Of a stretch of DNA of 64,000 nucleotides, positions 1-64,000 are shown piece by piece; positions within the stretch are counted from its first letter, which is position 1, and each line of letters starts with the position of its first letter. Both the position numbers and the translations under genes were made by a program. The notes beneath the pieces were generated by a model that was given only the letters and a program-made list of their open reading frames with translations, did no database searches and had not been told where the DNA came from. The stretch is from Konateibacter massiliensis (GTDB taxonomy: Bacteria; Bacillota; Clostridia; Lachnospirales; Lachnospiraceae), in contig NZ_LT860098.1 of assembly GCF_900184995.1 (NCBI RefSeq), positions 563,001-627,000 of the forward strand, written 5' to 3'.

Positions 1-297
1 GGTTTTCAGCAAACCAAGCAGTAACGTATTTGTAAAAATCCTCTGAAAATCTGAGTATGTAAAAAGTGTCTTAAAATGCTTTAAGCCTACCCATTCACTG
101 CTTAAAATTCCTTTAAAAACTGAATAGTCCTGAAAAGCGATAACGCTTCCAAGCATTGGTACATACTTAAACAGGATAAAGAACACCACTCCGGGCAATA
201 CCATAATATAATAAGGCCAGTATTTCTTTATATTGTGCACTAAGCTCGTTTTACTCTTTGGCAACGGCATAGTGACTGCCGTATTTTTTTTTGACAT
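1..297 (-). CDS. LplB-type sugar ABC transporter permease, N-terminal part (cut by window edge)
   Basis: The 99 codons present give a charged Lys-rich N-terminus (residues 1-25), a first membrane segment at about residues 28-46, then the stretch with FKYVPMLGSVIAF and WVGLKHF that is typical of the start of LplB/CUT1 binding-protein-dependent permeases. The family is usually about 300 residues, so two thirds lies outside the window. The ATG at 297-295 is preceded by a clear GGAGG. It follows the glycoside hydrolase operon in the same direction but has its own promoter-like sequence at 349-377 and a hairpin in front, so it probably starts a separate transport unit. It may or may not work with the binding protein encoded at 12060-13655; that pairing is only inference. 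Confidence 0.9.
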   Translation of the reverse strand, partial: MSKKNTAVTMPLPKSKTSLVHNIKKYWPYYIMVLPGVVFFILFKYVPMLGSVIAFQDYSVFKGILSSEWVGLKHFKTLFTYSDFQRIFTNTLLLGLLKT

Positions 298-348
298 CTG
301 ACAAACCTCCTAAATTTATTTTTTCTTCTTCCTAAATGCCTTTTCTTT

Positions 349-377
349 ATTATCTAATATTGAAAGAGGCATCACAA
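349..377 (-). promoter_or_regulatory. Candidate sigma-A promoter for the permease at 1-297
   Basis: On the minus strand there is a -35 TTGTGA (377-372), a 17-bp spacer and a -10 GATAAT (354-349), about 52 nt upstream of the ATG. The -10 hexamer and spacing match the candidate promoter of the binding-protein gene at 13711-13739. Confidence 0.5.
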
Positions 378-437
378 CGGGCTAATTTTATATTTTTCTA
401 TGCCTATTTTAAGAAGTGAAATTGTTTTTTATAATTA

Positions 438-473
438 AGGGGGCAATCCGGTGCTGTACACCTTTTGCCCCCT
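438..473 (-). terminator. Hairpin after the GH43 fusion gene
   Basis: AGGGGGCAA pairs with TTGCCCCCT, with an inner GGTG/CACC helix. It begins 9 nt past the stop codon at 482. The downstream tract on the minus strand is TTAATTAT rather than a clean T-run, so termination may be partial. Confidence 0.5.
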
Positions 474-481
474 ACAATCAT

Positions 482-3400
482 TTATGCAAGTTCAAAGTCA
501 AGGAAATCAATGCTTCCTTCTCCTTCGTAACAAAAGAACAGAGCATGAACTCCATCCGGAATGTGTGCCTCTCCGGTAAAAGCCCTCCATGTCTTCTTTT
601 CATTACTTTCTGTTTTTATTAAAATCTTGGCACAAGCTTCCCCCTCCGGCTCATTCATAACCAAGAGCCTGCCGTCTGCGTTTCCTCTTATTCTTACGGT
701 TATCTTATAGTCTTTTTCTCTATGATAAAATGAGAAATATTTAAAACCTGCCACTGCACCGTCTCTCATATTCGCAATATACTGGTTCGGACAGCATTCC
801 CTATCCTCTCCGTCCTGCGTAAAATATGGGTATTTACTCGTTTCTTCTTTTTTTCTTAAAACAGCAACTCCGTGCTTTCCCCATAGGTTGCAGGCAATTC
901 TGGCTTCATATCTGCCAATCCCTTGGAGCGGTCCTCCGTTTAACCCGCAGGAGGTCACTTCCACCTGAGGAATATGACCGTTGGAAAGAATCCTTATTTC
1001 CTCTGCGCATCCCTGCCTGCTGTACTGAGTATGATTCGTCTGACGATGATAAAACAGATACCATTTTCCGTTAATAAACTCTATGCCCCCATGTGTATTA
1101 CCCGGGAAGTTTACAGGAGCATTTCTTCCCTCCATACCGATATCACATATGTCTACAAGCACTCGCCCAAACGCATAATCTGAATCGGGACGGCTGCTCG
1201 TCGCATAGCACAGGGAAGAGCTTCTTATATCGGAATATACAAAATAATACGTTTCTCCAATTTTTCTCACTGAGCTTGCCTCAAAGAATTCATGTCCTTC
1301 AAAACCTGTTCCCGCGCTGTTAAAAATGGAAGGAATCAACGGCTTTACTTCTCCCTCTATTGTGAGCATATCCTTCTTTAACCTCATAACCTGTGAGGAC
1401 TTGTTCTCCTTGTCATCCATCACGCGGGCAGCATTGCCGGAATAAAGATAAATTGTCTTATCCTCATCAATAAAAATTCCCGGGTCAAACTGAGTAAAAT
1501 CGCCTTCTCTTCTTCCCAAAATGCTTCCATCCTCATGGCGGACCATACCGAGATATTCATATTTTCCGGCAGGAGTATCACATACCGCCACGCCAATCTC
1601 AGGCAATACGTCCAAACAATAATACAAATAATATCTGCCATCCAATCCCTTTGTGACATCCGGCGCCCACAGGCAATGGCTTCCATCCTCATTTCGCGGG
1701 TCCTGCTTCTTTTCATAGATAGTTCCCTCGAACCTCCAGTCTGTCAAATCTGTCACAGGGGCAGAATAGCATACATAGTCCTTCATACAATAAAGCTCTC
1801 CGTCAAATGCGTCGTGGCTGCCGTAAATATAAACCCTGTCACCAAACACATGGGGTTCTCCGTCAGGAATATATTCATAGGACGGAAGATATGGGTTAAA
1901 TGCCTGTGGCTTTCTTTCCGTGTGAAACGTAACAGGACCAATAAGCCCCATAGGCGGTATGATTGCATTTCTGGAAAACCTGTCACACTGTGCATAAACA
2001 AGGTTAGTTGCGATTTTGACTATAATCTCGTTTTTCTCTTTTTCTAACATGCCCGTTAAATCATAGCGATACGGTGGGTTAAGCCTTACACCTGCCGACC
2101 TTCCATTGACAAATACCTCTGCCGCTTCATAAGCCTTTCCAAGGTCAAGCACACATGCATTTTCCTGCTTTTCCATCCACGTCTTATAATAAATATAACC
2201 TGCAAATTCCGGTCTCCACCAGAAAAAGTCCTTTAATTCTCTGGTTGTATCAATATATTCTGTTTGGTCCGGATTCTCATAAAATGCTGCGGATATCTCA
2301 AACTCAAACTCCCTTTTTTCCTCCACGAGCTCAATATTCTCTTCTATTGAAGCCTGATAGCTTCTATCCGTCTCAATCAGATAAAGTGTCTGCGTCGGTG
2401 CAAGCTGCAGTGTTATTCTTCCGTTTTTCCAATCCGCTCTTTGTGTCAGGCAATTTTCATACGGGTCATAAATGTAGATTGCGGCATTCTCTCTTAAATT
2501 CAGGCAAATCTCGGTATTTACCTGCCGTTTCGTCGATTCATTAAAAAACATATGAACTCTCGTGTTTTCTTCATTCTGAATATAATGATAATAACGCAGA
2601 TACGGTATTTTCTCCGTCATATCAATATCCTTGCAGCCATGCTCCTTTGCCTTTTTCTCAATCTCTTCCTCCGCTATGGCAGGTATAAACAGCTCTTCTG
2701 CCTCTATTTTCTCAGAGGTCACCTGGTAGATTGGAAGCCCTGACTGTACTGCTTTTTGAAGCCACGTTTTCAAAGAGGAAGGATATTTTTGTGCAGCCGG
2801 AATAAAAAGACAACGGTAAGAAGTCAGCTCTCCCACCAGCTCAGTTCCCTTTGCCTCCATGGATAGCAGCTTTTCCAAAGGAACCGTGTCGTAGTCCATC
2901 TGATTCTCCATCAGCTCTTTTCCGATTTGATGGAACATCATGGTATCACCTGCCCACTCCAACTCTGCGTGGTATAAAACAGCCGCATGGATGCTTGCCT
3001 TTCCCCCGTTTAGCAGATGGCAAGCTCTGTTGAGATATTGAAATAGATATTTCATATAAGGATACTGGGTATTCTTTCCTCTCCCGTAAAAATGAGGAGG
3101 GCAGTCTGGGTCCGGAAATTCTTTTTCCGTAAATGCATGCGGAACATATACATTGATACCCCGGACAAGCATATGGTCCGTCAGCCATTTCATCAAGGAC
3201 AGACCTTCCATCCAGCCATAGGCTCCGTAAAGTTCACACATGGCACGTCCTTTTGTCTTCTTCTCCAAGTGCGCCATAGAAGTTCCAAGCTTTGCAAGAC
3301 CATAGTAGTAAAATGCACCGTCTGCCTCTTTGCCCAGACTGAAGCTGTAATATGCCTCATTCATTTCAGGCATAACCTGATGCTGTATAACATCGACTCC

Positions 3401-4498
3401 TGACATATGCTGTCCGTGAAGCGCCTTAAAATAATGCCCGCAGCTTGGGCCAAGTCTGGCATGAGTATTGTTATCCTCAATGATATGTCCAATGTATTCA
3501 ACACCGTGCTCCTGGCACCATTCTCCGATATAATCCGAAAAATTTTCCTGGTAAAGCTCCGTCACAATGTCCATATAGTGATATCTGATCTTCTGTGCGG
3601 CTTCCCTGCCCTCGAACCAGAGGAAAGGCAGGTTCACTCGCATCTCCTCACCCAATCTCTCCTCCAAAAGTTGTTCTACCCTCTTATCCCAAGGCAGCGG
3701 CATCTCCGTTCCCATCTTCATATCCATTGAAAAACCGGTCTCTGCCGTCAGATTGTAAAAGCCGGGCTCATCAGAGAAAAAGCCTGCCAGCGTATTGCCA
3801 AAATACTCTTTAAAATGACTGTAATGTGATTCATACACCTCGTCTATCAAAAGCTTTACGGAGTTTCTGTCCATCATATTAATATAATCTTCCTGACTGG
3901 AAACTCCCCCGGTCTGTTCCAAAATTACGCTAATGCGGTACTTGCCTTCCGGTACTTGAAAGCTAAGCCAGCCATCTGCAAAAAATTCCGTTATATTTCT
4001 TGTATTGTCAATCCAGATTTTCTCTTTTCCACGCTCTGTCATCAGGCAGGCTACCACCCTTGTCGGACGCTTTGACAGCGGCTTTCCTTTTTCAGAAAGA
4101 CCATGCTCCAAGTCGATTCGAATACGGTAATCTTGTACCGGTCCTTCTATATCGAATTCCCGGTGAACCAAAAATTTACGTTTTAGGCTGTCTTCGGCAA
4201 GTCTTACCTTTCCGTTTGCAAAGCCCGTCGGAAAGTGTGAATCGTCTAATATCCACACCTTCATTCCTCGTTTTTTTGACTCCTCCAGAATAAGAGCCAC
4301 ATCCTCCCACCATTTCGGTCCGACAAAATCAGGGTGAGGTCTGGACTCTAAGCAAACCGCCTTGATACCTGTCTCCTCGATTTTCTGGATATATTCGCGA
4401 ATAATCGCTTCTCCCTTTCCATGAAGCCAGAAAAAGGGCAGTATATAATTTTCTTCTTTTCCTTCCAAAACTTCCTGTAAACGGTTCCTGTTGTTCAT
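482..4498 (-). CDS. Two-enzyme fusion: GH106-like glycosidase + GH43 + CBM6-like module
   Basis: A 1338-residue protein without signal peptide, so probably cytoplasmic. Roughly residues 1-720 resemble the large GH106-like/rhamnosidase-type glycosidases (FFSDEPGF near residue 245, long TIM-barrel-like stretch). About residues 725-850 form a galactose-binding-like beta-sandwich with VFVNGRSAGV. From about residue 866 a full GH43 five-blade propeller follows: Asp in YIPDGEPHVFG (candidate base), Asp in LWAPDVTKG near 944 (pKa modulator) and Glu in FFEASSVRKIGE near 1073 (candidate acid). The last 145 residues look like a CBM6-type sandwich. It is the last gene of the hydrolase operon, 25 nt after GH3. 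The fusion implies two glycosidic bonds cleaved by one polypeptide, for example rhamnose and arabinose or xylose; the substrates are inference. Confidence 0.88.
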   Translation of the reverse strand: MNNRNRLQEVLEGKEENYILPFFWLHGKGEAIIREYIQKIEETGIKAVCLESRPHPDFVGPKWWEDVALILEESKKRGMKVWILDDSHFPTGFANGKVRLAEDSLKRKFLVHREFDIEGPVQDYRIRIDLEHGLSEKGKPLSKRPTRVVACLMTERGKEKIWIDNTRNITEFFADGWLSFQVPEGKYRISVILEQTGGVSSQEDYINMMDRNSVKLLIDEVYESHYSHFKEYFGNTLAGFFSDEPGFYNLTAETGFSMDMKMGTEMPLPWDKRVEQLLEERLGEEMRVNLPFLWFEGREAAQKIRYHYMDIVTELYQENFSDYIGEWCQEHGVEYIGHIIEDNNTHARLGPSCGHYFKALHGQHMSGVDVIQHQVMPEMNEAYYSFSLGKEADGAFYYYGLAKLGTSMAHLEKKTKGRAMCELYGAYGWMEGLSLMKWLTDHMLVRGINVYVPHAFTEKEFPDPDCPPHFYGRGKNTQYPYMKYLFQYLNRACHLLNGGKASIHAAVLYHAELEWAGDTMMFHQIGKELMENQMDYDTVPLEKLLSMEAKGTELVGELTSYRCLFIPAAQKYPSSLKTWLQKAVQSGLPIYQVTSEKIEAEELFIPAIAEEEIEKKAKEHGCKDIDMTEKIPYLRYYHYIQNEENTRVHMFFNESTKRQVNTEICLNLRENAAIYIYDPYENCLTQRADWKNGRITLQLAPTQTLYLIETDRSYQASIEENIELVEEKREFEFEISAAFYENPDQTEYIDTTRELKDFFWWRPEFAGYIYYKTWMEKQENACVLDLGKAYEAAEVFVNGRSAGVRLNPPYRYDLTGMLEKEKNEIIVKIATNLVYAQCDRFSRNAIIPPMGLIGPVTFHTERKPQAFNPYLPSYEYIPDGEPHVFGDRVYIYGSHDAFDGELYCMKDYVCYSAPVTDLTDWRFEGTIYEKKQDPRNEDGSHCLWAPDVTKGLDGRYYLYYCLDVLPEIGVAVCDTPAGKYEYLGMVRHEDGSILGRREGDFTQFDPGIFIDEDKTIYLYSGNAARVMDDKENKSSQVMRLKKDMLTIEGEVKPLIPSIFNSAGTGFEGHEFFEASSVRKIGETYYFVYSDIRSSSLCYATSSRPDSDYAFGRVLVDICDIGMEGRNAPVNFPGNTHGGIEFINGKWYLFYHRQTNHTQYSRQGCAEEIRILSNGHIPQVEVTSCGLNGGPLQGIGRYEARIACNLWGKHGVAVLRKKEETSKYPYFTQDGEDRECCPNQYIANMRDGAVAGFKYFSFYHREKDYKITVRIRGNADGRLLVMNEPEGEACAKILIKTESNEKKTWRAFTGEAHIPDGVHALFFCYEGEGSIDFLDFELA

Positions 4499-4523
4499 AA
4501 GCTTCTCCTCCTTTTATTGTTTA

Positions 4524-6773
4524 CTATTCTATTACAAATTCCACTCCATCCTCTGTTATACTGCTATTACTAACCCATACACGGTAGCTTCCTGCTTCTC
4601 TGGCAAGCTTGTTATCCATATTATGAAAACACAGCATTTCCTCCGTAATCTGAAACTCTACATTTCTCTCCTCTCCCGGCTCTAATGTAACCTTGCAAAT
4701 GCCTTTTAATTCTTTCACCGGGCGCACCACACTGGCAGAAATATCCTGTATATAAAGCTGCATTGTTTCTGTTCCGGACCTTTTTTCTGTGTTTTTTACA
4801 GTTGCAGACACTTTTATCAGGGGATTGTCTCTATCTGCATTAGCTGCGCTTAATCTTGTCTTTGAAATTTCAAATTCTGTGTAGCTCAATCCATATCCAA
4901 ACGGATACAAAGGCTCATTTGGAATATCCAAATATTTAGAGCGATAAAATAATCCTTCTTCCCCGCTCATCTTTGGGCGCCCCGTTGCATATCCGTTATA
5001 GTAAACAGGCACCTGCCCTACAGAATATGGAAAACTCATCGGCAGTTTACCGGAAGGGTTATATTCACCTGTAAGCACGTCCAAAATGGCATGGCCTCCC
5101 TCCGTCCCCGGCAGCCATACTTCAAGCACTGCCATTGATTTTTCCGAAACCTCCCGCAAGTCAAGCGGGCGTCCGCTAAACACGACGGTTACAATTCTTG
5201 GATTTACCTTTTGTATCTTTCGAAACAACTCCAACTGTATCTTTGGAAGTTTGATATCTGCACGGCTCGCAGCTTCACCGCTCATAAGCCTGTGCTCGCC
5301 TAGACAAAGCACCACAACCTCTGCACTTTTTGCAGCTCTAAGCGCCTCCTCCATCTGCTTTTCTTCTTCCTCCGCATAAATACCAAGCTCCCTCTCTGTC
5401 AATGTATGACCAGCATTACGGCTTAAATTCATTGAATTTTCTCTTTGGAGCATACCACAGCCTTGTGCAAATACAGCCTGCCCCCTTCCAAGCGCTTCCT
5501 CTGCCGCCTCTCTTATGCTGACCGCATCTTCTGCCTCGCCTTTAATCGCCCATGCGCTGTGCAACTCCTTACTCTCAGCGTATGGACCGATAAACGCTAC
5601 CCTAGCCTTGGCTTCTATTGGAAGCAGCTTTTTGCCTGTCTGAATGTCCTTCTCATTTTTTAATAGTACAAAAGAAGCTTTTGCCGCCTCTCTCGCTAGT
5701 TTTCTATGCTTACTGCAAAGAATAACTTCCTTTTCTCTCTCTGCGTCACCGTCCTTAAACGGATTCTCAAACAAGCCTAGCCTGTTTTTCAATCTTAAAA
5801 CCCGAAGCACAGACTCATCAATACGTCTCTCGTCAATCTCCCCGTCCTCCACGAGTTTTTGCAGATTATTTGCATACACGTCGGTACACATATCAATGTC
5901 CACCCCTGCCTCTATCGCTTTTTTTGCTGCTTCGCGTTTGTCCGCACAAAAGCCATGAGGAATCATCTCCTCAATAGATGCCCAGTCTGAGATAACGACG
6001 CCGTCAAACCCCATTTCTTTCCTCAGTACATCCCGAAGGAGCCATTGGTTTCCTGAGGATGGTATTCCGTTTAAGGTGTTGAAGGAGGTCATAACAAGCT
6101 CACTTCCAGCTCGTATTCCGGCTTCATAGGCAGGAAGATAATATTCTCTTAACGTATGCTCGGAAAGCTCTACATTGTTATACTCTCTTCCTCCCTCCGG
6201 CGCACCGTAAGCTGCAAAATGTTTTACACACGCTGCTATGCTGTCCTGCCCCTTTACCTGCGCTCCCTGAAAGCCTGAAACCATCGCTTCCGCCAAAATG
6301 CTGTTTAAATAAGGGTCCTCTCCGGTAGACTCCATTACTCTTCCCCACCTGGCATCCCTTACCAAATCTGCCATAGGAGCAAAGGTCACATGTACCCCGC
6401 TCACCGCTGTCTCGCTCGCCGCTGCCTGCGCAGTTGACTTTACAAGTTCCTCATCAAAAGTTGCACCCAGTGCCAAAGGCATCGGAAAAATAGTTCGAAG
6501 CCCATGAATCACATCCAGCATAAACAAAAGTGGAATATGGTGCGGCTGTTTTTCCATATAGTTTTTCTGAATTTCCCGCAAAGTTTCTGCTCCTGAAATT
6601 CCTAAAATACTTCCTGCCTGGTTTAGCTGTTTTTCTGAAAAGCGATTACTTTGCATTCCTCCTGTCACAACCGCTTCCTTCTCATAGTAGCTGCCCGGTA
6701 TTTGCACGAGTTGGTTTATTTTCTCTTCCAAGGACATGTCATTTAATAGCTCTTTTAATTTTTCCTCTGTCAT
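4524..6773 (-). CDS. Glycoside hydrolase family 3 (beta-glucosidase/xylosidase type)
   Basis: A 749-residue cytoplasmic GH3 of standard order: GH3 N-terminal barrel (about 1-330), C-terminal alpha/beta domain (about 365-600) and fibronectin-III-like domain (about 640-745). Visible landmarks are KHFAAYG (184-190), the nucleophile Asp263 in GVVISDWAS, and SGEAASRADI in the second domain, the usual site of the acid/base. There is no signal peptide, consistent with hydrolysis of imported oligosaccharides. It lies 9 nt after the GH106-like gene and 25 nt before the GH43 fusion gene, so it is translationally close-packed in one operon. GH3 members remove terminal beta-linked glucose, xylose or arabinose; the exact sugar cannot be read from the sequence. 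Confidence 0.95.
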   Translation of the reverse strand: MTEEKLKELLNDMSLEEKINQLVQIPGSYYEKEAVVTGGMQSNRFSEKQLNQAGSILGISGAETLREIQKNYMEKQPHHIPLLFMLDVIHGLRTIFPMPLALGATFDEELVKSTAQAAASETAVSGVHVTFAPMADLVRDARWGRVMESTGEDPYLNSILAEAMVSGFQGAQVKGQDSIAACVKHFAAYGAPEGGREYNNVELSEHTLREYYLPAYEAGIRAGSELVMTSFNTLNGIPSSGNQWLLRDVLRKEMGFDGVVISDWASIEEMIPHGFCADKREAAKKAIEAGVDIDMCTDVYANNLQKLVEDGEIDERRIDESVLRVLRLKNRLGLFENPFKDGDAEREKEVILCSKHRKLAREAAKASFVLLKNEKDIQTGKKLLPIEAKARVAFIGPYAESKELHSAWAIKGEAEDAVSIREAAEEALGRGQAVFAQGCGMLQRENSMNLSRNAGHTLTERELGIYAEEEEKQMEEALRAAKSAEVVVLCLGEHRLMSGEAASRADIKLPKIQLELFRKIQKVNPRIVTVVFSGRPLDLREVSEKSMAVLEVWLPGTEGGHAILDVLTGEYNPSGKLPMSFPYSVGQVPVYYNGYATGRPKMSGEEGLFYRSKYLDIPNEPLYPFGYGLSYTEFEISKTRLSAANADRDNPLIKVSATVKNTEKRSGTETMQLYIQDISASVVRPVKELKGICKVTLEPGEERNVEFQITEEMLCFHNMDNKLAREAGSYRVWVSNSSITEDGVEFVIE

Positions 6774-6782
6774 ATGTGCCTC

Positions 6783-9626
6783 CTATCTTTTATAAACACG
6801 TAGCTCCACTTTCTTGTATTCATTCTCCCATATTCCATAATCACGTGGGAGATAACGCAATCCTTTTGCCGGATCCTCCACAAAAACACGATTATACAAA
6901 TTAGATGTCACAACTATTTTGATTGTATTTCTTCCGCTGTGAAGCAGCTCTGTAATATCAACTCTCTTCATCACCTGGTCCGGGAAGTCCGCAGGCTGGT
7001 CGTTTACAAATACAGTAAAGGTGTCTGATACATTACCTAGCGATAATATATACTTTCTATCGTCTGGCTTTTCATCTTTGATATCAATAAAACCGGAATA
7101 GGTTCCCCTTCCGCCAAAATGCTCCAGCTTTTCATCCAGCATTCTCCATGGCATAAGGCTATTGAGGTCTATTCTTATTTTATCTGCTGAAAAACGACTT
7201 CTCAAAAAGGATATCTCCTGCTCAGCGTTCGGCTTAAATTCCTCCAACTCAAGCGTCGTAAACTGTACCGGATATGTTTCCACTGTTACTTTTGCCTTCT
7301 CTTTTTCTTCCATCTCACCGGAAAACAAAGCAAAAATAACCATTTCGTCCTCCTCTATCTCAATCCGGCCCGTCATATATCCTGTATTCTTGTCATAGAA
7401 AAATATCTCTTTTTCTTTTTTACCACTCCAAGGATTGCACCGATAAACCGTTCCCATTCCTTTTAATCTTACCTGAATATTCTTTCGACTCACACTTCCC
7501 GGTCTGACATAGCTGCCTTTTGTCGTTCCCTTCTTATAAACTGCACTACATGCCAGCTCATTCGTATTTGGAGTATTCGGTGCATATTCGACACGATTAT
7601 ATCCATAGAGCATAAAGTATTTTTTCTGCCCTTCTTTCTCAACTCTCGTCGCCGTCGCTATATCCATTTCGCCTTCCAGCCATATCTCAGGTTTGACTTC
7701 CAGTTGTTTTAGCATCTTAGGAACCATTTCCAGATTATCTACGTGTGCAATACCGGATAAATTCCAGACCAAATCCATTTCAATCTTCCATTCTTTTTGT
7801 TTCTTGTCTGTACTCCATTCACCGTAATATCTGCTGCATACCGGTTTTTCTCCGACCCACACAATCGGAAGTCCCGATAAAACAAATCTTTTTATTGTGC
7901 ACAAAAACTCGGTTGAGATTTTTTCTGTTTCCGGAATAATCAGGCATTTATAACCTGCACCTTCCTTGTCAAAAACATGGTCCTGCACAATGTTCTCCCC
8001 CGCCATCTGTAACAGATACTCGGATATAAATTCATAGCTGTATCCACTGTTTGATAATGCTCCGCCGTCATCATAGAGGCAAAATTCACTGCCCAGCCCA
8101 TCATTTAAATAGCTTGCCCTGAATATCACACAATCAACTTTTGCCGATTTTCGAAACAAGATATTTAAGCGTGTTATCGTATCCATGCAAGCTCTTGCAT
8201 CTGATACTGACAGCGTACGATTCCAGTTGTTGGACACCTTTTTCATGAAACCTTCAAAACCCGGCCATTGCACGTTTGGAAGATTACCGTTTACAGAAGC
8301 TTCCCCCTTGTATCCGCCAGAGTAAGAAGCTCCGTGAAGCACTTGGGCGTTCATGCCTGCCATAAGACTTCGCTTCACCCACCAAAAGAGGTCCTCATAG
8401 TCCTGCCCATAACTATTACCAAACTCCGCCGCACACTCAAAGGAATATCGTTCCTTTCTGCCAAGGTGAACGGCTGCCGCCATTGTCTTTTGAAAATCCA
8501 GCGCCGGACGTCCCAATGCCTCATTCTCCGGAACTGTGACAAATAATCCGCTTCGTTCAACCTCAAGCGGTTTATTATAGGCTGCCTGATAACGAATTGT
8601 TTTTCCGTATTTCTTTGCCATCTTTTCGAGCGCAGACAGATGGTTTTCACAGTATAGCTGTGTCAGCGTCTCCTTATAGTCATTATTAACCATATCAGAA
8701 ATCAAAAAACCTTCTGACTGATAGCCCGGGACATCGCAAGGCGGATAATACCCCTCTGAGCCGATAAATGGAAGATAGGGCAAAAGCGAATAGCCCCTTC
8801 TCTTCTGAAACTCTTCCAATAAATCAGGTGTCCAATCCAAAGAAACCTTATATTCCAACGAATCGCAGAAAAATGATTCCATAGAGTCATAGCAATGCTC
8901 TGAGAAAATGGTATCCCAATAATTCTCGCAAGCTCTTGCTCCCTTTTCACTTAAATGGTCTATCACATAACACTGCTCAACATTTGTTTTTTGAATGGCG
9001 GGCTGGCTATAAAATGCAAATACCTTCCAGCTTTCCTTCTCTGCTTTTGGGAAACGATAGCTTAAAATTTCTTTATCTTCTACTGTTTCTACATAGGGCA
9101 TTAAATCTATGTAGCTGTCTGTTAGCAAAATGCCGGCATTCTTTTGTAAATATGCCATCGCATGTACCAACTGCGTTTTTCCTTCACTTTGGATGCTGCG
9201 TGGGCTAGGTAGCTCACCAGTGTAATCACTTTCGGCGTTCACCATCATTTCACCAAATGTCAGCTCACAAAGCACTGCCTCATCATCTGCCGATAAAATA
9301 GTGGGTGAAGATATGGGCCAGCCGGGACCGTTTGTGATATCCATAGACATACCAAGCCTTCCTGTCTCTTCACTTACCACTTTCATAACGCAATTCCAAC
9401 GCTCGCCGCCCCAGCCCGCATCACCTTTCACTATGTCATTTAGGAATGCCGCATCTGATACAATTAACGATACTACCTCGACGCCGCCAAACCCTCTCTC
9501 ATACAAAGCCTGAATTTCCTTTCTGATATCCTCTTCCTCCACCGCTGCCGCCGGAAGCCAGTATCTTATTTTAGGCCTCATATTCATTGGGAGCTCATCC
9601 CATATTTTTAATGTTTCAATGTCCAT
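6783..9626 (-). CDS. GH106-like glycosidase (alpha-L-rhamnosidase type)
   Basis: A 947-residue protein with the features of the GH106-like family. The start has RPKIRYWLPAAAVEEEDI and a following ERGFGGVEVV segment, there is NGPGWPISSP near residue 105, and DSLEY (about 254-258) is followed by a WTPDLLEEFQKRRGY segment. The C-terminal 110 residues form a galactose-binding-like sandwich with VFVNDQPADF. GH106 enzymes release terminal alpha-L-rhamnose from pectic rhamnogalacturonan or plant glycosides. No signal peptide is seen. Its start is 2 nt after the GH2 stop codon, so the two are translationally coupled. Rhamnosidase activity is the best guess from the family; many remote members of this group are uncharacterised. 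Confidence 0.85.
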   Translation of the reverse strand: MDIETLKIWDELPMNMRPKIRYWLPAAAVEEEDIRKEIQALYERGFGGVEVVSLIVSDAAFLNDIVKGDAGWGGERWNCVMKVVSEETGRLGMSMDITNGPGWPISSPTILSADDEAVLCELTFGEMMVNAESDYTGELPSPRSIQSEGKTQLVHAMAYLQKNAGILLTDSYIDLMPYVETVEDKEILSYRFPKAEKESWKVFAFYSQPAIQKTNVEQCYVIDHLSEKGARACENYWDTIFSEHCYDSMESFFCDSLEYKVSLDWTPDLLEEFQKRRGYSLLPYLPFIGSEGYYPPCDVPGYQSEGFLISDMVNNDYKETLTQLYCENHLSALEKMAKKYGKTIRYQAAYNKPLEVERSGLFVTVPENEALGRPALDFQKTMAAAVHLGRKERYSFECAAEFGNSYGQDYEDLFWWVKRSLMAGMNAQVLHGASYSGGYKGEASVNGNLPNVQWPGFEGFMKKVSNNWNRTLSVSDARACMDTITRLNILFRKSAKVDCVIFRASYLNDGLGSEFCLYDDGGALSNSGYSYEFISEYLLQMAGENIVQDHVFDKEGAGYKCLIIPETEKISTEFLCTIKRFVLSGLPIVWVGEKPVCSRYYGEWSTDKKQKEWKIEMDLVWNLSGIAHVDNLEMVPKMLKQLEVKPEIWLEGEMDIATATRVEKEGQKKYFMLYGYNRVEYAPNTPNTNELACSAVYKKGTTKGSYVRPGSVSRKNIQVRLKGMGTVYRCNPWSGKKEKEIFFYDKNTGYMTGRIEIEEDEMVIFALFSGEMEEKEKAKVTVETYPVQFTTLELEEFKPNAEQEISFLRSRFSADKIRIDLNSLMPWRMLDEKLEHFGGRGTYSGFIDIKDEKPDDRKYILSLGNVSDTFTVFVNDQPADFPDQVMKRVDITELLHSGRNTIKIVVTSNLYNRVFVEDPAKGLRYLPRDYGIWENEYKKVELRVYKR

Positions 9627-9628
9627 TT

Positions 9629-11953
9629 TTATACCTCAATATAGCTGATTACACAGCTCGCACTGCTCATTCCGTCTGTATCCGCCCATACCACCGCTCT
9701 TGCTTTTTCTCCTGTCAAAGCCACCAGCACACTTGCACACCCATGATACATGTGTATAAATTCCTCATTATATGGCTCACTGCTCATCAAATTTCCGCTG
9801 TCCACCGCCAGAATACGCACCGGTCCTTCTGTTCGAAAACGTACAAGGGAACTTTCCCTAAAATAAGGGACCCCGGCTTCATCCTTTGCCCGCACTGTCA
9901 GCAGCATCTGGTAGCCCTCCTCCATCGGTAGTTTTACTATTTTTTTGTCAAATTCCAGCTTTACTGCTATATCCGGTGTTACTGTAGTGTTCCGGCAAAC
10001 CTCCACTCCGTCTAAATAGCCAACTACCTCCACCGTTCCGGGCTGGTATGGAAGAAATCCTGATATTATATGATTCAGGCAATCGGCAGGCTTTGGCAGG
10101 TAATAACGCTTCTCATTAAGATATAACCTCACCTCATCACAATTACTCGAAATGATATAAGGAATTACTGTCTTATGAAACTGTGGAAAATGCCAGTGTT
10201 CTGCATAAATAGGGGTATCCCAATGCTCCTTTACCCCTTCATCCGATAAGGAATAATCCATCACTGCAAAGTGTACCATCGGTTTTTCACTCCAATAGCT
10301 CTGCATTATATAATAGCTGGGTCTGCGCTCATTGTTTGTTCGAAGCATCGCCCCGCTCCAACCCTTGGCAGGGTATCCCATCGATTCACCTAAATAATCG
10401 TATCCGGTCCAAATCATTCCTCCGATACAGTAATTGTATTCATAGGGAATCAGGGAAGGATTTTTATCCGTGAAATTCTGCATCTGCTCACTGTGACCCA
10501 TAAAATACTGAAAAATTTCTGTACCTAAAATCAGTTTATCCGGTATCATTTCATGTATTAGGGAATACCATTGTTCCTGATAGTTGCAAGAGATAACATC
10601 CACAATTTCAGCAATCTTTTTGATGCGTTCCACTCTTTCTATGGTATCGTAAATCTCTGTATCGTCTGCCTCATCAACGAACTGCTGGATATCTTCAATC
10701 TTTGATACATCTACCATGCTTTCTCTCTTAAAATGCGGGTTCATGGCATAGGTGATTGGTCTGGTGCTATCCATTGTCAGAATGTATTCCTTGAGCATTT
10801 TTAGAATTACAAGCATGGAAGCTTGTGCCTGATTTTCTACTTCATTTCCCACACCCCATATAAAGATGCAGGCACGATTGCGGTCACGCTTTACCATCGC
10901 CTCCACATCTAATTTCCACTGCGTATCAAAATATCTGCCATATAGACCTGCTGTCCATTTATCAAAGCATTCTTCATAGACATAAAAGCCAATTTCATCA
11001 CATAAATCAAGAAACTCTTCAGAATGGGTATGATGAGCCGCACGAATGGAATTACAGCCCATCTCTTTTAATGTCAGCAATCTTTCCCGCCAAATCTCCT
11101 TCTTGACAGCAATTCCACAGCAGCCTGCTTCCTGATGAAGGCACACTCCCTTCAGTATCACCTTTTTTCCGTTTACATACATACCCTGATTTGCAATCAT
11201 AGCAATTTCGCGAATGCCGATTCGCATCTCTACTTTATCTGCTTCCCTCTCACCATCTATGAGCGATACCGACAGCAAATATAAATTGGGTTCCTCTGCC
11301 GACCATAATTTTGCATTTTCTATCTGAAAAGAAATCACTCCGTTTTCAGCCTCTTCCTCATACTTTATACCTGTTTCAGCCTTTTCCCACAGTTTTAAAG
11401 ACGCCTTAACCCGTGATGATGTTCCTGTATCTACAAAGATGTATGCATTTTTTTCTTTTAATGTGGTTGTAACAACTATTTCTCTCTCATCAAGATGCTT
11501 TTCCTCTGCTTCTATCCATTTAACCGTGCGATAAATACCGCATCCACTGTACCATCTATCGACAGGAGCTACCGTATTATCTACTTCAATAAAAATTTGA
11601 TTATCCCCTGTCTCCACCTCTTCTGTAATATCCAATCGGAAGGAACTGTAGCCATATTTCCAGCCTCCTACATTCTTATCATTGATCCAGACAGTACAAT
11701 TCTCATATACCGCCCCAAAATCCAAATAATAGCGATAGCCTTTCTTTTTTTTAGATAGTTTTACCTTTTTTCGATACCACCCTTTTCCCCATCGCTCCCG
11801 ATATCCCTGTGCCGCTCCCTGCTTCATTTCTTTATGAAACGGCGCATTGATTGCCCAATCGTGCGGAAGTGTTATTGGTTTAAAATTCTGTTCTTCCAAT
11901 TTATTTAATGCAAATTCCCAGCCTGTCATAATTTCATACTCTGTTCTTGGCAT
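9629..11953 (-). CDS. Glycoside hydrolase family 2 (beta-galactosidase/glucuronidase type)
   Basis: A 774-residue GH2 enzyme: sugar-binding domain (about 1-140, with LPHDWAI at 29-35), immunoglobulin-like domain (about 150-250), TIM barrel (about 255-540) and C-terminal sandwich domains. The acid/base is Glu371 in IWGVGNEVEN and the nucleophile Glu479 in LILGTEIFQY. The ATG at 11953 is preferred over one nine codons upstream because AAGGAG lies six bases before it. It is cytoplasmic, second in the operon after the binding-protein gene, separated by 106 nt holding a strong hairpin. GH2 covers beta-galactosidases, glucuronidases and mannosidases; the substrate is not determinable here. Confidence 0.93.
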   Translation of the reverse strand: MPRTEYEIMTGWEFALNKLEEQNFKPITLPHDWAINAPFHKEMKQGAAQGYRERWGKGWYRKKVKLSKKKKGYRYYLDFGAVYENCTVWINDKNVGGWKYGYSSFRLDITEEVETGDNQIFIEVDNTVAPVDRWYSGCGIYRTVKWIEAEEKHLDEREIVVTTTLKEKNAYIFVDTGTSSRVKASLKLWEKAETGIKYEEEAENGVISFQIENAKLWSAEEPNLYLLSVSLIDGEREADKVEMRIGIREIAMIANQGMYVNGKKVILKGVCLHQEAGCCGIAVKKEIWRERLLTLKEMGCNSIRAAHHTHSEEFLDLCDEIGFYVYEECFDKWTAGLYGRYFDTQWKLDVEAMVKRDRNRACIFIWGVGNEVENQAQASMLVILKMLKEYILTMDSTRPITYAMNPHFKRESMVDVSKIEDIQQFVDEADDTEIYDTIERVERIKKIAEIVDVISCNYQEQWYSLIHEMIPDKLILGTEIFQYFMGHSEQMQNFTDKNPSLIPYEYNYCIGGMIWTGYDYLGESMGYPAKGWSGAMLRTNNERRPSYYIMQSYWSEKPMVHFAVMDYSLSDEGVKEHWDTPIYAEHWHFPQFHKTVIPYIISSNCDEVRLYLNEKRYYLPKPADCLNHIISGFLPYQPGTVEVVGYLDGVEVCRNTTVTPDIAVKLEFDKKIVKLPMEEGYQMLLTVRAKDEAGVPYFRESSLVRFRTEGPVRILAVDSGNLMSSEPYNEEFIHMYHGCASVLVALTGEKARAVVWADTDGMSSASCVISYIEV

Positions 11954-11991
11954 AATTTTCTCCTTATTCACTGCTCTCATGAATATATAAC

Positions 11992-12038
11992 AATAAGGGG
12001 AAAATAGTCCGGCTTGCCAGCCTGATTTTCCCCTTATT
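11992..12038 (-). promoter_or_regulatory. Intercistronic hairpin between binding-protein gene and GH2
   Basis: AATAAGGGGAAAAT pairs perfectly with ATTTTCCCCTTATT (14 bp), with an inner GGCT/AGCC helix. No T-run follows on the minus strand, so it is more likely an mRNA-stabilising or attenuating stem than a full terminator. Equivalent stems follow the other two binding-protein genes. Confidence 0.65.
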
Positions 12039-12059
12039 TCTAGTTCTGTCTTCTCTTAT

Positions 12060-13655
12060 TTATTTCAGTGACCCATACCAGTCTCTGGCAGCCTTTGTCA
12101 CCTCTTCACCACCACTTGCATACCATTTTTCAACAAATTCATCAAATTTTTCAATCGGATATTCACCTATAATGATTTTCGTTGCATATTCGATATAAAG
12201 TGCTCTATTTTGAATATCAGGATAGTTGTTATAAATAGATGCCGGAATACCGTCACCAGCTATTGGTCTTACATATTGCTGATTATCCTGCAAATTGCGG
12301 ATAGACTGTGAGATAGACCACTCTCTTTCCTGTGTCATCTGTCCTTTTAACAACTGGCTCTGGAAATCAACTGTCGCAATACTATTATAAGGAGTAAGTA
12401 CCAGATTCTGCTGTGTTTTTTTATCATCCGGAAGTCTTACTAAGTTGTCACCAACTTTTGTGCTGTGCATACCTTCCACTCCATTATAATAATCATTCCA
12501 CAATGAAGTATCTGCATATGCATTCAGCATCTTCATAATTGCCATAATCTTTTCTTCATCATCCGTATTTGCTACAACATAACCTATTCCCGTAATCTTC
12601 ATGGAGGTGTAGTAACCTTCGTATCCCGGCGCTGAGAGAGCCGGTAATATTGTAATATCAGGCTTAGCACCTGTCGTGCTTTCTATTGTTTCGGCATACA
12701 TATAGGTTTCCTGTGGAATATGGAACCAATTTCCTACGAGATTAGAATTGATTTTTCCGTCCCATGCCGCTTTATCATTAAGTAAAGATTCAGGATCAAT
12801 TAAACCTTCTGCGTAAAGGGATGAAATCCACTCAAGTGCATCTCTCATATTTGGCGTTACAGCAGAATAAGTCAGCTCACCGTCATACGTATCCCATTGA
12901 GGATAGCCTTCGCGAATTGCAATTCCATACATTGCAAATAAGTGATCCATCCATCGAGCTTCCGCACGTCCGCCTGTCGGTATTTCATCCTGCACTCCAT
13001 TTCCGTTCGGATCATCATTTTTAAATGCTCTCAGCACATTAACATACTCTTCCTGTGTGGTAGGCATTTGAAGTCCTAATGCATCCAACCAGTCCTGTCT
13101 TATCATTCCGCCATCACGTCCATAACTGATTACATTCGGAATTGTATAAATTCTTCCCTGTCCTGTCGGATCATTGGCACGCATAACATTCCAAACCTCT
13201 TCCGGAATCAGGTTCCAGAGATTAGGTGCATACTCCGGCAATAATTCTGTCAAGTCCAGCAGTGCTCCGCTTTCAATTAAGTTTGCCTCCATTCCGTCAA
13301 CAGGTGCAAAAACATCCGGCATTTCTCCTGCTGCAATTCGCAGATTCAACTGCTCCTGATAGGTCGCTCCACCGTTCCATTCTACGTATGGCTGTATAAT
13401 GCCAACTCCAATCAAGTCTTTATAAAAATTATACAGTTCACTGTCCTTTTCTACGGGCAAATACCCTGTGTTTGTTCCCCATAGCTCTATGTCTGTCACA
13501 TTGGAAGCTTCCCCTGGGTTTTCCGCCTGTGCAGTGGTGTTCTCAGTCTGGCTGCCAGTACTGCTTGTATCAGCAGATTTAGATCCGCAGCCCGTCAGCG
13601 TCACAGTAAGCATAACTCCTGCACAAACGCCAGCAATAACTCTTTTCCATCTCAT
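12060..13655 (-). CDS. Lipoprotein solute-binding protein of a CUT1 sugar ABC transporter
   Basis: A 531-residue extracellular binding protein. It begins with a short basic N-terminus and hydrophobic segment ending in the lipobox LTGC, followed by a Ser/Thr/Glu-rich linker (SKSADTSSTGSQTEN). The body has the long CUT1-type fold seen with LplB/LplC permeases, including WLDALGLQMPTTQEEY and a DDPNGNGVQDEIP calcium-type loop. The start at 13655 is chosen because it opens the signal peptide and has AGGAGG 12 nt upstream; the frame stays open 60 codons further up but that part has no signal-peptide character. As first gene of the operon it presumably captures the oligosaccharide later cut by the four downstream hydrolases. 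No ATPase gene is present, so a shared MsmX-like ATPase is expected. Confidence 0.92.
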   Translation of the reverse strand: MRWKRVIAGVCAGVMLTVTLTGCGSKSADTSSTGSQTENTTAQAENPGEASNVTDIELWGTNTGYLPVEKDSELYNFYKDLIGVGIIQPYVEWNGGATYQEQLNLRIAAGEMPDVFAPVDGMEANLIESGALLDLTELLPEYAPNLWNLIPEEVWNVMRANDPTGQGRIYTIPNVISYGRDGGMIRQDWLDALGLQMPTTQEEYVNVLRAFKNDDPNGNGVQDEIPTGGRAEARWMDHLFAMYGIAIREGYPQWDTYDGELTYSAVTPNMRDALEWISSLYAEGLIDPESLLNDKAAWDGKINSNLVGNWFHIPQETYMYAETIESTTGAKPDITILPALSAPGYEGYYTSMKITGIGYVVANTDDEEKIMAIMKMLNAYADTSLWNDYYNGVEGMHSTKVGDNLVRLPDDKKTQQNLVLTPYNSIATVDFQSQLLKGQMTQEREWSISQSIRNLQDNQQYVRPIAGDGIPASIYNNYPDIQNRALYIEYATKIIIGEYPIEKFDEFVEKWYASGGEEVTKAARDWYGSLK

Positions 13656-13710
13656 AATAAGTAAAATCCTCCTATAAATTATTTTAGCTTTATCGCGATT
13701 GCTTAATGTA

Positions 13711-13739
13711 ATTATCAATAAAATAAGCCTAAACTGCAA
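13711..13739 (-). promoter_or_regulatory. Candidate promoter of the hydrolase operon
   Basis: On the minus strand a -35 TTGCAG (13739-13734), 17-bp spacer and -10 GATAAT (13716-13711) lie 55 nt upstream of the binding-protein ATG. No other comparable hexamer pair was seen closer to the gene. Confidence 0.6.
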
Positions 13740-13799
13740 GGGGGTATACTTTAGATTTTGCCCTGTCATTTTTAAGATTATTTCCAACAACGTATAAAC

Positions 13800-13829
13800 T
13801 ATAAAAATTGCAGATTTGCAATTTTTATA
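13800..13829. promoter_or_regulatory. Perfect inverted repeat, candidate TetR-family operator
   Basis: TATAAAAATTGC, 6 nt, GCAATTTTTATA: two 12-bp arms with no mismatch. It covers the -35 box (13816-13821) of the regulator gene promoter, the expected position for autorepression by the TetR-like protein encoded from 13895. It also lies 60 bp upstream of the hydrolase operon promoter. Confidence 0.5.
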
Positions 13830-13845
13830 ATACAAGTAGTATAAT
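13816..13845 (+). promoter_or_regulatory. Candidate promoter of the TetR-family gene
   Basis: TTGCAA (13816-13821), an 18-bp spacer and consensus TATAAT (13840-13845), 49 nt before the ATG at 13895. Confidence 0.65.
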
Positions 13846-13894
13846 AAGTGCTATACGCATAAAAGTGAATATCTAAAGAAAGTAGGTGTAAATT

Positions 13895-14476
13895 ATGTCA
13901 CAAGTTACGAAACGCGCATTAGAAACTTCACTTAAAAATTTGCTGTCAATAAAGCCGTTGGATAAAATAACAATCAGTGATATTACGGATGATTGCGGTA
14001 TTAACAGAATGACCTTCTACTATCATTTTAAGGATATTTATGATCTTGTGGAGTGGTCTTGTGTGGAAGACGCTAAAAAAGCTTTAGAAGGCAAAAAAAC
14101 TTACGATACTTGGCAGCAGGGCTTCCTTCAAATATTTGAAGCCGTTTTGGATAATAAACCGTTTATCTTAAATGTATATCATTCTGTGAGTCGGGAGCAG
14201 GTTGAAATTTATCTCTATAAGCTGACCTACGATTTAATGATTGATGTTGTGGAAGAAAAGGCAAAAGGTATGTCCCTTCGACAAGAGGATAAAGAATTTA
14301 TTGCTGATTTTTATAAGTTTGCATTTGTAGGGCTTATGCTGGATTGGGTGAAGCATAATATGAAGGAGAATCCGCAACATATTATAGACCGTCTGTCACT
14401 GCTGGTATCAGGCAATATCGGCACCGCTCTGGAACGTTATCGAACCGATAAACCTACATCAAAATCAACCAATTGA
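13895..14476 (+). CDS. TetR/AcrR-family transcriptional regulator
   Basis: A 193-residue repressor-type protein. The N-terminal helix-turn-helix covers about residues 8-50, with KITISDITDDCGINRMTFYY followed by HFKDIYDL, the classic recognition-helix pattern. The rest is a helical ligand-binding domain of the short DhaS-like type. It is transcribed with its own promoter and is followed by a strong terminator, so oleate hydratase at 14607 is a separate unit in the same direction. Adjacency suggests it senses a fatty acid and controls the hydratase, but the clear inverted repeat lies only at its own promoter, so autoregulation is the better supported inference. The effector is unknown. Confidence 0.9.
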   Translation: MSQVTKRALETSLKNLLSIKPLDKITISDITDDCGINRMTFYYHFKDIYDLVEWSCVEDAKKALEGKKTYDTWQQGFLQIFEAVLDNKPFILNVYHSVSREQVEIYLYKLTYDLMIDVVEEKAKGMSLRQEDKEFIADFYKFAFVGLMLDWVKHNMKENPQHIIDRLSLLVSGNIGTALERYRTDKPTSKSTN

Positions 14477-14497
14477 TTAAAAAAACATCGATTATTT

Positions 14498-14532
14498 CGC
14501 CGTGATAAAACTTTTATCACGGCGTTTTTTTT
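14498..14532 (+). terminator. Rho-independent terminator after the TetR-family gene
   Basis: CGCCGTGATAA pairs with TTATCACGGCG, followed directly by eight T residues. Confidence 0.9.
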
Positions 14533-14537
14533 GTTTA

Positions 14538-14566
14538 TTGGGCTGCACATAGAAGTTTGCTACAAT
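14538..14566 (+). promoter_or_regulatory. Candidate promoter of oleate hydratase
   Basis: TTGGGC (14538-14543), 17-bp spacer and TACAAT (14561-14566), placed between the preceding terminator and the AGGAGG of the hydratase gene. The -35 is a weak match. Confidence 0.5.
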
Positions 14567-14606
14567 ACAGTTATCAAAAGAAAAACACTTACAGGAGGTA
14601 AATAAT

Positions 14607-16382
14607 ATGTATTATTCTAGTGGTAACTATGAGTCTTTTGCAAGACCTAAAAAGCCGGAAGGCGTTGACAGTAAATCCGCATATATCATCGGAAGCGGAC
14701 TGGCTGCACTGACTGCTGCCTGCTATCTCGTTCGTGACGGTCAAATGAAGGGCGAGCATGTGCATATTCTTGAAAAAGAGGAACTTGCCGGAGGAGCCTG
14801 CGATGGCTACAAATATGAAAATATCGGTTATGTTATGCGAGGCGGACGAGAAATGGATAATCACTTTGAGGTTATGTGGGATTTGTTCCATTCTATTCCC
14901 TCCATCGAAACCGAAGGTGTCAGCGTTCTGGATGAATATTACTGGCTGAACAAAGAGGACCCTAACTACTCCCTCTGCCGTGCCACCGTAAACCGTGGAC
15001 AGGATGCTCATACAGAGGATAAGTTTGCTATTTCCGACAAAGGTTCGATGGAAATTATGCAACTGTTCTTCACTCCAAATAAAGCTTTGCAGGACAAACG
15101 TATCACCGATGTTTTTAGTGATGAAGTATTGAATTCCAACTTCTGGCTCTACTGGCGTACCATGTTTGCTTTTGAAAATTGGCACAGCGCATTGGAGATG
15201 AAGCTATATATCCAGCGTTTCATTCATCATATCGGTGGGCTTCCTAATTTCAAGGCTCTTCGTTTTACCAAATATAATCAGTATGAGTCTATGATTCTTC
15301 CTATGTTGAAGTATCTGGAAAGCTATGGGGTTCAGTTCCATTTTGGAGTGAAAGTGGTTAATGTTCAGTTTGACTGTTCCGCTGAAAAGAAGGCGGCAAC
15401 CCGTATTGATATTATCCGAAACGGTCAGGAGGACGGCATTGATCTCACCGAAAATGATCTGGTATTCATCACCAATGGCGGCTGTGTAGAAAACTCTTCC
15501 ATGGGTGACCAGAATACACCTGCTCCTTTTAACAAAGAAATCAAGCCCGGCGGCGGTTGGGATATGTGGCGTAAGATTGCGGCACAGGATCCTGCTTTCG
15601 GCAATCCTGATAAGTTCTGTTATGACCCGGAGCAGACCAACTGGATGAGTGCAACAGTCGAAACTCTTGATCAGCGCATTATTCCTTATATTAAGAATAT
15701 TTGTAAACGTGATCCTTTTACCGGCAAGGTTGTTACCGGGGGTATTGTCACAGCAAAAGACTCTTCCTGGCTGATGAGCTGGACTATCAACCGACAGCCT
15801 CAATTCCGTGAGCAACCTAAGGATCATTGTCTGGTTTGGGTGTACAGTCTGTTTACTGACAAGATTGGTGATTATATAAAGAAGCCTATGCGAGATTGTA
15901 CCGGTAAAGAAATCTGTATGGAGTGGCTGTATCATATGGGCGTTCCGGAAAATGAAATTGAGGAACTGGCAACAAACAGCGCAAATACTGTTCCTGTCAT
16001 GATGCCTTACATTGATGCATTCTTTATGCCTAGAGCATATGGCGACCGCCCTAACGTAGTACCGGATGGAGCAGTTAACTTTGCATTCCTCGGCCAGTTT
16101 GCAGAAACACCAAGAGATACCATTTTTACTACAGAGTATTCTATGCGAACCGGTATGGAAGCCGTTTATACTCTTCTGAATGTGGACCGTGGTGTCCCGG
16201 AAGTATGGGGCAGCGTATACGATATTCGTGCCCTGCTGGATTCAACGGTTAAACTTCGTGACGGAAAGAAAGTTACCGATATGCATCTCGGAATAAAGGA
16301 AAAAATGGTTGTGAAGAAACTGCTTGATCGTATTTCCGGTACAGACATAGAGAAGCTTCTGAAGGAATATGATGTAATCTAG
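14607..16382 (+). CDS. ohyA: Oleate hydratase (FAD-dependent fatty acid hydratase)
   Basis: A 591-residue protein matching the myosin-cross-reactive-antigen/oleate hydratase family in length and landmarks: the dinucleotide-binding YIIGSGLAALTAACYLVRDG near residues 26-45, LEKEELAGGACDGY, the conserved GGREMDNHFE region and a C-terminal YSMRTGMEAVYTLL segment. These enzymes add water to the cis-9 double bond of free unsaturated fatty acids such as oleate or linoleate, giving 10-hydroxy acids, and are linked to detoxifying free fatty acids in gut bacteria. An ideal AGGAGG precedes the ATG. It converges with the cyclopropane synthase gene across a perfect bidirectional hairpin, and a TetR-family gene lies just upstream. 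Confidence 0.96.
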   Translation: MYYSSGNYESFARPKKPEGVDSKSAYIIGSGLAALTAACYLVRDGQMKGEHVHILEKEELAGGACDGYKYENIGYVMRGGREMDNHFEVMWDLFHSIPSIETEGVSVLDEYYWLNKEDPNYSLCRATVNRGQDAHTEDKFAISDKGSMEIMQLFFTPNKALQDKRITDVFSDEVLNSNFWLYWRTMFAFENWHSALEMKLYIQRFIHHIGGLPNFKALRFTKYNQYESMILPMLKYLESYGVQFHFGVKVVNVQFDCSAEKKAATRIDIIRNGQEDGIDLTENDLVFITNGGCVENSSMGDQNTPAPFNKEIKPGGGWDMWRKIAAQDPAFGNPDKFCYDPEQTNWMSATVETLDQRIIPYIKNICKRDPFTGKVVTGGIVTAKDSSWLMSWTINRQPQFREQPKDHCLVWVYSLFTDKIGDYIKKPMRDCTGKEICMEWLYHMGVPENEIEELATNSANTVPVMMPYIDAFFMPRAYGDRPNVVPDGAVNFAFLGQFAETPRDTIFTTEYSMRTGMEAVYTLLNVDRGVPEVWGSVYDIRALLDSTVKLRDGKKVTDMHLGIKEKMVVKKLLDRISGTDIEKLLKEYDVI

Positions 16383-16417
16383 ATGTTGTTTTTCTCTGGA
16401 AAAACCTGCTTAGCAAA

Positions 16418-16460
16418 AAATCCTGAGTATACGCATTGACCGTGCGTATACTCAGGATTT
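16418..16460. terminator. Bidirectional terminator between ohyA and cfa
   Basis: AAATCCTGAGTATACGCA pairs perfectly with TGCGTATACTCAGGATTT over 18 bp with a 7-nt loop. The minus direction, out of cfa, is followed by a six-T run; the plus side is less T-rich. Confidence 0.9.
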
Positions 16461-16482
16461 ATTCAGTCTGTTGCAATGTTTT

Positions 16483-17640
16483 TTACACAACTCTGGTAAT
16501 CGGAAGCTCATTGTTAATTCCCTTTGACATCAAAATCTGGTGTAAATCAATAATTCCGTTGTTAAACGTAGCTGCACAGGCGCATAGATAAAGCTCCCAC
16601 ATACGGGCAAACTCCGTTCCGCGCTCCTTTTCAATCTCTGCCTTATGTTCCACGAAATTTTCTCTCCAGTGAAGCAACGTCTTATTATAATGTCTTCTCA
16701 GACTTTCCACGTCAAGCGTATAAAAGTTATATTCAGGAAAAATATTGATAATCTCGCGAAGTGACGGAACCATACCACCCGGGAAAATGTATTTCTTTAC
16801 CCACGCATCGCCCGGATATTCTCGCAATGCACTGATATAGTGTAGCAAAAACAGTCCGCCCGGTTTTAGTACCTCGCTGATGCACCTTAAATATTCCTCG
16901 TACTTTCCTCGTCCGACATGCTCAATCATTCCGACACTGACAGCTCTGTCAAAGCTTGCCTTAAGCTTAGGGAGGTCTCGGTAGTCCATAAGGCGGACAG
17001 TCAGGTAATCCTCCAGCTTTTCTTCTTTGATTTTGGCTTCAAAATATTTAAACTGCTCTTGGCTCAAGGTAATACCCGTGCCTTTTACATGGTATTTCTT
17101 GGCAGCTCGTATCAGCAGAAATCCCCAGCCGCAACCGATATCAAGCAAGTTCATCCCTTCCTTAAGCTGCAATTTTTCCAAAATATGATCTGCCTTATTT
17201 ATCTGAGCCTCATAAAGAGTGTTGTCTTCATTTTTAAAGTAGGCGCAGGAATAACTTAGCGTCTCATCCAGCCACAGCTTATAAAAGTCATTTCCAAGGT
17301 CGTAATGCGACTGTACCTCTTTTTTCTGATTTGCCTTTGTCTTTGATGTCAGGATAAGCTTTTTCAGTTTATTATGGTTTGTTGTAAATTTCCCCATCTG
17401 TCCCAAAAATAAATTTAGTATATAGTAGAGGTCCTTATCTACCTCGATATCTCCTCGCATATAGGCTTCACCAAGCGCAAGCGATGTGCTTATTAAAAAA
17501 TCTTTTGCAGGCGGCATTTTATTTACCGTCACAGTAAATTCCGGCTTGTTTTCTCCGACTCTTTTTTCTTTTCCATCCTGAACAACTGCGAAGCTTACCG
17601 GAATAAGCCCCTCTAAATAGTTGACTAATAAGTCACTCAT
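16483..17640 (-). CDS. cfa: Cyclopropane-fatty-acyl-phospholipid synthase
   Basis: A 385-residue SAM-dependent methyltransferase. The N-terminal lipid-binding region (1-100) includes LGEAYMRGDIEVD, then HYDLGNDFYKLWLDETLSYSCAYF, and the SAM-binding LLDIGCGWG (residues 165-173). IEHVGRGKYEEY and the C-terminal RRHYNKTLLHWRENF segment are further family marks. It converts cis double bonds of membrane phospholipid acyl chains to cyclopropane rings. AAGGAGG lies 6 nt before the ATG. It converges with oleate hydratase, whose substrate class also carries cis double bonds, so the pair plausibly serves membrane protection against unsaturated fatty acids. Confidence 0.95.
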   Translation of the reverse strand: MSDLLVNYLEGLIPVSFAVVQDGKEKRVGENKPEFTVTVNKMPPAKDFLISTSLALGEAYMRGDIEVDKDLYYILNLFLGQMGKFTTNHNKLKKLILTSKTKANQKKEVQSHYDLGNDFYKLWLDETLSYSCAYFKNEDNTLYEAQINKADHILEKLQLKEGMNLLDIGCGWGFLLIRAAKKYHVKGTGITLSQEQFKYFEAKIKEEKLEDYLTVRLMDYRDLPKLKASFDRAVSVGMIEHVGRGKYEEYLRCISEVLKPGGLFLLHYISALREYPGDAWVKKYIFPGGMVPSLREIINIFPEYNFYTLDVESLRRHYNKTLLHWRENFVEHKAEIEKERGTEFARMWELYLCACAATFNNGIIDLHQILMSKGINNELPITRVV

Positions 17641-17713
17641 GTCCTGCCTCCTTGAATAGTATTACTCAACATAATTTTGGTCAATATTTTTTTGTTTTAT
17701 ACTGCTTTTAATT

Positions 17714-17743
17714 AGTATAAGATTCTCTATTAAAATGTTGCAA
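17714..17743 (-). promoter_or_regulatory. Candidate promoter of cfa
   Basis: On the minus strand TTGCAA (17743-17738), an 18-bp spacer and TATACT (17719-17714), giving a leader of about 70 nt. A better-looking TTGACC/TACTAT pair at 17684-17656 would start transcription inside the ribosome site and is less likely. Confidence 0.4.
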
Positions 17744-17761
17744 AAATAACATTGTAAAAAA

Positions 17762-17805
17762 TTGCAATTACCGCTTTGATTCGTATATACTTATTCCATA
17801 TACGA
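17762..17805 (+). promoter_or_regulatory. Promoter and candidate operator of the RpiR-family gene
   Basis: TTGCAA (17762-17767), 18-bp spacer, TATACT (17786-17791). An inverted repeat TCGTATA, 11 nt, TATACGA (17781-17805) encloses the -10 and the probable start point, an arrangement suited to autorepression. Confidence 0.5.
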
Positions 17806-17820
17806 AAGGAAGTGGGAAAA

Positions 17821-18687
17821 ATGTTGATATATAAATTACAGAAAAAGGAAGACCTTTCAAACAGCGAACAGATTTTAGCGGATTTTATTCTCGCCAATAC
17901 TCTGCGGGTCTGTAATATGAGTACCCGTGAGATTTCCTCCGAGGCGTTTGTCTCCTCTGCTACCGTGGTACGTTTTGCAAAAAAAATGGGTTTTGACAGC
18001 TATGAGCAGTTTAAACAGCAGCTATATGCGGAGTGGAGCAGCACCGATGAGAAATATCTGACGATAGACGCTGATTTTCCCTATGATGCCGATACGCCCT
18101 ATGAAACTATTTTTGACCGTATTGCAGGGCTTGAAAAAAAGGCAATCCAAGAGACAAAAGAGATGATTCATCTTGATAAATGGGAAGCTTTGATAGAGGA
18201 CATTGCCGGCTGCAAAGCCATTGATCTATACGGTGAGGGCGTTTCCTATGAGACGGCTCACTCCTTTGCCAGCAATATGAACCGGCTGGGCTATGATATT
18301 TTTGTGGAAAAAGACAGAGCAAGACAGGTACACCGGAGCACAAATCTGTTTCCGGATCACTTTAATTTATTTCTGTCCTATTCAGGCGAATCAAACTTTA
18401 GCCTGTCCATAGCCAAAATGTTGCACAAACACAAATTGAAATCCTTGTCTATCACAAGCGAGCGTCCAAACCAGCTTATGAATCAGACAACCCACCATCT
18501 CTCTATCGCCAGAATGGAGGGCAAAATTACAACAGGGGGTATCTCCACGATATGCTCCACTATTTCTTTTGCCTTTCTTCTCGACTTAATCTATTCCTGT
18601 GTATTACAAAAAAAATATGATGAAAACCTGGCACATATCCGGAAAGGTATTTATGCGGCGAAAGAATTTGAGTTAAACGGAAAATAG
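17821..18687 (+). CDS. MurR/RpiR-family transcriptional regulator
   Basis: A 288-residue regulator. The N-terminal HTH_6 domain (about 1-75) has REISSEAFVSSATVVRFAKK, characteristic of the RpiR family, and a SIS sugar-phosphate-binding domain covers about 110-250 (LYGEGVSYETAHSFASNMNR and LFLSYSGESNFSLSIA). The ATG at 17821 is chosen because a GGAAGTGGG ribosome site precedes it and the domain begins there. It is followed by a PTS EIIBC gene in the same direction, so the ligand is probably the phosphosugar made by that transporter. A repeat element of about 115 bp separates the two genes. Confidence 0.92.
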   Translation: MLIYKLQKKEDLSNSEQILADFILANTLRVCNMSTREISSEAFVSSATVVRFAKKMGFDSYEQFKQQLYAEWSSTDEKYLTIDADFPYDADTPYETIFDRIAGLEKKAIQETKEMIHLDKWEALIEDIAGCKAIDLYGEGVSYETAHSFASNMNRLGYDIFVEKDRARQVHRSTNLFPDHFNLFLSYSGESNFSLSIAKMLHKHKLKSLSITSERPNQLMNQTTHHLSIARMEGKITTGGISTICSTISFAFLLDLIYSCVLQKKYDENLAHIRKGIYAAKEFELNGK

Positions 18688-18696
18688 TACAAAAAT

Positions 18697-18814
18697 AAAG
18701 CGGACAAGTCCGCATCAACTCCCTAATCCCTCACTTATAAGGGACTTGGCTGCTTTGTCGCGCCGAATGCAGTCACGTAGTGACATCTTCCGCTTGCATT
18801 CGTGCGCATAAATA
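18697..18814. repeat. Composite intergenic repeat, copy A
   Basis: Left module: AAAGC and CAAGTCC pair at a distance with GGACTTG and GCTTT. Right module (18760-18810): GCGC, CGAATGCA, hairpin GTCAC-gta-GTGAC, linker ATCTTCCGCT, TGCATTCG, T, GCGCATA. It is about 70 percent identical to copy B on the left and nearly identical on the right. The adjoining palindrome TGAAACATTGTTTCA (18815-18829) could belong to the element or be an operator. Confidence 0.85.
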
Positions 18815-18886
18815 TGAAACATTGTTTCAAAAAACAACTTTCTTTTCTCTTTTTCTGAAACAGCCCGTCAAAACCGTCTCAAATCA

Positions 18887-18915
18887 TTTACAGAGGGTAA
18901 AATAATTGTTATAGT
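18887..18915 (+). promoter_or_regulatory. Candidate promoter of the PTS gene
   Basis: TTTACA (18887-18892), 17-bp spacer, TATAGT (18910-18915), about 50 nt before the start codon. Confidence 0.5.
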
Positions 18916-18963
18916 TGCCTTGTTTAAAGCAATTGCCAAAAGGCAAAAGGAGGATTTTTGATT

Positions 18964-20364
18964 ATGGGAAAGAAGGATATGTATCAAAAGACAGCAAAAG
19001 AGGTACTAGAAGCTGTCGGTGGCAAAGAAAATGTAAAACAGGTTACACACTGTATGACAAGGCTTCGTTTTGACTTAAAGGATGACAAGCTACCGAATCA
19101 AGAGGAAATCAAACAGATTGAAGGCGTTGCCGGTGTGGTTCAGTCCGGGGGACAGTATCAGGTCATCATCGGAACAACTGTGGAGGCGGTTTACACCGAG
19201 CTGATTCAGATTGGTGGTTTCACCGAGCAGGAAGCTGTAACCGAAAACCTAGACGGCTCAAAGAAAAAGCTAACAGCAAAATCTATTTTAAGCTCTGTCT
19301 TTAATTATCTGTCCGGCAGCCTGACACCGCTGATTCCAATTTTACTCGCGGCTTCCCTGTGCAGAACAGTGGCGGCTGTGCTTGGACCACAGCTTATCGG
19401 GGCTATCACAGAAGAAAGCAGCCTTTACATTCTATTTTCCTTTGTGGGCGACGCGGGATTTTATTTCTTGCCGATATTTCTTGGCTACTCCGCTGCAAAA
19501 AAGCTGGGCTGCAGTATCCCGATCGGAATGCTTTTAGGCGCTGTGCTGGTTCATCCGACCTTTATTAATATCGCGACGGAAGGCACGCCATTTAGCGTTT
19601 ACGGTATTCCGTCCATGACAGAAAATTATGCAAGCACTGTTATTCCGATGATTTTAATTATATGGATTATGTCCTATGTGGAAAAATTCCTCAAAAAGTA
19701 CTCACCGGATGTATTGAAGGTTTTTCTAGTACCTTTCGGTACTCTGCTTGTTATGCTTCCTCTCGCTCTGTGCGTGTTTGGACCGGCAGGAGCCTTCTTC
19801 GGAACATATATCTGTAACGCAATTATCAGTGTAAACAGCGTAGCCGGACCTCTCGGAGTCGCAATTATCGGCGGAACATTTGCTATTTTGGTATTGACCG
19901 GTATGCACCCTGTACTGTTTACTTATTTATTTGTCACATTCCCAATGCTTGGCTATGACACCTTTATGGAACCCGGCGTCCTCGCTGCAAGCTGGGCTGG
20001 CACCGGTGTTGCGATTGCCTGTGCATTAAAATTTAAAAAGAAGGAAAACCGCACTCTGACAATCAGTTACATTATCACTTGGTTTATCGGAGGAGTCGGC
20101 GAGCCGCTTTTATACGGGCTAAGCGTTCCTTATAAAACACCGCTGTATGCCGGAGCGATTGCAGGCTTTATTACAGGTCTTGCGGCAGGACTTTTTAATC
20201 TGACCGCATATATTTTAAACACAAGCAACGGAATCTATTTGCTTCCTGCCTTTGTGGGCGGCTCAACTTCAAACTATATTGCATTGGGCGCAACCCTTGC
20301 CATCGGCTTGATAAGCGGTTTCGTCGTAATGTCCTTTATGAAGTTGGATGAAACTATAAAATAG
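18964..20364 (+). CDS. PTS sugar transporter EIIBC (glucoside/sucrose/MurNAc class)
   Basis: A 466-residue membrane permease of the phosphotransferase system. EIIB occupies about residues 1-85 with the phosphocysteine Cys30 in VTHCMTRLRF. EIIC follows with about ten membrane segments and the signatures VLTGMHPVLF and GGVGEPLLYGL. No EIIA domain is attached, so an EIIA must act from elsewhere. The ATG at 18964 is preferred over a TTG two codons earlier because AGGAGG is 10 nt away. It sits between an RpiR-type regulator and an MBL-fold hydrolase, with no phosphoglycosidase nearby. The class fits beta-glucosides, sucrose, trehalose or MurNAc; the sugar is unknown. Confidence 0.93.
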   Translation: MGKKDMYQKTAKEVLEAVGGKENVKQVTHCMTRLRFDLKDDKLPNQEEIKQIEGVAGVVQSGGQYQVIIGTTVEAVYTELIQIGGFTEQEAVTENLDGSKKKLTAKSILSSVFNYLSGSLTPLIPILLAASLCRTVAAVLGPQLIGAITEESSLYILFSFVGDAGFYFLPIFLGYSAAKKLGCSIPIGMLLGAVLVHPTFINIATEGTPFSVYGIPSMTENYASTVIPMILIIWIMSYVEKFLKKYSPDVLKVFLVPFGTLLVMLPLALCVFGPAGAFFGTYICNAIISVNSVAGPLGVAIIGGTFAILVLTGMHPVLFTYLFVTFPMLGYDTFMEPGVLAASWAGTGVAIACALKFKKKENRTLTISYIITWFIGGVGEPLLYGLSVPYKTPLYAGAIAGFITGLAAGLFNLTAYILNTSNGIYLLPAFVGGSTSNYIALGATLAIGLISGFVVMSFMKLDETIK

Positions 20365-20381
20365 TAGTAAAAGGAGACACA

Positions 20382-21194
20382 ATGGAATACTATCAATCAG
20401 AAAAATTAAGCGAACGACTCTATCGTATTACAGAAATCGGCGGTGTCTGCTGTTATCTTGTCGTAGGCGACAGTAGAGCGTGCTTGCTTGATACCGGCTG
20501 CGGCTACGGAAACCTAAGAGAATACATAGAGACAATAACGGATAAGCCTGTTTTTGTTCTTCTCACCCACGGTCATCATGACCATATGGGAGCTTGTGCA
20601 CTTTTTGACGAGGTGTATATAAATCCCGCTGACCTGCCTGTGTTTACAAGCTTCGGCGTGATGGAAAAGCGTCTTGAAGAGGCAAAATCATTTGAGGTGC
20701 TGTCTCATTTCACAGAGAAGGACTTGGTACCTACCCGCACAGAAAAGATAAAGCCTGTCGTAGACGGAGACGTATTTGATTTGGGTGGAATTACAATTAA
20801 AATGCTTCTCGTGAAGGGACATACACCGGGAATTTTATGTCCGCTGCTTGTAGAAGAGCGAACGATTATTTTCGGCGATGCATGCGGTGTGGGAGTTTTG
20901 CTGTTTGATGAATTTTCCTCCACGGTATCAGAATATCGAGACAGCCTGTTAAATCTCAAGAAATATGAGAAGGATTATGACCGTATTTACCGTAATCATG
21001 GTACCTTTTCCTCCCCGAAGGAGCTGCTCGACAATGTAATCGAGTGCTGCGATCTTATCCTCGCCGGGGAAGATGACCACCAGCCGGTTTCCATACATGG
21101 TTTTGATCTGTTTGCGGCAAAAGCAGTAAATGAGCACGGACGCATTGATGGAAAGCAGGGAAATATTATGTATAGTCTTGAGAAAGCTCGATAG
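20382..21194 (+). CDS. MBL-fold metallo-hydrolase linked to the PTS gene
   Basis: A 270-residue metallo-beta-lactamase-fold protein with the zinc motif HGHHDH (63-68), the preceding strand ending in Asp (ACLLDTGCG), VKGHTPGIL (third histidine), FGDACGVG (bridging Asp) and a later RNHGTF histidine. It is glyoxalase-II-like in size and hydrolyses an unknown ester, thioester, lactone or phosphodiester. It starts 17 nt after the PTS gene with its own AAAAGGAG, so the two are co-transcribed. In PTS loci this place is usually taken by a phosphoglycosidase or an etherase, which makes the assignment unusual. There is no signal peptide. Confidence 0.88.
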   Translation: MEYYQSEKLSERLYRITEIGGVCCYLVVGDSRACLLDTGCGYGNLREYIETITDKPVFVLLTHGHHDHMGACALFDEVYINPADLPVFTSFGVMEKRLEEAKSFEVLSHFTEKDLVPTRTEKIKPVVDGDVFDLGGITIKMLLVKGHTPGILCPLLVEERTIIFGDACGVGVLLFDEFSSTVSEYRDSLLNLKKYEKDYDRIYRNHGTFSSPKELLDNVIECCDLILAGEDDHQPVSIHGFDLFAAKAVNEHGRIDGKQGNIMYSLEKAR

Positions 21195-21200
21195 ATAGAA

Positions 21201-21235
21201 AACAGTCGTCATTTAGGTAATGACGGCCGTTTTTT
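21201..21235. terminator. Terminator between MBL hydrolase and MFS transporter genes
   Basis: AACAGTCGTCATT pairs with AATGACGGCCGTT (one mismatch, one wobble, loop TAGGT), followed by a T-run on the plus strand. The genes converge here, so it may serve both. Confidence 0.75.
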
Positions 21236-21241
21236 CTATTA

Positions 21242-22681
21242 TTAGCTTACCTTTTCCAATTCTTCTTTCTTCCCCTTTTGGGAGTGCTTATTGATTTGAA
21301 CGGACAGAATAAGTCCAAGTATAAGCACAACTCCCATAACAAGAAGCGCCGAGGAAAAGCCTGCTGAAACAGATTGCTCAGCCGTATGATCTGTGTTTAA
21401 TGCTCTAAGCTGTGCAGATGCCATAACTCCCAGATAAAGAGAGGAACCGATTGCTGCCGCTACCTGCTGCAAGGTATTTAAAATGGCTACGCCATGAGGA
21501 TACATCGGCTTCGGCAGATTGCTCAGCGCTGTCGTCTGTGACGGTGACAGTGTGCTTCCGATTCCGATGCAAAACAAAATATAAACCATCATAATTTGAA
21601 GCAGAGGTGTCTCGGTATTTGAAAAATACAGTATGGACAGCCCGATTAATATAACCGCAAAACCACAAGGCAACAAAAACTTGGAACCGATTTTATCATA
21701 TATTTTTCCGCTCAAAAGTGACATTACACCGTTTACAAGTGTCGCGGGCAGAATAACCAGTGCCGCGATAAAAGCGGTTGCTCCGAGTGCTCCTTGCAAA
21801 AACATAGGAAGCATGACATTCATTGTAAAAATTGTCATCATGGAAATCATAACAAGCCCGGCACCGATAGAAAATTTTCTGTGCTGAAACGTTTTTATCT
21901 CAAGCATCGGCTCCTTGAGCACCAACTGGCGTTTGCAAAAGAAATATACGGCTCCCAGTCCGACCAAAAGAATAACAGCTCCTGCAAGCATATTTCCGCC
22001 TGCGCTCAGTTCATTTAAGGCATAGACAACTCCGCCGACACCCACGGTTGATAAGAGCAGGGAAGCAATATCCAGCTTCGGTTTTGACAGCGTTGTGATA
22101 TTTGCAATATAAATATAACCCATGCCCATAAGCAGGATAATAACGGGTATAAGCATATAAAACAGCATATGCCATTCAAAATATTTTAAAACAAATCCTG
22201 AAACAGTCGGTCCCAAAGCAGGTCCTAACTGTATCGCGCAGGAACAGATTCCCATTGCACTTCCGTGCTTATGATGCGGTGTAATTAAGAGTACAACCGT
22301 CATCATAATGGACACCATCATTCCTGTGCCGAATGCCTGTACCATACGGGAAACAAGCAGCATGACAAAGGTGTCAGACAATGCTGCACCGATTGTTCCG
22401 ATTAACAAAACGCTCATTGCACTGAGGTATAATTTTTTAATTTCAAAGGTCTGGATTAAAAATGCTGTAATCGGAACCATAACGGCAACGATAATCATAT
22501 AGGCTGTGACAATCCACTGTATCGTGCCTGCCGTCACCTTCATATCCTCCATCAGGATGTTAAGAGAAACATTTAGGATTGTCTCATTAAACAGCCCCAA
22601 AAAAGCACTTAATACCAGTACAATAAGTACGGCGGTGGTATTTACTTTCTTCATTTCAACTACATGTTCTTTGTTATTCAT
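21242..22681 (-). CDS. MFS drug exporter, DHA2 (EmrB/QacA) family
   Basis: A 479-residue protein with about 14 membrane segments. Landmarks are the first helix AVLIVLVLSAFLGLFNETIL, WIVTAYMIIVAVMVPITAFL and the motif-C region IQLGPALGPTVSGFVLK. DHA2 antiporters expel drugs, bile salts or other amphiphiles with proton motive force. It converges with the MBL hydrolase gene and lies downstream of repeat copy B, so it is probably a single-gene unit. No regulator is adjacent in the same direction. The substrate cannot be deduced. Confidence 0.92.
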   Translation of the reverse strand: MNNKEHVVEMKKVNTTAVLIVLVLSAFLGLFNETILNVSLNILMEDMKVTAGTIQWIVTAYMIIVAVMVPITAFLIQTFEIKKLYLSAMSVLLIGTIGAALSDTFVMLLVSRMVQAFGTGMMVSIMMTVVLLITPHHKHGSAMGICSCAIQLGPALGPTVSGFVLKYFEWHMLFYMLIPVIILLMGMGYIYIANITTLSKPKLDIASLLLSTVGVGGVVYALNELSAGGNMLAGAVILLVGLGAVYFFCKRQLVLKEPMLEIKTFQHRKFSIGAGLVMISMMTIFTMNVMLPMFLQGALGATAFIAALVILPATLVNGVMSLLSGKIYDKIGSKFLLPCGFAVILIGLSILYFSNTETPLLQIMMVYILFCIGIGSTLSPSQTTALSNLPKPMYPHGVAILNTLQQVAAAIGSSLYLGVMASAQLRALNTDHTAEQSVSAGFSSALLVMGVVLILGLILSVQINKHSQKGKKEELEKVS

Positions 22682-22721
22682 ACATTTACTCCTATCTTAA
22701 TATTGTTAGTTTTCAAAGATA

Positions 22722-22840
22722 AAAAGCAGACAAGTCTGTGTCAGCTCTAACTCTCTACTCATAAGGGGACTTGTCTGATTTTTTTGCGCCGAATGCAGTC
22801 ACGTAGTGACATCTTTCCATTTGCATTCGTGCGCATAATA
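22722..22840. repeat. Composite intergenic repeat, copy B
   Basis: Left module: CAGACAAGTC pairs with GACTTGTCTG and ends in a seven-T run, so it is terminator-like on the plus strand. Right module (22786-22837): GCGC, CGAATGCA, GTCAC-gta-GTGAC, linker ATCTTTCCATT, TGCATTCG, T, GCGCATA. It lies between the MFS start and the CarD gene end. Confidence 0.85.
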
Positions 22841-22842
22841 TT

Positions 22843-22890
22843 TTTTATATCATAGGAAATTGCAAAGCAATTTTCTATGGTATAAAAAAA
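22843..22890. repeat. TATAGCATAGGAA-type palindromic repeat, copy 1
   Basis: Two complementary arms read TTTTTTATATCATAGGAAA and TTTTCTATGGTATAAAAAA, around TTGCAAAGCAA. It directly follows composite repeat copy B and its A-run overlaps the T-run of the CarD terminator. It closely resembles the hairpin at 42951-42999. Confidence 0.75.
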
Positions 22891-22920
22891 GAGCGCAAAT
22901 CCAAATCTGGATTTACGCTC
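22891..22920 (-). terminator. Terminator of the CarD-like gene
   Basis: On the minus strand GAGCGTAAATCC pairs with GGATTTGCGCTC (one mismatch) and is followed by seven T residues. Confidence 0.85.
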
Positions 22921-23000
22921 TTGCTACTCGACTTTTAATACTTTATCATATTTTTAAATTTTTTTCAATCATTTTAGTATCGGTGTAATGTAGGCTGCTT

Positions 23001-23522
23001 TTACTCATTTCTTTCGTCTTGCTTTTTCTCCAGAAATTCTTGAATATATCCGCCTACCTCATCCTTGTCTATACCAAGGACGACAGCCATCTCTCCGTAT
23101 AGCTTTTCCTCTGCCATATGGAAATAGCGTTCATCTACCATCGTTACCTTTTTTCCGTCCTCTTCACGCTGCTTTTTCCTAGAATGCAGCGTCTTGATAA
23201 TCTGTATTAATTTACGGCAATCACAGCTGCTTATGGCATTTTTGTACTCCTGCTCCCGCCCTCTTTCATCCGCAATCCACATAGGCTCTAAATCAGGCAA
23301 ATCACCAAGCAAATCTGTTATCTCTTCTTTTGTCATAGCATGGCGGATAAATACTTTTTTATTATCTACGGGAACAAAAACCTTGCCATTGGTATCATAA
23401 ATGGGTATCAGCGTATAATAAATCCTGTTATTTGTCATACTGCTCAACTTTAGCTGTCCTACATCCTCCACCTTGCATATTCCATTGTTTCCATACACAA
23501 CCGTATCGCCAACCTGAAACAT
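23001..23522 (-). CDS. CarD-like transcriptional regulator
   Basis: A 173-residue protein beginning with the RNA-polymerase-interacting CarD/TRCF domain (about 1-60): FQVGDTVVYGNNGICKVEDV and YYTLIPIYDTNGKVFVPVDN. The C-terminal part (about 70-170) is helical, charged and contains KTLHSRKKQREEDGKKVTMV, as in CarD proteins. In mycobacteria and myxobacteria such proteins stabilise open promoter complexes; in clostridia they are common but less studied. The ATG at 23522 is preferred to a TTG two codons upstream because AAGGAG is 7 nt away. It is a single-gene unit with its own promoter and terminator. Confidence 0.92.
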   Translation of the reverse strand: MFQVGDTVVYGNNGICKVEDVGQLKLSSMTNNRIYYTLIPIYDTNGKVFVPVDNKKVFIRHAMTKEEITDLLGDLPDLEPMWIADERGREQEYKNAISSCDCRKLIQIIKTLHSRKKQREEDGKKVTMVDERYFHMAEEKLYGEMAVVLGIDKDEVGGYIQEFLEKKQDERNE

Positions 23523-23636
23523 ATTCAATCTCCTTTACTTTCTATCCTGCAAAAACGTTTAAAGTTTCCTTCTTCTCCTACCCATCTGCCGTAAATTTTC
23601 CTTCCTCTTTTATGAGATTTTTTCTAGCTATATTCT

Positions 23637-23665
23637 ATTATAACACTTTTATTTCTTTTTTGTAA
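23637..23665 (-). promoter_or_regulatory. Candidate promoter of the CarD-like gene
   Basis: On the minus strand TTACAA (23665-23660), 17-bp spacer, consensus TATAAT (23642-23637). The leader is about 110 nt. Confidence 0.65.
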
Positions 23666-23841
23666 GGAGTTTCGCTCTATAACTGTATTTTCAGCTATTA
23701 TTACCGGAATGATGTGAGTATGTTTTGTGCAAGATTATAGCAGTAAAAGGGTGTGCAGGGCATATTCTTGAGCTGACATGGCGGATGCAACCGAAATCTG
23801 TGGTAAATAGATCCAATTCTACATTCTCGAAACTTCATGCT
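23666..23841. other. Gene-free stretch between CarD promoter and GH3 gene end
   Basis: Together with the CarD leader this makes a gap of about 320 nt. No ORF, convincing terminator for the GH3 gene or RNA gene could be supported. A segment around 23775-23800 faintly resembles a tRNA D-arm, but no cloverleaf forms. Confidence 0.5.
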
Positions 23842-26043
23842 CTACAGCTCTATCTCTCCCGCAAGGCAGTCCACTGAATTCTTCCCGATAAAAATTTCAA
23901 ATTTTCCCTTTTCCACAACATAATTCATTTCGTTATCATAATAACCAAGCTTTTCAAACGGTATGGAAAACATCACTGTCTTTTCCTCACCAACCCCTAC
24001 ATGCACCTTCTTAAAATCCACCAGCAGCTTTACCGGACGGACGCGCTTTGCCGCAACATCTCTGAAATAGCACTGCACAATCTCATCTCCGTCATATTCA
24101 CCTTTGTTTTTCACCTTCACAGATGCCTCAAAGCAGTCCTTTTCTTTTTTTAATATAAAGTTACTGTACCCATATTCCGTATAGCTTAACCCAAATCCAA
24201 ACGGATAAAGCGGCTTTAGAGGTGTGTCCAGATATTTTGAGGTAAATTTGCTCTTTCCTCCCGGTCTTCCCGTGTTCATATGCGCATAGTAAACCGGACA
24301 TTGTCCTGATTTGCAGGGAAACGTCGCCGTAAGCTTACCGCTTGGATTTACTCTGCCGTATAAAATATCAAGAATAGCATTGCCTGCTTCCACACCCGGA
24401 TGCCATGCTTCCAAAATAGCCGGGATATTCTCGGAAACCCAAGGTATTGCAAGGGGTCTTCCGTTAAATACAACCGCGACAACCGTCTTTTTTATCTCCA
24501 GTAAATGTGCAAGCATTTCCAGTTGATATTTGGGAAGCGTGATATCTGCACGGCTTGCCGCTTCTCCGCTCTGGTCTTTATCCTCCCCGATTGCCGCTAT
24601 CACAATGTCACAGTCTTTTAACCGGTCAAGCTCTTCTCTGACTACCGAAATCTCTTTTGTTTCCTCATTTTGTTTCGTGCCCGCAATGTAGATAAAGTCA
24701 ATCTTTTGTTCTTTAAAGGCATCTACAAGGCTTATGCAGTCCTCCCCGTCAGCACCGATTGCCCATGCTCCCGTCATCTCGCTTCTTCTGTCTGCCAGAT
24801 TGCCTACTATTCCGATTTTGCTCTTTGGTTTTAAAGGCAGCACATTCTCATTTTTCAAAAGGACCATCGATTTCTGAGCGGCTTCTCTGGCAAGCTCTCT
24901 ATGCTCCGTCCTTAGAAACTCTTCCTTCTCTCGCTTTTCACTTGTCTGATATGGATTCTCAAATAATCCTAGTTCAAATTTAATTCTTAGAATATTGGCA
25001 ACGGCATCGTCCAGTACTTTTTCATCAAGCTCTCCGGACCGGACCAGTGCTGCAAGCTCATTGATATAGCTGTTCGAACTCATATCCATATCAACACCTG
25101 CCTCCAATGCCTGTTTTGCCGCCTCTCTTTTATCCTCTACAATGCCGTGGTTGACACACTCTGCAATTGCGTTAGCATCACTCACCGTCATGCCGTCAAA
25201 TCCCCAATCTCCTCGAAGCACCTTTTTCAAAAGCCACTCATTTACCGTACAAGGAACTCCGTTTAGGTCATTAAAAGCAGGCATAACTGCCCTTGCCCCG
25301 GCTTTGATGCAGCTTTCATATGCCGGAAGATATTCTTCATAAAACCGCTGCAAAGACATATCAACCCGATTGTAATCCTTTCCCGCTTCCCCTGCACCGT
25401 ATCCGGCAAAGTGTTTTATACAGGAAGCTAAGGCGTCCTCTCTTGCCAGGTCATCTCCTTGAAATCCCTTTACCTTTGCCGCTCCAAAGAGGGCATTTAA
25501 GCGGACGTCCTCGCCTGCCCCTTCACTGATACGTCCCCACCTAGCATCCTTTGCAACGTCCACCATAGGTGCAAACGTCATGTGAATACCGGAAGCTGTC
25601 GCCTCTTTTGCCGCAACACGCGCAGTTTTTTCCCACAGCTCAGGCTCCCACGCACAAGCTTCCGCCAGCGGTATCGGCATAACTGTGCGGTAGCCATGTA
25701 TCACATCATATCCAAAAAGCAGGGGAATGCCAAGTCTTGTCTCCTCCACGGCTATCTTTTGCAGGCGATTTGTTGTCCCCGCGCTTTTGATTCCATTGTA
25801 AGAACCGATTTTTCCTGCACGAAGCTCGTCCTCGTGGAAGTCTTCCTTTGCCGTGCTCATCAGCCTTCCAAACTCTTCTTCTGTTATCTTCTTATCAAAC
25901 ATCATGTCGAGCAGCTCCTCAAAGCTAACCTCAAAGGCCCCTACCAATGAGGGGCCGCATTGCTGCAATTGACCTACTTTTTCTTCCAAGGTCATCTGTG
26001 CAAGTAATTTATTTATTTTTATTTCTATTTTATCGTTTTTCAT
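23842..26043 (-). CDS. Glycoside hydrolase family 3 (BglX-like)
   Basis: A 733-residue cytoplasmic GH3 enzyme in standard order: barrel (about 1-350), alpha/beta domain (about 385-600) and fibronectin-III-like domain (about 640-730). Landmarks are KHFAGYG (210-216), the nucleophile Asp289 in GMTVSDANA and SGEAASRADI. The ATG at 26043 is chosen for its AAGGAG six bases upstream; an earlier ATG would overlap the permease end. It is the last gene of a unit comprising kinase, regulator, binding protein and two permeases, so it probably degrades the imported oligosaccharide. It is a clear paralogue of the enzyme encoded at 4524-6773. Confidence 0.95.
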   Translation of the reverse strand: MKNDKIEIKINKLLAQMTLEEKVGQLQQCGPSLVGAFEVSFEELLDMMFDKKITEEEFGRLMSTAKEDFHEDELRAGKIGSYNGIKSAGTTNRLQKIAVEETRLGIPLLFGYDVIHGYRTVMPIPLAEACAWEPELWEKTARVAAKEATASGIHMTFAPMVDVAKDARWGRISEGAGEDVRLNALFGAAKVKGFQGDDLAREDALASCIKHFAGYGAGEAGKDYNRVDMSLQRFYEEYLPAYESCIKAGARAVMPAFNDLNGVPCTVNEWLLKKVLRGDWGFDGMTVSDANAIAECVNHGIVEDKREAAKQALEAGVDMDMSSNSYINELAALVRSGELDEKVLDDAVANILRIKFELGLFENPYQTSEKREKEEFLRTEHRELAREAAQKSMVLLKNENVLPLKPKSKIGIVGNLADRRSEMTGAWAIGADGEDCISLVDAFKEQKIDFIYIAGTKQNEETKEISVVREELDRLKDCDIVIAAIGEDKDQSGEAASRADITLPKYQLEMLAHLLEIKKTVVAVVFNGRPLAIPWVSENIPAILEAWHPGVEAGNAILDILYGRVNPSGKLTATFPCKSGQCPVYYAHMNTGRPGGKSKFTSKYLDTPLKPLYPFGFGLSYTEYGYSNFILKKEKDCFEASVKVKNKGEYDGDEIVQCYFRDVAAKRVRPVKLLVDFKKVHVGVGEEKTVMFSIPFEKLGYYDNEMNYVVEKGKFEIFIGKNSVDCLAGEIEL

Positions 26044-26066
26044 TCTACACTCCTTTTCCGGCACTC

Positions 26067-26957
26067 CTAACCTTTCACTGCTCCCATCACTAGCCCCTTC
26101 GCAAAATATTTCTGGAAGAAAGGATATACAACCAAAATCGGTAAAATACCAATCACGGCGATTGCCATTCTTGCAGTTGTTGTCGGAAGCTCTGAGGTGT
26201 CTATCCCTCCTACATTTGTGCTTGCCAAGAATGAAATATTCGTATTAATCTCATTTAAAATATTTTGAATGGTATATAAATTTGCCGCTTTATCCTTGCT
26301 CAAATAATACAAACCGTTCTGCCAATCGTTCCAGTAAGCAATACCTGTCATCAGCCCGACTGTCGCAAGAATTGGCACAGAGAGCGGCAATACAATTTTA
26401 AAGAAAATATAAAATTCATTTGCACCATCAATTCTGGCTGATTCGTATAATTCCTCCGGTATGCTGTTCTGAAAATAGTTTCGTACAAGCATAATCATAA
26501 ACGCACTCATAAGCAGGTTCGGTACAATAAGTGCCCATATCGTATTTTTAATATGAAAAACCTGTGTGTAAATCATATAGGTCGGAACAAGTCCGCCGTT
26601 AAAAAGCATCGTGAACACAACGAGAAAATTCAATACCTTTACGCCCGGAAGCTCTTTTTTGGAGAGCATGTAGGCAAGCATCGAGGTCATAATAAGGCAG
26701 ACGCTCGTTCCGATCACAGTCACAAGTATGGTCATGCCATATGCTCTCGCATATCGTCCGATGTCCTGAAGAAGATACTCATAAGCACCGAGTGACCATT
26801 TTTCCGGAAAATAGCTGTAGCCGTTCGCCATAGCGGTTTTGTCGTCGGTGAACGATATAATAATGAGCAGAACAAACGGAAGCAGTGCAAGCAGAGAACA
26901 AATGGTTAAAATAATGTGAGATGCAAGCTGCCATCTTTTTTGGTCTTTTGATATCAT
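26067..26957 (-). CDS. LplC/YtcP-type sugar ABC transporter permease
   Basis: A 296-residue permease with six membrane segments. The cytoplasmic EAA loop reads ELYESARIDGANEFYIFFKI, and the C-terminus has the typical YPFFQKYFAKGLVMGAVKG ending. It forms the inner-membrane channel together with the partner encoded 12 nt upstream (26970-27902). An AAAAGGAGG precedes the ATG. The nucleotide-binding subunit is not encoded in the window. The GH3 gene follows after 23 nt in the same transcript. Confidence 0.95.
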   Translation of the reverse strand: MISKDQKRWQLASHIILTICSLLALLPFVLLIIISFTDDKTAMANGYSYFPEKWSLGAYEYLLQDIGRYARAYGMTILVTVIGTSVCLIMTSMLAYMLSKKELPGVKVLNFLVVFTMLFNGGLVPTYMIYTQVFHIKNTIWALIVPNLLMSAFMIMLVRNYFQNSIPEELYESARIDGANEFYIFFKIVLPLSVPILATVGLMTGIAYWNDWQNGLYYLSKDKAANLYTIQNILNEINTNISFLASTNVGGIDTSELPTTTARMAIAVIGILPILVVYPFFQKYFAKGLVMGAVKG

Positions 26958-26969
26958 AGGAACCTCCTT

Positions 26970-27902
26970 TTAGAATAGTGAGCTGTTTTTATCCAGCTTA
27001 CGCACAACCTGATTTGCTGCCATGATAAAGATAAAGCCTACCACCGACTGAATAAAACTAGCCGCCGAGGACATACCGATATCATTTCGCTGTAGCAAGG
27101 CACGGTATACGTAAGTGTCAATTGTCTGTGTCGCATCATAAAGTGCTCCTTGATTCATCGGCACCTGATAAAATAGACCGAAATCTGAGCGAAAAACCTG
27201 ACCCAGGCTTAAAATAACAAGCATAATAATAGTCGGACGAAGCAGTGGAATTGTAATTTTCCTGTGCTGCTGCCATCTTGTAGCACCGTCTAAGGATGCA
27301 GCCTCATAGAGCGAGCCATCAATTCCAACGATGCTTGACAAATATAAAATCATTCCAAATCCGATTCCCTTCCACTGATTTACAAAGGTCAGGATAAACG
27401 GCCAATATTTTGCCTCCCCATACCAGCTTACACTCTTTCCTCCAAGAGCCGTGATGATACTGTTGAAAAGTCCTGTACCGGGGGATAGATAGGCAAATAC
27501 CAAGTAGGCAACTACAACCGCTGATATGAGATATGGCATCAATATAACAGTCTGGTAGAATTTTTTAGCCGTTTTGTTCATCACCTCATTGAGAAGAATG
27601 GATGAGCCAACACCAACGATTACGCCAAGGACAATCCAGAATAAATTGTAGAGCAGCGTATTTCGTATCATGATAAAAGCATCGCCCGTCTTAAACAAAA
27701 ACTCAAAATTCTTAATTCCAATCCACTCACTATTCCAGATACCCAAATTATATTTATAGTTTTTAAATGCAATCTGCAAGCCTACAAGAGGCATATAATT
27801 ATTGATAAACAAGTAAATGAAGCCCGGCACTCCCATCAAATAAAAGGGAATCCACCGTTTCCAGTTTATCTTTTTCTTTGTATTTTTTTTAACCGCTTCC
27901 AC
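26970..27902 (-). CDS. LplB-type sugar ABC transporter permease
   Basis: A 310-residue permease with six membrane segments, starting with a Lys-rich N-terminus (KKNTKKKINWKRW). FINNYMPLVGLQIAFKNYK is typical of LplB, and the EAA loop is SLYEAASLDGATRWQQHRKI. The start codon is GTG (27902-27900), supported by AGGAGG 7 nt upstream. It follows the binding-protein gene across a 91-nt gap with a 17-bp GC-rich hairpin. It resembles the partial permease at 1-297 in its first 90 residues. Confidence 0.95.
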   Translation of the reverse strand: MEAVKKNTKKKINWKRWIPFYLMGVPGFIYLFINNYMPLVGLQIAFKNYKYNLGIWNSEWIGIKNFEFLFKTGDAFIMIRNTLLYNLFWIVLGVIVGVGSSILLNEVMNKTAKKFYQTVILMPYLISAVVVAYLVFAYLSPGTGLFNSIITALGGKSVSWYGEAKYWPFILTFVNQWKGIGFGMILYLSSIVGIDGSLYEAASLDGATRWQQHRKITIPLLRPTIIMLVILSLGQVFRSDFGLFYQVPMNQGALYDATQTIDTYVYRALLQRNDIGMSSAASFIQSVVGFIFIMAANQVVRKLDKNSSLF

Positions 27903-27948
27903 GTTTATACCTCCTGTTTCATAAAAAAGTGTAAGAATTTCCTATAAT

Positions 27949-27985
27949 ATAGCGGAGGGAGGAGAACGTCTCCTCCCTCCGCTAT
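27949..27985 (-). promoter_or_regulatory. Strong intercistronic hairpin after the binding-protein gene
   Basis: ATAGCGGAGGGAGGAGA pairs perfectly with TCTCCTCCCTCCGCTAT (17 bp, 3-nt loop), with no T-run after it on the minus strand. It probably stabilises the upstream mRNA or reduces read-through to the permeases. Confidence 0.75.
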
Positions 27986-27993
27986 TCATCTTT

Positions 27994-29535
27994 TTATTCT
28001 TGATTCTTTGATAAAAATGAGTCTAACTGTGCTTGATTTCCTGCAATAATATCGTTGTAGCCTGCTTTGTCAAGTGCCGCTAAAAACTCTGCAAGATAGC
28101 TGTCCACATCGTCCACCTGTCCGGTTACTAACCTTGGCATATATTCTGCAATTACGTTGGACACTGCTCCCGCCTCTGCGGAAAATTCTGTCACATCAAA
28201 GGAGTAGCCTAAGATTGCTGAATTTGGAACGCCTTCGTTATAAGCCTTTACATCATCCGGGTAGCTGTCTGTGTTTGGTGCTGCTGTGTAAGTATCAACC
28301 GGATTTCCGAACTGGGTAAACATGGAGGTGTAACCTGCTGTTCCGGTAGTCGCACCTTCCGCCGTTGTCACTCTTGTTGTACCTTCCACAATTGTATAGT
28401 TTTCTCCTTCTATACCATACTGTAAGAGATTTGCAACATCAGCATTTTCATATATATAATTTAAAAACTCCATCGCCTTCTGAGGGTTTTCACTGTTTGA
28501 TGCAATTCCCCACATTCTTTCTACAACAGATGAGGTTGATATAACTGGATCCTGAATCTCTGCAATATCAATGTTAAAGGATTTTCCCGTGCCCCATGTA
28601 GCAAACTCAGACATATTGTAGTTTGCAGATGTTCCAAAAATATTTTGTGAATTAAAATATTCCTGTACGGTTGTCGAATCGGTTAAAGAGTCGGAAGGCA
28701 TATAGCCTGCATCTGTCCATTTTTTCATCATATCAGCATATTCCTTGAATTCATCACTTGCGTATACGCTTTCAATTGTCGTGTTATTCGCCGGATCTGA
28801 AATCATACCGTAATCTCCGTTTGTTCCGAAGATTTCAAGATTATACCAAAACTGTAATCCAAGAGTTGCTGCATTACCCATTGAAGTTCCATAAATACCG
28901 TGCTCCTTTAAAATTTCGAATGCCTCTTCAAAATCAGCGTAGGTTGCACCGTCTTTAATTTCAATTCCATATTCCTCTGCCATATCCTTGTTATATACAA
29001 AACCTCTTCCGGATGCCAGATAAGGATTTACCGGAAGTGCATACTGAACACCGTCAATCTGTCCTGCAATCAGGTAATCGGATACCAAATTTACAAGGGT
29101 CGGTGCATAAATCAAATAAGAGTCAATCGGCATCAAAATTCCGTCATCTGCAATATCGCTTAAGTTCTGTGTCAATCCTACACATACAAGGTCCATTTTT
29201 TCACCGCTTACAATATTCATAGAAGTCGTGGTCGGAAGATCTCCGATAAATAAATTCTGGATATCAACTTTACAATTAATTGCCGGTACAGTAATTTCAT
29301 TGATTGCCTCTTCCACCTTCTCCACATCGGTGAGGTCCGTTGAAATATTAACCAGTTGGATTGCCACTGTATATGGTTCTCCTTCATCGGCACCGGAAGC
29401 TGTTCCTTCCGCCGCATTGCTCTCTGTTGTTGTACTCGACTCCGTACTTGTACCCTGGCTTGATGAACCACAGCCAACAAGCATAGACCCAACTAAGGCT
29501 GCTGATAAAAATAAGCTCAAAAACTTTTTCTTCAT
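27994..29535 (-). CDS. Lipoprotein solute-binding protein of the second sugar ABC transporter
   Basis: A 513-residue extracellular protein with a Lys-rich N-terminus, hydrophobic segment and lipobox LVGC (Cys22), then a Ser/Thr/Glu-rich linker (SSSQGTSTESSTTTESNAAE). The rest has the bilobal CUT1 fold, with ATLGLQFWYNLEIFGTNGDY and PQKAMEFLNYIYENADVANL. It is placed directly after the response regulator gene and is the first gene of the transport part, with two repeats upstream that look like AraC-type sites. The ligand is unknown; the GH3 enzyme at the operon end suggests a beta-linked oligosaccharide. Confidence 0.93.
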   Translation of the reverse strand: MKKKFLSLFLSAALVGSMLVGCGSSSQGTSTESSTTTESNAAEGTASGADEGEPYTVAIQLVNISTDLTDVEKVEEAINEITVPAINCKVDIQNLFIGDLPTTTSMNIVSGEKMDLVCVGLTQNLSDIADDGILMPIDSYLIYAPTLVNLVSDYLIAGQIDGVQYALPVNPYLASGRGFVYNKDMAEEYGIEIKDGATYADFEEAFEILKEHGIYGTSMGNAATLGLQFWYNLEIFGTNGDYGMISDPANNTTIESVYASDEFKEYADMMKKWTDAGYMPSDSLTDSTTVQEYFNSQNIFGTSANYNMSEFATWGTGKSFNIDIAEIQDPVISTSSVVERMWGIASNSENPQKAMEFLNYIYENADVANLLQYGIEGENYTIVEGTTRVTTAEGATTGTAGYTSMFTQFGNPVDTYTAAPNTDSYPDDVKAYNEGVPNSAILGYSFDVTEFSAEAGAVSNVIAEYMPRLVTGQVDDVDSYLAEFLAALDKAGYNDIIAGNQAQLDSFLSKNQE

Positions 29536-29582
29536 GTGTTTTCCTCCCTATACACTGAATGCTTTATTGATTGGTTGCATTT

Positions 29583-29648
29583 ATATTAACAGGCTTTTTT
29601 TCTTTTCGATAGAATAATTATGACTTGCCGATGATACATTTATGACTT
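29583..29648 (-). promoter_or_regulatory. Candidate AraC-type activator sites and promoter of the transport operon
   Basis: The nonamer AAGTCATAA occurs twice on the minus strand (29648-29640 and 29626-29618), exactly 22 nt or two helical turns apart. The nearer copy ends 7 bp before the -35 position of a promoter with -10 TAATAT (29588-29583) and a poor -35. Direct repeats beside a weak -35 fit activation by the neighbouring AraC-type response regulator. Confidence 0.5.
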
Positions 29649-29683
29649 TTATTGATAATTCTTCTGAATTTCCTAGCATATAA

Positions 29684-29712
29684 ATAAGGAGCCTGTTAAA
29701 CAGACTCCTTAT
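29684..29712 (-). terminator. Hairpin at the end of the response regulator gene
   Basis: ATAAGGAGTCTG pairs with CAGGCTCCTTAT on the minus strand, overlapping the last codons. Only a short TTTAT follows, so some read-through into the binding-protein gene is possible. Confidence 0.6.
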
Positions 29713-30469
29713 GATTCTGGCGATAAACCGCAGGCGCAACACCCGTACTTCTCTTAAATATCTTTGTAAAATAGGAATAATGATTGAAGCCTACGCTGTC
29801 CGCCACTTTATTAATCGGAAAATCCGTATTCACTAACAGCTCTTTTGCCAAGCGCACTCTCTCCTCCGTAATGAATTCCAAAATCGACAGCCCTGTTTCC
29901 TTTTTGAAAATACGCATCAGATACTGAGAATTTAAAAAGACCACATTGGCGATATCCTCCACATAAATCGTCTCCTGAATATGCTCAAGAATATAACGTT
30001 TGGCAGCATGCACTGCATTATCATGGCTTTTATCTGCCTCCTCCTTGGCAATTTTGAGCACAAGCTCTCCCGGAAGCTTTTCCACCTCTGTTTTATTTTT
30101 AAGCCGTTCCACAAGCTGAGTGATAATCTCATTCAGCTCTGCATAATCGACAGGCTTTAGCAGGTAGTCGGCGGACCCCAGTCTAAGAGCTTTTCTCATA
30201 TACTCAAACTCAGGATGGCAGGTCAGATAGATGCATTCCGTTGTGGGATAATACAGCTTAACCCACTCAAAAAGCTCCAAACCGTTTCCCTGCGGCATTT
30301 CAATATCGCATAGCATAAAATCAATCTTTTCTTTCTTGAAAACCTCCTGCGCCTGCTGCATGGAATTGGCGGTAAAGACGTTTTCTACGCCGTACTTCTC
30401 CCAATCTACCCGCCGTTTTAGAGCATTCACCGCAACTACCTCATCGTCAACTAAAATCGTATTCAGCAT
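29696..30469 (-). CDS. YesN-like response regulator with AraC-type DNA-binding domain
   Basis: A 257-residue regulator. The receiver domain (about 1-120) has the acidic pair Asp8-Asp9, phosphoacceptor Asp55 in FMLCDIEMPQ and Lys in YLLKPVDYAE. The AraC-type double helix-turn-helix covers about 155-252, with YVEDIANVVFLNSQYLMRIF and KVADSVGFNHYSYFTKIF. It overlaps the kinase gene by 23 nt, with AAGGAGGAAGA as ribosome site inside it, so the pair is translationally coupled. The likely target is the transport and GH3 operon directly downstream. Confidence 0.95.
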   Translation of the reverse strand: MLNTILVDDEVVAVNALKRRVDWEKYGVENVFTANSMQQAQEVFKKEKIDFMLCDIEMPQGNGLELFEWVKLYYPTTECIYLTCHPEFEYMRKALRLGSADYLLKPVDYAELNEIITQLVERLKNKTEVEKLPGELVLKIAKEEADKSHDNAVHAAKRYILEHIQETIYVEDIANVVFLNSQYLMRIFKKETGLSILEFITEERVRLAKELLVNTDFPINKVADSVGFNHYSYFTKIFKRSTGVAPAVYRQNHKESV

Positions 30470-32195
30470 CTTCTTCCTCCTTTCCCCTTCTCAGAGGAAG
30501 TATCATCTCTACCTCTGTTCCGTGTGGATTCACTTGCAAAATCTTAAGCCGTGCTTCTTCTCCATATATGGTGTCCAGACGCTCAATCGCATTCTGGATT
30601 CCAACACCAAGCCCGTCTTGATATATTCTTGTTTTTCTAAATATTTCAACCTTTTCAATCAATTCATCCTTGATACCCTCTCCGGTATCAACCATTCTGA
30701 TTTTAATATATTTGCCATCCATATTTTGTCCTATTACAAAAATATCAATTTTGTTCCCAATTTTCAAGGAATGTTTGATAGCATTTTCTGCAAAATTCTG
30801 GATAAGGAGGGGAGGAACAAGGCAATCGGCAATCTCCTCGTCAAACTCCACAACCGCAAAAAACGTTTTCGGATATCTTGCCTGCTGAATTTCAAAATAA
30901 TTTCGAATATACTCCATCTCATCGCAAAGCTTTACAAAATCAACATTCGCATTGACCACATAGCGAAAATACTTTGACAGGCAAAGAATCATCTTTTGAA
31001 TGAGCGGGTATTCCTCCGGCTCATAGCTATATATGATATTCATGGCATTTAAAATAAAATGAGGCTGTATCTGCTGGCTCAAAAAGCGCATCTTGATGTC
31101 CTTGCTTTTTAGCTGCTCTTCGTAGACATCAATTTTTAGATTGGACACTTCCTCCATCATATGGTTAAAATTACGATTAATCTGTTCAAACTCACTTCCT
31201 GTATGGACATCCTCCGCAATCCGAAAATCCATATTTCCTGCCTCTACCTCTTGCATAGCCTCTGAGAGCCGGTTAATCGGTGAAATCATCCATCTTCGCA
31301 GCGCACCAATCATAATAGGCAAAATACAAAGCGCAAGCACGGAGCATACCTTTAGTATTTGCACAATGGCTGGCAAATCATTTGTAATTGCATTTTTAAA
31401 TAAAATCTGAACAACATAGAGATTTGCATATTTAGATTTTGCCTTTACAAGGACATATGACTCGCTTCCATATGAACCATGTTCCTTATCAAGCTCCACA
31501 GCCGTAAAATCACTCTGGTTTGAATAATGGCTATTTCCCATTTCATCCGTAAAAGCTCGAATTGTATCACCACTGTCCCCGAAAATCTCCATCTTATCCG
31601 CAAGGCGGCTCAAGTTAATCCATGCACCATAGTAGCCTTCCTTATACTTTGAGATAAAAAGAATATTTTCTGTATCCTCGACGCTTACAATTTCCCACTG
31701 TTTGAGATTCTCTACCGTTTCATCCTCAATCCGTTCTTTCACATAGCTTGTCACAACCTTATCGTAAGTGCTATAATTGCTGCTTATAATGCTCACGTCC
31801 TTCTGAGGAAACACCGCAAAAACTCCGGTCACCAGCTTATTGTCCTCCCGGATACCATCAAAGGTGTTCTTAAGATTGACCGCCGATTGCAGCTGATTGT
31901 AATATTCCTCCTTATCGTCTACTTCCTTTACATTGATTCTTCCAAAATCAATATCGTTGATTGCCGTCTCGTGCATTTTCATTGTGATGCTCTCAATCGC
32001 ACTGTCAATTTGGGACATATAAAGATTCAATGCGCTCTGCGTTTCCAGGGATATCTGATTCTCAACCTCCTCGATCGTAAGACTGCTGAAAACCAGGGTT
32101 AGGATATTAATCGGCAGTATCAGAATCACAATGATAAATACAAGACGAAAAACAGAGGTCTGAAAAATCTGGTGCAATACTTTTTTAAGCTTCAT
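30447..32195 (-). CDS. YesM-like sensor histidine kinase
   Basis: A 582-residue membrane kinase. A first membrane segment covers about 16-38, an extracellular Cache-type sensing region about 40-280, a second membrane segment about 283-303, and a HAMP domain about 305-357 (RRWMISPINRLSEAMQEVE). The kinase core starts with QQIQPHFILNAMNII, where His379 is the phosphoacceptor, and ends with an ATP-binding domain (ENAIKHSL, DTGEGI, GVGIQNAIERL). It should sense an extracellular sugar or the loaded binding protein and phosphorylate the overlapping response regulator. AAGGGGGG precedes the ATG. Confidence 0.95.
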   Translation of the reverse strand: MKLKKVLHQIFQTSVFRLVFIIVILILPINILTLVFSSLTIEEVENQISLETQSALNLYMSQIDSAIESITMKMHETAINDIDFGRINVKEVDDKEEYYNQLQSAVNLKNTFDGIREDNKLVTGVFAVFPQKDVSIISSNYSTYDKVVTSYVKERIEDETVENLKQWEIVSVEDTENILFISKYKEGYYGAWINLSRLADKMEIFGDSGDTIRAFTDEMGNSHYSNQSDFTAVELDKEHGSYGSESYVLVKAKSKYANLYVVQILFKNAITNDLPAIVQILKVCSVLALCILPIMIGALRRWMISPINRLSEAMQEVEAGNMDFRIAEDVHTGSEFEQINRNFNHMMEEVSNLKIDVYEEQLKSKDIKMRFLSQQIQPHFILNAMNIIYSYEPEEYPLIQKMILCLSKYFRYVVNANVDFVKLCDEMEYIRNYFEIQQARYPKTFFAVVEFDEEIADCLVPPLLIQNFAENAIKHSLKIGNKIDIFVIGQNMDGKYIKIRMVDTGEGIKDELIEKVEIFRKTRIYQDGLGVGIQNAIERLDTIYGEEARLKILQVNPHGTEVEMILPLRRGKEEEDAEYDFS

Positions 32196-32231
32196 AAGCG
32201 TCCCCCCTTAAAATAAAGTTTTTTATACAAA

Positions 32232-32272
32232 AATAACTGAAAGATACAAAAGTTTCCTATCTTTCAGTTATT
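32232..32272 (-). terminator. Terminator of the FKBP lipoprotein gene
   Basis: AATAACTGAAAGATA pairs perfectly with TATCTTTCAGTTATT (15 bp), followed by TTTTTG on the minus strand. A TTTGTA/TATAAA pair overlapping its 3' side could serve as the kinase promoter. Confidence 0.9.
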
Positions 32273-32304
32273 ATATTTATCTAGTTATTTTATTCGGTTA
32301 TCTA

Positions 32305-33375
32305 TTATGCTTCCACTGAATTCTCAACAAGGTAGTCCATCATAACATCCCAAAGAACGCTATCCATCAGCTCCTCTTTGCCATAAGCTTCTACCAATGC
32401 GTCTCCAGACTCGTAACCGTAAGTAGTTGCCATCTCAGCAGCTTTTTCATTGAATATATCATCTGATACAGTCAAATCTGCATCCTTTACAATCATTCTG
32501 AATATCATCTCTTCTGCCGCAACCTGCTTTGCATAATCCTCAACGCTTGTTCCGACATAGCTTGACATAAACTCATCCACGGTAACGCCCATCTGCTCTG
32601 CATATGCAGAATACATGGTGTTAATCTGCTCGCTATATTTATCTACTAAATCCTGAGGATATTCGGTTATCTGACAGTTCTCTTTAACGGTTGTCCAAAT
32701 ATCTCCCTGTTTGGTACTTTCTGCATCAGCTTCCATTGACTCTTGTAACTGGGCTGCAATATACTCTCTGTATTCATCAACTGTCTTAACCTCGGAATTT
32801 GCCTGAACAAATTCATCTGTAAGCTCCGGTACTGTCTCTGTACTGATTGAGTTGATTGTAACGTTGAACACTACATCCTTGCCCGCTAAACTCTCATCAT
32901 ACTCTTCCGGAAAAGTTACATTAATGCTGACAGTCTCTCCAACCTTTGCACCAACCAACTGCTCCTCAAAACCATCAACAAACTGGCCGGAACCAATTGT
33001 TAAATCATATCCCTGTGCTGTACCGCCGTCAAAAGCTACTCCGTCCAAAAGACCTTCATAGTCAATGTTGGCAATATCTCCTTCTGCTACAGTGTCTCTG
33101 TCAGTAATTTCCGTAGTTGTCGCACTGCTTTCCAGATTAGACTGAATCTGTGCTTCTATGTCCTCATCTGTCACCTCTACCGGCTGCGTTGTCACTGCAA
33201 TTCCTTTATATTCTCCAAGCGTAACATACTGGCTATAATCCACATCTGCTGTTGATGTAGTGCTTTCTGTTTCTGTTGTTGTATCTTCTGTTTTCGTCTC
33301 TGAATTCTTTGCACAGCCTGCCATTAACACTGCTGCACTGATTAATATGGCTGCTAATTTAATATTTTTTCTCAT
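32305..33375 (-). CDS. Lipoprotein FKBP-type prolyl isomerase resembling trigger factor without the ribosome-binding domain
   Basis: A 356-residue exported lipoprotein: lipobox MAGC (Cys21), a Glu/Thr/Ser-rich linker (about 22-45), an FKBP domain at about 95-180 (VDGFEEQLVGAKVGETVSIN and FPEEYDESLAGKDVVFNVTI) and a helical C-terminal arm region (about 185-350) as in trigger factor. The N-terminal ribosome-docking domain of trigger factor is absent and replaced by the membrane anchor. It probably folds secreted proteins outside the cell, in a PrsA-like role. It is a single-gene unit with a clear terminator. Confidence 0.88.
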   Translation of the reverse strand: MRKNIKLAAILISAAVLMAGCAKNSETKTEDTTTETESTTSTADVDYSQYVTLGEYKGIAVTTQPVEVTDEDIEAQIQSNLESSATTTEITDRDTVAEGDIANIDYEGLLDGVAFDGGTAQGYDLTIGSGQFVDGFEEQLVGAKVGETVSINVTFPEEYDESLAGKDVVFNVTINSISTETVPELTDEFVQANSEVKTVDEYREYIAAQLQESMEADAESTKQGDIWTTVKENCQITEYPQDLVDKYSEQINTMYSAYAEQMGVTVDEFMSSYVGTSVEDYAKQVAAEEMIFRMIVKDADLTVSDDIFNEKAAEMATTYGYESGDALVEAYGKEELMDSVLWDVMMDYLVENSVEA

Positions 33376-33469
33376 TTTCGTTTCCCTTCCGTGCTGTTTT
33401 ATACACCTATATCGTTATAACATATTTTCAACAAAAATGAAAGTAAATTCACAGGAAAATCACTTTTTT

Positions 33470-34588
33470 CTACATATAGGCTTCTTCTTCCATTGTGTAT
33501 TCTCGTTTTTGTTCTAATACACTCTTTGTTATTTCTATCTCGGATTCCGTCACCGTAACGGAGAGCACATCCATCAGATTTATCTCATAAGGCTGAACCT
33601 TGTCTCCATATTTATCCGCTATTACCTTGACAACCGGTCTTAACGGCATATATCTGTTCTGTTCCTTTACAAGAGCAAGCGTTCCGTCTGACAGGCGTAC
33701 CATGGAGCCGTTCGGATAAACGGCTATTCTCTGGATAAATATTCTCACCAAATCAGCATCAAATTTTGTTCCACTGTTTTCAATCAAAAAATCGACTGCC
33801 TTATTCGTCGGCCATTTCTTGCGATAGCATCGGTCAGAGGTCAGGGCATCATAGACATCCGCAATTGCACTAATCCGTGCAAATTCGGTAAGTTGTTCCC
33901 CTTTCAGTCCTCTTGGATATCCGCTTCCGTCCAATTTCTCATGGTGATTCAATGCAATTTCCTTTGACACTGCAGGAATATTTGGCGCATCCTTTAACAG
34001 CTCATAACCACATTCCGTATGTTTTTTGACATACTCAAACTCTTCATCGGTCAGAGCATCCTCCTTGTAGACAATATCATGATCCAATACAACCTTGCCA
34101 ATGTCATGAAGTAAAATTCCCATCGCCAATGAGGAAAGCTTTTTTCTGGAATAACCCAGGTTTTCTCCAATCAAGAGTCCGTATACCGTAGTGCTGACAG
34201 AATGAGAAAATGTATATTCATCGGATGCGCTTAAATCAGTCAGACTGACTTGCAAATCATGATTGCCAATCACATCACTTATAATATTTTCTACATTGTC
34301 CGCCAGCTTGTTAAGCTTTAGCGTCTGTCCTCCCTGCACATCATTTAACGTATTCATCAATATATCCTTACAACGCTGCCTGTTTTCCTCAGACACCGCA
34401 TCCGGTATATCAATATCCTGGCTCAGCTCATCCACCACATACAGATAATGAATTCCCATATTTTTTAAATTGGCAATATATCTTGATACATTGGATGTAC
34501 CGCTTTTTATAAGCAGGCATTCACCGGCATAAACATTTCTCGCCAAAACCATTGATGCATCAATCATCTCTGTTGCAACTAATCTCAT
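33470..34588 (-). CDS. HD-GYP domain protein, probable cyclic-di-GMP phosphodiesterase
   Basis: A 372-residue protein. The N-terminal 110 residues form a small region without a known sensory motif. The HD-GYP domain follows with LLHDIGK (His161-Asp162), NHHEKLDGSGYPRGLKG (215-230) and ISAIADVYDALTSDRCYRK. The last 90 residues include a PilZ- or SH3-like strand region (YPNGSMVRLSDGTLALVKEQ). HD-GYP proteins hydrolyse cyclic-di-GMP or related dinucleotides. All metal-binding residues visible in the motif are intact. It lies 14 nt after cardiolipin synthase and is probably co-transcribed with it. Confidence 0.92.
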   Translation of the reverse strand: MRLVATEMIDASMVLARNVYAGECLLIKSGTSNVSRYIANLKNMGIHYLYVVDELSQDIDIPDAVSEENRQRCKDILMNTLNDVQGGQTLKLNKLADNVENIISDVIGNHDLQVSLTDLSASDEYTFSHSVSTTVYGLLIGENLGYSRKKLSSLAMGILLHDIGKVVLDHDIVYKEDALTDEEFEYVKKHTECGYELLKDAPNIPAVSKEIALNHHEKLDGSGYPRGLKGEQLTEFARISAIADVYDALTSDRCYRKKWPTNKAVDFLIENSGTKFDADLVRIFIQRIAVYPNGSMVRLSDGTLALVKEQNRYMPLRPVVKVIADKYGDKVQPYEINLMDVLSVTVTESEIEITKSVLEQKREYTMEEEAYM

Positions 34589-34602
34589 TTTCCTTCCTTT
34601 CC

Positions 34603-36075
34603 CTATAATAGGGGCGACAAAAGTCTTGAAATCTGCTCCTTAAAGCGGATAATAAACGGTCTGTTTGCGTAAATATAAGGAGTAATCTGCGTGGAGTGGT
34701 TCAAATCCTCCATAAATATATTCTCAAGCTTTGCCGCGGTATCCTGATTATAGATAACCGCATTCACTTCAAAATTCAGCTTAAAGCTTCTGATATCCAT
34801 ATTTGCAGTGCCATAGCAGGCTACCTTCCGGTCAATGACCATACCCTTGGCATGTAAAAATCCGTCGTCATACGTGTAACATTTTGCTCCGACACTGAGC
34901 AAATCACTCATGTAGGAATAAGTCGCCCAGTATACAAACGGGTGGTCCGGCTTACACGGTATCATGACTCTGACGTCAATTCCTGACATTGCCGCTATTT
35001 TTAGTGCATCCAGCACGACGTCATCCGGGATAAAATAAGGCGACTGGATATAAATATTATTTTGCGACTTGTTAATCAGCCTCACATAATTATTTCTTAT
35101 ATTTTGATTCATAGAGTCAGGACCGCTGGATATAATCTGTATCCCGTTGCTTCCGGTTGTCTCCAGCTTCTTTTCCTCAAAGTATTTATCGGTATGAAAC
35201 AAATTTTCTTTAGCGGCATAATTCCAGTCCAGAATAAAACGGACTCCAAGCGATATCACCGCGCTTCCCGTGATTTTTAGGTGGGTATCTCTCCAATTGC
35301 CAAATTTCTTGCTCTTTCCGATATATTCCTTTCCCACATTGAAGCCGCCCACGAAAGCCGTCTTTCCGTCAATCACCACAATTTTTCTGTGGTTACGGTA
35401 ATTAATACGAAGGTGAAGCCGCCTTAAGAATGCCGGAAAAAATTCTGCGGTCATAACGCCGTTCTCTCTCAGCTTTTTCACGTCACTTTTCTTTAGATAT
35501 CTGCATCCCATACTGTCATACAGGATTCTGACCTCCACACCTTCTTTTACCTTCTCAATCAAGGCTTCCATAATACGAGTAAAAACCTCATCACTCCTGA
35601 TAATATAATACTGTACATGAATATATTGCTTTGCCTTCTGAATCTCCTCTATCAGAGCATCGAATTTTGTTTCACCGTCTGTATAAATCTCAATTTCATT
35701 ATCATCCGTGTAAACCGCATCAGCACTTTCCAAATTGTAGAGAATCAAATCAGAAAATTCATTGATATCGTTGCTTCCCGACTTAAATTCGTTTTTAAAA
35801 ATCCTCTCCTCCTGTTTGCGGATTGCGGAATTTAGTTCGTCTGCAATCTCCTTGGTCCGAAACATTCTTCTCTTATGCATATCCTGCCCTATCAGCATAT
35901 ACAAAATAAATCCTACAATCGGAACAAAATACATAACCAGCAGCCACGCCCACACGGATTTTGGATCCTTCCGCTGAAAAAAAACAATAACAATAGACAG
36001 TACCAGATTGATATAAAATAAATTCGCCATGACAGCACTTCCAGCCGCTGTTGAAATATTGATTACCGTTTCCAT
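34603..36075 (-). CDS. cls: Cardiolipin synthase (phospholipase D superfamily)
   Basis: A 490-residue membrane enzyme. Two N-terminal membrane segments lie at about 10-33 and 40-62 (WAWLLVMYFVPIVGFILYML). Two PLD catalytic motifs follow: NHRKIVVIDGKTAFVGGFNV and FLHAKGMVIDRKVACYGTAN, both with intact His and Lys. The enzyme joins two phosphatidylglycerols to cardiolipin and glycerol. It is first in a two-gene unit with the HD-GYP protein, and a TATAAT-type promoter lies upstream. Confidence 0.96.
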   Translation of the reverse strand: METVINISTAAGSAVMANLFYINLVLSIVIVFFQRKDPKSVWAWLLVMYFVPIVGFILYMLIGQDMHKRRMFRTKEIADELNSAIRKQEERIFKNEFKSGSNDINEFSDLILYNLESADAVYTDDNEIEIYTDGETKFDALIEEIQKAKQYIHVQYYIIRSDEVFTRIMEALIEKVKEGVEVRILYDSMGCRYLKKSDVKKLRENGVMTAEFFPAFLRRLHLRINYRNHRKIVVIDGKTAFVGGFNVGKEYIGKSKKFGNWRDTHLKITGSAVISLGVRFILDWNYAAKENLFHTDKYFEEKKLETTGSNGIQIISSGPDSMNQNIRNNYVRLINKSQNNIYIQSPYFIPDDVVLDALKIAAMSGIDVRVMIPCKPDHPFVYWATYSYMSDLLSVGAKCYTYDDGFLHAKGMVIDRKVACYGTANMDIRSFKLNFEVNAVIYNQDTAAKLENIFMEDLNHSTQITPYIYANRPFIIRFKEQISRLLSPLL

Positions 36076-36112
36076 AATGTCCCTCGCTCATTTCCTTAAG
36101 TTTCCTTAGTCC

Positions 36113-36141
36113 ATTATATCATAAATCGTCAACTCGTAAAA
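36113..36141 (-). promoter_or_regulatory. Candidate promoter of cls
   Basis: On the minus strand TTTTAC (36141-36136), 17-bp spacer and consensus TATAAT (36118-36113), preceded by a TATGA stretch, 38 nt before the ATG. Confidence 0.55.
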
Positions 36142-36174
36142 TACCTCGCTAAGGATTCCCCTCAAGGCTCATGG

Positions 36175-37770
36175 TCAGTCGCTTTGTGTCATGCTTTTAA
36201 CCGTATATTCCTTCGGCGTAATTCCTGTATGTTTTTTAAAGACTCTGCTAAAATAATAAGCATTGTCATATCCCAACCGCTCTGCCACCTCATATATTTT
36301 CAGCTCACCGGAGCATAGAAGCGCTTTTGCGTGCTCTATTTTTACTTGGTTGACATAATCTGAAAATCCTATTCCGCTGTACCGCTTAAAAATAAGGCTT
36401 AAATAGCTGGAATTCACCTCAAGGTGAGCGGCTACATCTGTGAGCAGAAGCTTTCCTTCCACATGCTCTTTGATGTAGTTCTTTGTCTCGACTGCCAAGC
36501 GACTGGAATAATCTTTATTTTCGAGCGACATCTCTTCACAGATTGCACGGGATAGCGATGCCAGCCAATCTACAATCTCACCGACCGATTTCAGACCGTT
36601 AATATATTGAAAGCCGGACTCTTCATTTTTTATCGTGTAGGAAATCATTTTTTCTCCCTTATCCATCGAAGTAAGCACAAAATACAGCAGCTTATTGCAG
36701 CAATCCTGTAATTGTTCAATACGCGGGTTCATCTCCCTGAACAAATCCCCTATATTTCTAAAAATCGTATGAATCCCCTGTGCATCCCCCTGCTCATAAC
36801 AGCTTATAATCTCTTTGCTAAACAAGGTAATATCAAAGCTTTTCTGGGCGAGAGCCATTTCTTCCACCTCATCAAAAAATACAAGGTTTCTTTTGCCCAA
36901 AAGCCCCCTCCTCGCTTCATTATATGCAAGAAACAGCTCTTCAATCCGATGCTTGAACTTGCTGCACCCTATCTTTAACTCCACGTTGAAATATTCTCCG
37001 TTGACCTGTATCATACGTTCCAGCATTTCCTGGACTTTCATCCTGATTAAATCACCATTTTTTGTTTCTTTTGCGGAGACAATCATTAAAAACTGGTAGG
37101 AATCAATGGGTATCACATAGCCGCAATGTATTTTGTTTATAATCTCAAAGCAGGTATTCTCCACGCAATGGTAAATGTTCTCTTCCTCACTTTTAATCAT
37201 ATTCGCACGATTTTTCATTGTTAGGGCGAAGCAAAGGAGATACAGATTATCGCACAGACGCTCATCTATATCCGAGACAAGCTCTCGAAGCTGCTTTCCC
37301 TCAATAAAATTATTGAGGGCACTTTTAAATATTTTCTCAATCTGCTCCTTGGACGTAAGTTTCGGGTTCACAGACGGAATTTGCTTTCTATAAGTGCTTC
37401 TTTCTTTTGCCATATGAATTGCATTTGTCAAAACTTCTGCGTTTAAATCAAGCTTTACCAGATAATCTACCACCTGAAGGCTCACCGCCTCCCTTGCAAA
37501 GCTAAATTCCTCGTGGCTCGTGAGAAGAATAAACTGCGGCATGTAGGAAAGCTTTTCCTTGCACTGTTTCATCAGGGCAATTCCGTCCATCACAGGCATT
37601 TTGATATCAGTTATCACAATATCAGGTTCCTTCTCCTCAATAAGTTCATACGCCTGTTCTCCGTTTGATGCCATTCCGACAATATCAATCTCTTCCTTTT
37701 CCCAATCCAGCATACTTTTGATTCCCACCTGAACCAGCAACTCATCATCAACTATAATCAGCTTATACAT
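36175..37770 (-). CDS. YesN-like response regulator, long form, AraC-type
   Basis: A 531-residue regulator. The receiver domain (1-120) has phosphoacceptor Asp55 in IVITDIKMPV. A long middle region (about 130-410) carries no motif recognised here, and the AraC-type DNA-binding domain covers about 430-525 (LLTDVAAHLEVNSSYLSLIF and VAERLGYDNAYYFSRVFKKH). The kinase gene lies 17 nt upstream. It probably activates the sugar transporter operon upstream (39679-42812). No hydrolase gene accompanies this system, unlike the first two-component locus. Confidence 0.94.
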   Translation of the reverse strand: MYKLIIVDDELLVQVGIKSMLDWEKEEIDIVGMASNGEQAYELIEEKEPDIVITDIKMPVMDGIALMKQCKEKLSYMPQFILLTSHEEFSFAREAVSLQVVDYLVKLDLNAEVLTNAIHMAKERSTYRKQIPSVNPKLTSKEQIEKIFKSALNNFIEGKQLRELVSDIDERLCDNLYLLCFALTMKNRANMIKSEEENIYHCVENTCFEIINKIHCGYVIPIDSYQFLMIVSAKETKNGDLIRMKVQEMLERMIQVNGEYFNVELKIGCSKFKHRIEELFLAYNEARRGLLGKRNLVFFDEVEEMALAQKSFDITLFSKEIISCYEQGDAQGIHTIFRNIGDLFREMNPRIEQLQDCCNKLLYFVLTSMDKGEKMISYTIKNEESGFQYINGLKSVGEIVDWLASLSRAICEEMSLENKDYSSRLAVETKNYIKEHVEGKLLLTDVAAHLEVNSSYLSLIFKRYSGIGFSDYVNQVKIEHAKALLCSGELKIYEVAERLGYDNAYYFSRVFKKHTGITPKEYTVKSMTQSD

Positions 37771-37787
37771 ACCGAAATCCTCTCTCC

Positions 37788-39563
37788 TTATTTTCTCTTT
37801 GGAAGTGTAATCATAATCTTGGTATACTCATTCACTTTGCTGTTTATCACCAGCCCATAATCCGCACCATAGTAAAGCTGCAGCCGTTCCTTTACATTGC
37901 TGATCCCCATACCGCTTAAGCTATCTTTCGTCTTTTCCTTCTCTCCATGCAGAATCTGACCGATGCGTTCCTCTGTCATGCCGATTCCGTTGTCCTCCAC
38001 TGTAATCTGCAGGCTTTCCTCCTGCTCTCTCATCTGTATCATGATGACTCCTATATCAGACTTAGGCTCCAATCCGTGAAAGATAGCATTCTCAATTAAC
38101 GGCTGAAGGGTAAATTTAATAATCTTATAGTTTTTCAGTTCCTCAGGAATCTCATAGACAACCCGAAAGGACTCTCCATAACGAAAACGCTGTATTGTCA
38201 CATAGTCCTCTATAATCGCAAGCTCTTTATCGATTGTGATTTCATCTGCCACTCCCTTTGCCATATTTCGCAGCAAACGGGAGAGTGCCGTTGCCATTTC
38301 CCCGATACCGCTGGCTTTTTGAATTGTCGCCATCCATTTAATAGAGTTTAATGTATTATATAAAAAATGAGGATTGATTTGTGTCTGCAGTACTTTCAAT
38401 TCCAGCTCCCTCTTATTTTTCTCATCATTTACGGATTTTTCCATCAGGGAAACGATATTGCTGGACATCTGATTGATGCCGCTTCCGATTTTTCCAAATT
38501 CATCCTCTGTATTCATCGAGACATCCACAGAGAAATCCCCCTCTGATATCCGCTCAATTTTATTTAATATTCTCTTGATCGGACGGTTCATAGAGTAACT
38601 TAGCACAAAGGGCAGCAAACATGCCATAATACCAATTCCGATTACAATGGACAGCATAATGTTTACCATTACCTTTTTTTGTTCCTTTATCTCCTCTTTT
38701 GACAGCTCTTGCACCATATACCAGCCCGTGATATCCGATTGACGGAATACCGCCGTAATCTTTTCTCCCTGTCTTTCCCAGACCGTACTTCCTTCTTTCC
38801 GGTCACCGATTTTTTCTAAAATCTCATTATAGTTCTCAAGAACGGAACCGATTTTTTCTTTGTCCTTGTCCGCTATCACTTCACCCTTGTCATTCATCAT
38901 GTAAACCCTTGAATCTTCATAGCCGGAATAATTTTTCAAATACTCATAGGGCAGTTCACTGTCAATTCCAATCACAATAAATCCCACGTTTTCATGACGC
39001 AAATAGCTGTATACTGGTCTTACAATCGGGATGATATAATCCGACTTTCTGTAAGTGAACTCGTTTTTTGCCAAGCCGATCCATTCAATATTATCTGCCT
39101 CGTAAAGGGGTAAAAACCATTCACTGTTCCTGCATATATCAATGTCCTGCAAATCACCGTACATTTTTCCCATCTGCATGACTACCTCTGTATTCCCGCC
39201 TATAATAACATTCTGAAAGCTATCGCTCACCGTCGAACTGTCCATCATACTGGAAAACAGCTTAATAAAGCTTACCACTTGAACGCTGTTGGCGTCACTG
39301 ATTTTTTCCTGCTCTAACAGTCCTGCCAGATTGCTGTTAATCGTTCCCCATTCCATAATCGATATAATCTGCTCAAAATCCTCGTCAAGCTTATCCATGA
39401 CCAGCCTTAAATTGGCACCTGTCACATCAATCATATTGTCTATCAAAAGCTTTTGATAGTTTACATAAATAATACTACTAATTAACACCGATAAGGCAAG
39501 TGCAAATATCACTGCCGTAAAGGTTAATTTTGCTTTTATCGTTCCCAATAATTTTTTTCTCAT
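37788..39563 (-). CDS. YesM-like sensor histidine kinase
   Basis: A 591-residue kinase counting from the ATG at 39563; an ATG at 39575 and a TTG at 39581 are alternatives. The first membrane segment lies at about 13-35, an extracellular Cache-type region follows, the second membrane segment is near 300-322, then HAMP (about 325-378) and the kinase core LQTQINPHFLYNTLNSIKWM, with phosphoacceptor His399. The ATP-binding domain has IENAIFHGL, EDNGIGM and GMGISNVKERL. It follows the permease gene across a 45-nt hairpin and precedes its response regulator by 17 nt, so transporter and sensor may share a transcript. Confidence 0.92.
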   Translation of the reverse strand: MRKKLLGTIKAKLTFTAVIFALALSVLISSIIYVNYQKLLIDNMIDVTGANLRLVMDKLDEDFEQIISIMEWGTINSNLAGLLEQEKISDANSVQVVSFIKLFSSMMDSSTVSDSFQNVIIGGNTEVVMQMGKMYGDLQDIDICRNSEWFLPLYEADNIEWIGLAKNEFTYRKSDYIIPIVRPVYSYLRHENVGFIVIGIDSELPYEYLKNYSGYEDSRVYMMNDKGEVIADKDKEKIGSVLENYNEILEKIGDRKEGSTVWERQGEKITAVFRQSDITGWYMVQELSKEEIKEQKKVMVNIMLSIVIGIGIMACLLPFVLSYSMNRPIKRILNKIERISEGDFSVDVSMNTEDEFGKIGSGINQMSSNIVSLMEKSVNDEKNKRELELKVLQTQINPHFLYNTLNSIKWMATIQKASGIGEMATALSRLLRNMAKGVADEITIDKELAIIEDYVTIQRFRYGESFRVVYEIPEELKNYKIIKFTLQPLIENAIFHGLEPKSDIGVIMIQMREQEESLQITVEDNGIGMTEERIGQILHGEKEKTKDSLSGMGISNVKERLQLYYGADYGLVINSKVNEYTKIMITLPKRK

Positions 39564-39585
39564 AAGAGTCCCCATACACAAAAGA

Positions 39586-39630
39586 ATCCCCTATGATTTA
39601 GATACTGCCTTCTGCTAAACCCAAGGGGAT
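39586..39630 (-). promoter_or_regulatory. Hairpin between permease and kinase genes, possible attenuator
   Basis: ATCCCC and GGTTTAG pair with CTAAATC and GGGGAT on the minus strand, with a small internal loop and one G-U pair. The 3' arm contains AGGGGA, the best ribosome-site candidate for the kinase starts at 39581-39575. Only TTCTTTTG follows, so termination is probably incomplete. Confidence 0.5.
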
Positions 39631-39678
39631 ACTTCTATTCATTTTATTTTATCATTCTAAATCTCTTTTATTATACCT

Positions 39679-40512
39679 CTATCCTTTGATACCGCTCGTG
39701 GCAATTCCTTCCACAAAATATTTCTGCAATGCCAAAAATACAATCAGCACCGGTATCAACGTCACAAGTGCCGCTGCCATAATCAAGGAATACTCTGCTG
39801 AGAACTGGGTCACAAAAAGTCTGAGTCCTAGCTGTATCGTTTTCTTGCTTGTGGAATTCAGATAGATGAGAGGTCCCATAAAATCATTCCATATCGTTAC
39901 AAAAGTAAATATGGTGAGTGTCGCAAGACCCGGCTTCACAAGCGGAAGCATAATCCTTGAGTAAATCCCAAATTCACCCAAACCGTCAATCCTAGCCGAC
40001 TCTGACAGCTCTCTCGGAATACTGATATAAAACTGCCGCATCAAAAATACTCCGAATGCCGAAAATGCCTGTAATATAATCAATGACATGTGGGTGTCTA
40101 CCAACCCGAATTTCTGGACCATAATATATTGTGGTATCATATATACCTGCCAAGGTATTGCAATTGTAGATATATAGGCTATAAATAAAAGATCTCTTCC
40201 CTTAAATTCCAGCTTAGCAAACGCATAAGCTGCGAGACTGCTTGTAAAAAGCTGCAACAGTGTGATGATTATCGTCAGCTTTGCCGTATTCTTAATAAAA
40301 GTAAACAGGGGAATTTTATCCCATATATCCGCGTAGTTTTGCCACCGGACTGTCTCAGGAATCCATGTGACCGGATAAGTAAATACATCTTTATTCAATT
40401 TGAAAGAAGCCGACAGCATCCAAATAAAAGGTACAATCGCAACAAGGCTTAGAAATATCAAAAGAATGTATATACTCAATTTTACGATTTTTTGTTTCGT
40501 TTGTAAATTCAT
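39679..40512 (-). CDS. MalG/LplC-type sugar ABC transporter permease
   Basis: A 277-residue permease with six membrane segments and the EAA loop ELSESARIDGLGEFGIYSRI. The C-terminus, LALQKYFVEGIATSGIKG, is typical of CUT1 second permeases. It is 15 nt downstream of its partner, with AGAGGTG as ribosome site. It completes an SBP-permease-permease set that lacks an ATPase gene. Confidence 0.95.
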   Translation of the reverse strand: MNLQTKQKIVKLSIYILLIFLSLVAIVPFIWMLSASFKLNKDVFTYPVTWIPETVRWQNYADIWDKIPLFTFIKNTAKLTIIITLLQLFTSSLAAYAFAKLEFKGRDLLFIAYISTIAIPWQVYMIPQYIMVQKFGLVDTHMSLIILQAFSAFGVFLMRQFYISIPRELSESARIDGLGEFGIYSRIMLPLVKPGLATLTIFTFVTIWNDFMGPLIYLNSTSKKTIQLGLRLFVTQFSAEYSLIMAAALVTLIPVLIVFLALQKYFVEGIATSGIKG

Positions 40513-40527
40513 TTTTTCACCTCTTTT

Positions 40528-41418
40528 TTACATATAACTAACCCATTTTCTTTCTGATCGGAACTGTACCAATGTAATTATCAAAACAATCGCAAATAAA
40601 ACAACGGACATTGCACTTGCATAGCCAAAATCAAACTCTGAAAAAGCCTGATTGTAAATATAATACACTAGGACATTTGTGGCACGTCCCGGTCCTCCGT
40701 TTGTCATAGCATAGATAATATCAAATACTTTAAAGCATTGAATGGTTAACATAATTCCAACAAAAAAGGTCGTCGGTGTGAGCATCGGCAGAGTGATATA
40801 GCGAAATCTTTGAAACGGTGTTGTTCCGTCCAGATTTCCCGCCTCATAGAGGTCTCTTGGTATTCCCTGCAAGGCTGCCAGATACATAATCATGTAATAA
40901 CCCATATACCTCCAGACGGAGAATAAAATAACCGTAGGCATCGCTGCTTTTGTGGATGCTCCCCATCTTGGAGGATTATCAACGCCGATTGCGGACAACA
41001 GCCCGTTAATCGGTCCCATATCAGGGTGAAAAAGCATGTTCCACACAACAACTACCGCAATCAACGATGCGACATATGGAAAGAAGAATACTGTTCGAAA
41101 TATATTTCTTCCTCTTATTTTCGTATTTAAAATCAGAGCAAGTCCCAATGCCGCAATCAACGTGATAGGAACTGTTCCAACCGCATAGTAAAATGTATTA
41201 AAAAAGGAAATCCGAAACGTGGAATCTGAAAACATTCTTGTAAAATTAGAAATTCCCACAAACTGAATTGGGTTTGCACTATCCCATTTTGTCAGGCTTA
41301 GAAAGAAAACAAACAGAACCGGTAGCAAGGTAAAGACAAATAATCCGATAAAGTTTGGAAGAATAAAAGCGTAAGCCACCAAATTCTGTCTAAGCACCCG
41401 CTTTTTACGTAAATTCAT
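40528..41418 (-). CDS. MalF-type sugar ABC transporter permease
   Basis: A 296-residue permease with six membrane segments. It begins LRKKRVLRQNLVAYAFILPN, has the EAA loop DLYEAGNLDGTTPFQRFRYI and the CUT1 motif ITNGGP-like YAMTNGGPGRATNVLVYYIY. It resembles UgpA/MalF-class permeases rather than LplB. It follows the binding-protein gene by 59 nt containing an 11-bp hairpin. Confidence 0.95.
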   Translation of the reverse strand: MNLRKKRVLRQNLVAYAFILPNFIGLFVFTLLPVLFVFFLSLTKWDSANPIQFVGISNFTRMFSDSTFRISFFNTFYYAVGTVPITLIAALGLALILNTKIRGRNIFRTVFFFPYVASLIAVVVVWNMLFHPDMGPINGLLSAIGVDNPPRWGASTKAAMPTVILFSVWRYMGYYMIMYLAALQGIPRDLYEAGNLDGTTPFQRFRYITLPMLTPTTFFVGIMLTIQCFKVFDIIYAMTNGGPGRATNVLVYYIYNQAFSEFDFGYASAMSVVLFAIVLIITLVQFRSERKWVSYM

Positions 41419-41440
41419 AATATACCTCCTCTTTAGGCAT

Positions 41441-41465
41441 ACAGACTGACCAGAGGCCAGTCTGT
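41441..41465 (-). promoter_or_regulatory. Intercistronic hairpin after the third binding-protein gene
   Basis: In minus-strand RNA ACAGACUGGCC pairs with GGUCAGUCUGU along 11 bp using one G-U pair. The same pair would be an A-C mismatch in the other strand, which points to a role in the minus-strand transcript. No T-run follows. Confidence 0.6.
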
Positions 41466-41477
41466 TATCAAATCCGA

Positions 41478-42812
41478 TTATTTCAGCACTTCATCCTGAA
41501 CACGTTTGTTCAAAATTGTAATTCCTGCCTCTGCCGAATTATTGTTCAGCATAATCAGCTCATGTTCTTCTCCGATAATTTTGTTAATGGAGCTCCAGAT
41601 ATCTCCCAAAGGAAACTCGATGCTTACATCTGTTGTATTGAGAAGAAGCTCTTTTCCGTGCTCCGGAAAACCTTCATTTCCTACTAATGTCTCTAATACT
41701 TCATCCGAGTTATATGCCGGAAGGATTCCGCAGGATGCCAGAACCTGTGCTCCCTTTTCTCCGGTGACAAATTCAACAAAATTCCATGCCATGTCTTGAT
41801 GCTTTGTATTTGCTCCGATTGCTACCGGTGTGATTGCACCTACACCTTTGCTGTCCATTCCTTCCACTGTCTCACAAGGCAGAGGGGCAACGTCATAATT
41901 GACAGTCGTTGTACCGTTTGCTAAATTTTCAATCATATTGTTAATAAACCATGAGCCCATCGGCATCATTGCAACCTGTCCATTATAGAAAGGTCCGCTG
42001 TAATGGATATTACTTGCTACAATTGTAGAATAATCCATAGCCGTCTTATCCTCGTTCTGCATTCCGATTACCGTCTCATAGTAAGGCTTCAAAAAGTCGT
42101 AATTTCCTGACATTAAATCATAGTTACCGGTCTGCATGGCAAGATTAGAAACCGACTGTGTCCATTTGTTGTTCAAGGCACCATAAATCTTTCCACCGCC
42201 TTCTCCTGATGTCAATTGCTTTGCCAGCTCTCTATATTCTTCGAGTGTCATTCTCTCACTAGGATATGGAATATTTGCTGCGTCAAATAAGTCCTTGTTG
42301 TAAAATAACATCCAGATATCCTTACGGTAAGGCAGCCCGTAAATGGAATCTTCCACCGCATACTGCTCCACCATTCCGCCATACACAGACAAATCAATGT
42401 TGTTTTCCTGTATCAGACTGTCAATCGGCATAAGCTGTCCTTTTGCTATCATTGAGGTATAAGACGCAGTGTCTCTGATGAACACAACATCAATATCGTT
42501 ATCCCCCGACATCATAACCGCTACTTTGTCAGAATAATCATCTGCCGGTGACTCAATTACATTTACCTTAACATTTGGATATTCCTCCTCAAAGGCAGCT
42601 ACCAGCTTACTGTGGTACTCCAAAGAGGTATAATCCCACATCGCTACGTTCAGCGTAATTTCTTCTTCTGCCGCCGTTTCCTGTTTCGTATCCTCCGTGC
42701 TGCTGCTTCCATTGCTGCTTGTCTCACTTCCCCCGGTGCTACAGCCGCTTAGCAAAACTGCACTTGTCAGTAATAATGCTGCACTTCTTTTTAAAAACTG
42801 TCTTTTTTTCAT
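41478..42812 (-). CDS. Lipoprotein solute-binding protein of the third sugar ABC transporter
   Basis: A 444-residue protein: basic N-terminus, hydrophobic segment, lipobox LSGC, then a Ser/Gly/Thr-rich linker. The body has the classic SBP_bac_1 fold, with LVAAFEEEYPNVKVNVIESP, DVVFIRDTASYTSMIAKGQL and MPMGSWFINNM. It belongs to the MalE/UgpB-like family and differs from the two longer binding proteins in this window. A good AGGAGG precedes the ATG. It is the first gene of an operon of binding protein, two permeases and a two-component pair. The ligand is unknown. Confidence 0.94.
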   Translation of the reverse strand: MKKRQFLKRSAALLLTSAVLLSGCSTGGSETSSNGSSSTEDTKQETAAEEEITLNVAMWDYTSLEYHSKLVAAFEEEYPNVKVNVIESPADDYSDKVAVMMSGDNDIDVVFIRDTASYTSMIAKGQLMPIDSLIQENNIDLSVYGGMVEQYAVEDSIYGLPYRKDIWMLFYNKDLFDAANIPYPSERMTLEEYRELAKQLTSGEGGGKIYGALNNKWTQSVSNLAMQTGNYDLMSGNYDFLKPYYETVIGMQNEDKTAMDYSTIVASNIHYSGPFYNGQVAMMPMGSWFINNMIENLANGTTTVNYDVAPLPCETVEGMDSKGVGAITPVAIGANTKHQDMAWNFVEFVTGEKGAQVLASCGILPAYNSDEVLETLVGNEGFPEHGKELLLNTTDVSIEFPLGDIWSSINKIIGEEHELIMLNNNSAEAGITILNKRVQDEVLK

Positions 42813-42950
42813 ATGAAGTCCTCCTTTTCTATGCTCTTAGATTACTGTTTCTAAAAGGATTTTTAAAGTTTATATCTTTTGTTTTCTATTATTATTTTAA
42901 AAAATAAACATATTCCCCTAAAAAATAATACTTTCTTTTGATTTCTAATA

Positions 42951-42999
42951 TTTTTTATAGCATAGGAAGTTCGGAGAACTTTCCTATGCTATAAAAAAA
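42951..42999. repeat. TATAGCATAGGAA-type palindromic repeat, copy 2
   Basis: TTTTTTATAGCATAGGAA and TTCCTATGCTATAAAAAA are complementary, with GTTC/GAAC inside and a one-base bulge. It lies between the start of the binding-protein gene and the SleB-like gene, and its A-run doubles as the T-run of that gene's terminator. It matches the hairpin at 22843-22890 at most positions. Confidence 0.75.
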
Positions 43000-43027
43000 G
43001 ACCATTCTGCTCATGAGTAGAATGATC
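43000..43027 (-). terminator. Terminator of the SleB-like gene
   Basis: On the minus strand GATCATTCTACTCA pairs with TGAGCAGAATGGTC (two wobble pairs), followed by seven T residues. Confidence 0.85.
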
Positions 43028-43053
43028 TCTTTAATATTTAATCTTAATCTATT

Positions 43054-44580
43054 TTAGTAGAAACAGTGGTTTCCGATTACATAACCATCTGTGCCAATTC
43101 TGGATACGGAGTTAAAATGCAAGTAGCTTACATTTGTAATTCCTGCTAATGCTTCCACAGCTGCCTTCTTACAGTCTCCGCCAACACCGCTTGATAAAAA
43201 GTTTGCCAGTGTTCCGTTTGCTGCACCCGGGAACTGTCCGCTCTGATAAACAACTCCGCTTACTGTACTTGGGTATCTTCCGCTATTCATACGGTTTACT
43301 ACCACACTGGCTACTGCCAGTTTACCTTCGTAAGACTCTCCGCCGGCTTCCATACGAACCACGGCTGCGAGTAAAGCTGCATCTTCGCTGTTTGCAATTT
43401 CAGCCATTCTGGCTTCTGCTTCTTTTCTTGCCTTTTCTTCCTGAATTGCTTTTTCTTCTTCTATTGTCAATGCTGTTCCAAGAACGTAATCCACAGTTAC
43501 AAACTGACTTGATACAAAGGCACTTGTATCACTTCCAAACTGGATTTCTACCCAATCGCCTTCCTCTTCGATTACGTCAAGCTCTTCGCCGTTTTCTGCC
43601 ATATCTAAAACAGCTCCGTCTTCACTTGCTTCTTCTCGAATTCTCAATGCGTCCGTATTAACTGTAGCAACTAATTGTCCGTCTTGTTCTGCCAAAGCCT
43701 GCGCTTCATCATCAAATGCCAAATATTCATTTTTTACATAGCCTTCTGTAACGGAACCTGAGCTGATCTTTGTCCACTCGTCACCTTTTTCAAGGATGTC
43801 TCCCTCTGCGCCCTTGTAAAGCTTACCTACAACTTCAGCTTCCTCGTTTGCATCGCTTCGAATGTTTACAGACTCTTCTACATTTGCCATTACCTTGTCA
43901 GACCATTCGGATTTCACTTCAGCATCTTTTGCCGCTGCAAGCTTTTCTTCATCCGGAATTTCTGTCTGAGTGTTCTCAGCATTCTCGATTGCTTCATTTA
44001 CTTCTTGCTGTGAAACATTACTTGAGGTATCTTCCTCGGTTACGTCCTGTGCATCTTCTGCCTCAGTATCCTCTGACTGTGCAACCTCTTCGGCTGTATC
44101 CTCAGTCTGAGCTTCCTCTACCGTCTCTTGAACCTCCGTTGTATCACTTTCTGATACTTCTTCACTGCCTGCTGCCTCAGCCGTATTCTCTGATACGCTG
44201 TCAGTGTTCAAGGCTGTCTTTCTTAATTCTGTGCTGCTCTCCGTATTCACGGTTTCTAATGCAGCCAATGTTACGCTCTGCGTAAAAATTTTGGCAATAC
44301 CCGCCTGCGTCTTCATGGAGGTCTTTCCTCCCGCCGGTACTTGGTCTGCCACAATAGCATCAAGTGTTGTCGTTACCTGACCTGGCATATAGAGTGATGA
44401 ATATTTTCCAATTCCACTGCTTGCCGCCATTGTTAAGCTCTGATATTCTACTGATGTTGTCAAACTATATGGAGCAGTATCAGATGTAGTGTCCGGTGTT
44501 ACATTCGTAAATGCTGTCATTGACGTAAATGCTACCGCCGCCAGACCGCCTATAACTACCTTTCTGTTTCCTAACTTCAT
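43054..44580 (-). CDS. Secreted SleB-type cell wall hydrolase with two SH3 domains
   Basis: A 508-residue exported protein. The N-terminal hydrophobic segment (about 8-28) is followed by a Ser/Thr-rich region and a strongly acidic Glu/Thr/Asp/Ser linker (about 125-215). Two bacterial SH3 domains lie at about 231-290 (VNIRSDANEEAEVVGKLYKG) and 300-362 (LRIREEASEDGAVLDMAENG). The C-terminal hydrolase_2 domain (about 393-508) has the catalytic Glu411 in VVRMEAGGESYEGKLAVA and LHFNSVSRIGTDGYVIGNH. SleB-type enzymes are lytic transglycosylases of spore cortex or vegetative wall; the SH3 domains and long linker suggest a vegetative wall role. It is a single-gene unit with a strong promoter. Confidence 0.93.
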   Translation of the reverse strand: MKLGNRKVVIGGLAAVAFTSMTAFTNVTPDTTSDTAPYSLTTSVEYQSLTMAASSGIGKYSSLYMPGQVTTTLDAIVADQVPAGGKTSMKTQAGIAKIFTQSVTLAALETVNTESSTELRKTALNTDSVSENTAEAAGSEEVSESDTTEVQETVEEAQTEDTAEEVAQSEDTEAEDAQDVTEEDTSSNVSQQEVNEAIENAENTQTEIPDEEKLAAAKDAEVKSEWSDKVMANVEESVNIRSDANEEAEVVGKLYKGAEGDILEKGDEWTKISSGSVTEGYVKNEYLAFDDEAQALAEQDGQLVATVNTDALRIREEASEDGAVLDMAENGEELDVIEEEGDWVEIQFGSDTSAFVSSQFVTVDYVLGTALTIEEEKAIQEEKARKEAEARMAEIANSEDAALLAAVVRMEAGGESYEGKLAVASVVVNRMNSGRYPSTVSGVVYQSGQFPGAANGTLANFLSSGVGGDCKKAAVEALAGITNVSYLHFNSVSRIGTDGYVIGNHCFY

Positions 44581-44727
44581 GTATACCTCCTAAAGTCACA
44601 ATTGAATTGATAAATAATTCAACTGCGTTAATTCTGTATTGCCATTGAAATATATTGCATTATTATCATTAAATTAATGCTTTTTTATTACAATTATTAC
44701 AAAATTATTAACTTTTATTACGGAGTT

Positions 44728-44756
44728 ATTGTAACAGAATTACTTTTATTTGTCAA
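44728..44756 (-). promoter_or_regulatory. Strong promoter of the SleB-like gene
   Basis: On the minus strand consensus TTGACA (44756-44751), 17-bp spacer, TACAAT (44733-44728). It gives an AT-rich leader of about 140 nt, which holds an inverted repeat TTGAATT, 7 nt, AATTCAA (44602-44622) just before the AGGAGG. Confidence 0.85.
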
Positions 44757-44777
44757 GCATACTATTTTTTGGTTATA

Positions 44778-45557
44778 CTACTTATTTCGACGCTGTCTTG
44801 CCGTTTCATACATGAGGATAGAAGCCGCAACACCAGCATTTAAGGACTCTACGCTTCCCTCCATCGGTATTTTCAAATAGGAATCTGCCATGGCGGATAA
44901 TTCTTCGCTCAGACCATTCCCCTCGTTCCCAATCATAAAGGCGCAACCCTTGGTAAAATCAAGCTTTTCGTAATCCTGACTTTTCTTTAAATGGGCGGCA
45001 AAAACAGAAATTTTATTTTTTTGCAAAGTTTTTATTGTATTTTTTGTGTCTTCTGTGTAAAAAAATGGCACACGATAAATGGAACCCATGGTTGAACGTA
45101 TTGTTTTTGGATTGTAAATATCAACACAATTTTTACTCAAAATAATGCCGGACACTCCCGCTCCTTCGCCTGCTCGAAGAATGGTTCCCATGTTTCCCGG
45201 GTCCTGTAAATCCTCCAAAATCATGATGTGAGCCGGCTCTTTTGCCAGTATGTCCGAAAGCTCATAATGAAGCTGCTGCACAATGCACAAAATACCCTGG
45301 GGTGTCTTTGTATCGCAGGCAGCAAGAAACACACTGTCTTCCAGCACTTCATAGTTAATGTCACCTAACAGCCTCTTATTGTCCTCTTTTGCAAGAAATG
45401 TTTTCGACACATAGACCTGCCTGATTAATTCTCTCGGTGCCTCCAGAAACATCTTAATACCTTCCACGATAAAGACGTCTTCTTCTTTTCTAGCCTTTGA
45501 TTTCTTATTAAGCTGAATTATATGTTTTACCTGCTTGTTGCTTATACTTGTAATCAT
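44778..45557 (-). CDS. SpoU/TrmH-family RNA 2'-O-ribose methyltransferase
   Basis: A 259-residue SPOUT-class enzyme. The N-terminal substrate-binding part (about 1-105) has NKQVKHIIQLNKKSKARKEEDVFIVEG. The knotted SAM domain has MILEDLQDPGNMGTILRAGE, AFMIGNEGNGLSEEL and IPMEGSVESLNAGVAASILM, all three SpoU motifs with catalytic Arg and Asn. The family modifies 23S rRNA (RlmB-like) or tRNA; the target nucleotide is not readable from sequence. It follows ktrA by 24 nt and may share its transcript. Confidence 0.94.
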   Translation of the reverse strand: MITSISNKQVKHIIQLNKKSKARKEEDVFIVEGIKMFLEAPRELIRQVYVSKTFLAKEDNKRLLGDINYEVLEDSVFLAACDTKTPQGILCIVQQLHYELSDILAKEPAHIMILEDLQDPGNMGTILRAGEGAGVSGIILSKNCVDIYNPKTIRSTMGSIYRVPFFYTEDTKNTIKTLQKNKISVFAAHLKKSQDYEKLDFTKGCAFMIGNEGNGLSEELSAMADSYLKIPMEGSVESLNAGVAASILMYETARQRRNK

Positions 45558-45581
45558 TGCATTCCTTTCTGCTCATGGAGG

Positions 45582-46238
45582 CTATTCCTGATTGTTCAAG
45601 CCTTCCAGCATATGGTTATCGCCCACAATAATAAGAATTTGCCCCTTTTCAAATGGTAAATCCGGGTTTGGGTTTACGGTTACATCTTCACCGGTTCTTA
45701 CCGCAATAACATTTACCTTTAACCTGTCTCTTGGGTTTAACTCACGAAGTGTTCTTCCCTCCCATGAGTGCGGAAGCTCCATCTCAACCATACTGAATTT
45801 GGAGGATAGCTCCACAAAATCCATAAAGTGACCGGACACTAAATTTTTAGCAATTCGAAGTCCCATTTCATATTCCGGAAAGGCAATCGCATCGGCTCCT
45901 ACCTTTCGAAGCACTGTCGCCTGTACCTCGGTGTATGCTTTTGCCATGACATAAGGAACTCCTAGCTCCTTTGCAAAAATAGTTGCCATTATGCTTGCTT
46001 CCAAGCTCTCCGCCATCGCAACAATCACACCGTCCAGATTGTTAATGCCAAGTGATTTCAGCACATTAAAGTCCGCCACGTCTGCCGTGACCGCATAGGT
46101 AACCTCATCCGCTATCTCGCTTACCTTCTCACTGTCCTTGTCCACCGCAAGCACCTCACAGCCGCTCTTTGCCAGATTAAGTGCCACGCTTTTTCCAAAT
46201 TCTCCAAGTCCGAAAACCGCAAACTCCTTCATTCGCAT
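45582..46238 (-). CDS. ktrA: Potassium uptake regulator KtrA (TrkA family)
   Basis: A 218-residue RCK protein: Rossmann domain with FAVFGLGEFGKSVALNLAKS and the ribose-binding acid in VLAVDKD (about 1-135), then a TrkA-C domain (about 140-218). It gates the KtrB channel on the cytoplasmic face in response to ATP/ADP and possibly cyclic-di-AMP bound to the C-terminal domain. The ATG at 46238 is selected because AAGGAG lies 7 nt upstream; alternatives two codons either side have poorer spacing. It is 11 nt downstream of ktrB. Confidence 0.95.
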   Translation of the reverse strand: MRMKEFAVFGLGEFGKSVALNLAKSGCEVLAVDKDSEKVSEIADEVTYAVTADVADFNVLKSLGINNLDGVIVAMAESLEASIMATIFAKELGVPYVMAKAYTEVQATVLRKVGADAIAFPEYEMGLRIAKNLVSGHFMDFVELSSKFSMVEMELPHSWEGRTLRELNPRDRLKVNVIAVRTGEDVTVNPNPDLPFEKGQILIIVGDNHMLEGLNNQE

Positions 46239-46249
46239 GCCCATTCTCC

Positions 46250-47638
46250 TTATCCAATCATAATTCTTTTCTCAGGGTAATGAATCCCCATATCTCTACT
46301 GTTTTTCCTATTCGTCAGCGCTACAACGAGAGTAATCGGTCCAATTCTTCCTATGTACATGACAATCATCACAATAACCTTGCCTGCCTCACTTAAGTAT
46401 GGTGTAAATCCTCTGGACAGACCCGTTGTTCCTAGCGCGGAACTGATTTCAAAAACGACATCCATCAAAGGGGCATCCTCCGTTGCAGAAAGCAGGATAA
46501 CTGCGGTTAAAAAAATCATAACTCCAAGTGTTACCACAACAAGCCCCATACGGACAATATCCGGAGCAATTTTACGTTTGAAGACTTCTGTATCACTTCT
46601 GCCCTTTGCAAAGGATATCGTCGTCAAAATAATCATTGCAATCGTCGTTACCTTCATTCCTCCGGCGGTACTTGCCGGCGCTCCTCCGATAAACATAAGC
46701 ACCATGCTGACCACGGCGGAAGCATTTGTAAAATTTTCCTGCGGAAGCGTCATAATTCCTGCCGTTCTCGTCGTGACAGACTGAAACAGGGAGGACATAA
46801 TTTTTTCTCCAAGCGATAGTTCCTTCATGGTAAGCGGATTGTTATATTCCAGCAAAAATATACTGACAAAGCCTCCCAAAATCAAAATTCCGGTTGTCAC
46901 AATTGCAAGCTTTGAATGAAGTGTTAATTTGTCAAAAAATTGCCTCTCTTTTATATTTTTTTGCCATGTTTCAATTGTGACACGAATAACATCCCACCAG
47001 ACCGGAAAACCAATTCCTCCTATTATAATAAGTGCCATGGTCGTGATATTAATCAGAATATTTCCCCTGTACTCCGTGAAGCTTGTATTTCCCAAAATAT
47101 CCATACCTGCATTGCAAAAGACAGATACTGAGCTAAAAACCGCCCGCCAAATTCCGGGAATTAATCCAAATTGAGGAATAAAATGAATGCTGTACAAAAC
47201 CGCTCCAATTCCTTCCACAGTCAGGGTTCCCTTCACAATTCTTCGTATCAGCTTTCCCATGCCGTCCATCGTATCAAGCCCGTAGGACTCCTGTATAATA
47301 ATTCTTCGATTCAGCGTGATTTTCTGATTTGCCACAAGCAAAAACATCGTCACACAGGCAACAACACCGAGTCCCCCTAATTGTACGAGAATTAGTATAA
47401 TGATTTTTCCAAACAGACTCCAGTGGTCAGCCGTACTCACAACTGTAAGCCCCGTCACGCAGACCGAGGTAAACGCCGTAAACAGCACATCGATAAAAGC
47501 CGTTTTCTGCCCGTCCGCCGCCGATATAGGAAGGGAAAGCAGGATTGTCCCAATTAAAATAACCCCCAGAAATCCAAGGGAAACCAATTGCGTTGTGCTA
47601 AATTTATACATTTTATAATTTTTTATTTTTTCTAACAC
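46250..47638 (-). CDS. ktrB: Potassium transporter subunit KtrB (TrkH family)
   Basis: A 462-residue channel-like transporter with four membrane-pore-membrane repeats. The selectivity-filter regions include TSVCVTGLTVVS, SVFCNAGMDILG, TTRTAGIMTLPQ and ALGTTGLSRGFTPYL, each with the conserved filter glycine. It moves potassium, usually with sodium. The start is GTG (47638-47636) with AAGGGTG 7 nt upstream. It is the first gene of ktrB-ktrA. Repeat copy C lies in its presumed leader, between the candidate promoter at 47749-47778 and the start codon. Confidence 0.95.
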   Translation of the reverse strand: MLEKIKNYKMYKFSTTQLVSLGFLGVILIGTILLSLPISAADGQKTAFIDVLFTAFTSVCVTGLTVVSTADHWSLFGKIIILILVQLGGLGVVACVTMFLLVANQKITLNRRIIIQESYGLDTMDGMGKLIRRIVKGTLTVEGIGAVLYSIHFIPQFGLIPGIWRAVFSSVSVFCNAGMDILGNTSFTEYRGNILINITTMALIIIGGIGFPVWWDVIRVTIETWQKNIKERQFFDKLTLHSKLAIVTTGILILGGFVSIFLLEYNNPLTMKELSLGEKIMSSLFQSVTTRTAGIMTLPQENFTNASAVVSMVLMFIGGAPASTAGGMKVTTIAMIILTTISFAKGRSDTEVFKRKIAPDIVRMGLVVVTLGVMIFLTAVILLSATEDAPLMDVVFEISSALGTTGLSRGFTPYLSEAGKVIVMIVMYIGRIGPITLVVALTNRKNSRDMGIHYPEKRIMIG

Positions 47639-47665
47639 AGTTATTCACCCTTATAATTTTATGAA

Positions 47666-47740
47666 AAGTGTGAGTTTCGCTCACACTTCGCGCCCGAGCG
47701 GGTTGCGAAGCAACAACTTCCACTCCGCGAGGTGCGCATA
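47666..47740. repeat. Composite intergenic repeat, copy C with altered stems
   Basis: A left hairpin AAGTGTGAG-tttcg-CTCACACTT (47666-47688) is followed by the right module (47690-47740): GCGC, CCGAGCGG, GTTGC-gaa-GCAAC, linker AACTTCCACT, CCGCGAGG, T, GCGCATA. Every module has the same length as in copy A, but the stem sequences differ: the inner hairpin stays fully paired and the outer 8-bp stem pairs at 6 of 8 positions. Confidence 0.8.
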
Positions 47741-47748
47741 GATAGCTT

Positions 47749-47778
47749 TTATCATAAAAAATTTTCTATGATATACAA
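47749..47778 (-). promoter_or_regulatory. Candidate ktrB promoter inside a palindromic repeat remnant
   Basis: On the minus strand TTGTAT (47778-47773), 18-bp spacer, TGATAA (47754-47749). The same bases form TTATCATA/TATGATAT arms that look like a shortened TATAGCATAGGAA-type repeat. Transcription from here would put repeat copy C in the ktrB leader RNA. Confidence 0.4.
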
Positions 47779-47874
47779 AATGGCATGCAGACTACCGCAG
47801 CAGCTTACACACCATTTTCTATTATTTATAACAAGTGAATCTGTCTGGGATTCCTCTTGTTTGTATCTATTTGA

Positions 47875-48849
47875 CTAGATAGCAAGCACTCTGCTCACTT
47901 CAAATTCGTAATCATCAATTCCCTTTTGCATTGCCAAAGCCTCATCAATATCAAAGTCCACATAAGCGCCGTCTTTGTAGCCTACCACTCTGTTTGACTT
48001 GCCCTGTGCAAGTAAATCTGCTGCATAAGCGCCCATGATAGAAGCTGTCACACGGTCTCTACAAGTTGGGCTTCCGCCACGCTGCATATGTCCTAATATG
48101 GTTGCTCTTGTCTCAATTCCGGTAGCTGCTTCAATTCTTCTTGCCATAGCCTCCGAATGTCCGATACCTTCCGCATTGATTACGATATGATGCTTTTTGC
48201 CTTTTTTTCTGTTGTTGATGATGTTGTTAATCAACTGCTGCTCATCATGGTTGTATTTCTCAGGAAGTAAGATATCCTCTGCGCCGTTTGCAATACCGCA
48301 CCATAATGCGATATAGCCTGCATTTCTTCCCATAACCTCAATGATACTGCATCTCTCATGAGAGGTGGAGGTATCTCGAACCTTGTCGATTGCTTCCATC
48401 GCTGTGTTAACTGCTGTGTCAAATCCGATTGAATAGTCTGTACAAGCAATATCAAGATCGATTGTTCCCGGAACGCCGATTGTGCTGACACCAAGCGCTG
48501 CAAGCTTCTGTGCACCTGCAAAGGAGCCGTCTCCGCCGATTACGACAAGTCCGTCAATGCCATGCTTTCTGCAAATTTCAGCACCGCGCTGCTGTCCTTC
48601 CGGAGTTCTAAACTCTGCACATCTTGCTGTATAGAGCACGGTACCGCCGCGCTGAATCGTGTCGGATACACTTCTTGCGTCCATATCGATAATCTCTTCA
48701 TTTAAGAGGCCGTTATAGCCCTTCATGATTCCCTTAACCTTTATGCCATTTGCAAGTGACTTGCGCACAACTGCTCTGATTGCGGCATTCATACCCGGCG
48801 CATCGCCGCCACTTGTCAAAACACCGATTGTCTTAATTTCTTTTGCCAT
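47875..48849 (-). CDS. pfkA: 6-phosphofructokinase (ATP-dependent type)
   Basis: A 324-residue glycolytic enzyme that phosphorylates fructose 6-phosphate. Landmarks are GVLTSGGDAPGMNAAIRAVV (about 8-27), the ATP-type GGDGSFAGA, the catalytic loop PGTIDLDIACTDYSIGFDTA (both Asp present; the usual Asn between them is Leu), MGRNAGYIAL and GHMQRGGSPTCRDR. The GGDG rather than GGDD motif argues for ATP over pyrophosphate. The ATG at 48849 has GGGAGG 7 nt upstream. It lies 76 nt after dnaE in the same direction and may be co-transcribed. Confidence 0.96.
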   Translation of the reverse strand: MAKEIKTIGVLTSGGDAPGMNAAIRAVVRKSLANGIKVKGIMKGYNGLLNEEIIDMDARSVSDTIQRGGTVLYTARCAEFRTPEGQQRGAEICRKHGIDGLVVIGGDGSFAGAQKLAALGVSTIGVPGTIDLDIACTDYSIGFDTAVNTAMEAIDKVRDTSTSHERCSIIEVMGRNAGYIALWCGIANGAEDILLPEKYNHDEQQLINNIINNRKKGKKHHIVINAEGIGHSEAMARRIEAATGIETRATILGHMQRGGSPTCRDRVTASIMGAYAADLLAQGKSNRVVGYKDGAYVDFDIDEALAMQKGIDDYEFEVSRVLAI

Positions 48850-48925
48850 TTCAATACCTCCCATGTGGTAACTGTCCTATGTTAAATGTTAAAACTTTGC
48901 CAATAAATTAACATTATTCTCTATT

Positions 48926-51900
48926 CTAATGCATTTTGGTAAGGTTTTCAATATTCTTTTCTACAACTTTTACATTTTTTTCGCCAAAATATTTTACTAA
49001 TTCACCAACAAGCATTTTATCTGCCCTAATGTTCCTTGACGGAGGCAGTTTTTTCATCGCTTTTACATCCTCAATATAGATGATAATTCCATCATTTCCG
49101 TCAGAGGCTTGTATCATATTATATAATGTTTCTTCTTTTTCCTGAAATAATTCCTTATTTGCAAATTTAATCCATACCTCTTTTTCCAGAGCGTCAAACG
49201 GAATGATTTTCTCGCAGATAATTTTTCCGTCCTTCTCATCCTCCGCATTTACCTTACCCTGAACAAACACCTTGTTGTCCACAATGAGCTTCGCGGAGTT
49301 TCGCTCGTAGTCATTCGGGAAAACAACGACCTCAACAGCTCCAACTAAGTCTTCAACTGTAATAAATGCCATCATCTTGTCATTTCGCGTATGCTTAATG
49401 TTCTTGCTCGTTATCATGCCACCGACCACAACTCGTCTTCCGTCCTCCGCTTTGATGGTATTCGTCTCCTCATCAATCAGAAAATCAGAAGTAAAATTCG
49501 TCACATTTTTGCGCCAAACCTCCTCATATTCCTCGAGCGGATGACCGCTGATGTAGATTCCCATGACTTCCTTCTCAAAGGCAAGCAGCGTTTCCTTGTC
49601 GTATTCTCCCACATCAGGAAGCTTTACGTCAAACTGCTCCTTCTCCTCCTCGCTTATAATATCAAACAAAGTCATCTGACCGGAAACAGAATTCTTTTTC
49701 TCCTGGCTCGCCTGATCCAGCACCTGAACATAGACCATCATAAGCTGCCGTCTCGTGCCGCCTAAACTGTCAAGGGCGCCCGCCTTGATAAAGCTTTCAA
49801 TTGTACGCTTATTCACTTCTTTTCCGGAAAGTCTTGTGATAAAGTCCTTTAAATCCTGAAATTTGCCGTTTTCTTCACGCTCTGCCACAATTGAATCGAT
49901 AACAGGACGCCCTACACTCTTAATTGCGGAAAGTCCGTAACGGATGGAATCTCCGGAAACGGAGAAATTGCCCTCCCCTTCGTTGATATCCGGCGGTAGG
50001 ATAGAAATATTCATACTTCTGCAAACCAGGATATACTCGGATACCTTATTTGTATTGTCTAGAACTGAGGTCATAAGCGCCGCCATGAACTCCACCGGAT
50101 AATAATATTTCAAAAATGCCGTCTGGTAGGAAACAACCGCATAGCATGCAGCATGGGACTTGTTAAATGCATATTTGGCAAAGTCAATCATGTTGTCAAA
50201 GATTTTATTTGCCACCTTTTCCCCGATTCCGTTTGCGATACAGCCCTTTACGTCCTCCTCCTCGTTTCCGTAAACGAAGTTCTGACGCTCTTTTTCCATA
50301 ACAGACGTTTTCTTCTTTGACATTGCTCTTCGCACCAAATCGCTTCGTCCAAGCGTGTAGCCCGCCAAATCACGCACAATCTGCATAACCTGCTCCTGAT
50401 AGACGATACAGCCGTAGGTCGGTGCCAAAATCGGTTCAAGCTGCGGGCAGTCATACACGATTGCTCCGCTGCTGTTTTTTCCTTTTATATACTGCGGGAT
50501 AAAGTCCATCGGTCCCGGTCGGTAAAGGGAGATACCGGCTATGATATCCTCCAGATTTTGCGGCTTTAACTCCTTCATAAAGCTCTTCATACCGCCGCTC
50601 TCCAACTGGAATATACCCTCGGTTCTTCCGGTGCCGATGGATTCTAATACAAGCTTGTCATCATAGTCAATGTTATCCATATCAAGGTCGATGTCCTTGC
50701 TCTTTTTCACGAGGCGGCACGCATTCTGAATAACAGTCAGCGTTCGAAGCCCCAGAAAGTCCATCTTCAAAAGTCCAAGCTCTTCAAGCGTGGTCATCGT
50801 AAACTGGGTCGTGATTGAGCCGTCCGATGCCTTGGAGAGCGGAACATATTCATCCACTGACTTCTGGCTGATTACAACACCTGCCGCATGCATGGAGGTG
50901 TGTCTTGGCAGTCCCTCTAACCTTTTGGACATATCAATCAGATATTTTACCTGCTCATTGTCCTCATAGAGTTTACGAAGTTCAGAATTGCTCTTCAGCG
51001 CCTTTTCTATTGTAATACCAAGCTCCATCGGTATCATCTTGGAAATAGAGTCCACAAAGGCGTAAGGCAAGTCCATAACACGCCCTACATCTCGGATAAC
51101 GCCTCGCGCCGCCATCGTACCGAAGGTGACAATCTGCACCACACGGTCCGTTCCGTACTGTGCCACCACATGGTCAATAACCTCTTGCCTTCTCTCATAG
51201 CAAAAGTCGATATCGATATCGGGCATAGAAATACGCTCCGGATTCAAGAAACGCTCAAAGAGAAGATTGTAGCGAAGCGGGTCAATATTTGTGATACCAA
51301 GACAGTAGGAAACAATACTTCCTGCCGCCGAGCCTCGACCCGGTCCTACCATAATGTCATTATCTCTGGAATATTTGATAAAATCCCACACAATCAAAAA
51401 GTAGTCGACATAGCCCATCGTATTGATGACGTTCAGCTCATAGTTCAGACGCTCCTTCAACTCCTCAGTCACATCCGGATATCTTGCCGCAAGTCCGTCA
51501 AAACAGAGCTTGTTTAAGTATTCCCAAGAGGTAAAGCCTTCCGGTACATCATATTTTGGCAGCTTCGTCACACCAAATTCAATTTCCACCTCACAGCGGT
51601 CCGCAATTTTTCCGGTATTTTCAAGCGCTTCCTTAGCATAAGGGAAGAGCTGCTCCATCTGCTCCGGCGACTTTACATAATATTGTCCGCCTTCATAGCG
51701 CATACGGTTTTCATCCGCAAATTTCTTGCCCGTCTGAATGCAAAGCAGAATATCATGAGGCTTCTCATCCTCCTCATAGGTGTAATGAATATCATTTGTT
51801 GCAACTAACTCAATGGAAAGCTCCTTGCTCATACGAAGAAGCTGCTGATTTACATTTTTTTGCTCTGGTATCCCATGGTCTTGCAGTTCAAGGAAGAAGT

Positions 51901-52408
51901 TTCCTTTTCCAAATACTTTTTCATATTTTAAGGCTACATTTTTTGCCTCTTCATAAAGTCCTCTGGTGATGTATCTCTGGACCTCACCTGCCAGGCAGGC
52001 ACTCAGTGCAATAATTCCTTCATGGTATTCTTCAAGCAACTCCATATCGACACGAGGACGGTAATAAAATCCCTCAACGTAGCCCTTCGATACAATTTTC
52101 ATCAGGTTATTGTAACCTGTGTTATTCTCTGCCAGCAAAACAAGGTGATAATAGCGGTCATCGCCGCCTGTCAGCTCCCTGTCAAGTCTGGAATTTGGCG
52201 CCACATATACCTCACAGCCAAGAATAGGCTTAATGCCTGCCTCCTTCGCCGCCTTATAAAACTCAATCACGCCGAACATTGCCCCATGATCGGTGATTGC
52301 CGCACTTGTCATCCCCAGCTCTTTGACGCGGTGTACATATTCTTTTATCTTATTTGAACCGTCCAGCAGACTGTATTCTGTATGGACGTGCAGATGTGTA
52401 AAACTCAT
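48926..52408 (-). CDS. dnaE: DNA polymerase III alpha subunit
   Basis: An 1160-residue replicative polymerase of the DnaE1 type. The N-terminal PHP domain (about 1-210) starts FTHLHVHTEYSLLDGSNKIK. The C-family polymerase core has GPGRGSAAGSIVSYCLGIT and the catalytic aspartates in MPDIDIDFCYERR. A helix-hairpin-helix region and an OB-fold (about 990-1070, VVVGGMITSKNIKHTRNDKM) follow. There is no exonuclease insertion, so it is not PolC. AAGGAG precedes the ATG and a TTGCGA/TATAAT promoter lies 70 nt upstream. Confidence 0.97.
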   Translation of the reverse strand: MSFTHLHVHTEYSLLDGSNKIKEYVHRVKELGMTSAAITDHGAMFGVIEFYKAAKEAGIKPILGCEVYVAPNSRLDRELTGGDDRYYHLVLLAENNTGYNNLMKIVSKGYVEGFYYRPRVDMELLEEYHEGIIALSACLAGEVQRYITRGLYEEAKNVALKYEKVFGKGNFFLELQDHGIPEQKNVNQQLLRMSKELSIELVATNDIHYTYEEDEKPHDILLCIQTGKKFADENRMRYEGGQYYVKSPEQMEQLFPYAKEALENTGKIADRCEVEIEFGVTKLPKYDVPEGFTSWEYLNKLCFDGLAARYPDVTEELKERLNYELNVINTMGYVDYFLIVWDFIKYSRDNDIMVGPGRGSAAGSIVSYCLGITNIDPLRYNLLFERFLNPERISMPDIDIDFCYERRQEVIDHVVAQYGTDRVVQIVTFGTMAARGVIRDVGRVMDLPYAFVDSISKMIPMELGITIEKALKSNSELRKLYEDNEQVKYLIDMSKRLEGLPRHTSMHAAGVVISQKSVDEYVPLSKASDGSITTQFTMTTLEELGLLKMDFLGLRTLTVIQNACRLVKKSKDIDLDMDNIDYDDKLVLESIGTGRTEGIFQLESGGMKSFMKELKPQNLEDIIAGISLYRPGPMDFIPQYIKGKNSSGAIVYDCPQLEPILAPTYGCIVYQEQVMQIVRDLAGYTLGRSDLVRRAMSKKKTSVMEKERQNFVYGNEEEDVKGCIANGIGEKVANKIFDNMIDFAKYAFNKSHAACYAVVSYQTAFLKYYYPVEFMAALMTSVLDNTNKVSEYILVCRSMNISILPPDINEGEGNFSVSGDSIRYGLSAIKSVGRPVIDSIVAEREENGKFQDLKDFITRLSGKEVNKRTIESFIKAGALDSLGGTRRQLMMVYVQVLDQASQEKKNSVSGQMTLFDIISEEEKEQFDVKLPDVGEYDKETLLAFEKEVMGIYISGHPLEEYEEVWRKNVTNFTSDFLIDEETNTIKAEDGRRVVVGGMITSKNIKHTRNDKMMAFITVEDLVGAVEVVVFPNDYERNSAKLIVDNKVFVQGKVNAEDEKDGKIICEKIIPFDALEKEVWIKFANKELFQEKEETLYNMIQASDGNDGIIIYIEDVKAMKKLPPSRNIRADKMLVGELVKYFGEKNVKVVEKNIENLTKMH

Positions 52409-52478
52409 TTGTAATTGCTCCTTTATTGCTATGATGCGTCATAGACTTTGTTTACAATAGTGATAAATCCTATATTTT

Positions 52479-52507
52479 ATTATAAACATTTTGAGAGGGG
52501 TTCGCAA
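52479..52507 (-). promoter_or_regulatory. Candidate promoter of dnaE
   Basis: On the minus strand TTGCGA (52507-52502), 17-bp spacer, consensus TATAAT (52484-52479), with a leader of about 65 nt. Confidence 0.7.
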
Positions 52508-52567
52508 TATGATTCGTGAAATAGAATCGTTGTGCAGATAAATCACTTTCTTATCTCCCTTATAAAT

Positions 52568-53470
52568 TTACTTCCCGCTTTTACAAAATGCCTCCACATT
52601 TCTCTTAAACAGCTTTGCTGGGCGGTGCCCTGCCCCTTCCATGACCTTATCCGTCTCATTTACAAGCTCTGCTATCTTTCTGCGAAAATTCGCCGCCAAA
52701 AGCTCCTCATCCAATATAATTTCAAATGCCTTTTGAAGCTGTGTCAGCGTAAAATACTCCGGCATCAGGTTAAAGACAATTTTTCCGTCTATCTCCGCGT
52801 GGCTTCGAAGCTTTTTCAGCGCGCAGACAATAATCATCGCATGATCAAATGCCAGACCGTCTGACTCCAGTATCTCATAATGAACTGATTCATGGTATTC
52901 TTTAAAAAGCTTTGTCTCCCGCAGCCTACAGGAAATTTTGATATCTTGAAAGCAAAGCTTTAAGCTATATATTATCTCAAGCTCAACGCTGTCCTCACTC
53001 TTTATATAATCTCGCTTTTCTGTCTCTTTTTTTAGCTCAATGTCAAACCACTGTGCTTCTCCGGCATCATCCCCTGCGTGCAGCCTGCATTTATTTCCGT
53101 CCATCAGTGCCATAAAAGTATTGGAGATAACCCATCCCCTCGGGTCCCTGCCCTTGTCGCTGTACACATCGACAAGCTCCATGTAGGCTCTCTCGATATG
53201 AGTCTCCTCATACAATTCGCGCGCTGCCGTCTCCCTGATAGTTTCGTCCTTCCTTGCAAACCCGCCTGGCAGTGCCCATGCATTTTGATAAGGATGTGTC
53301 CCCCTTCGGATCAGAAGTATTTTTAACTTTTGTTCAGGAAGTTTTCGATAATTATCCTCCTCATCCGCCATAATCGTAAATACTGCGATATCTGTCGCGA
53401 TAGACGGTCTGTCATATTTTTCTATATCATAGTTTTTCAAAAAATCTTCTTCTTTGCTTGTTTTTTTCAT
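52568..53470 (-). CDS. nrtR: NrtR-type Nudix regulator of NAD metabolism
   Basis: A 300-residue protein with an N-terminal Nudix domain (about 20-165) and a C-terminal winged helix (about 200-295). The Nudix box begins at Gly70 and keeps RELYEE (84-89), so hydrolase activity on ADP-ribose may remain; only the later box glycine is His. The C-terminal part (FDHAMIIVCALKKLRS, LMPEYFTLTQLQKAFEIILD, NFRRKIAELV, GHRPAKLF) is that of the NrtR family, which represses NAD synthesis genes and responds to ADP-ribose. The ATG at 53470 has AGGTGG 5 nt upstream. It is the third gene after nadR and pnuC, which supports the assignment. Confidence 0.87.
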   Translation of the reverse strand: MKKTSKEEDFLKNYDIEKYDRPSIATDIAVFTIMADEEDNYRKLPEQKLKILLIRRGTHPYQNAWALPGGFARKDETIRETAARELYEETHIERAYMELVDVYSDKGRDPRGWVISNTFMALMDGNKCRLHAGDDAGEAQWFDIELKKETEKRDYIKSEDSVELEIIYSLKLCFQDIKISCRLRETKLFKEYHESVHYEILESDGLAFDHAMIIVCALKKLRSHAEIDGKIVFNLMPEYFTLTQLQKAFEIILDEELLAANFRRKIAELVNETDKVMEGAGHRPAKLFKRNVEAFCKSGK

Positions 53471-53484
53471 ATTTTCCACCTATA

Positions 53485-54192
53485 TTATTCATTTGCATAA
53501 TTGTTTCTGCTCATCAACGACCACTGGTAAAAGCCGTAAAATGCATTGAGCAAATAGACTGACCACATGGATACCTGAATCCAGTCACCTGCCAAAACCC
53601 ACATTGTCACTGTAATTATGTCAACCACAATCCAAAGTGCCCATTGCTCCTTGTATCGAAGTACCATAAGTGCGTTGGCAACAAGCGATATCACAAGTGT
53701 CGTGCTATCCAGCCACGTCTGGTTTCCGCCAAGCATCTCCAGTATATAGCGGCAGATAATAACACCAACAGTCATCCCCAAAAGATAAAGTCCAATCTGG
53801 TTGATGCCCATTTTCTTTGATTTAACCACATCCTTTTCGATATTCATATGTTTTTTCCACATATACATACCGATAAACTGTGTCGGCAGGTAATAAAGCA
53901 GATTCAGCGCTACCTGACCGTAATATTTTCCGGTGGCAGCTATAATAATATACGCCGCTATGTTCACAAAGCCAAAATAGTACTGAGACTTTTTCCCGCC
54001 GGCGCAAAGTACCACACAGAACACACCGCATATGGCAGAAAGTGCATTGATAGCCAGATACAAAGTCGTGCTTTCCTTATCAATCATCACAAAATATGCG
54101 GTAAAGCTGATTAACAGCAGCACCTCAAAATACTGAAACGGTGTCATAAAGCCTGTGATTTTTGTCATTAATTTTGTATTTTTTTCTTCCAT
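53485..54192 (-). CDS. pnuC: Nicotinamide riboside transporter PnuC
   Basis: A 235-residue membrane protein with seven predicted helices and PnuC landmarks: YYLPTQFIGMYMWKKHM near the middle and, towards the end, QWALWIVVDIITVTMWV and LLNAFYGFYQWSLM. PnuC proteins let nicotinamide riboside enter by facilitated diffusion, trapped inside by phosphorylation. The gene starts 2 nt after the nadR stop codon, and NadR carries the riboside kinase needed for trapping, so the functional link is strong. Confidence 0.95.
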   Translation of the reverse strand: MEEKNTKLMTKITGFMTPFQYFEVLLLISFTAYFVMIDKESTTLYLAINALSAICGVFCVVLCAGGKKSQYYFGFVNIAAYIIIAATGKYYGQVALNLLYYLPTQFIGMYMWKKHMNIEKDVVKSKKMGINQIGLYLLGMTVGVIICRYILEMLGGNQTWLDSTTLVISLVANALMVLRYKEQWALWIVVDIITVTMWVLAGDWIQVSMWSVYLLNAFYGFYQWSLMSRNNYANE

Positions 54193-54194
54193 AC

Positions 54195-55208
54195 TTATTT
54201 CCCCTCTTTCAATAATTTGTCAACAAGTTCAACTGCCTTTAAAAATCTCTTCTGATAATCGCCGGATATCACCTCAAAGCTGATATTCTTCTGCCTGTAC
54301 AGCTCCTTGATTTGATTGCTGTATCGCTCTCTGTCAGCTGCAATCACAGGACTTCTATCCCCGTCCTGAACGAATTTTACGTCCGGCTCCAAGAAAAGAA
54401 CCAAATCATATCGGTTAAGCTCTGCAATCGCATCCGCCAGCGTTTCATTTGCCGCTTTCCCTTTCCCCTCCAGAAATTGAATGTAAAACTTTGTAATCAG
54501 GCAGTCCGTGTCCTCAAAAAGCACTCGATTACTCTGCAAAATCGCTTCGCGTTCCCTTATTTTATGCGCCAGCAATATATCTGTAAAATCCTCCGGGAGC
54601 ATAAGCATATCCGTACCGGAGCGCTCCGAGATATCACGCCCGACCTCTTCCAGATAATTTGTGTTATAGTAATTTGCAAGATTTATGGTCAGCGTTGACT
54701 TTCCTGTACTCTCCCCGCCTATGAGCAGCACCTTTTTTACATAATATGGTTTCACCACGCTTGGAAGCCAACTCCAGCAAGCCAGCGGATTCTCCCTTAT
54801 TTTTGTGGAAGAAATATCGTCCCTCTGAAAAAAGATGTGTTCTGATTCAGGGTAACATTTCGCCCAAAAACTGTTTTCATCATAATCGCTTCCGCAGAAA
54901 ACCACATCTATTTTCTTCCCCGCAAATACCTTTACCTTAGCGGCATCCTCCAGCCAGTACTTCTCTGTGTAGTCCTCCTTGGTTTTTGCGGTATCATTTA
55001 AAATGTATATTCTGACGTTTCCAATGTGTTTGGTAAGCTGATAAATCCAACGGTACCGCACTCGGACGTCGATTTCATCGCGGTTTAGTCCTTCACTGAT
55101 CACAATAATTAAATCCTCACATTGGTTTGCGGCTTCTATGATGCAGCGGACGTGCCCTAAGTGAAGTGGGTTGAAGGAGCCTCCATACATTCCACACTTA
55201 TATTTCAT
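54195..55208 (-). CDS. nadR: NadR: NMN adenylyltransferase / nicotinamide riboside kinase
   Basis: A 337-residue two-domain enzyme. The N-terminal nucleotidyltransferase has YGGSFNPLHLGHVRCI (about 8-23) and FFQRDDISSTKIRENP. The C-terminal kinase has the P-loop LLIGGESTGKSTLTINLANY (about 165-184) and EEVGRDISERSG. It phosphorylates nicotinamide riboside to NMN and adenylates NMN to NAD. The DNA-binding domain of the enterobacterial protein is absent, so regulation falls to NrtR encoded two genes downstream. AAGGGGG precedes the ATG. Confidence 0.95.
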   Translation of the reverse strand: MKYKCGMYGGSFNPLHLGHVRCIIEAANQCEDLIIVISEGLNRDEIDVRVRYRWIYQLTKHIGNVRIYILNDTAKTKEDYTEKYWLEDAAKVKVFAGKKIDVVFCGSDYDENSFWAKCYPESEHIFFQRDDISSTKIRENPLACWSWLPSVVKPYYVKKVLLIGGESTGKSTLTINLANYYNTNYLEEVGRDISERSGTDMLMLPEDFTDILLAHKIREREAILQSNRVLFEDTDCLITKFYIQFLEGKGKAANETLADAIAELNRYDLVLFLEPDVKFVQDGDRSPVIAADRERYSNQIKELYRQKNISFEVISGDYQKRFLKAVELVDKLLKEGK

Positions 55209-55288
55209 TTTGATTCCCCCTTGTTGTACGCGGTTTGCAAGACTTTTTGAGCCATTCTTGTTATTTTAGGTTTATTGTTATATTTGTT

Positions 55289-55315
55289 TTGATATTATCA
55301 TAAATATAATATCAA
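55289..55315. promoter_or_regulatory. Perfect palindrome over the nadR -10 box, candidate NrtR operator
   Basis: TTGATATTAT, 7 nt, ATAATATCAA: 10-bp arms without mismatch. The -10 hexamer (55308-55303) lies wholly inside it, so a bound repressor would block polymerase. The operon encodes an NrtR-type regulator, the obvious candidate ligand-responsive repressor. Confidence 0.65.
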
Positions 55316-55331
55316 AAATCGGATTTGTCAA
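55303..55331 (-). promoter_or_regulatory. Promoter of the nadR-pnuC-nrtR operon
   Basis: On the minus strand consensus TTGACA (55331-55326), 17-bp spacer, TATATT (55308-55303). The leader is about 90 nt. Confidence 0.8.
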
Positions 55332-55388
55332 CTACTATTTTAAATAAAGCGTGCACAAGATATAAATGAAAAAACTCTCTTGTTTCAA

Positions 55389-55424
55389 AAACCCCAGAGT
55401 CCCAAAAACGGTTCTCCGAGGTTT
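55389..55424 (-). terminator. Terminator after the cation efflux gene
   Basis: In minus-strand RNA AAACCUCGGAG pairs with CUCUGGGGUUU along 11 bp with two G-U pairs, followed by TTTTTG. Confidence 0.8.
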
Positions 55425-55475
55425 ATATATCATCCAAGTGTGGCAAACCCACAATCTATATCAAGTTCTTTTACT

Positions 55476-56597
55476 CTATGCAAATTCCGTATCAATTGTG
55501 ACGATGACCTGATAATCCGGAAGCTCTGCCAGCAGTAGGTTTTGAACCTTCTCCTGCAAGGCTGCCCTGTCACATTTAAAATCTAAAATAACATCGCAAA
55601 AGACTTGCTTCTGCTCTTCGTCCACCACTATGCCGTGGCAGCCCAAACAATGTTTTTCCTGCGCCTCAAACTCTGATAAAATCTCCCACACACGCTTAGA
55701 AATTGGCGACGCACTATTGACTGCGTAAATTCCAAAAACCAAATAAGCATGAAACTTCTGAAAAATCCTTACCTGAAGCCTATGTAAAATCGGATAAATA
55801 TCCTCCACCGTCCTGTCGTGATCAATCTCGACATTGATACTTCCGGTGTAAGTGTTTGGTCCGTAATTATTTAAAATAAGGTCGTGAACTCCTAGAATTC
55901 CTTTCTCCGCCCTAATTTCCTCATATATATTTTCTGAAAGCTCTCTGCCTCCGCGCTCACCTAAAATCTGATTTAGCGTTTCGCGAAGCACATCGTATCC
56001 AGTCTTAATAACAAATATAGAAATGACAGTTCCTGCATAGGCATCAATTGAAACATCTGTAAAACGATATACAAGAGCCGCGATCAGTGCCACCGCAGAT
56101 ATAACCGCATCGTTTTGGGCATCTGCACCGGAGGCAACCAGAGCGCCTGATAAAAGCTTCTTTCCGGCATTTTTTGTATAAATTCCAAGCCCTATTTTTA
56201 TAAAAATAGTAAGAAATAAAATAACAAGTGTAAGTGTAGAGTAAGATACCTGCTGCGGCTCCAAAATATTTTTTACAGAAGTGATTGTCATTTCTGCGCC
56301 GGTCACCAAGACGATGATGGCAATTATCATGCTCGTCAGATATTCGATTCTGCCGTAGCCAAATGGATGCTTCTCGTTTGGCTCCTTCTGCGCAAGCTTT
56401 GTCCCTATCATCGTAATAAGTGAGGAAGAAGAATCAGCAAGATTGTTGACTGCATCTGAAGAAATCGCAATAGAGCCCGATATTGTTCCAAGAAAAAACT
56501 TTAAAATCGCCAATATAACATTGGTGACAATTCCGGTTCCGGATACTCTCATTATTTCGCTCTGCCTTGACAAACTTTCATTTGCAGCTTTGCTCAT
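55476..56597 (-). CDS. Cation diffusion facilitator family transporter
   Basis: A 373-residue metal exporter: six membrane helices (about 15-215), with the zinc-site pattern SSDAVNNLADSSSSLI in helix 2, HPFGYGRIEYLTS after it and GADAQNDAVISAVALIAALV in helix 5, then a cytoplasmic metal-binding C-terminal domain. The last 90 residues extend the usual fold and contain HCLGCHG, a possible extra metal site. Substrates of the family are zinc, iron, manganese or cobalt. The ATG at 56597 has GGGAGG 9 nt upstream; a GTG three codons earlier overlaps that site. It lies 28 nt after the reductase gene. Confidence 0.93.
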   Translation of the reverse strand: MSKAANESLSRQSEIMRVSGTGIVTNVILAILKFFLGTISGSIAISSDAVNNLADSSSSLITMIGTKLAQKEPNEKHPFGYGRIEYLTSMIIAIIVLVTGAEMTITSVKNILEPQQVSYSTLTLVILFLTIFIKIGLGIYTKNAGKKLLSGALVASGADAQNDAVISAVALIAALVYRFTDVSIDAYAGTVISIFVIKTGYDVLRETLNQILGERGGRELSENIYEEIRAEKGILGVHDLILNNYGPNTYTGSINVEIDHDRTVEDIYPILHRLQVRIFQKFHAYLVFGIYAVNSASPISKRVWEILSEFEAQEKHCLGCHGIVVDEEQKQVFCDVILDFKCDRAALQEKVQNLLLAELPDYQVIVTIDTEFA

Positions 56598-56625
56598 TGC
56601 TTTCACCCTCCCTTATCTTAATCCT

Positions 56626-57501
56626 TTATGCACTTTTTCGCTCTCTTTTCTTTTTATCCAGATAGGACACGGCTGACAGCGCCGCGATGTTTCCCTCTCC
56701 GGCTGATTTGATATACTGATACGGCTTTCCAACGATATCACCGCAAGCAAAGCAGCCCTCCATGCTCGTTTCCATTTGTCGGTTTACAACGACATGATTG
56801 TCCTCGGTCTCCAGTCCCGGTACAAGCTGGCTTGGCGCAACACTTTCCCTGAGAATGAAAACTCCGTCCACCACATAATTATTTTCCCTTGTTTGCAGCA
56901 TTTCTACCTGTTGTGTCCCGCATATTGCCTTTGGCACCTCGCGAACAACCTCGATTGCTTCTGAAAGGGAAACCTCCTCTTTGTACCTCGGAACATAGTA
57001 AACTTTTTTGGCTATCTCCGCCATAAATTCTGCCTCTGCTTCTTCTTTCGGGCTAAAGCCGATAATGGCTACCGTTTTATTTCTATACAGCGGTGCATCG
57101 CAGGTTGCGCAGTAGCTCACTCCTTTTCCAAGCAGCTCAATTTCGCCCGGATATGGCTTGCCAAGAACGACGCCTGTTGCCAAAACAACAGAATCTGCCT
57201 CATAGATTTCATCTGCGCCCTGAATTCCAAAATAGTCGCCCATATTGTAAATGGCATTTACTTTTTCCTCTGTAATCTCAATTTCCATTTTGTCGAGATG
57301 CTCTTGGAATGCTTTTCCCAAGTCCTCTCCTCCGACAACGGAGAGTCCAAGATAATTTTGTATGGTATGTGCCTTTTGCACCTTCGTGCTTAAGTCCTTG
57401 TTTCCGATTAATAAAATACTTTTATTGCGAATTTTTGCCGTTATCGCAGCCGATAGCCCTGCGGGTCCGGTTCCGATAATTGCGATATCATAACGTTGCA
57501 T
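56626..57501 (-). CDS. Thioredoxin-reductase-like flavoprotein with degenerate NADPH site
   Basis: A 291-residue low-molecular-weight flavin disulfide reductase. FAD binding is seen in IAIIGTGPAGLSAAI (about 6-20) and ACGDIVGKPYQYIKSAGEGN near the C-terminus. The redox pair CATC (131-134) is intact. The usual NADPH motif GGGDSA is replaced by GFSPKE (148-153), and the arginines that follow it in NADPH-dependent enzymes are not seen. This resembles clostridial ferredoxin- or other-donor-dependent reductases. It follows a small flavodoxin gene by 48 nt, a possible electron partner. Direct reduction by NADPH is doubtful. Confidence 0.87.
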   Translation of the reverse strand: MQRYDIAIIGTGPAGLSAAITAKIRNKSILLIGNKDLSTKVQKAHTIQNYLGLSVVGGEDLGKAFQEHLDKMEIEITEEKVNAIYNMGDYFGIQGADEIYEADSVVLATGVVLGKPYPGEIELLGKGVSYCATCDAPLYRNKTVAIIGFSPKEEAEAEFMAEIAKKVYYVPRYKEEVSLSEAIEVVREVPKAICGTQQVEMLQTRENNYVVDGVFILRESVAPSQLVPGLETEDNHVVVNRQMETSMEGCFACGDIVGKPYQYIKSAGEGNIAALSAVSYLDKKKRERKSA

Positions 57502-57549
57502 GGTGGTTCTCCTTTTTATTTAACTATCTTCTTTGTTTCATTCTTCTAT

Positions 57550-57960
57550 TTATTTTATTATTTTCTCTGCAAATCTTTGAACTTCTTTTAAATCTTCTGA
57601 ATCAGGTTTTCCTTTATGAAGCATTTTAAAACTGCCTCGGCAGTGGAATTCCTGAGCGTCTACTGTTATGCCTTTTTGCTCCAGCAACTGTTTCACCTGC
57701 TTGTAGGTAGATGGAAGAAGGGCAGCCGTGCTGAAGTTTACAACTCTCTTTACCTTTTCCTTATCCAATGAAGCAATGAATTCTTTTACCTCCGCGTCTA
57801 CGCCGGCTGCATATACGGAGCTTCCTAGGAATAGGATGTCTACCGGCTCTGTAATTGAGGTTTTAGTAGTTTCTGCCGGGGTGCCTGTTGTCTGACTGAT
57901 GGCGTCTGCAAGTTTTTTGGTATTTCCGGTTTTTGAGTAATAGCGGATTGCTATGTTCAT
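57550..57960 (-). CDS. Small flavodoxin-family protein
   Basis: A 136-residue protein of the flavodoxin fold. The FMN phosphate loop is YYSKTGNTKKLADAI (about 7-21), and the second flavin loop region is FLGSSVYAAGVDAEV (about 50-64). It is slightly shorter than typical long-chain flavodoxins and acts as an electron carrier or small FMN reductase in the cytoplasm. It is first in the unit with the thioredoxin-reductase-like protein and a metal exporter, behind a consensus promoter. AAGGAG lies 9 nt before the ATG. Confidence 0.9.
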   Translation of the reverse strand: MNIAIRYYSKTGNTKKLADAISQTTGTPAETTKTSITEPVDILFLGSSVYAAGVDAEVKEFIASLDKEKVKRVVNFSTAALLPSTYKQVKQLLEQKGITVDAQEFHCRGSFKMLHKGKPDSEDLKEVQRFAEKIIK

Positions 57961-58049
57961 GATTTTGATCTCCTTTTTTGGGTGGTGACGGTTGGCGGGT
58001 TAGGGGTTTGTAACTTTGTTAAATTTTTATTTTAATTGATTTTAATTTA

Positions 58050-58078
58050 ATTGTACACAATCTTTTTACCATTGTCAA
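58050..58078 (-). promoter_or_regulatory. Strong promoter of the flavodoxin operon
   Basis: On the minus strand consensus TTGACA (58078-58073), 17-bp spacer, TACAAT (58055-58050). Confidence 0.85.
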
Positions 58079-58206
58079 TAGACGTACTTCTATTTTTTTA
58101 TTTCTATTCTTGTTTATTCATGTTAAAATGGGATATATATACAAAAGTAAAAGGGTATATTATTATTGTATGCTTTCATATACTATTTATTTCTAAGGGG
58201 GTACTT

Positions 58207-58416
58207 ATGAGATGTCCAAAATGCGGCAATGATGATTGCCAAGTAATTACGGAAACAACTACTTCAGGAAAAGACTTTTATTTCGGCAAAGGTTGCTGCG
58301 GAGCAATTCTGTTCGGTCCTATCGGTGTTTTATGCGGGGCTTGCGGAAAAGGCAAGCAGATTACCAACAAATCATATTGGGTATGCAGCCATTGCGGCAA
58401 AAAATTCAGGGTATAG
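58207..58416 (+). CDS. Small zinc-ribbon protein
   Basis: A 69-residue protein. CPKCGNDDC at the start and CSHCGKKF at the end form a likely four-cysteine zinc ribbon, separated by a Gly/Cys-rich, partly hydrophobic centre (GCCGAILFGPIGVLCGACGK) that may be a membrane hairpin. The ATG at 58207 is chosen for the AAGGGGG ribosome site; the frame is open further upstream but that part lacks one. It is 2 nt before the DUF2085 gene, so the two are coupled. Function unknown. Confidence 0.8.
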   Translation: MRCPKCGNDDCQVITETTTSGKDFYFGKGCCGAILFGPIGVLCGACGKGKQITNKSYWVCSHCGKKFRV

Positions 58417-58418
58417 CA

Positions 58419-58784
58419 ATGACAGATAAGCAGTGGTTATACTGGATGGAAAAAGGTTCAAAACTCGGATGTCACCAGATGCCTGAGAGGAGTTTTTTCT
58501 ACAAAGGTTATCAATTCCCGGTATGTGCAAGATGTACCGGGGTTATTTTGTCTGCAATTTTAGCGAGTGTTGTGTTTATAAAGAAAAGAATTCCTATTCG
58601 GTATTGCTTGCTGATGTCCGGAGTTATGCTTACGGATTGGGGCCTTCAGTATGCCCAGATATGTGAGTCTACTAATCGAAGAAGATTTATAACCGGGATG
58701 ATTGGTGGATTTGGGTATTCTACTTTGCACTTGTATTTTTATAGATATTTGGTTGGGAAGATTTGGGGGTTGGTGAAAGAGTAG
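58419..58784 (+). CDS. DUF2085 membrane protein
   Basis: A 121-residue protein of the DUF2085 family, recognised by GCHQMPERSFFYKGYQFPVC followed by ARCTGV, which gives a Cys/His cluster, and by a short segment TDWGLQY in the membrane region. About three membrane helices. The start is 2 nt after the zinc-ribbon stop codon. Function is unknown; the cysteine pattern suggests metal binding at the membrane. Its stop codon is followed within 2 nt by the truncated repeat copy at 58786-58814. Confidence 0.82.
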   Translation: MTDKQWLYWMEKGSKLGCHQMPERSFFYKGYQFPVCARCTGVILSAILASVVFIKKRIPIRYCLLMSGVMLTDWGLQYAQICESTNRRRFITGMIGGFGYSTLHLYFYRYLVGKIWGLVKE

Positions 58785-58785
58785 G

Positions 58786-58814
58786 GACGTCTTCCACTTG
58801 CATTCGTGCGCATA
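58786..58814. repeat. Composite intergenic repeat, truncated copy D
   Basis: Only the 3' half is present: GAC of the inner hairpin, linker GTCTTCCACT, TGCATTCG, T, GCGCATA. It begins 2 nt after the DUF2085 stop codon; the 5' half that would pair with it is missing. Confidence 0.75.
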
Positions 58815-58916
58815 AATAGTTTGCAGTTTCCTGTAATCATGACCACCCGTTTGATGAAGGGGTGCTTTATATTTCGCACGCTTCGCGTGCTCAACAGGGT
58901 CACGACCCATAACAAA

Positions 58917-58947
58917 AATCCTTAGGAATTCATAATTCCTAAGGATT
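58917..58947. terminator. Terminator of the GH3 membrane enzyme gene
   Basis: AATCCTTAGGAATT pairs perfectly with AATTCCTAAGGATT (14 bp, 3-nt loop). The minus strand continues with TTTTTG. It may also end transcripts coming from DUF2085. Confidence 0.85.
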
Positions 58948-58959
58948 AATACCATTACA

Positions 58960-61734
58960 TTACTCGATTACAATCAAGCTCTCTTTCCAACGTTTCATTT
59001 TAAAATGTCTGCGTACATAATATAGTGCGAATAATGCAAATAATGCAACATCTACAAGAATTAAAATGATCTGAAAGCCGTACAAGTGACTTGGATTATT
59101 CTCTAATGCACTACTGTTTGCAATCATGTAAAGGATATTGTGACATGCATTACGCATTGCCTGATGTCCTGCTGGTGTATTCTTTGTCTCATCTGTAAGA
59201 CCGGATTGTGCCATAATTGTAAGCTGTAAGTCATTTCCAGCTCTTAACGATGCATTGATATCCTGTGTATAACATGCCATAACACAGTCTGTAATTACGC
59301 ATCCAACAAATCCCCATTCATCACGAAGTACTGTTGTAAGCATCTGATAGCTTTCTGCAACCGGAGTAGTTCCTATACGGTTGTAAGAAGACATGATTCC
59401 CATTGATTCGCCATCTTTTACTGCAAGTTCAAAACCTTTCATATAGATTTCTCTCATTGCCTGCTCATTTGCCCAAGTGCAGAGTCCACCTTGACTGCGA
59501 TTCGTTTCTTGATCATTTAATGCATAATGTTTTGTATAGCAATATACGCCACATGACTGAATGCCTTTTATTTCAGCAGCTCCAATTATACCTGTTAATG
59601 TTCCATCTTCCGATACATACTCATAGTTACGTCCACTGAATGGACTTCTGTGAATATTAAGTCCAGGAGCATAAATTCCTGAGATTCCATAAGCAATTGC
59701 TTCCTGACCAAATACCTCTCCCATGCGTTCTGCAAGTTCCGTATTCCATGTGAATCCAAGTACACTCTGGGCTGCGAACTGATTTCCGGTAACTCCGGCC
59801 ATAATATTATTTACACCGTTTGGTCCATCACATTCTGATAAATATGGTTTTCCAACACTCTTCACTGCGAAGGTACACCATCCACCATTGGAAATTAGCA
59901 TTTCCATATCATTTAAGGAAAGCTGCTGTAAAATCAGATCCCATTTCTCATCATCATAATCGAGGCCTTTCATGTCTTTCAGTTGTAAGCCATTCTTTTT
60001 GAAGATAATATCTTCTGTCTCGCTATCATCGTAGGTTCTTTCACCAGTAAGCTCTGCTAACTGTTTATCTGTAGCTTCTTTCGAAGCAGCTACGCGTTCT
60101 GTTGGCATTGTACCAGCCCAGTCGGCACGACTTAGATAAGTAATTCCTGTGCCAAAGCTTACATCATCAAACTGATTTGTTGCTACAACTTCATCAGTAC
60201 TTCTTGCATCATCATTCTCTTCGTTATAGATATAGTCACGATCTACCGTTACGGTACGGCTATCAATGATATTATGGCTATTTTCCTGAAGATTGATTGC
60301 ATAATCTCCAGCTTCTAATACATACGCGCCACCCTCGGCTTTCACTCCACTGTAATCATAGCTTGCCATATCTTCATAACTAAATTCGATTACAACTTTT
60401 TCACTTGCGCCTGCTTCCAACAAGCTTGTCTTAGCAAAATCTACAAGAACCACCTGGCTCTTTTCAATTCCACCAATTGTATAAGGTGCTGTGTAATATA
60501 TTTCAACAACGTCTTTTCCTGCGGTAGCTCCAGTATTGGTTACTGTTACTTCCATAGAAACATTTTTTCCATCTGCTGTGAAACTTGTAATCTGTTCATC
60601 AAATGATGTATAGGAAAGTCCATATCCAAATGGGAACTGAACTGTTTCATCATAATCAATAAACCCGTCTGCTGCTGCAGTCTCATAGTAACGATATCCA
60701 ACATAGATACCTTCCTGATATTCTACATAATGATAATTATCACCACCTGCTGTAGCATCTGATGATGTTCCTGCAAACATTGCTGTATTCACATAAGTTG
60801 CATTTGTATAATCATAACCACCAAAATTATAATAAGTTGGGTTGCTTTCTACTTCATATGCAAATGTATCTGTTGTATGACCACTTGGATTCACAGCACC
60901 GGTAAGTACTTCACCAATTGCATTACATCCTGTACTTCCTGGACATCCAACCCAAAGAGAAGCATCTACCGCTTCATGATTTAAAAAACCAAGTTCCATT
61001 ACGTTTGGACTGTTTAAAATAACAACTACTGTTCCAAAATTTTCTTCAGCCATCTGAAGGACTGAAAGTTCACTATCCTGTAATTCTAAGTAACTTTTTC
61101 CAGCATCTCCGCCTTCAATTCCTTCCATCTCTAGTTGGCAGTCAAATCCTTCCCCTCCAACACGGGAAAATACAACGATAGCTACATCACTAAATGCTTT
61201 CGCATTCTCTATTAATGAAGTATCGTATTGGTCTGCTGGAATTTCATAGATACCAAAATCACTACCTAATAATTCTTTGTTCTCTCTTGCTTTAGCATTT
61301 TCTTCATAATATTTCTGTATCTCTGTATTTGTGATAAAATCCGCATTTTCAAGCCCCTGAATCAATGTAGTATTCTTACTTGAATCACCGGATCCTGAAC
61401 CGGTTCCACCATAAGTAAAATCTATAGACCCTGTTCCAAATACATTAACATTCTTCTCCCCATTCAATGGAAGTGCACCATTGTTGGTTAACATAATGAT
61501 TCCTTCTTCTTCCATTTCCTGTGTAATCTTCGCAGATGCTTCTGTTGCGTTTAATGCATCTTCATCTGTTGGCGCCTCTGATAAGAAATTATTCACAAAT
61601 CCGAAATATGGCGATACCACATTCGCAACCACCACATTCACACCCAGCAAAATTGCCAGTAAAAAACTCATCAAACCAAAGGCAATTCGACTTGGTCTGC
61701 GAATTTTCTTCACCTTTTTTTCTTTTTTTTCCAT
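58960..61734 (-). CDS. Membrane-anchored GH3 enzyme with reversed domain order
   Basis: A 924-residue protein. A basic N-terminus and membrane helix (about 17-39) are followed by the GH3 C-terminal-type alpha/beta domain (about 75-330), a fibronectin-III-like domain (about 380-480) and then the GH3 barrel (about 600-850). The barrel has TKHYALNDQETN and nucleophile Asp816 in CVITDCVMA. A second membrane helix (about 882-903) is followed by a basic tail (YVRRHFKMKRWK). So the catalytic part faces outside and is tethered at both ends. Swapped order is known in a few ruminal GH3 enzymes; double anchoring is unusual. It is divergent from an AgrCA-like pair. The substrate is unknown. Confidence 0.92.
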   Translation of the reverse strand: MEKKEKKVKKIRRPSRIAFGLMSFLLAILLGVNVVVANVVSPYFGFVNNFLSEAPTDEDALNATEASAKITQEMEEEGIIMLTNNGALPLNGEKNVNVFGTGSIDFTYGGTGSGSGDSSKNTTLIQGLENADFITNTEIQKYYEENAKARENKELLGSDFGIYEIPADQYDTSLIENAKAFSDVAIVVFSRVGGEGFDCQLEMEGIEGGDAGKSYLELQDSELSVLQMAEENFGTVVVILNSPNVMELGFLNHEAVDASLWVGCPGSTGCNAIGEVLTGAVNPSGHTTDTFAYEVESNPTYYNFGGYDYTNATYVNTAMFAGTSSDATAGGDNYHYVEYQEGIYVGYRYYETAAADGFIDYDETVQFPFGYGLSYTSFDEQITSFTADGKNVSMEVTVTNTGATAGKDVVEIYYTAPYTIGGIEKSQVVLVDFAKTSLLEAGASEKVVIEFSYEDMASYDYSGVKAEGGAYVLEAGDYAINLQENSHNIIDSRTVTVDRDYIYNEENDDARSTDEVVATNQFDDVSFGTGITYLSRADWAGTMPTERVAASKEATDKQLAELTGERTYDDSETEDIIFKKNGLQLKDMKGLDYDDEKWDLILQQLSLNDMEMLISNGGWCTFAVKSVGKPYLSECDGPNGVNNIMAGVTGNQFAAQSVLGFTWNTELAERMGEVFGQEAIAYGISGIYAPGLNIHRSPFSGRNYEYVSEDGTLTGIIGAAEIKGIQSCGVYCYTKHYALNDQETNRSQGGLCTWANEQAMREIYMKGFELAVKDGESMGIMSSYNRIGTTPVAESYQMLTTVLRDEWGFVGCVITDCVMACYTQDINASLRAGNDLQLTIMAQSGLTDETKNTPAGHQAMRNACHNILYMIANSSALENNPSHLYGFQIILILVDVALFALFALYYVRRHFKMKRWKESLIVIE

Positions 61735-61868
61735 AGCTTCCTCCTTTTATTTGCAACTGACTTAAAATAACTAACTTAATTTTATCAGAAAAAATTCTTC
61801 TGTACCTTTTCTTTCATATTCGGTACGAATTCTGGCAGTTTTTACATGGCACATAAAAATTTATTTGA

Positions 61869-61874
61869 TATAAT
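61869..61874 (+). promoter_or_regulatory. -10 box for the LytTR regulator operon
   Basis: Consensus TATAAT within TTTGATATAATA, 34 nt before the start codon. No good -35 is seen at 17 bp, which suggests activator dependence, perhaps by the LytTR protein itself. Confidence 0.5.
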
Positions 61875-61907
61875 AAAAGAAGTAATGATTAAAATATGGA
61901 GGGGTAT

Positions 61908-62615
61908 ATGAAAATTGCAATTATAGACGATCAAATAGATGATTCATCCTATCTTGAAAAATGCTTGAAAAAATATATGGATGAACAGAATCTGCCATAT
62001 TCTGTACAGGTATTTTCAAGTGCACTTTCTTTTCTTGATTCTTTTTCAGCAAATTATCAGCTGCTTATTTTTGATATAGATATGCCTGAATTAAATGGTA
62101 TTGATGCAGCAAAACGCGTACGTCAGATTGATTCAGATGTGCCTCTTATGTTCATTACCAACATGCCACAGTATGCGGTAGATGGCTACTCTGTAGATGC
62201 CATTGATTATGTATTGAAGCCAATATCTTACTCTGACTTCCGTCTGAAAATTCAAAAAGCAATGCGATATGTCAAGCAGGAAACAAACTGCCGACTTGGT
62301 TTGAACACTATTGATGGATATGTTTGTATTATGAGTTCTGAAATATATTACATCGAATCCCAGCTTCACTATCTGATTTTTCATACTTCAAAGGGTACCT
62401 TTAAAACACGTAACACTTTAAATGAAATAGAAAAAAAACTTGCATCATTTTACTTTTCCCGAAGTAGTGTAAGTTATCTGATAAACTTAAAATATATGGA
62501 TTCCATACACGGAAACGAAATCGAGGTCCATGGAACCCAACTTAAAATCAGCAGAACAAAAAGGGCTTCTTTTTTGTCTGCATTCACAAAATACATGGGA
62601 GGCTTATCCGAATGA
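61908..62615 (+). CDS. LytTR-family response regulator (AgrA/LytR type)
   Basis: A 235-residue regulator. The receiver domain (1-120) has Asp7-Asp8, phosphoacceptor Asp56 in IFDIDMPELNG and Lys in DYVLKPISY. The LytTR DNA-binding domain covers about 135-232 (SEIYYIESQLHYLIFHTSKG and FYFSRSSVSYLINLKYMDSI). The ATG at 61908 has GGAGG just before it; an ATG four codons earlier lies before that site. It overlaps the kinase gene by 4 nt (ATGA). The divergent GH3 membrane enzyme is a plausible target. Confidence 0.94.
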   Translation: MKIAIIDDQIDDSSYLEKCLKKYMDEQNLPYSVQVFSSALSFLDSFSANYQLLIFDIDMPELNGIDAAKRVRQIDSDVPLMFITNMPQYAVDGYSVDAIDYVLKPISYSDFRLKIQKAMRYVKQETNCRLGLNTIDGYVCIMSSEIYYIESQLHYLIFHTSKGTFKTRNTLNEIEKKLASFYFSRSSVSYLINLKYMDSIHGNEIEVHGTQLKISRTKRASFLSAFTKYMGGLSE

Positions 62616-63922
62616 CACCTGTACTTGCCTTTGAAGAGATGCGCTTAGAACTTCAGCTTCTTCCTGCGCTGCTCATTTTCTTAATTCCATTTGTTCCGAA
62701 AAAAAATCATTTTGTCATACGCTGTGCTGCAAGTATTGTATGCCTCTCTCTGGCAGCGCTACTTTATTTTCCAATTTTTCATAGTAAAGCAGATCCTGAC
62801 CATATTATACTCCTTGGATTATGGTATCCCTCATTTGTTCTTGTTGGAGTTCTCTTTGCTAAATTCTGCTTTTTTATTAATTGGTGTGACTCTATCTTTA
62901 TCACAATTTCCGCTTTTGCCGCTCAAAATATCTGTTACGTGGTTATTCATCTGTTCGTGGTTCGCTACTTATCCCCCGGACTCCACCAGCATTTGTTATT
63001 CTATGTATTCATCTCTACATTATTTTGTGCAATTTTATACGCATTCATTTACCGTACCTTTGCCAAGCATCTGTCCGAATGTGAAGGGCATCTTTTTGAA
63101 GATAATTGGAAGAATATTTGTTTCTATCTCTTTGTTTTTGCCCTCATGCTTACAACTCTGATGCATTATCAGCACCTGTTTGAAAGTTACTCTGAGGAGT
63201 TTTTACAAACTTCCTGCTTTATGGGCATTACCTTTAGTATCTTCCTGCTTACCGTAGAATATGGTATGTTCCGTTCACGCACCATTTACAAAGAAAATGC
63301 CAAGCTTGAACAATACCTTCACAACAGTGAAAATCATTATGAAATGTCCAAAGAAAGTATTGCTATTATTAATCGAAAATGCCATGATTTGAAACACCAG
63401 CTAAAGGTTCTCTCTCAAATAAGTAATGCTGAACGTGAAGAATATATAAAAGAAGCTCAGAAAGATATCATTTTCTACCAGCAAATGGTTCATAGTGACA
63501 GCGATGTAATCAATACTATTCTTGCTGAAAAAGGATTGGTCTGTTCTGAGCATCAAATTCATTTAAGTTGTTCTGTTGATAATGTAAATTTATCATTTTT
63601 TCGTGTTGCCGATCTTTATACCATTCTTGGTAATGCCATTGACAATGCTATCGAATATGTAGAGGACTTTCCTTCTGAAGAAATGCGTGTAATTAATTTT
63701 CGAATCAGTCAGAAAAAACAGTTTCTAAATATCCAGGTCAATAATCCCTATGAGGGAGTTCCTGTGGAAAATGGGATGCTTCCTCACACTACCAAGCATG
63801 ACGAAACATCCCATGGTTTCGGTCTAAAGAGTATCAAGTACCTTACAGAAAAGTATCATGGCTGGATGGAACTTTCTACTTCAGATGGAGTCTTTACTTT
63901 ACAGTTAACATTTCCTTTATAG
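62612..63922 (+). CDS. AgrC-like GHKL sensor histidine kinase
   Basis: A 436-residue membrane kinase with about six helices in residues 15-215, no large extracellular domain, a coiled linker (about 220-250) and a GHKL kinase core. The phosphoacceptor is probably His258 in NRKCHDLKHQ. The ATP-binding part has LGNAIDNAIEYVE (N box) and GFGLKSIKYLTEKYHG (G box). Kinases of this form often sense peptides or membrane-active compounds. It overlaps its regulator gene by 4 nt. No peptide precursor gene was found in the rest of the window. Confidence 0.93.
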   Translation: MTPVLAFEEMRLELQLLPALLIFLIPFVPKKNHFVIRCAASIVCLSLAALLYFPIFHSKADPDHIILLGLWYPSFVLVGVLFAKFCFFINWCDSIFITISAFAAQNICYVVIHLFVVRYLSPGLHQHLLFYVFISTLFCAILYAFIYRTFAKHLSECEGHLFEDNWKNICFYLFVFALMLTTLMHYQHLFESYSEEFLQTSCFMGITFSIFLLTVEYGMFRSRTIYKENAKLEQYLHNSENHYEMSKESIAIINRKCHDLKHQLKVLSQISNAEREEYIKEAQKDIIFYQQMVHSDSDVINTILAEKGLVCSEHQIHLSCSVDNVNLSFFRVADLYTILGNAIDNAIEYVEDFPSEEMRVINFRISQKKQFLNIQVNNPYEGVPVENGMLPHTTKHDETSHGFGLKSIKYLTEKYHGWMELSTSDGVFTLQLTFPL

Positions 63923-63973
63923 TTACCCTAGGCACCTCTGTATGATAAATTATATAATATTCCATAAATCGTT

Positions 63974-63997
63974 TTACAGCAAAAGAAGCTGTTTTCT
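63974..63997 (+). terminator. Weak hairpin after the AgrC-like kinase gene
   Basis: ACAGC-aaaagaa-GCTGT followed by TTTCTT, about 50 nt past the stop codon. The stem is short. Confidence 0.4.
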
Positions 63998-64000
63998 TAT

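Follow-up and report, generated by a model that had tools for sequence, protein, structure and literature searches.

Genomes of Lachnospiraceae and related bacteria carry a family of hairpin-built repeats, about 130-190 bp in length, whose copies reach more than 100 per genome. The copies usually abut intrinsic terminators, have an orientation linked to the replication fork, are absent from relatives at the loci examined and form bursts of near-identical sequence. The hairpin repeat is probably itself mobile. It came to attention in a stretch of 64,000 nucleotides (the window) from a genome of Konateibacter massiliensis, designated G000 here, in which a first-pass annotation had described two intergenic copies of a composite repeat. 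The family seems to be undescribed so far as judged from the literature searched, which gave no description of a repeat of this kind from Lachnospiraceae or Butyrivibrio; one paper on REP sequences gave no match for clostridial terms (PMC3733652).

The two copies that had been reported share the layout ascribed to them: their positions (18697-18809 and 22722-22836), the stem pair and the predicted fold were all confirmed, and the family proved to be larger than was noted. The pair CGAATGCA...TGCATTCG (gap at most 30) occurs twice in the window compared with no occurrence in 100 shuffles, and copies 1 and 2 fold with z scores of -4.60 and -4.36, respectively, a stability equalled by none of 200 shuffles. 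The left stems of the two copies differ in bases yet pair, as had been claimed, which is seen in both the sequence and the folds. Two details required correction. The linker given as shared was CTTCC, of which TTCC is common to both copies, whereas copy 2 reads CTTTCC. The interval assigned to the repeat ended short on the right, as copy 2 runs into a long palindrome that is followed by a terminator. The features of the window are listed in Table 1.

Table 1. Copies of the element, their modules and adjoining terminators in the 64,000-nucleotide window.
Feature	Position in window	Strand	Basis and remarks
Copy 1 (A-type), left long hairpin module AAAGCGGACAAGTCC...GGACTTGGCTGCTTTG	18697..18757	+	Sequence, folding; module recurs in other G000 copies
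Copy 1, core GCGC-CGAATGCA-[GTCAC gta GTGAC]-ATCTTCC-GCT-TGCATTCG-T-GCGCAT	18760..18809	+	Sequence, folding, model R1 (match G000:C6:581760-581809, E 4.9e-11; copy 1 itself among the R1 building sequences)
Copy 1, short unrelated palindrome TGAAACATTGTTTCA at the place of the right palindrome of other copies	18815..18829	.	Sequence
Copy 2 (A-type), left long hairpin module, different yet paired bases CAGACAAGTC/GACTTGTCTG	22722..22785	+	Sequence, folding
Copy 2, core module, linker CTTTCC	22786..22836	+	Sequence, model R1 (match G000:C6:585786-585836, E 3.4e-10; copy 2 also in the R1 alignment)
Copy 2, right palindrome TTTTTTATATCATAGGAAATT-GCAAAGC-AATTTTCTATGGTATAAAAAA	22841..22889	.	Sequence; module recurs in other copies
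Intrinsic terminator of CarD family gene (23001-23528, minus strand); T-tract flush against element	22890..22921	-	Sequence
B-type copy, overall span	47664-47773		
B-type copy, left hairpin AAAAGTGTGAGTTTCGCTCACACTT	47664..47688	+	
B-type copy, core GCGCC-CGAGCGG-[GTTGC gaa GCAAC]-AACTTCC-ACT-CCGCGAGG-T-GCGCAT	47690..47739	+	Model R1 (match G000:C6:610690-610739, E 3.1e-12; copy also in the R1 alignment)
B-type copy, right palindrome, decayed	47750..47773	.	
Truncated A-type core, 3' part only	58781..58818	+	
Solo right palindrome	42951..42999	.	Terminator-like hairpin directly after (43000-43029)

The order of the modules is fixed in the copies that were read with their flanks and runs from a left hairpin through a core to a long palindrome on the right, of the form TTTTTATATCATAGGAAATT-n-AATTTCCTATGATATAAAAA; some copies have a small hairpin resembling GGCACGAAGTGCC between core and palindrome. 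The core, which bears the signature GCGC/TTCC/GTGCGCAT, is made up of GCGC, an 8-bp stem, a nested hairpin, an unpaired TTCC, the returning stem, a bulged T and GCGCAT. Most cores belong to type A, marked by CGAATGCA and GTCAC, or to type B, marked by CCGAGCGG, GTTGC and a tandem G-A mismatch; there are rarer types besides, and a C-GA-G tandem mismatch is widespread across cores though not universal. Three unrelated stems are common in the left hairpins of G000, namely the long AAAGCGGACAAGTCC type, GTGTGAGC/GCTCACAC and GAATGTGC/GCACATTC. Not every copy has all of the modules, and the palindrome is detectable in 83 of the 123 G000 copies. Predicted folds for one copy each of Butyrivibrio P18, a genome from another family (G107) and the rumen metagenome-assembled genome (MAG) RUI469 give the same series of hairpins, the small hairpin included, with z scores for the printed strand of -5.3, -6.2 and -4.7, respectively. 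The two reverse strands that were folded were as stable relative to shuffles (z of -5.8 and -6.8), and the reverse strand from G107 folded without the core. Longer variants with one or two extra hairpins at a single point between the core stem and GTGCGC were observed in P18 (L306-L309) and in rumen MAGs (L186, L226).

Searches of G000 and of related genomes with covariance models built from the copies, as the first-pass annotation had proposed, revealed further copies. BLASTN found 43 matches in the whole of G000, the weakest three of which are opposite-strand pieces inside listed copies. A pattern describing the architecture gave 47 matches compared with none for the reversed pattern, and one of the 47 (L037) is probably due to chance. 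The core model R1, built from 32 of these 47 matches, found at least 136 matches at E<=1 and at least 123 at E<0.005 in G000, both of which are lower bounds from the scoring of 150 of 1194 candidates; the 123 are used in the counts that follow, and the 13 of 136 with E>0.005 were dropped. R1 had matches in 12 of 116 genomes, G000 included, with at least 51 in G001 and one in G002, a genome of the same genus as G000. The cross-genus model R2, built from 37 selected cores, matched 48 of the 392 genomes searched within the order, again with G000 included, across three families; matches in the third (f11) are weak (E of 2e-5 to 8e-5), and clear copies are present in at least two families. A scan of named sequences returned at least 99 stretches, and the 80 listed among them belong to Lachnospiraceae bacteria, Butyrivibrio, Eisenbergiella, Herbinix or [Clostridium] aminophilum. 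Butyrivibrio, Eisenbergiella and Herbinix are Lachnospiraceae in the taxonomy, and [Clostridium] aminophilum is presumably one as well. A pattern scan of viral contigs, which used a B-like pattern only, gave no match. Butyrivibrio proteoclasticus P18 had 46 BLASTN matches, many with 97-100% identity and some being pieces of one copy, while G107, which is in one contig, had 26 model matches at E<=0.1. P18, RUI469 and G107 each possess their own set of similar copies, and the sequences differ between the sets while the architecture is the same.

In the sense of the gene, the order at the target is the gene, its own terminator hairpin, the T-tract and then the reverse complement of the element. 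A scripted test placed a terminator directly against the right edge for 24 of the 26 P18 copies used (17 of 425 random points) and for 24 of the 25 copies taken in from the 26 of G107 (23 of 375 control points), and against the left edge for none of the copies of either genome. Terminator abutment exceeds 90% in these two amplified sets. In G000, 52 of the 83 copies with a detectable palindrome had a terminator at the right edge (26 of 498 control points), and 31 had a palindrome without a terminator call. The rate at control points was 4-6% across the three genomes, which differed somewhat in the edge slack allowed but each had its own control.

Orientation follows the replication fork. With the leading strand of G000 assigned from gene direction and GC skew, 102 of the 123 copies run opposite to the leading strand (p 6e-14) and 21 run with it. 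The same bias is present where the direction of the genes cannot explain it, as 19 of 24 copies between convergent genes (19:5) and 12 of 14 between divergent genes (12:2) are opposite to the leading strand, or 31 of 38 when pooled (p = 1e-4). Of the 76 copies flanked by co-directional genes of the leading strand, 63 point in the direction opposite to those genes. Contig C7 of G000 holds both the terminus, at 0.492-0.649 Mb, and the origin, at 2.670-2.703 Mb; the exact places are immaterial because none of the 123 copies is inside either interval. In G107, where local GC skew was used, 25 of 26 copies are opposite to the leading strand.

At two occupied sites that were compared, relatives lack the element. 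The gap in G001 and G002 that corresponds to the site of the window's B-type copy does not contain it; the intergenic DNA has diverged, which blurs the breakpoints. In P18 a copy stands behind a gene that was named clpX-like by eye; none of the eight relatives that match there has this copy, as read in their DNA, and one of these relatives keeps AGACATAATTAAAG followed by a terminator. No target duplication was found at the clpX-like site. The left A-run of the P18 copies hardly varies, while the right A-run changes with the host, and the two differ in length and interruptions, which is why no target duplication is seen by eye in that genome. The ends of the P18 element, also by eye, are TAAAAAAG... 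and ...GATAT beside the host A-run. A classical DDE-type MITE was rejected, as neither terminal inverted repeats nor a target-site duplication could be seen by eye.

Changes among the copies that were random with respect to pairing had been named in advance as grounds for giving up the proposed repeat, and the changes instead follow the pairing. For 32 G000 cores the covariation score was 0.429 compared with 0.173 for shuffled data; none of 500 shuffles reached it, and slid versions scored at most 0.151. For the 37 selected cross-genus cores the corresponding values were 0.402, 0.153 and at most 0.146. Fifteen of 17 core pairs changed on both sides across genera, and pairing persists. Other features of the hairpins are signs of copying at the level of DNA. 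The tips of left hairpins occur on the same stem in both orientations in G000 (TTT 11, AAA 7), and inverted tips are found in G107 as well (CAAG 8, CTTG 6); such inversions are rarer in recent bursts (1 of 29 in P18, 1 of 14 in RUI469). Within the inner arm of the palindrome, departures from the consensus have a matching letter in the other arm 11 times out of 12 in P18, where copies are near-identical, and 64 times out of 73 in G000. The match is weaker for the outer A-run next to the host, where the inner arm matches 3 of 4 such departures in P18 and 20 of 38 in G000. In the copies compared, which were 58 of the 123 in G000 and 25 in P18, the arms match copy by copy above permuted pairs to about position 10 and to positions 7-9, respectively. 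Copying of the outer arm from the host at insertion was considered and set aside, since the inner arm in the RUI469 burst is constant by eye while the host side varies and the A-run match is weak; correction within the hairpin is the safer reading. Covariation alone is no proof of RNA because self-templated copying of DNA hairpins could yield compensatory changes without selection.

The core triloop, by comparison with the tips, keeps its strand. In the 76 of 123 G000 copies with an intact hairpin, the loops are GAA (23), AAA (11), GTA (9) and GCA (6) in type B and GTA (14), GCA (3) and ATA (3) in type A; GAA, AAA, GTA and GCA recur, seven further loops occur once each, and the reverse complements of the common loops are absent. 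Mismatches across genera are strand-biased, with 17 G-T and 4 A-C on the printed strand of the 37 cores (p 0.007). Among the resident copies of G000 the picture is mixed, with G-T:A-C counts of 80:47 for the outer helix, whose constant GCGC stem contributes 22:21, and of 15:31 for the nested hairpin. We read this pattern in the sequences as suggesting that the active form is recognised as the folded printed strand and that resident copies decay.

Of the options that had been offered for the repeat, namely a structured RNA, a REP/MITE-like DNA element or a protein target, the REP/MITE-like one is favoured by the high copy number, the lineage-specific bursts, the absence at corresponding sites of relatives and the preferred target, although the element is neither a standard MITE nor a REP of the usual kind. 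With moderate confidence, the element is taken to be a non-autonomous mobile element that moves through a folded single strand and inserts at terminators in an orientation fixed by the fork. We infer that it moves at all; it would enter at the T-tract that immediately follows an intrinsic (Rho-independent) terminator, the right palindrome coming to lie next to that terminator, possibly by way of a single-stranded, folded intermediate at the replication fork. An enzyme acting in trans may read the core hairpin (the GCGC stem with its bulged T, the short strand-specific loop and the unpaired TTCC) and carry the element. Guide-like pairing might occur between the A/T-tract of the target and the T-run at the base of the right palindrome, which is the weakest step, the 20 of 38 matched A/T-run deviations in G000 lending it weak support. 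The leading guess for the class of enzyme is a Y1 HUH (IS200/IS605-type) transposase, a class favoured because the sole Y1 protein found in G000 is an IS200 transposase that agrees with the element in target and orientation.

Non-autonomous derivatives of the IS200/IS605 family, a family that makes no target duplication, are named PATEs. It is possible, though doubtful, that the element is in a narrower sense a PATE-like derivative moved specifically by the resident IS200 TnpA. The Y1_Tnp (Pfam) proteins found in G000 are eight copies of one IS200 transposase and none else. All eight IS200 copies (L061-L068) are directly downstream of an intrinsic terminator, as the element is, and the six whose leading strand is certain are aligned with it, which is the same orientation relative to the fork as that of the element; the other two (0.504 and 0.525 Mb) fall within the terminus interval and would agree only with a terminus situated between them. 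Two of the eight are wedged between a terminator and an element, and one P18 IS200 (L315) adjoins a long-variant copy, but the shared target alone would give such adjacency. IS200-type Y1 proteins are present in G000, G001, G002, G005 and G116, and when 665 ORFs within 1500 nt of copies were clustered, IS200 TnpA (two genomes) was the sole mobile gene recognised among recurrent neighbours. The end hairpins of the G000 IS200, however, bear no resemblance by eye to the element. Across 23 Y1 loci of other genomes no element core was found with a pattern that can miss long variants and missed the copy at L315, and among the Y1 genes of nine genomes no locus had element-like ends, these being read by eye in 9 of the 23 and by pattern only in the rest. 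A search of nine genomes gave no Y1 transposase in three carriers (G004, G118 and G120), although multicopy IS elements are often lost from draft genomes. RUI469 (G117) had two weak Y1 matches only, one of which is a RAYT-like gene that has palindromes of its own. Finally, the strand that bears the wobble tolerance is the printed one, which in the geometry of the fork conflicts with the lagging-strand template that IS200/IS605 uses. Two further observations concern Y1 genes. An A-run just 5' of the left-end hairpin of the G000 IS200 could pair with the T-tract target, and the RAYT-like Y1 genes of rumen MAGs, L320 (G119) and L317 (G117), have short flanking palindromes of their own (GGGGACGGTCCTATTGTCCTC and similar) that are unlike the element.

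A more tentative and rather unlikely reading is that the elements form a separate class of non-autonomous elements that recognise intrinsic terminators, insert next to them and use a single-strand route coupled to the fork other than the lagging-strand-template route of IS200/IS605. The printed strand would be the folded one, either as single-stranded DNA of the other strand or as reverse-transcribed RNA, and the hairpins would be rewritten by self-templated copying. If this were true, structure rather than sequence would be inherited across bacterial families.

It is improbable that the copies are functional structured RNAs, for example 3'-UTR elements or small RNAs, kept at each locus by selection, with the covariation reflecting RNA function. 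The strong covariation, the very stable folds and the excess of G-T over A-C mismatches on the printed strand across genera would all fit such RNAs. The window, however, has no Rfam match above gathering threshold, which also sets aside known Rfam RNAs, and five weak matches around copies at E<=5 are all far below gathering scores. The loci examined are not conserved, the element being absent in relatives, with one model match in G002. Of the copies among co-directional leading-strand genes, 63 of 76 run against the genes; 40 of 123 are without a detectable palindrome; the constant stems of resident copies decay evenly on both strands (22 GT, 21 AC); and the two orientations of the left-hairpin tips are a sign of hairpin copying in DNA.

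Little likelihood is given, likewise, to a SINE-like route in which an RNA of the printed strand, ending in the hairpin and A-run, is reverse transcribed from the 3' T-tract at the terminator in the manner of group IIC introns. Terminator targeting and priming by the fork are also properties of group IIC and endonuclease-minus introns (PMC4424553), and the strand marked by wobble and triloops is the printed one. Yet just two reverse transcriptase (RT) genes passed the search in G000, L145 (G000:C7:866537) and L146 (G000:C7:311086). The best NCBIfam match of both is the group II intron RT/maturase model, at 144 and 112 bits compared with a cut-off of 300, and no Rfam intron RNA was found near either. 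L145 has a bAvd-family neighbour and, by eye, an endolysin-like gene nearby. The bAvd family is a mark of diversity-generating retroelements, and L145 appears to be a phage-borne one. Movement driven by an RT was rejected on these grounds: both RTs are far below the intron-RT cut-off, one is beside a bAvd gene, and no intron RNA is near. A group II (IIC) intron was rejected as well, with no Rfam intron match in the window, around copies or at the two RT loci and with the RTs below the cut-off. A host-functional DNA site rather than a selfish element, such as a fork-oriented signal for chromosome organisation or replication, would account for the strand-biased distribution over the replichores but is very improbable given the near-absence in G002 of the same genus, the patchy distribution (48 of 392 genomes), the independent bursts with different sequences, the decay of resident copies and the terminator targeting.

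The preferred reading, that of a non-autonomous element moving as a folded single strand, places the repeat near several known systems. IS200/IS605 elements and their derivatives have hairpin ends and a fork-linked orientation, and the G000 IS200 has the same T-tract target. The orientation expected of an IS200/IS605 derivative was found in 102 of 123 copies in G000 and 25 of 26 in G107, whereas end hairpins shared with an autonomous element were not found in a comparison by eye with the G000 IS200. The element differs further in having more hairpins and in that, judging by its wobbles, the strand that folds is the one facing the lagging-strand template. REP, BIME and REPIN sequences with RAYT (TnpA-REP) are described as high-copy, intergenic and hairpin-forming, and their movement is attributed to a Y1 HUH enzyme that probably acts in trans (PMC6006769). 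The element shares the first three properties. REPs, however, are given in another source as palindromes of 20-40 bp with GTAG and CGTC tags (PMC3733652), while the element is a multi-hairpin unit of fixed order. A REP/RAYT system as usually defined was rejected, as no RAYT was found in G000 (the Y1 genes found there being the eight IS200 copies only) and the RAYT-like gene of RUI469 has other palindromes.

Pneumococcal BOX, RUP and SPRITE are small interspersed repeats, of which BOX is modular and SPRITE terminator-like; the terminal inverted repeats of BOX and RUP are similar to the ends of IS elements, and BOX has boxA, boxB and boxC modules with terminal inverted repeats like those of ISSpn2 (PMC3049150). 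The element is likewise a small interspersed repeat of low-GC Gram-positive bacteria. In a comparison by description it differs from BOX and RUP in that no terminal inverted repeats were seen and in that its target is a pre-existing host terminator. Group IIC introns insert at intrinsic terminators, and endonuclease-minus introns are primed by the replication fork (PMC4424553). Insertion at terminators is common to these introns and the element, which differs in its length of about 130-190 bp, in having no intron RNA match and in that no G000 RT is above the intron-RT cut-off. By analogy, the element may work like a REP, BOX or PATE repeat, that is, as a small, non-autonomous, hairpin-rich, intergenic unit. 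With IS200 it shares only target and orientation, and we file it among the bacterial interspersed mobile repeats.

The family would offer a natural system for studying how terminator hairpins and the replication fork jointly attract mobile DNA, the terminator target being common to IS200 here and to group IIC introns elsewhere. It also carries a warning that covariation in multicopy bacterial hairpins could come from the copying of DNA hairpins and need not mean a functional RNA.

Two minor observations come from the window. At 42951-42999 a right palindrome adjoins a terminator with none of the other modules present, so it can occur alone. Beside the truncated copy, positions 58838-58915 hold a remnant that resembles both ends of the G002 IS200 (ACCACCCGT...; GGGTCGTGACCCTGTTGAGC) and may possibly be an IS200-derived miniature.
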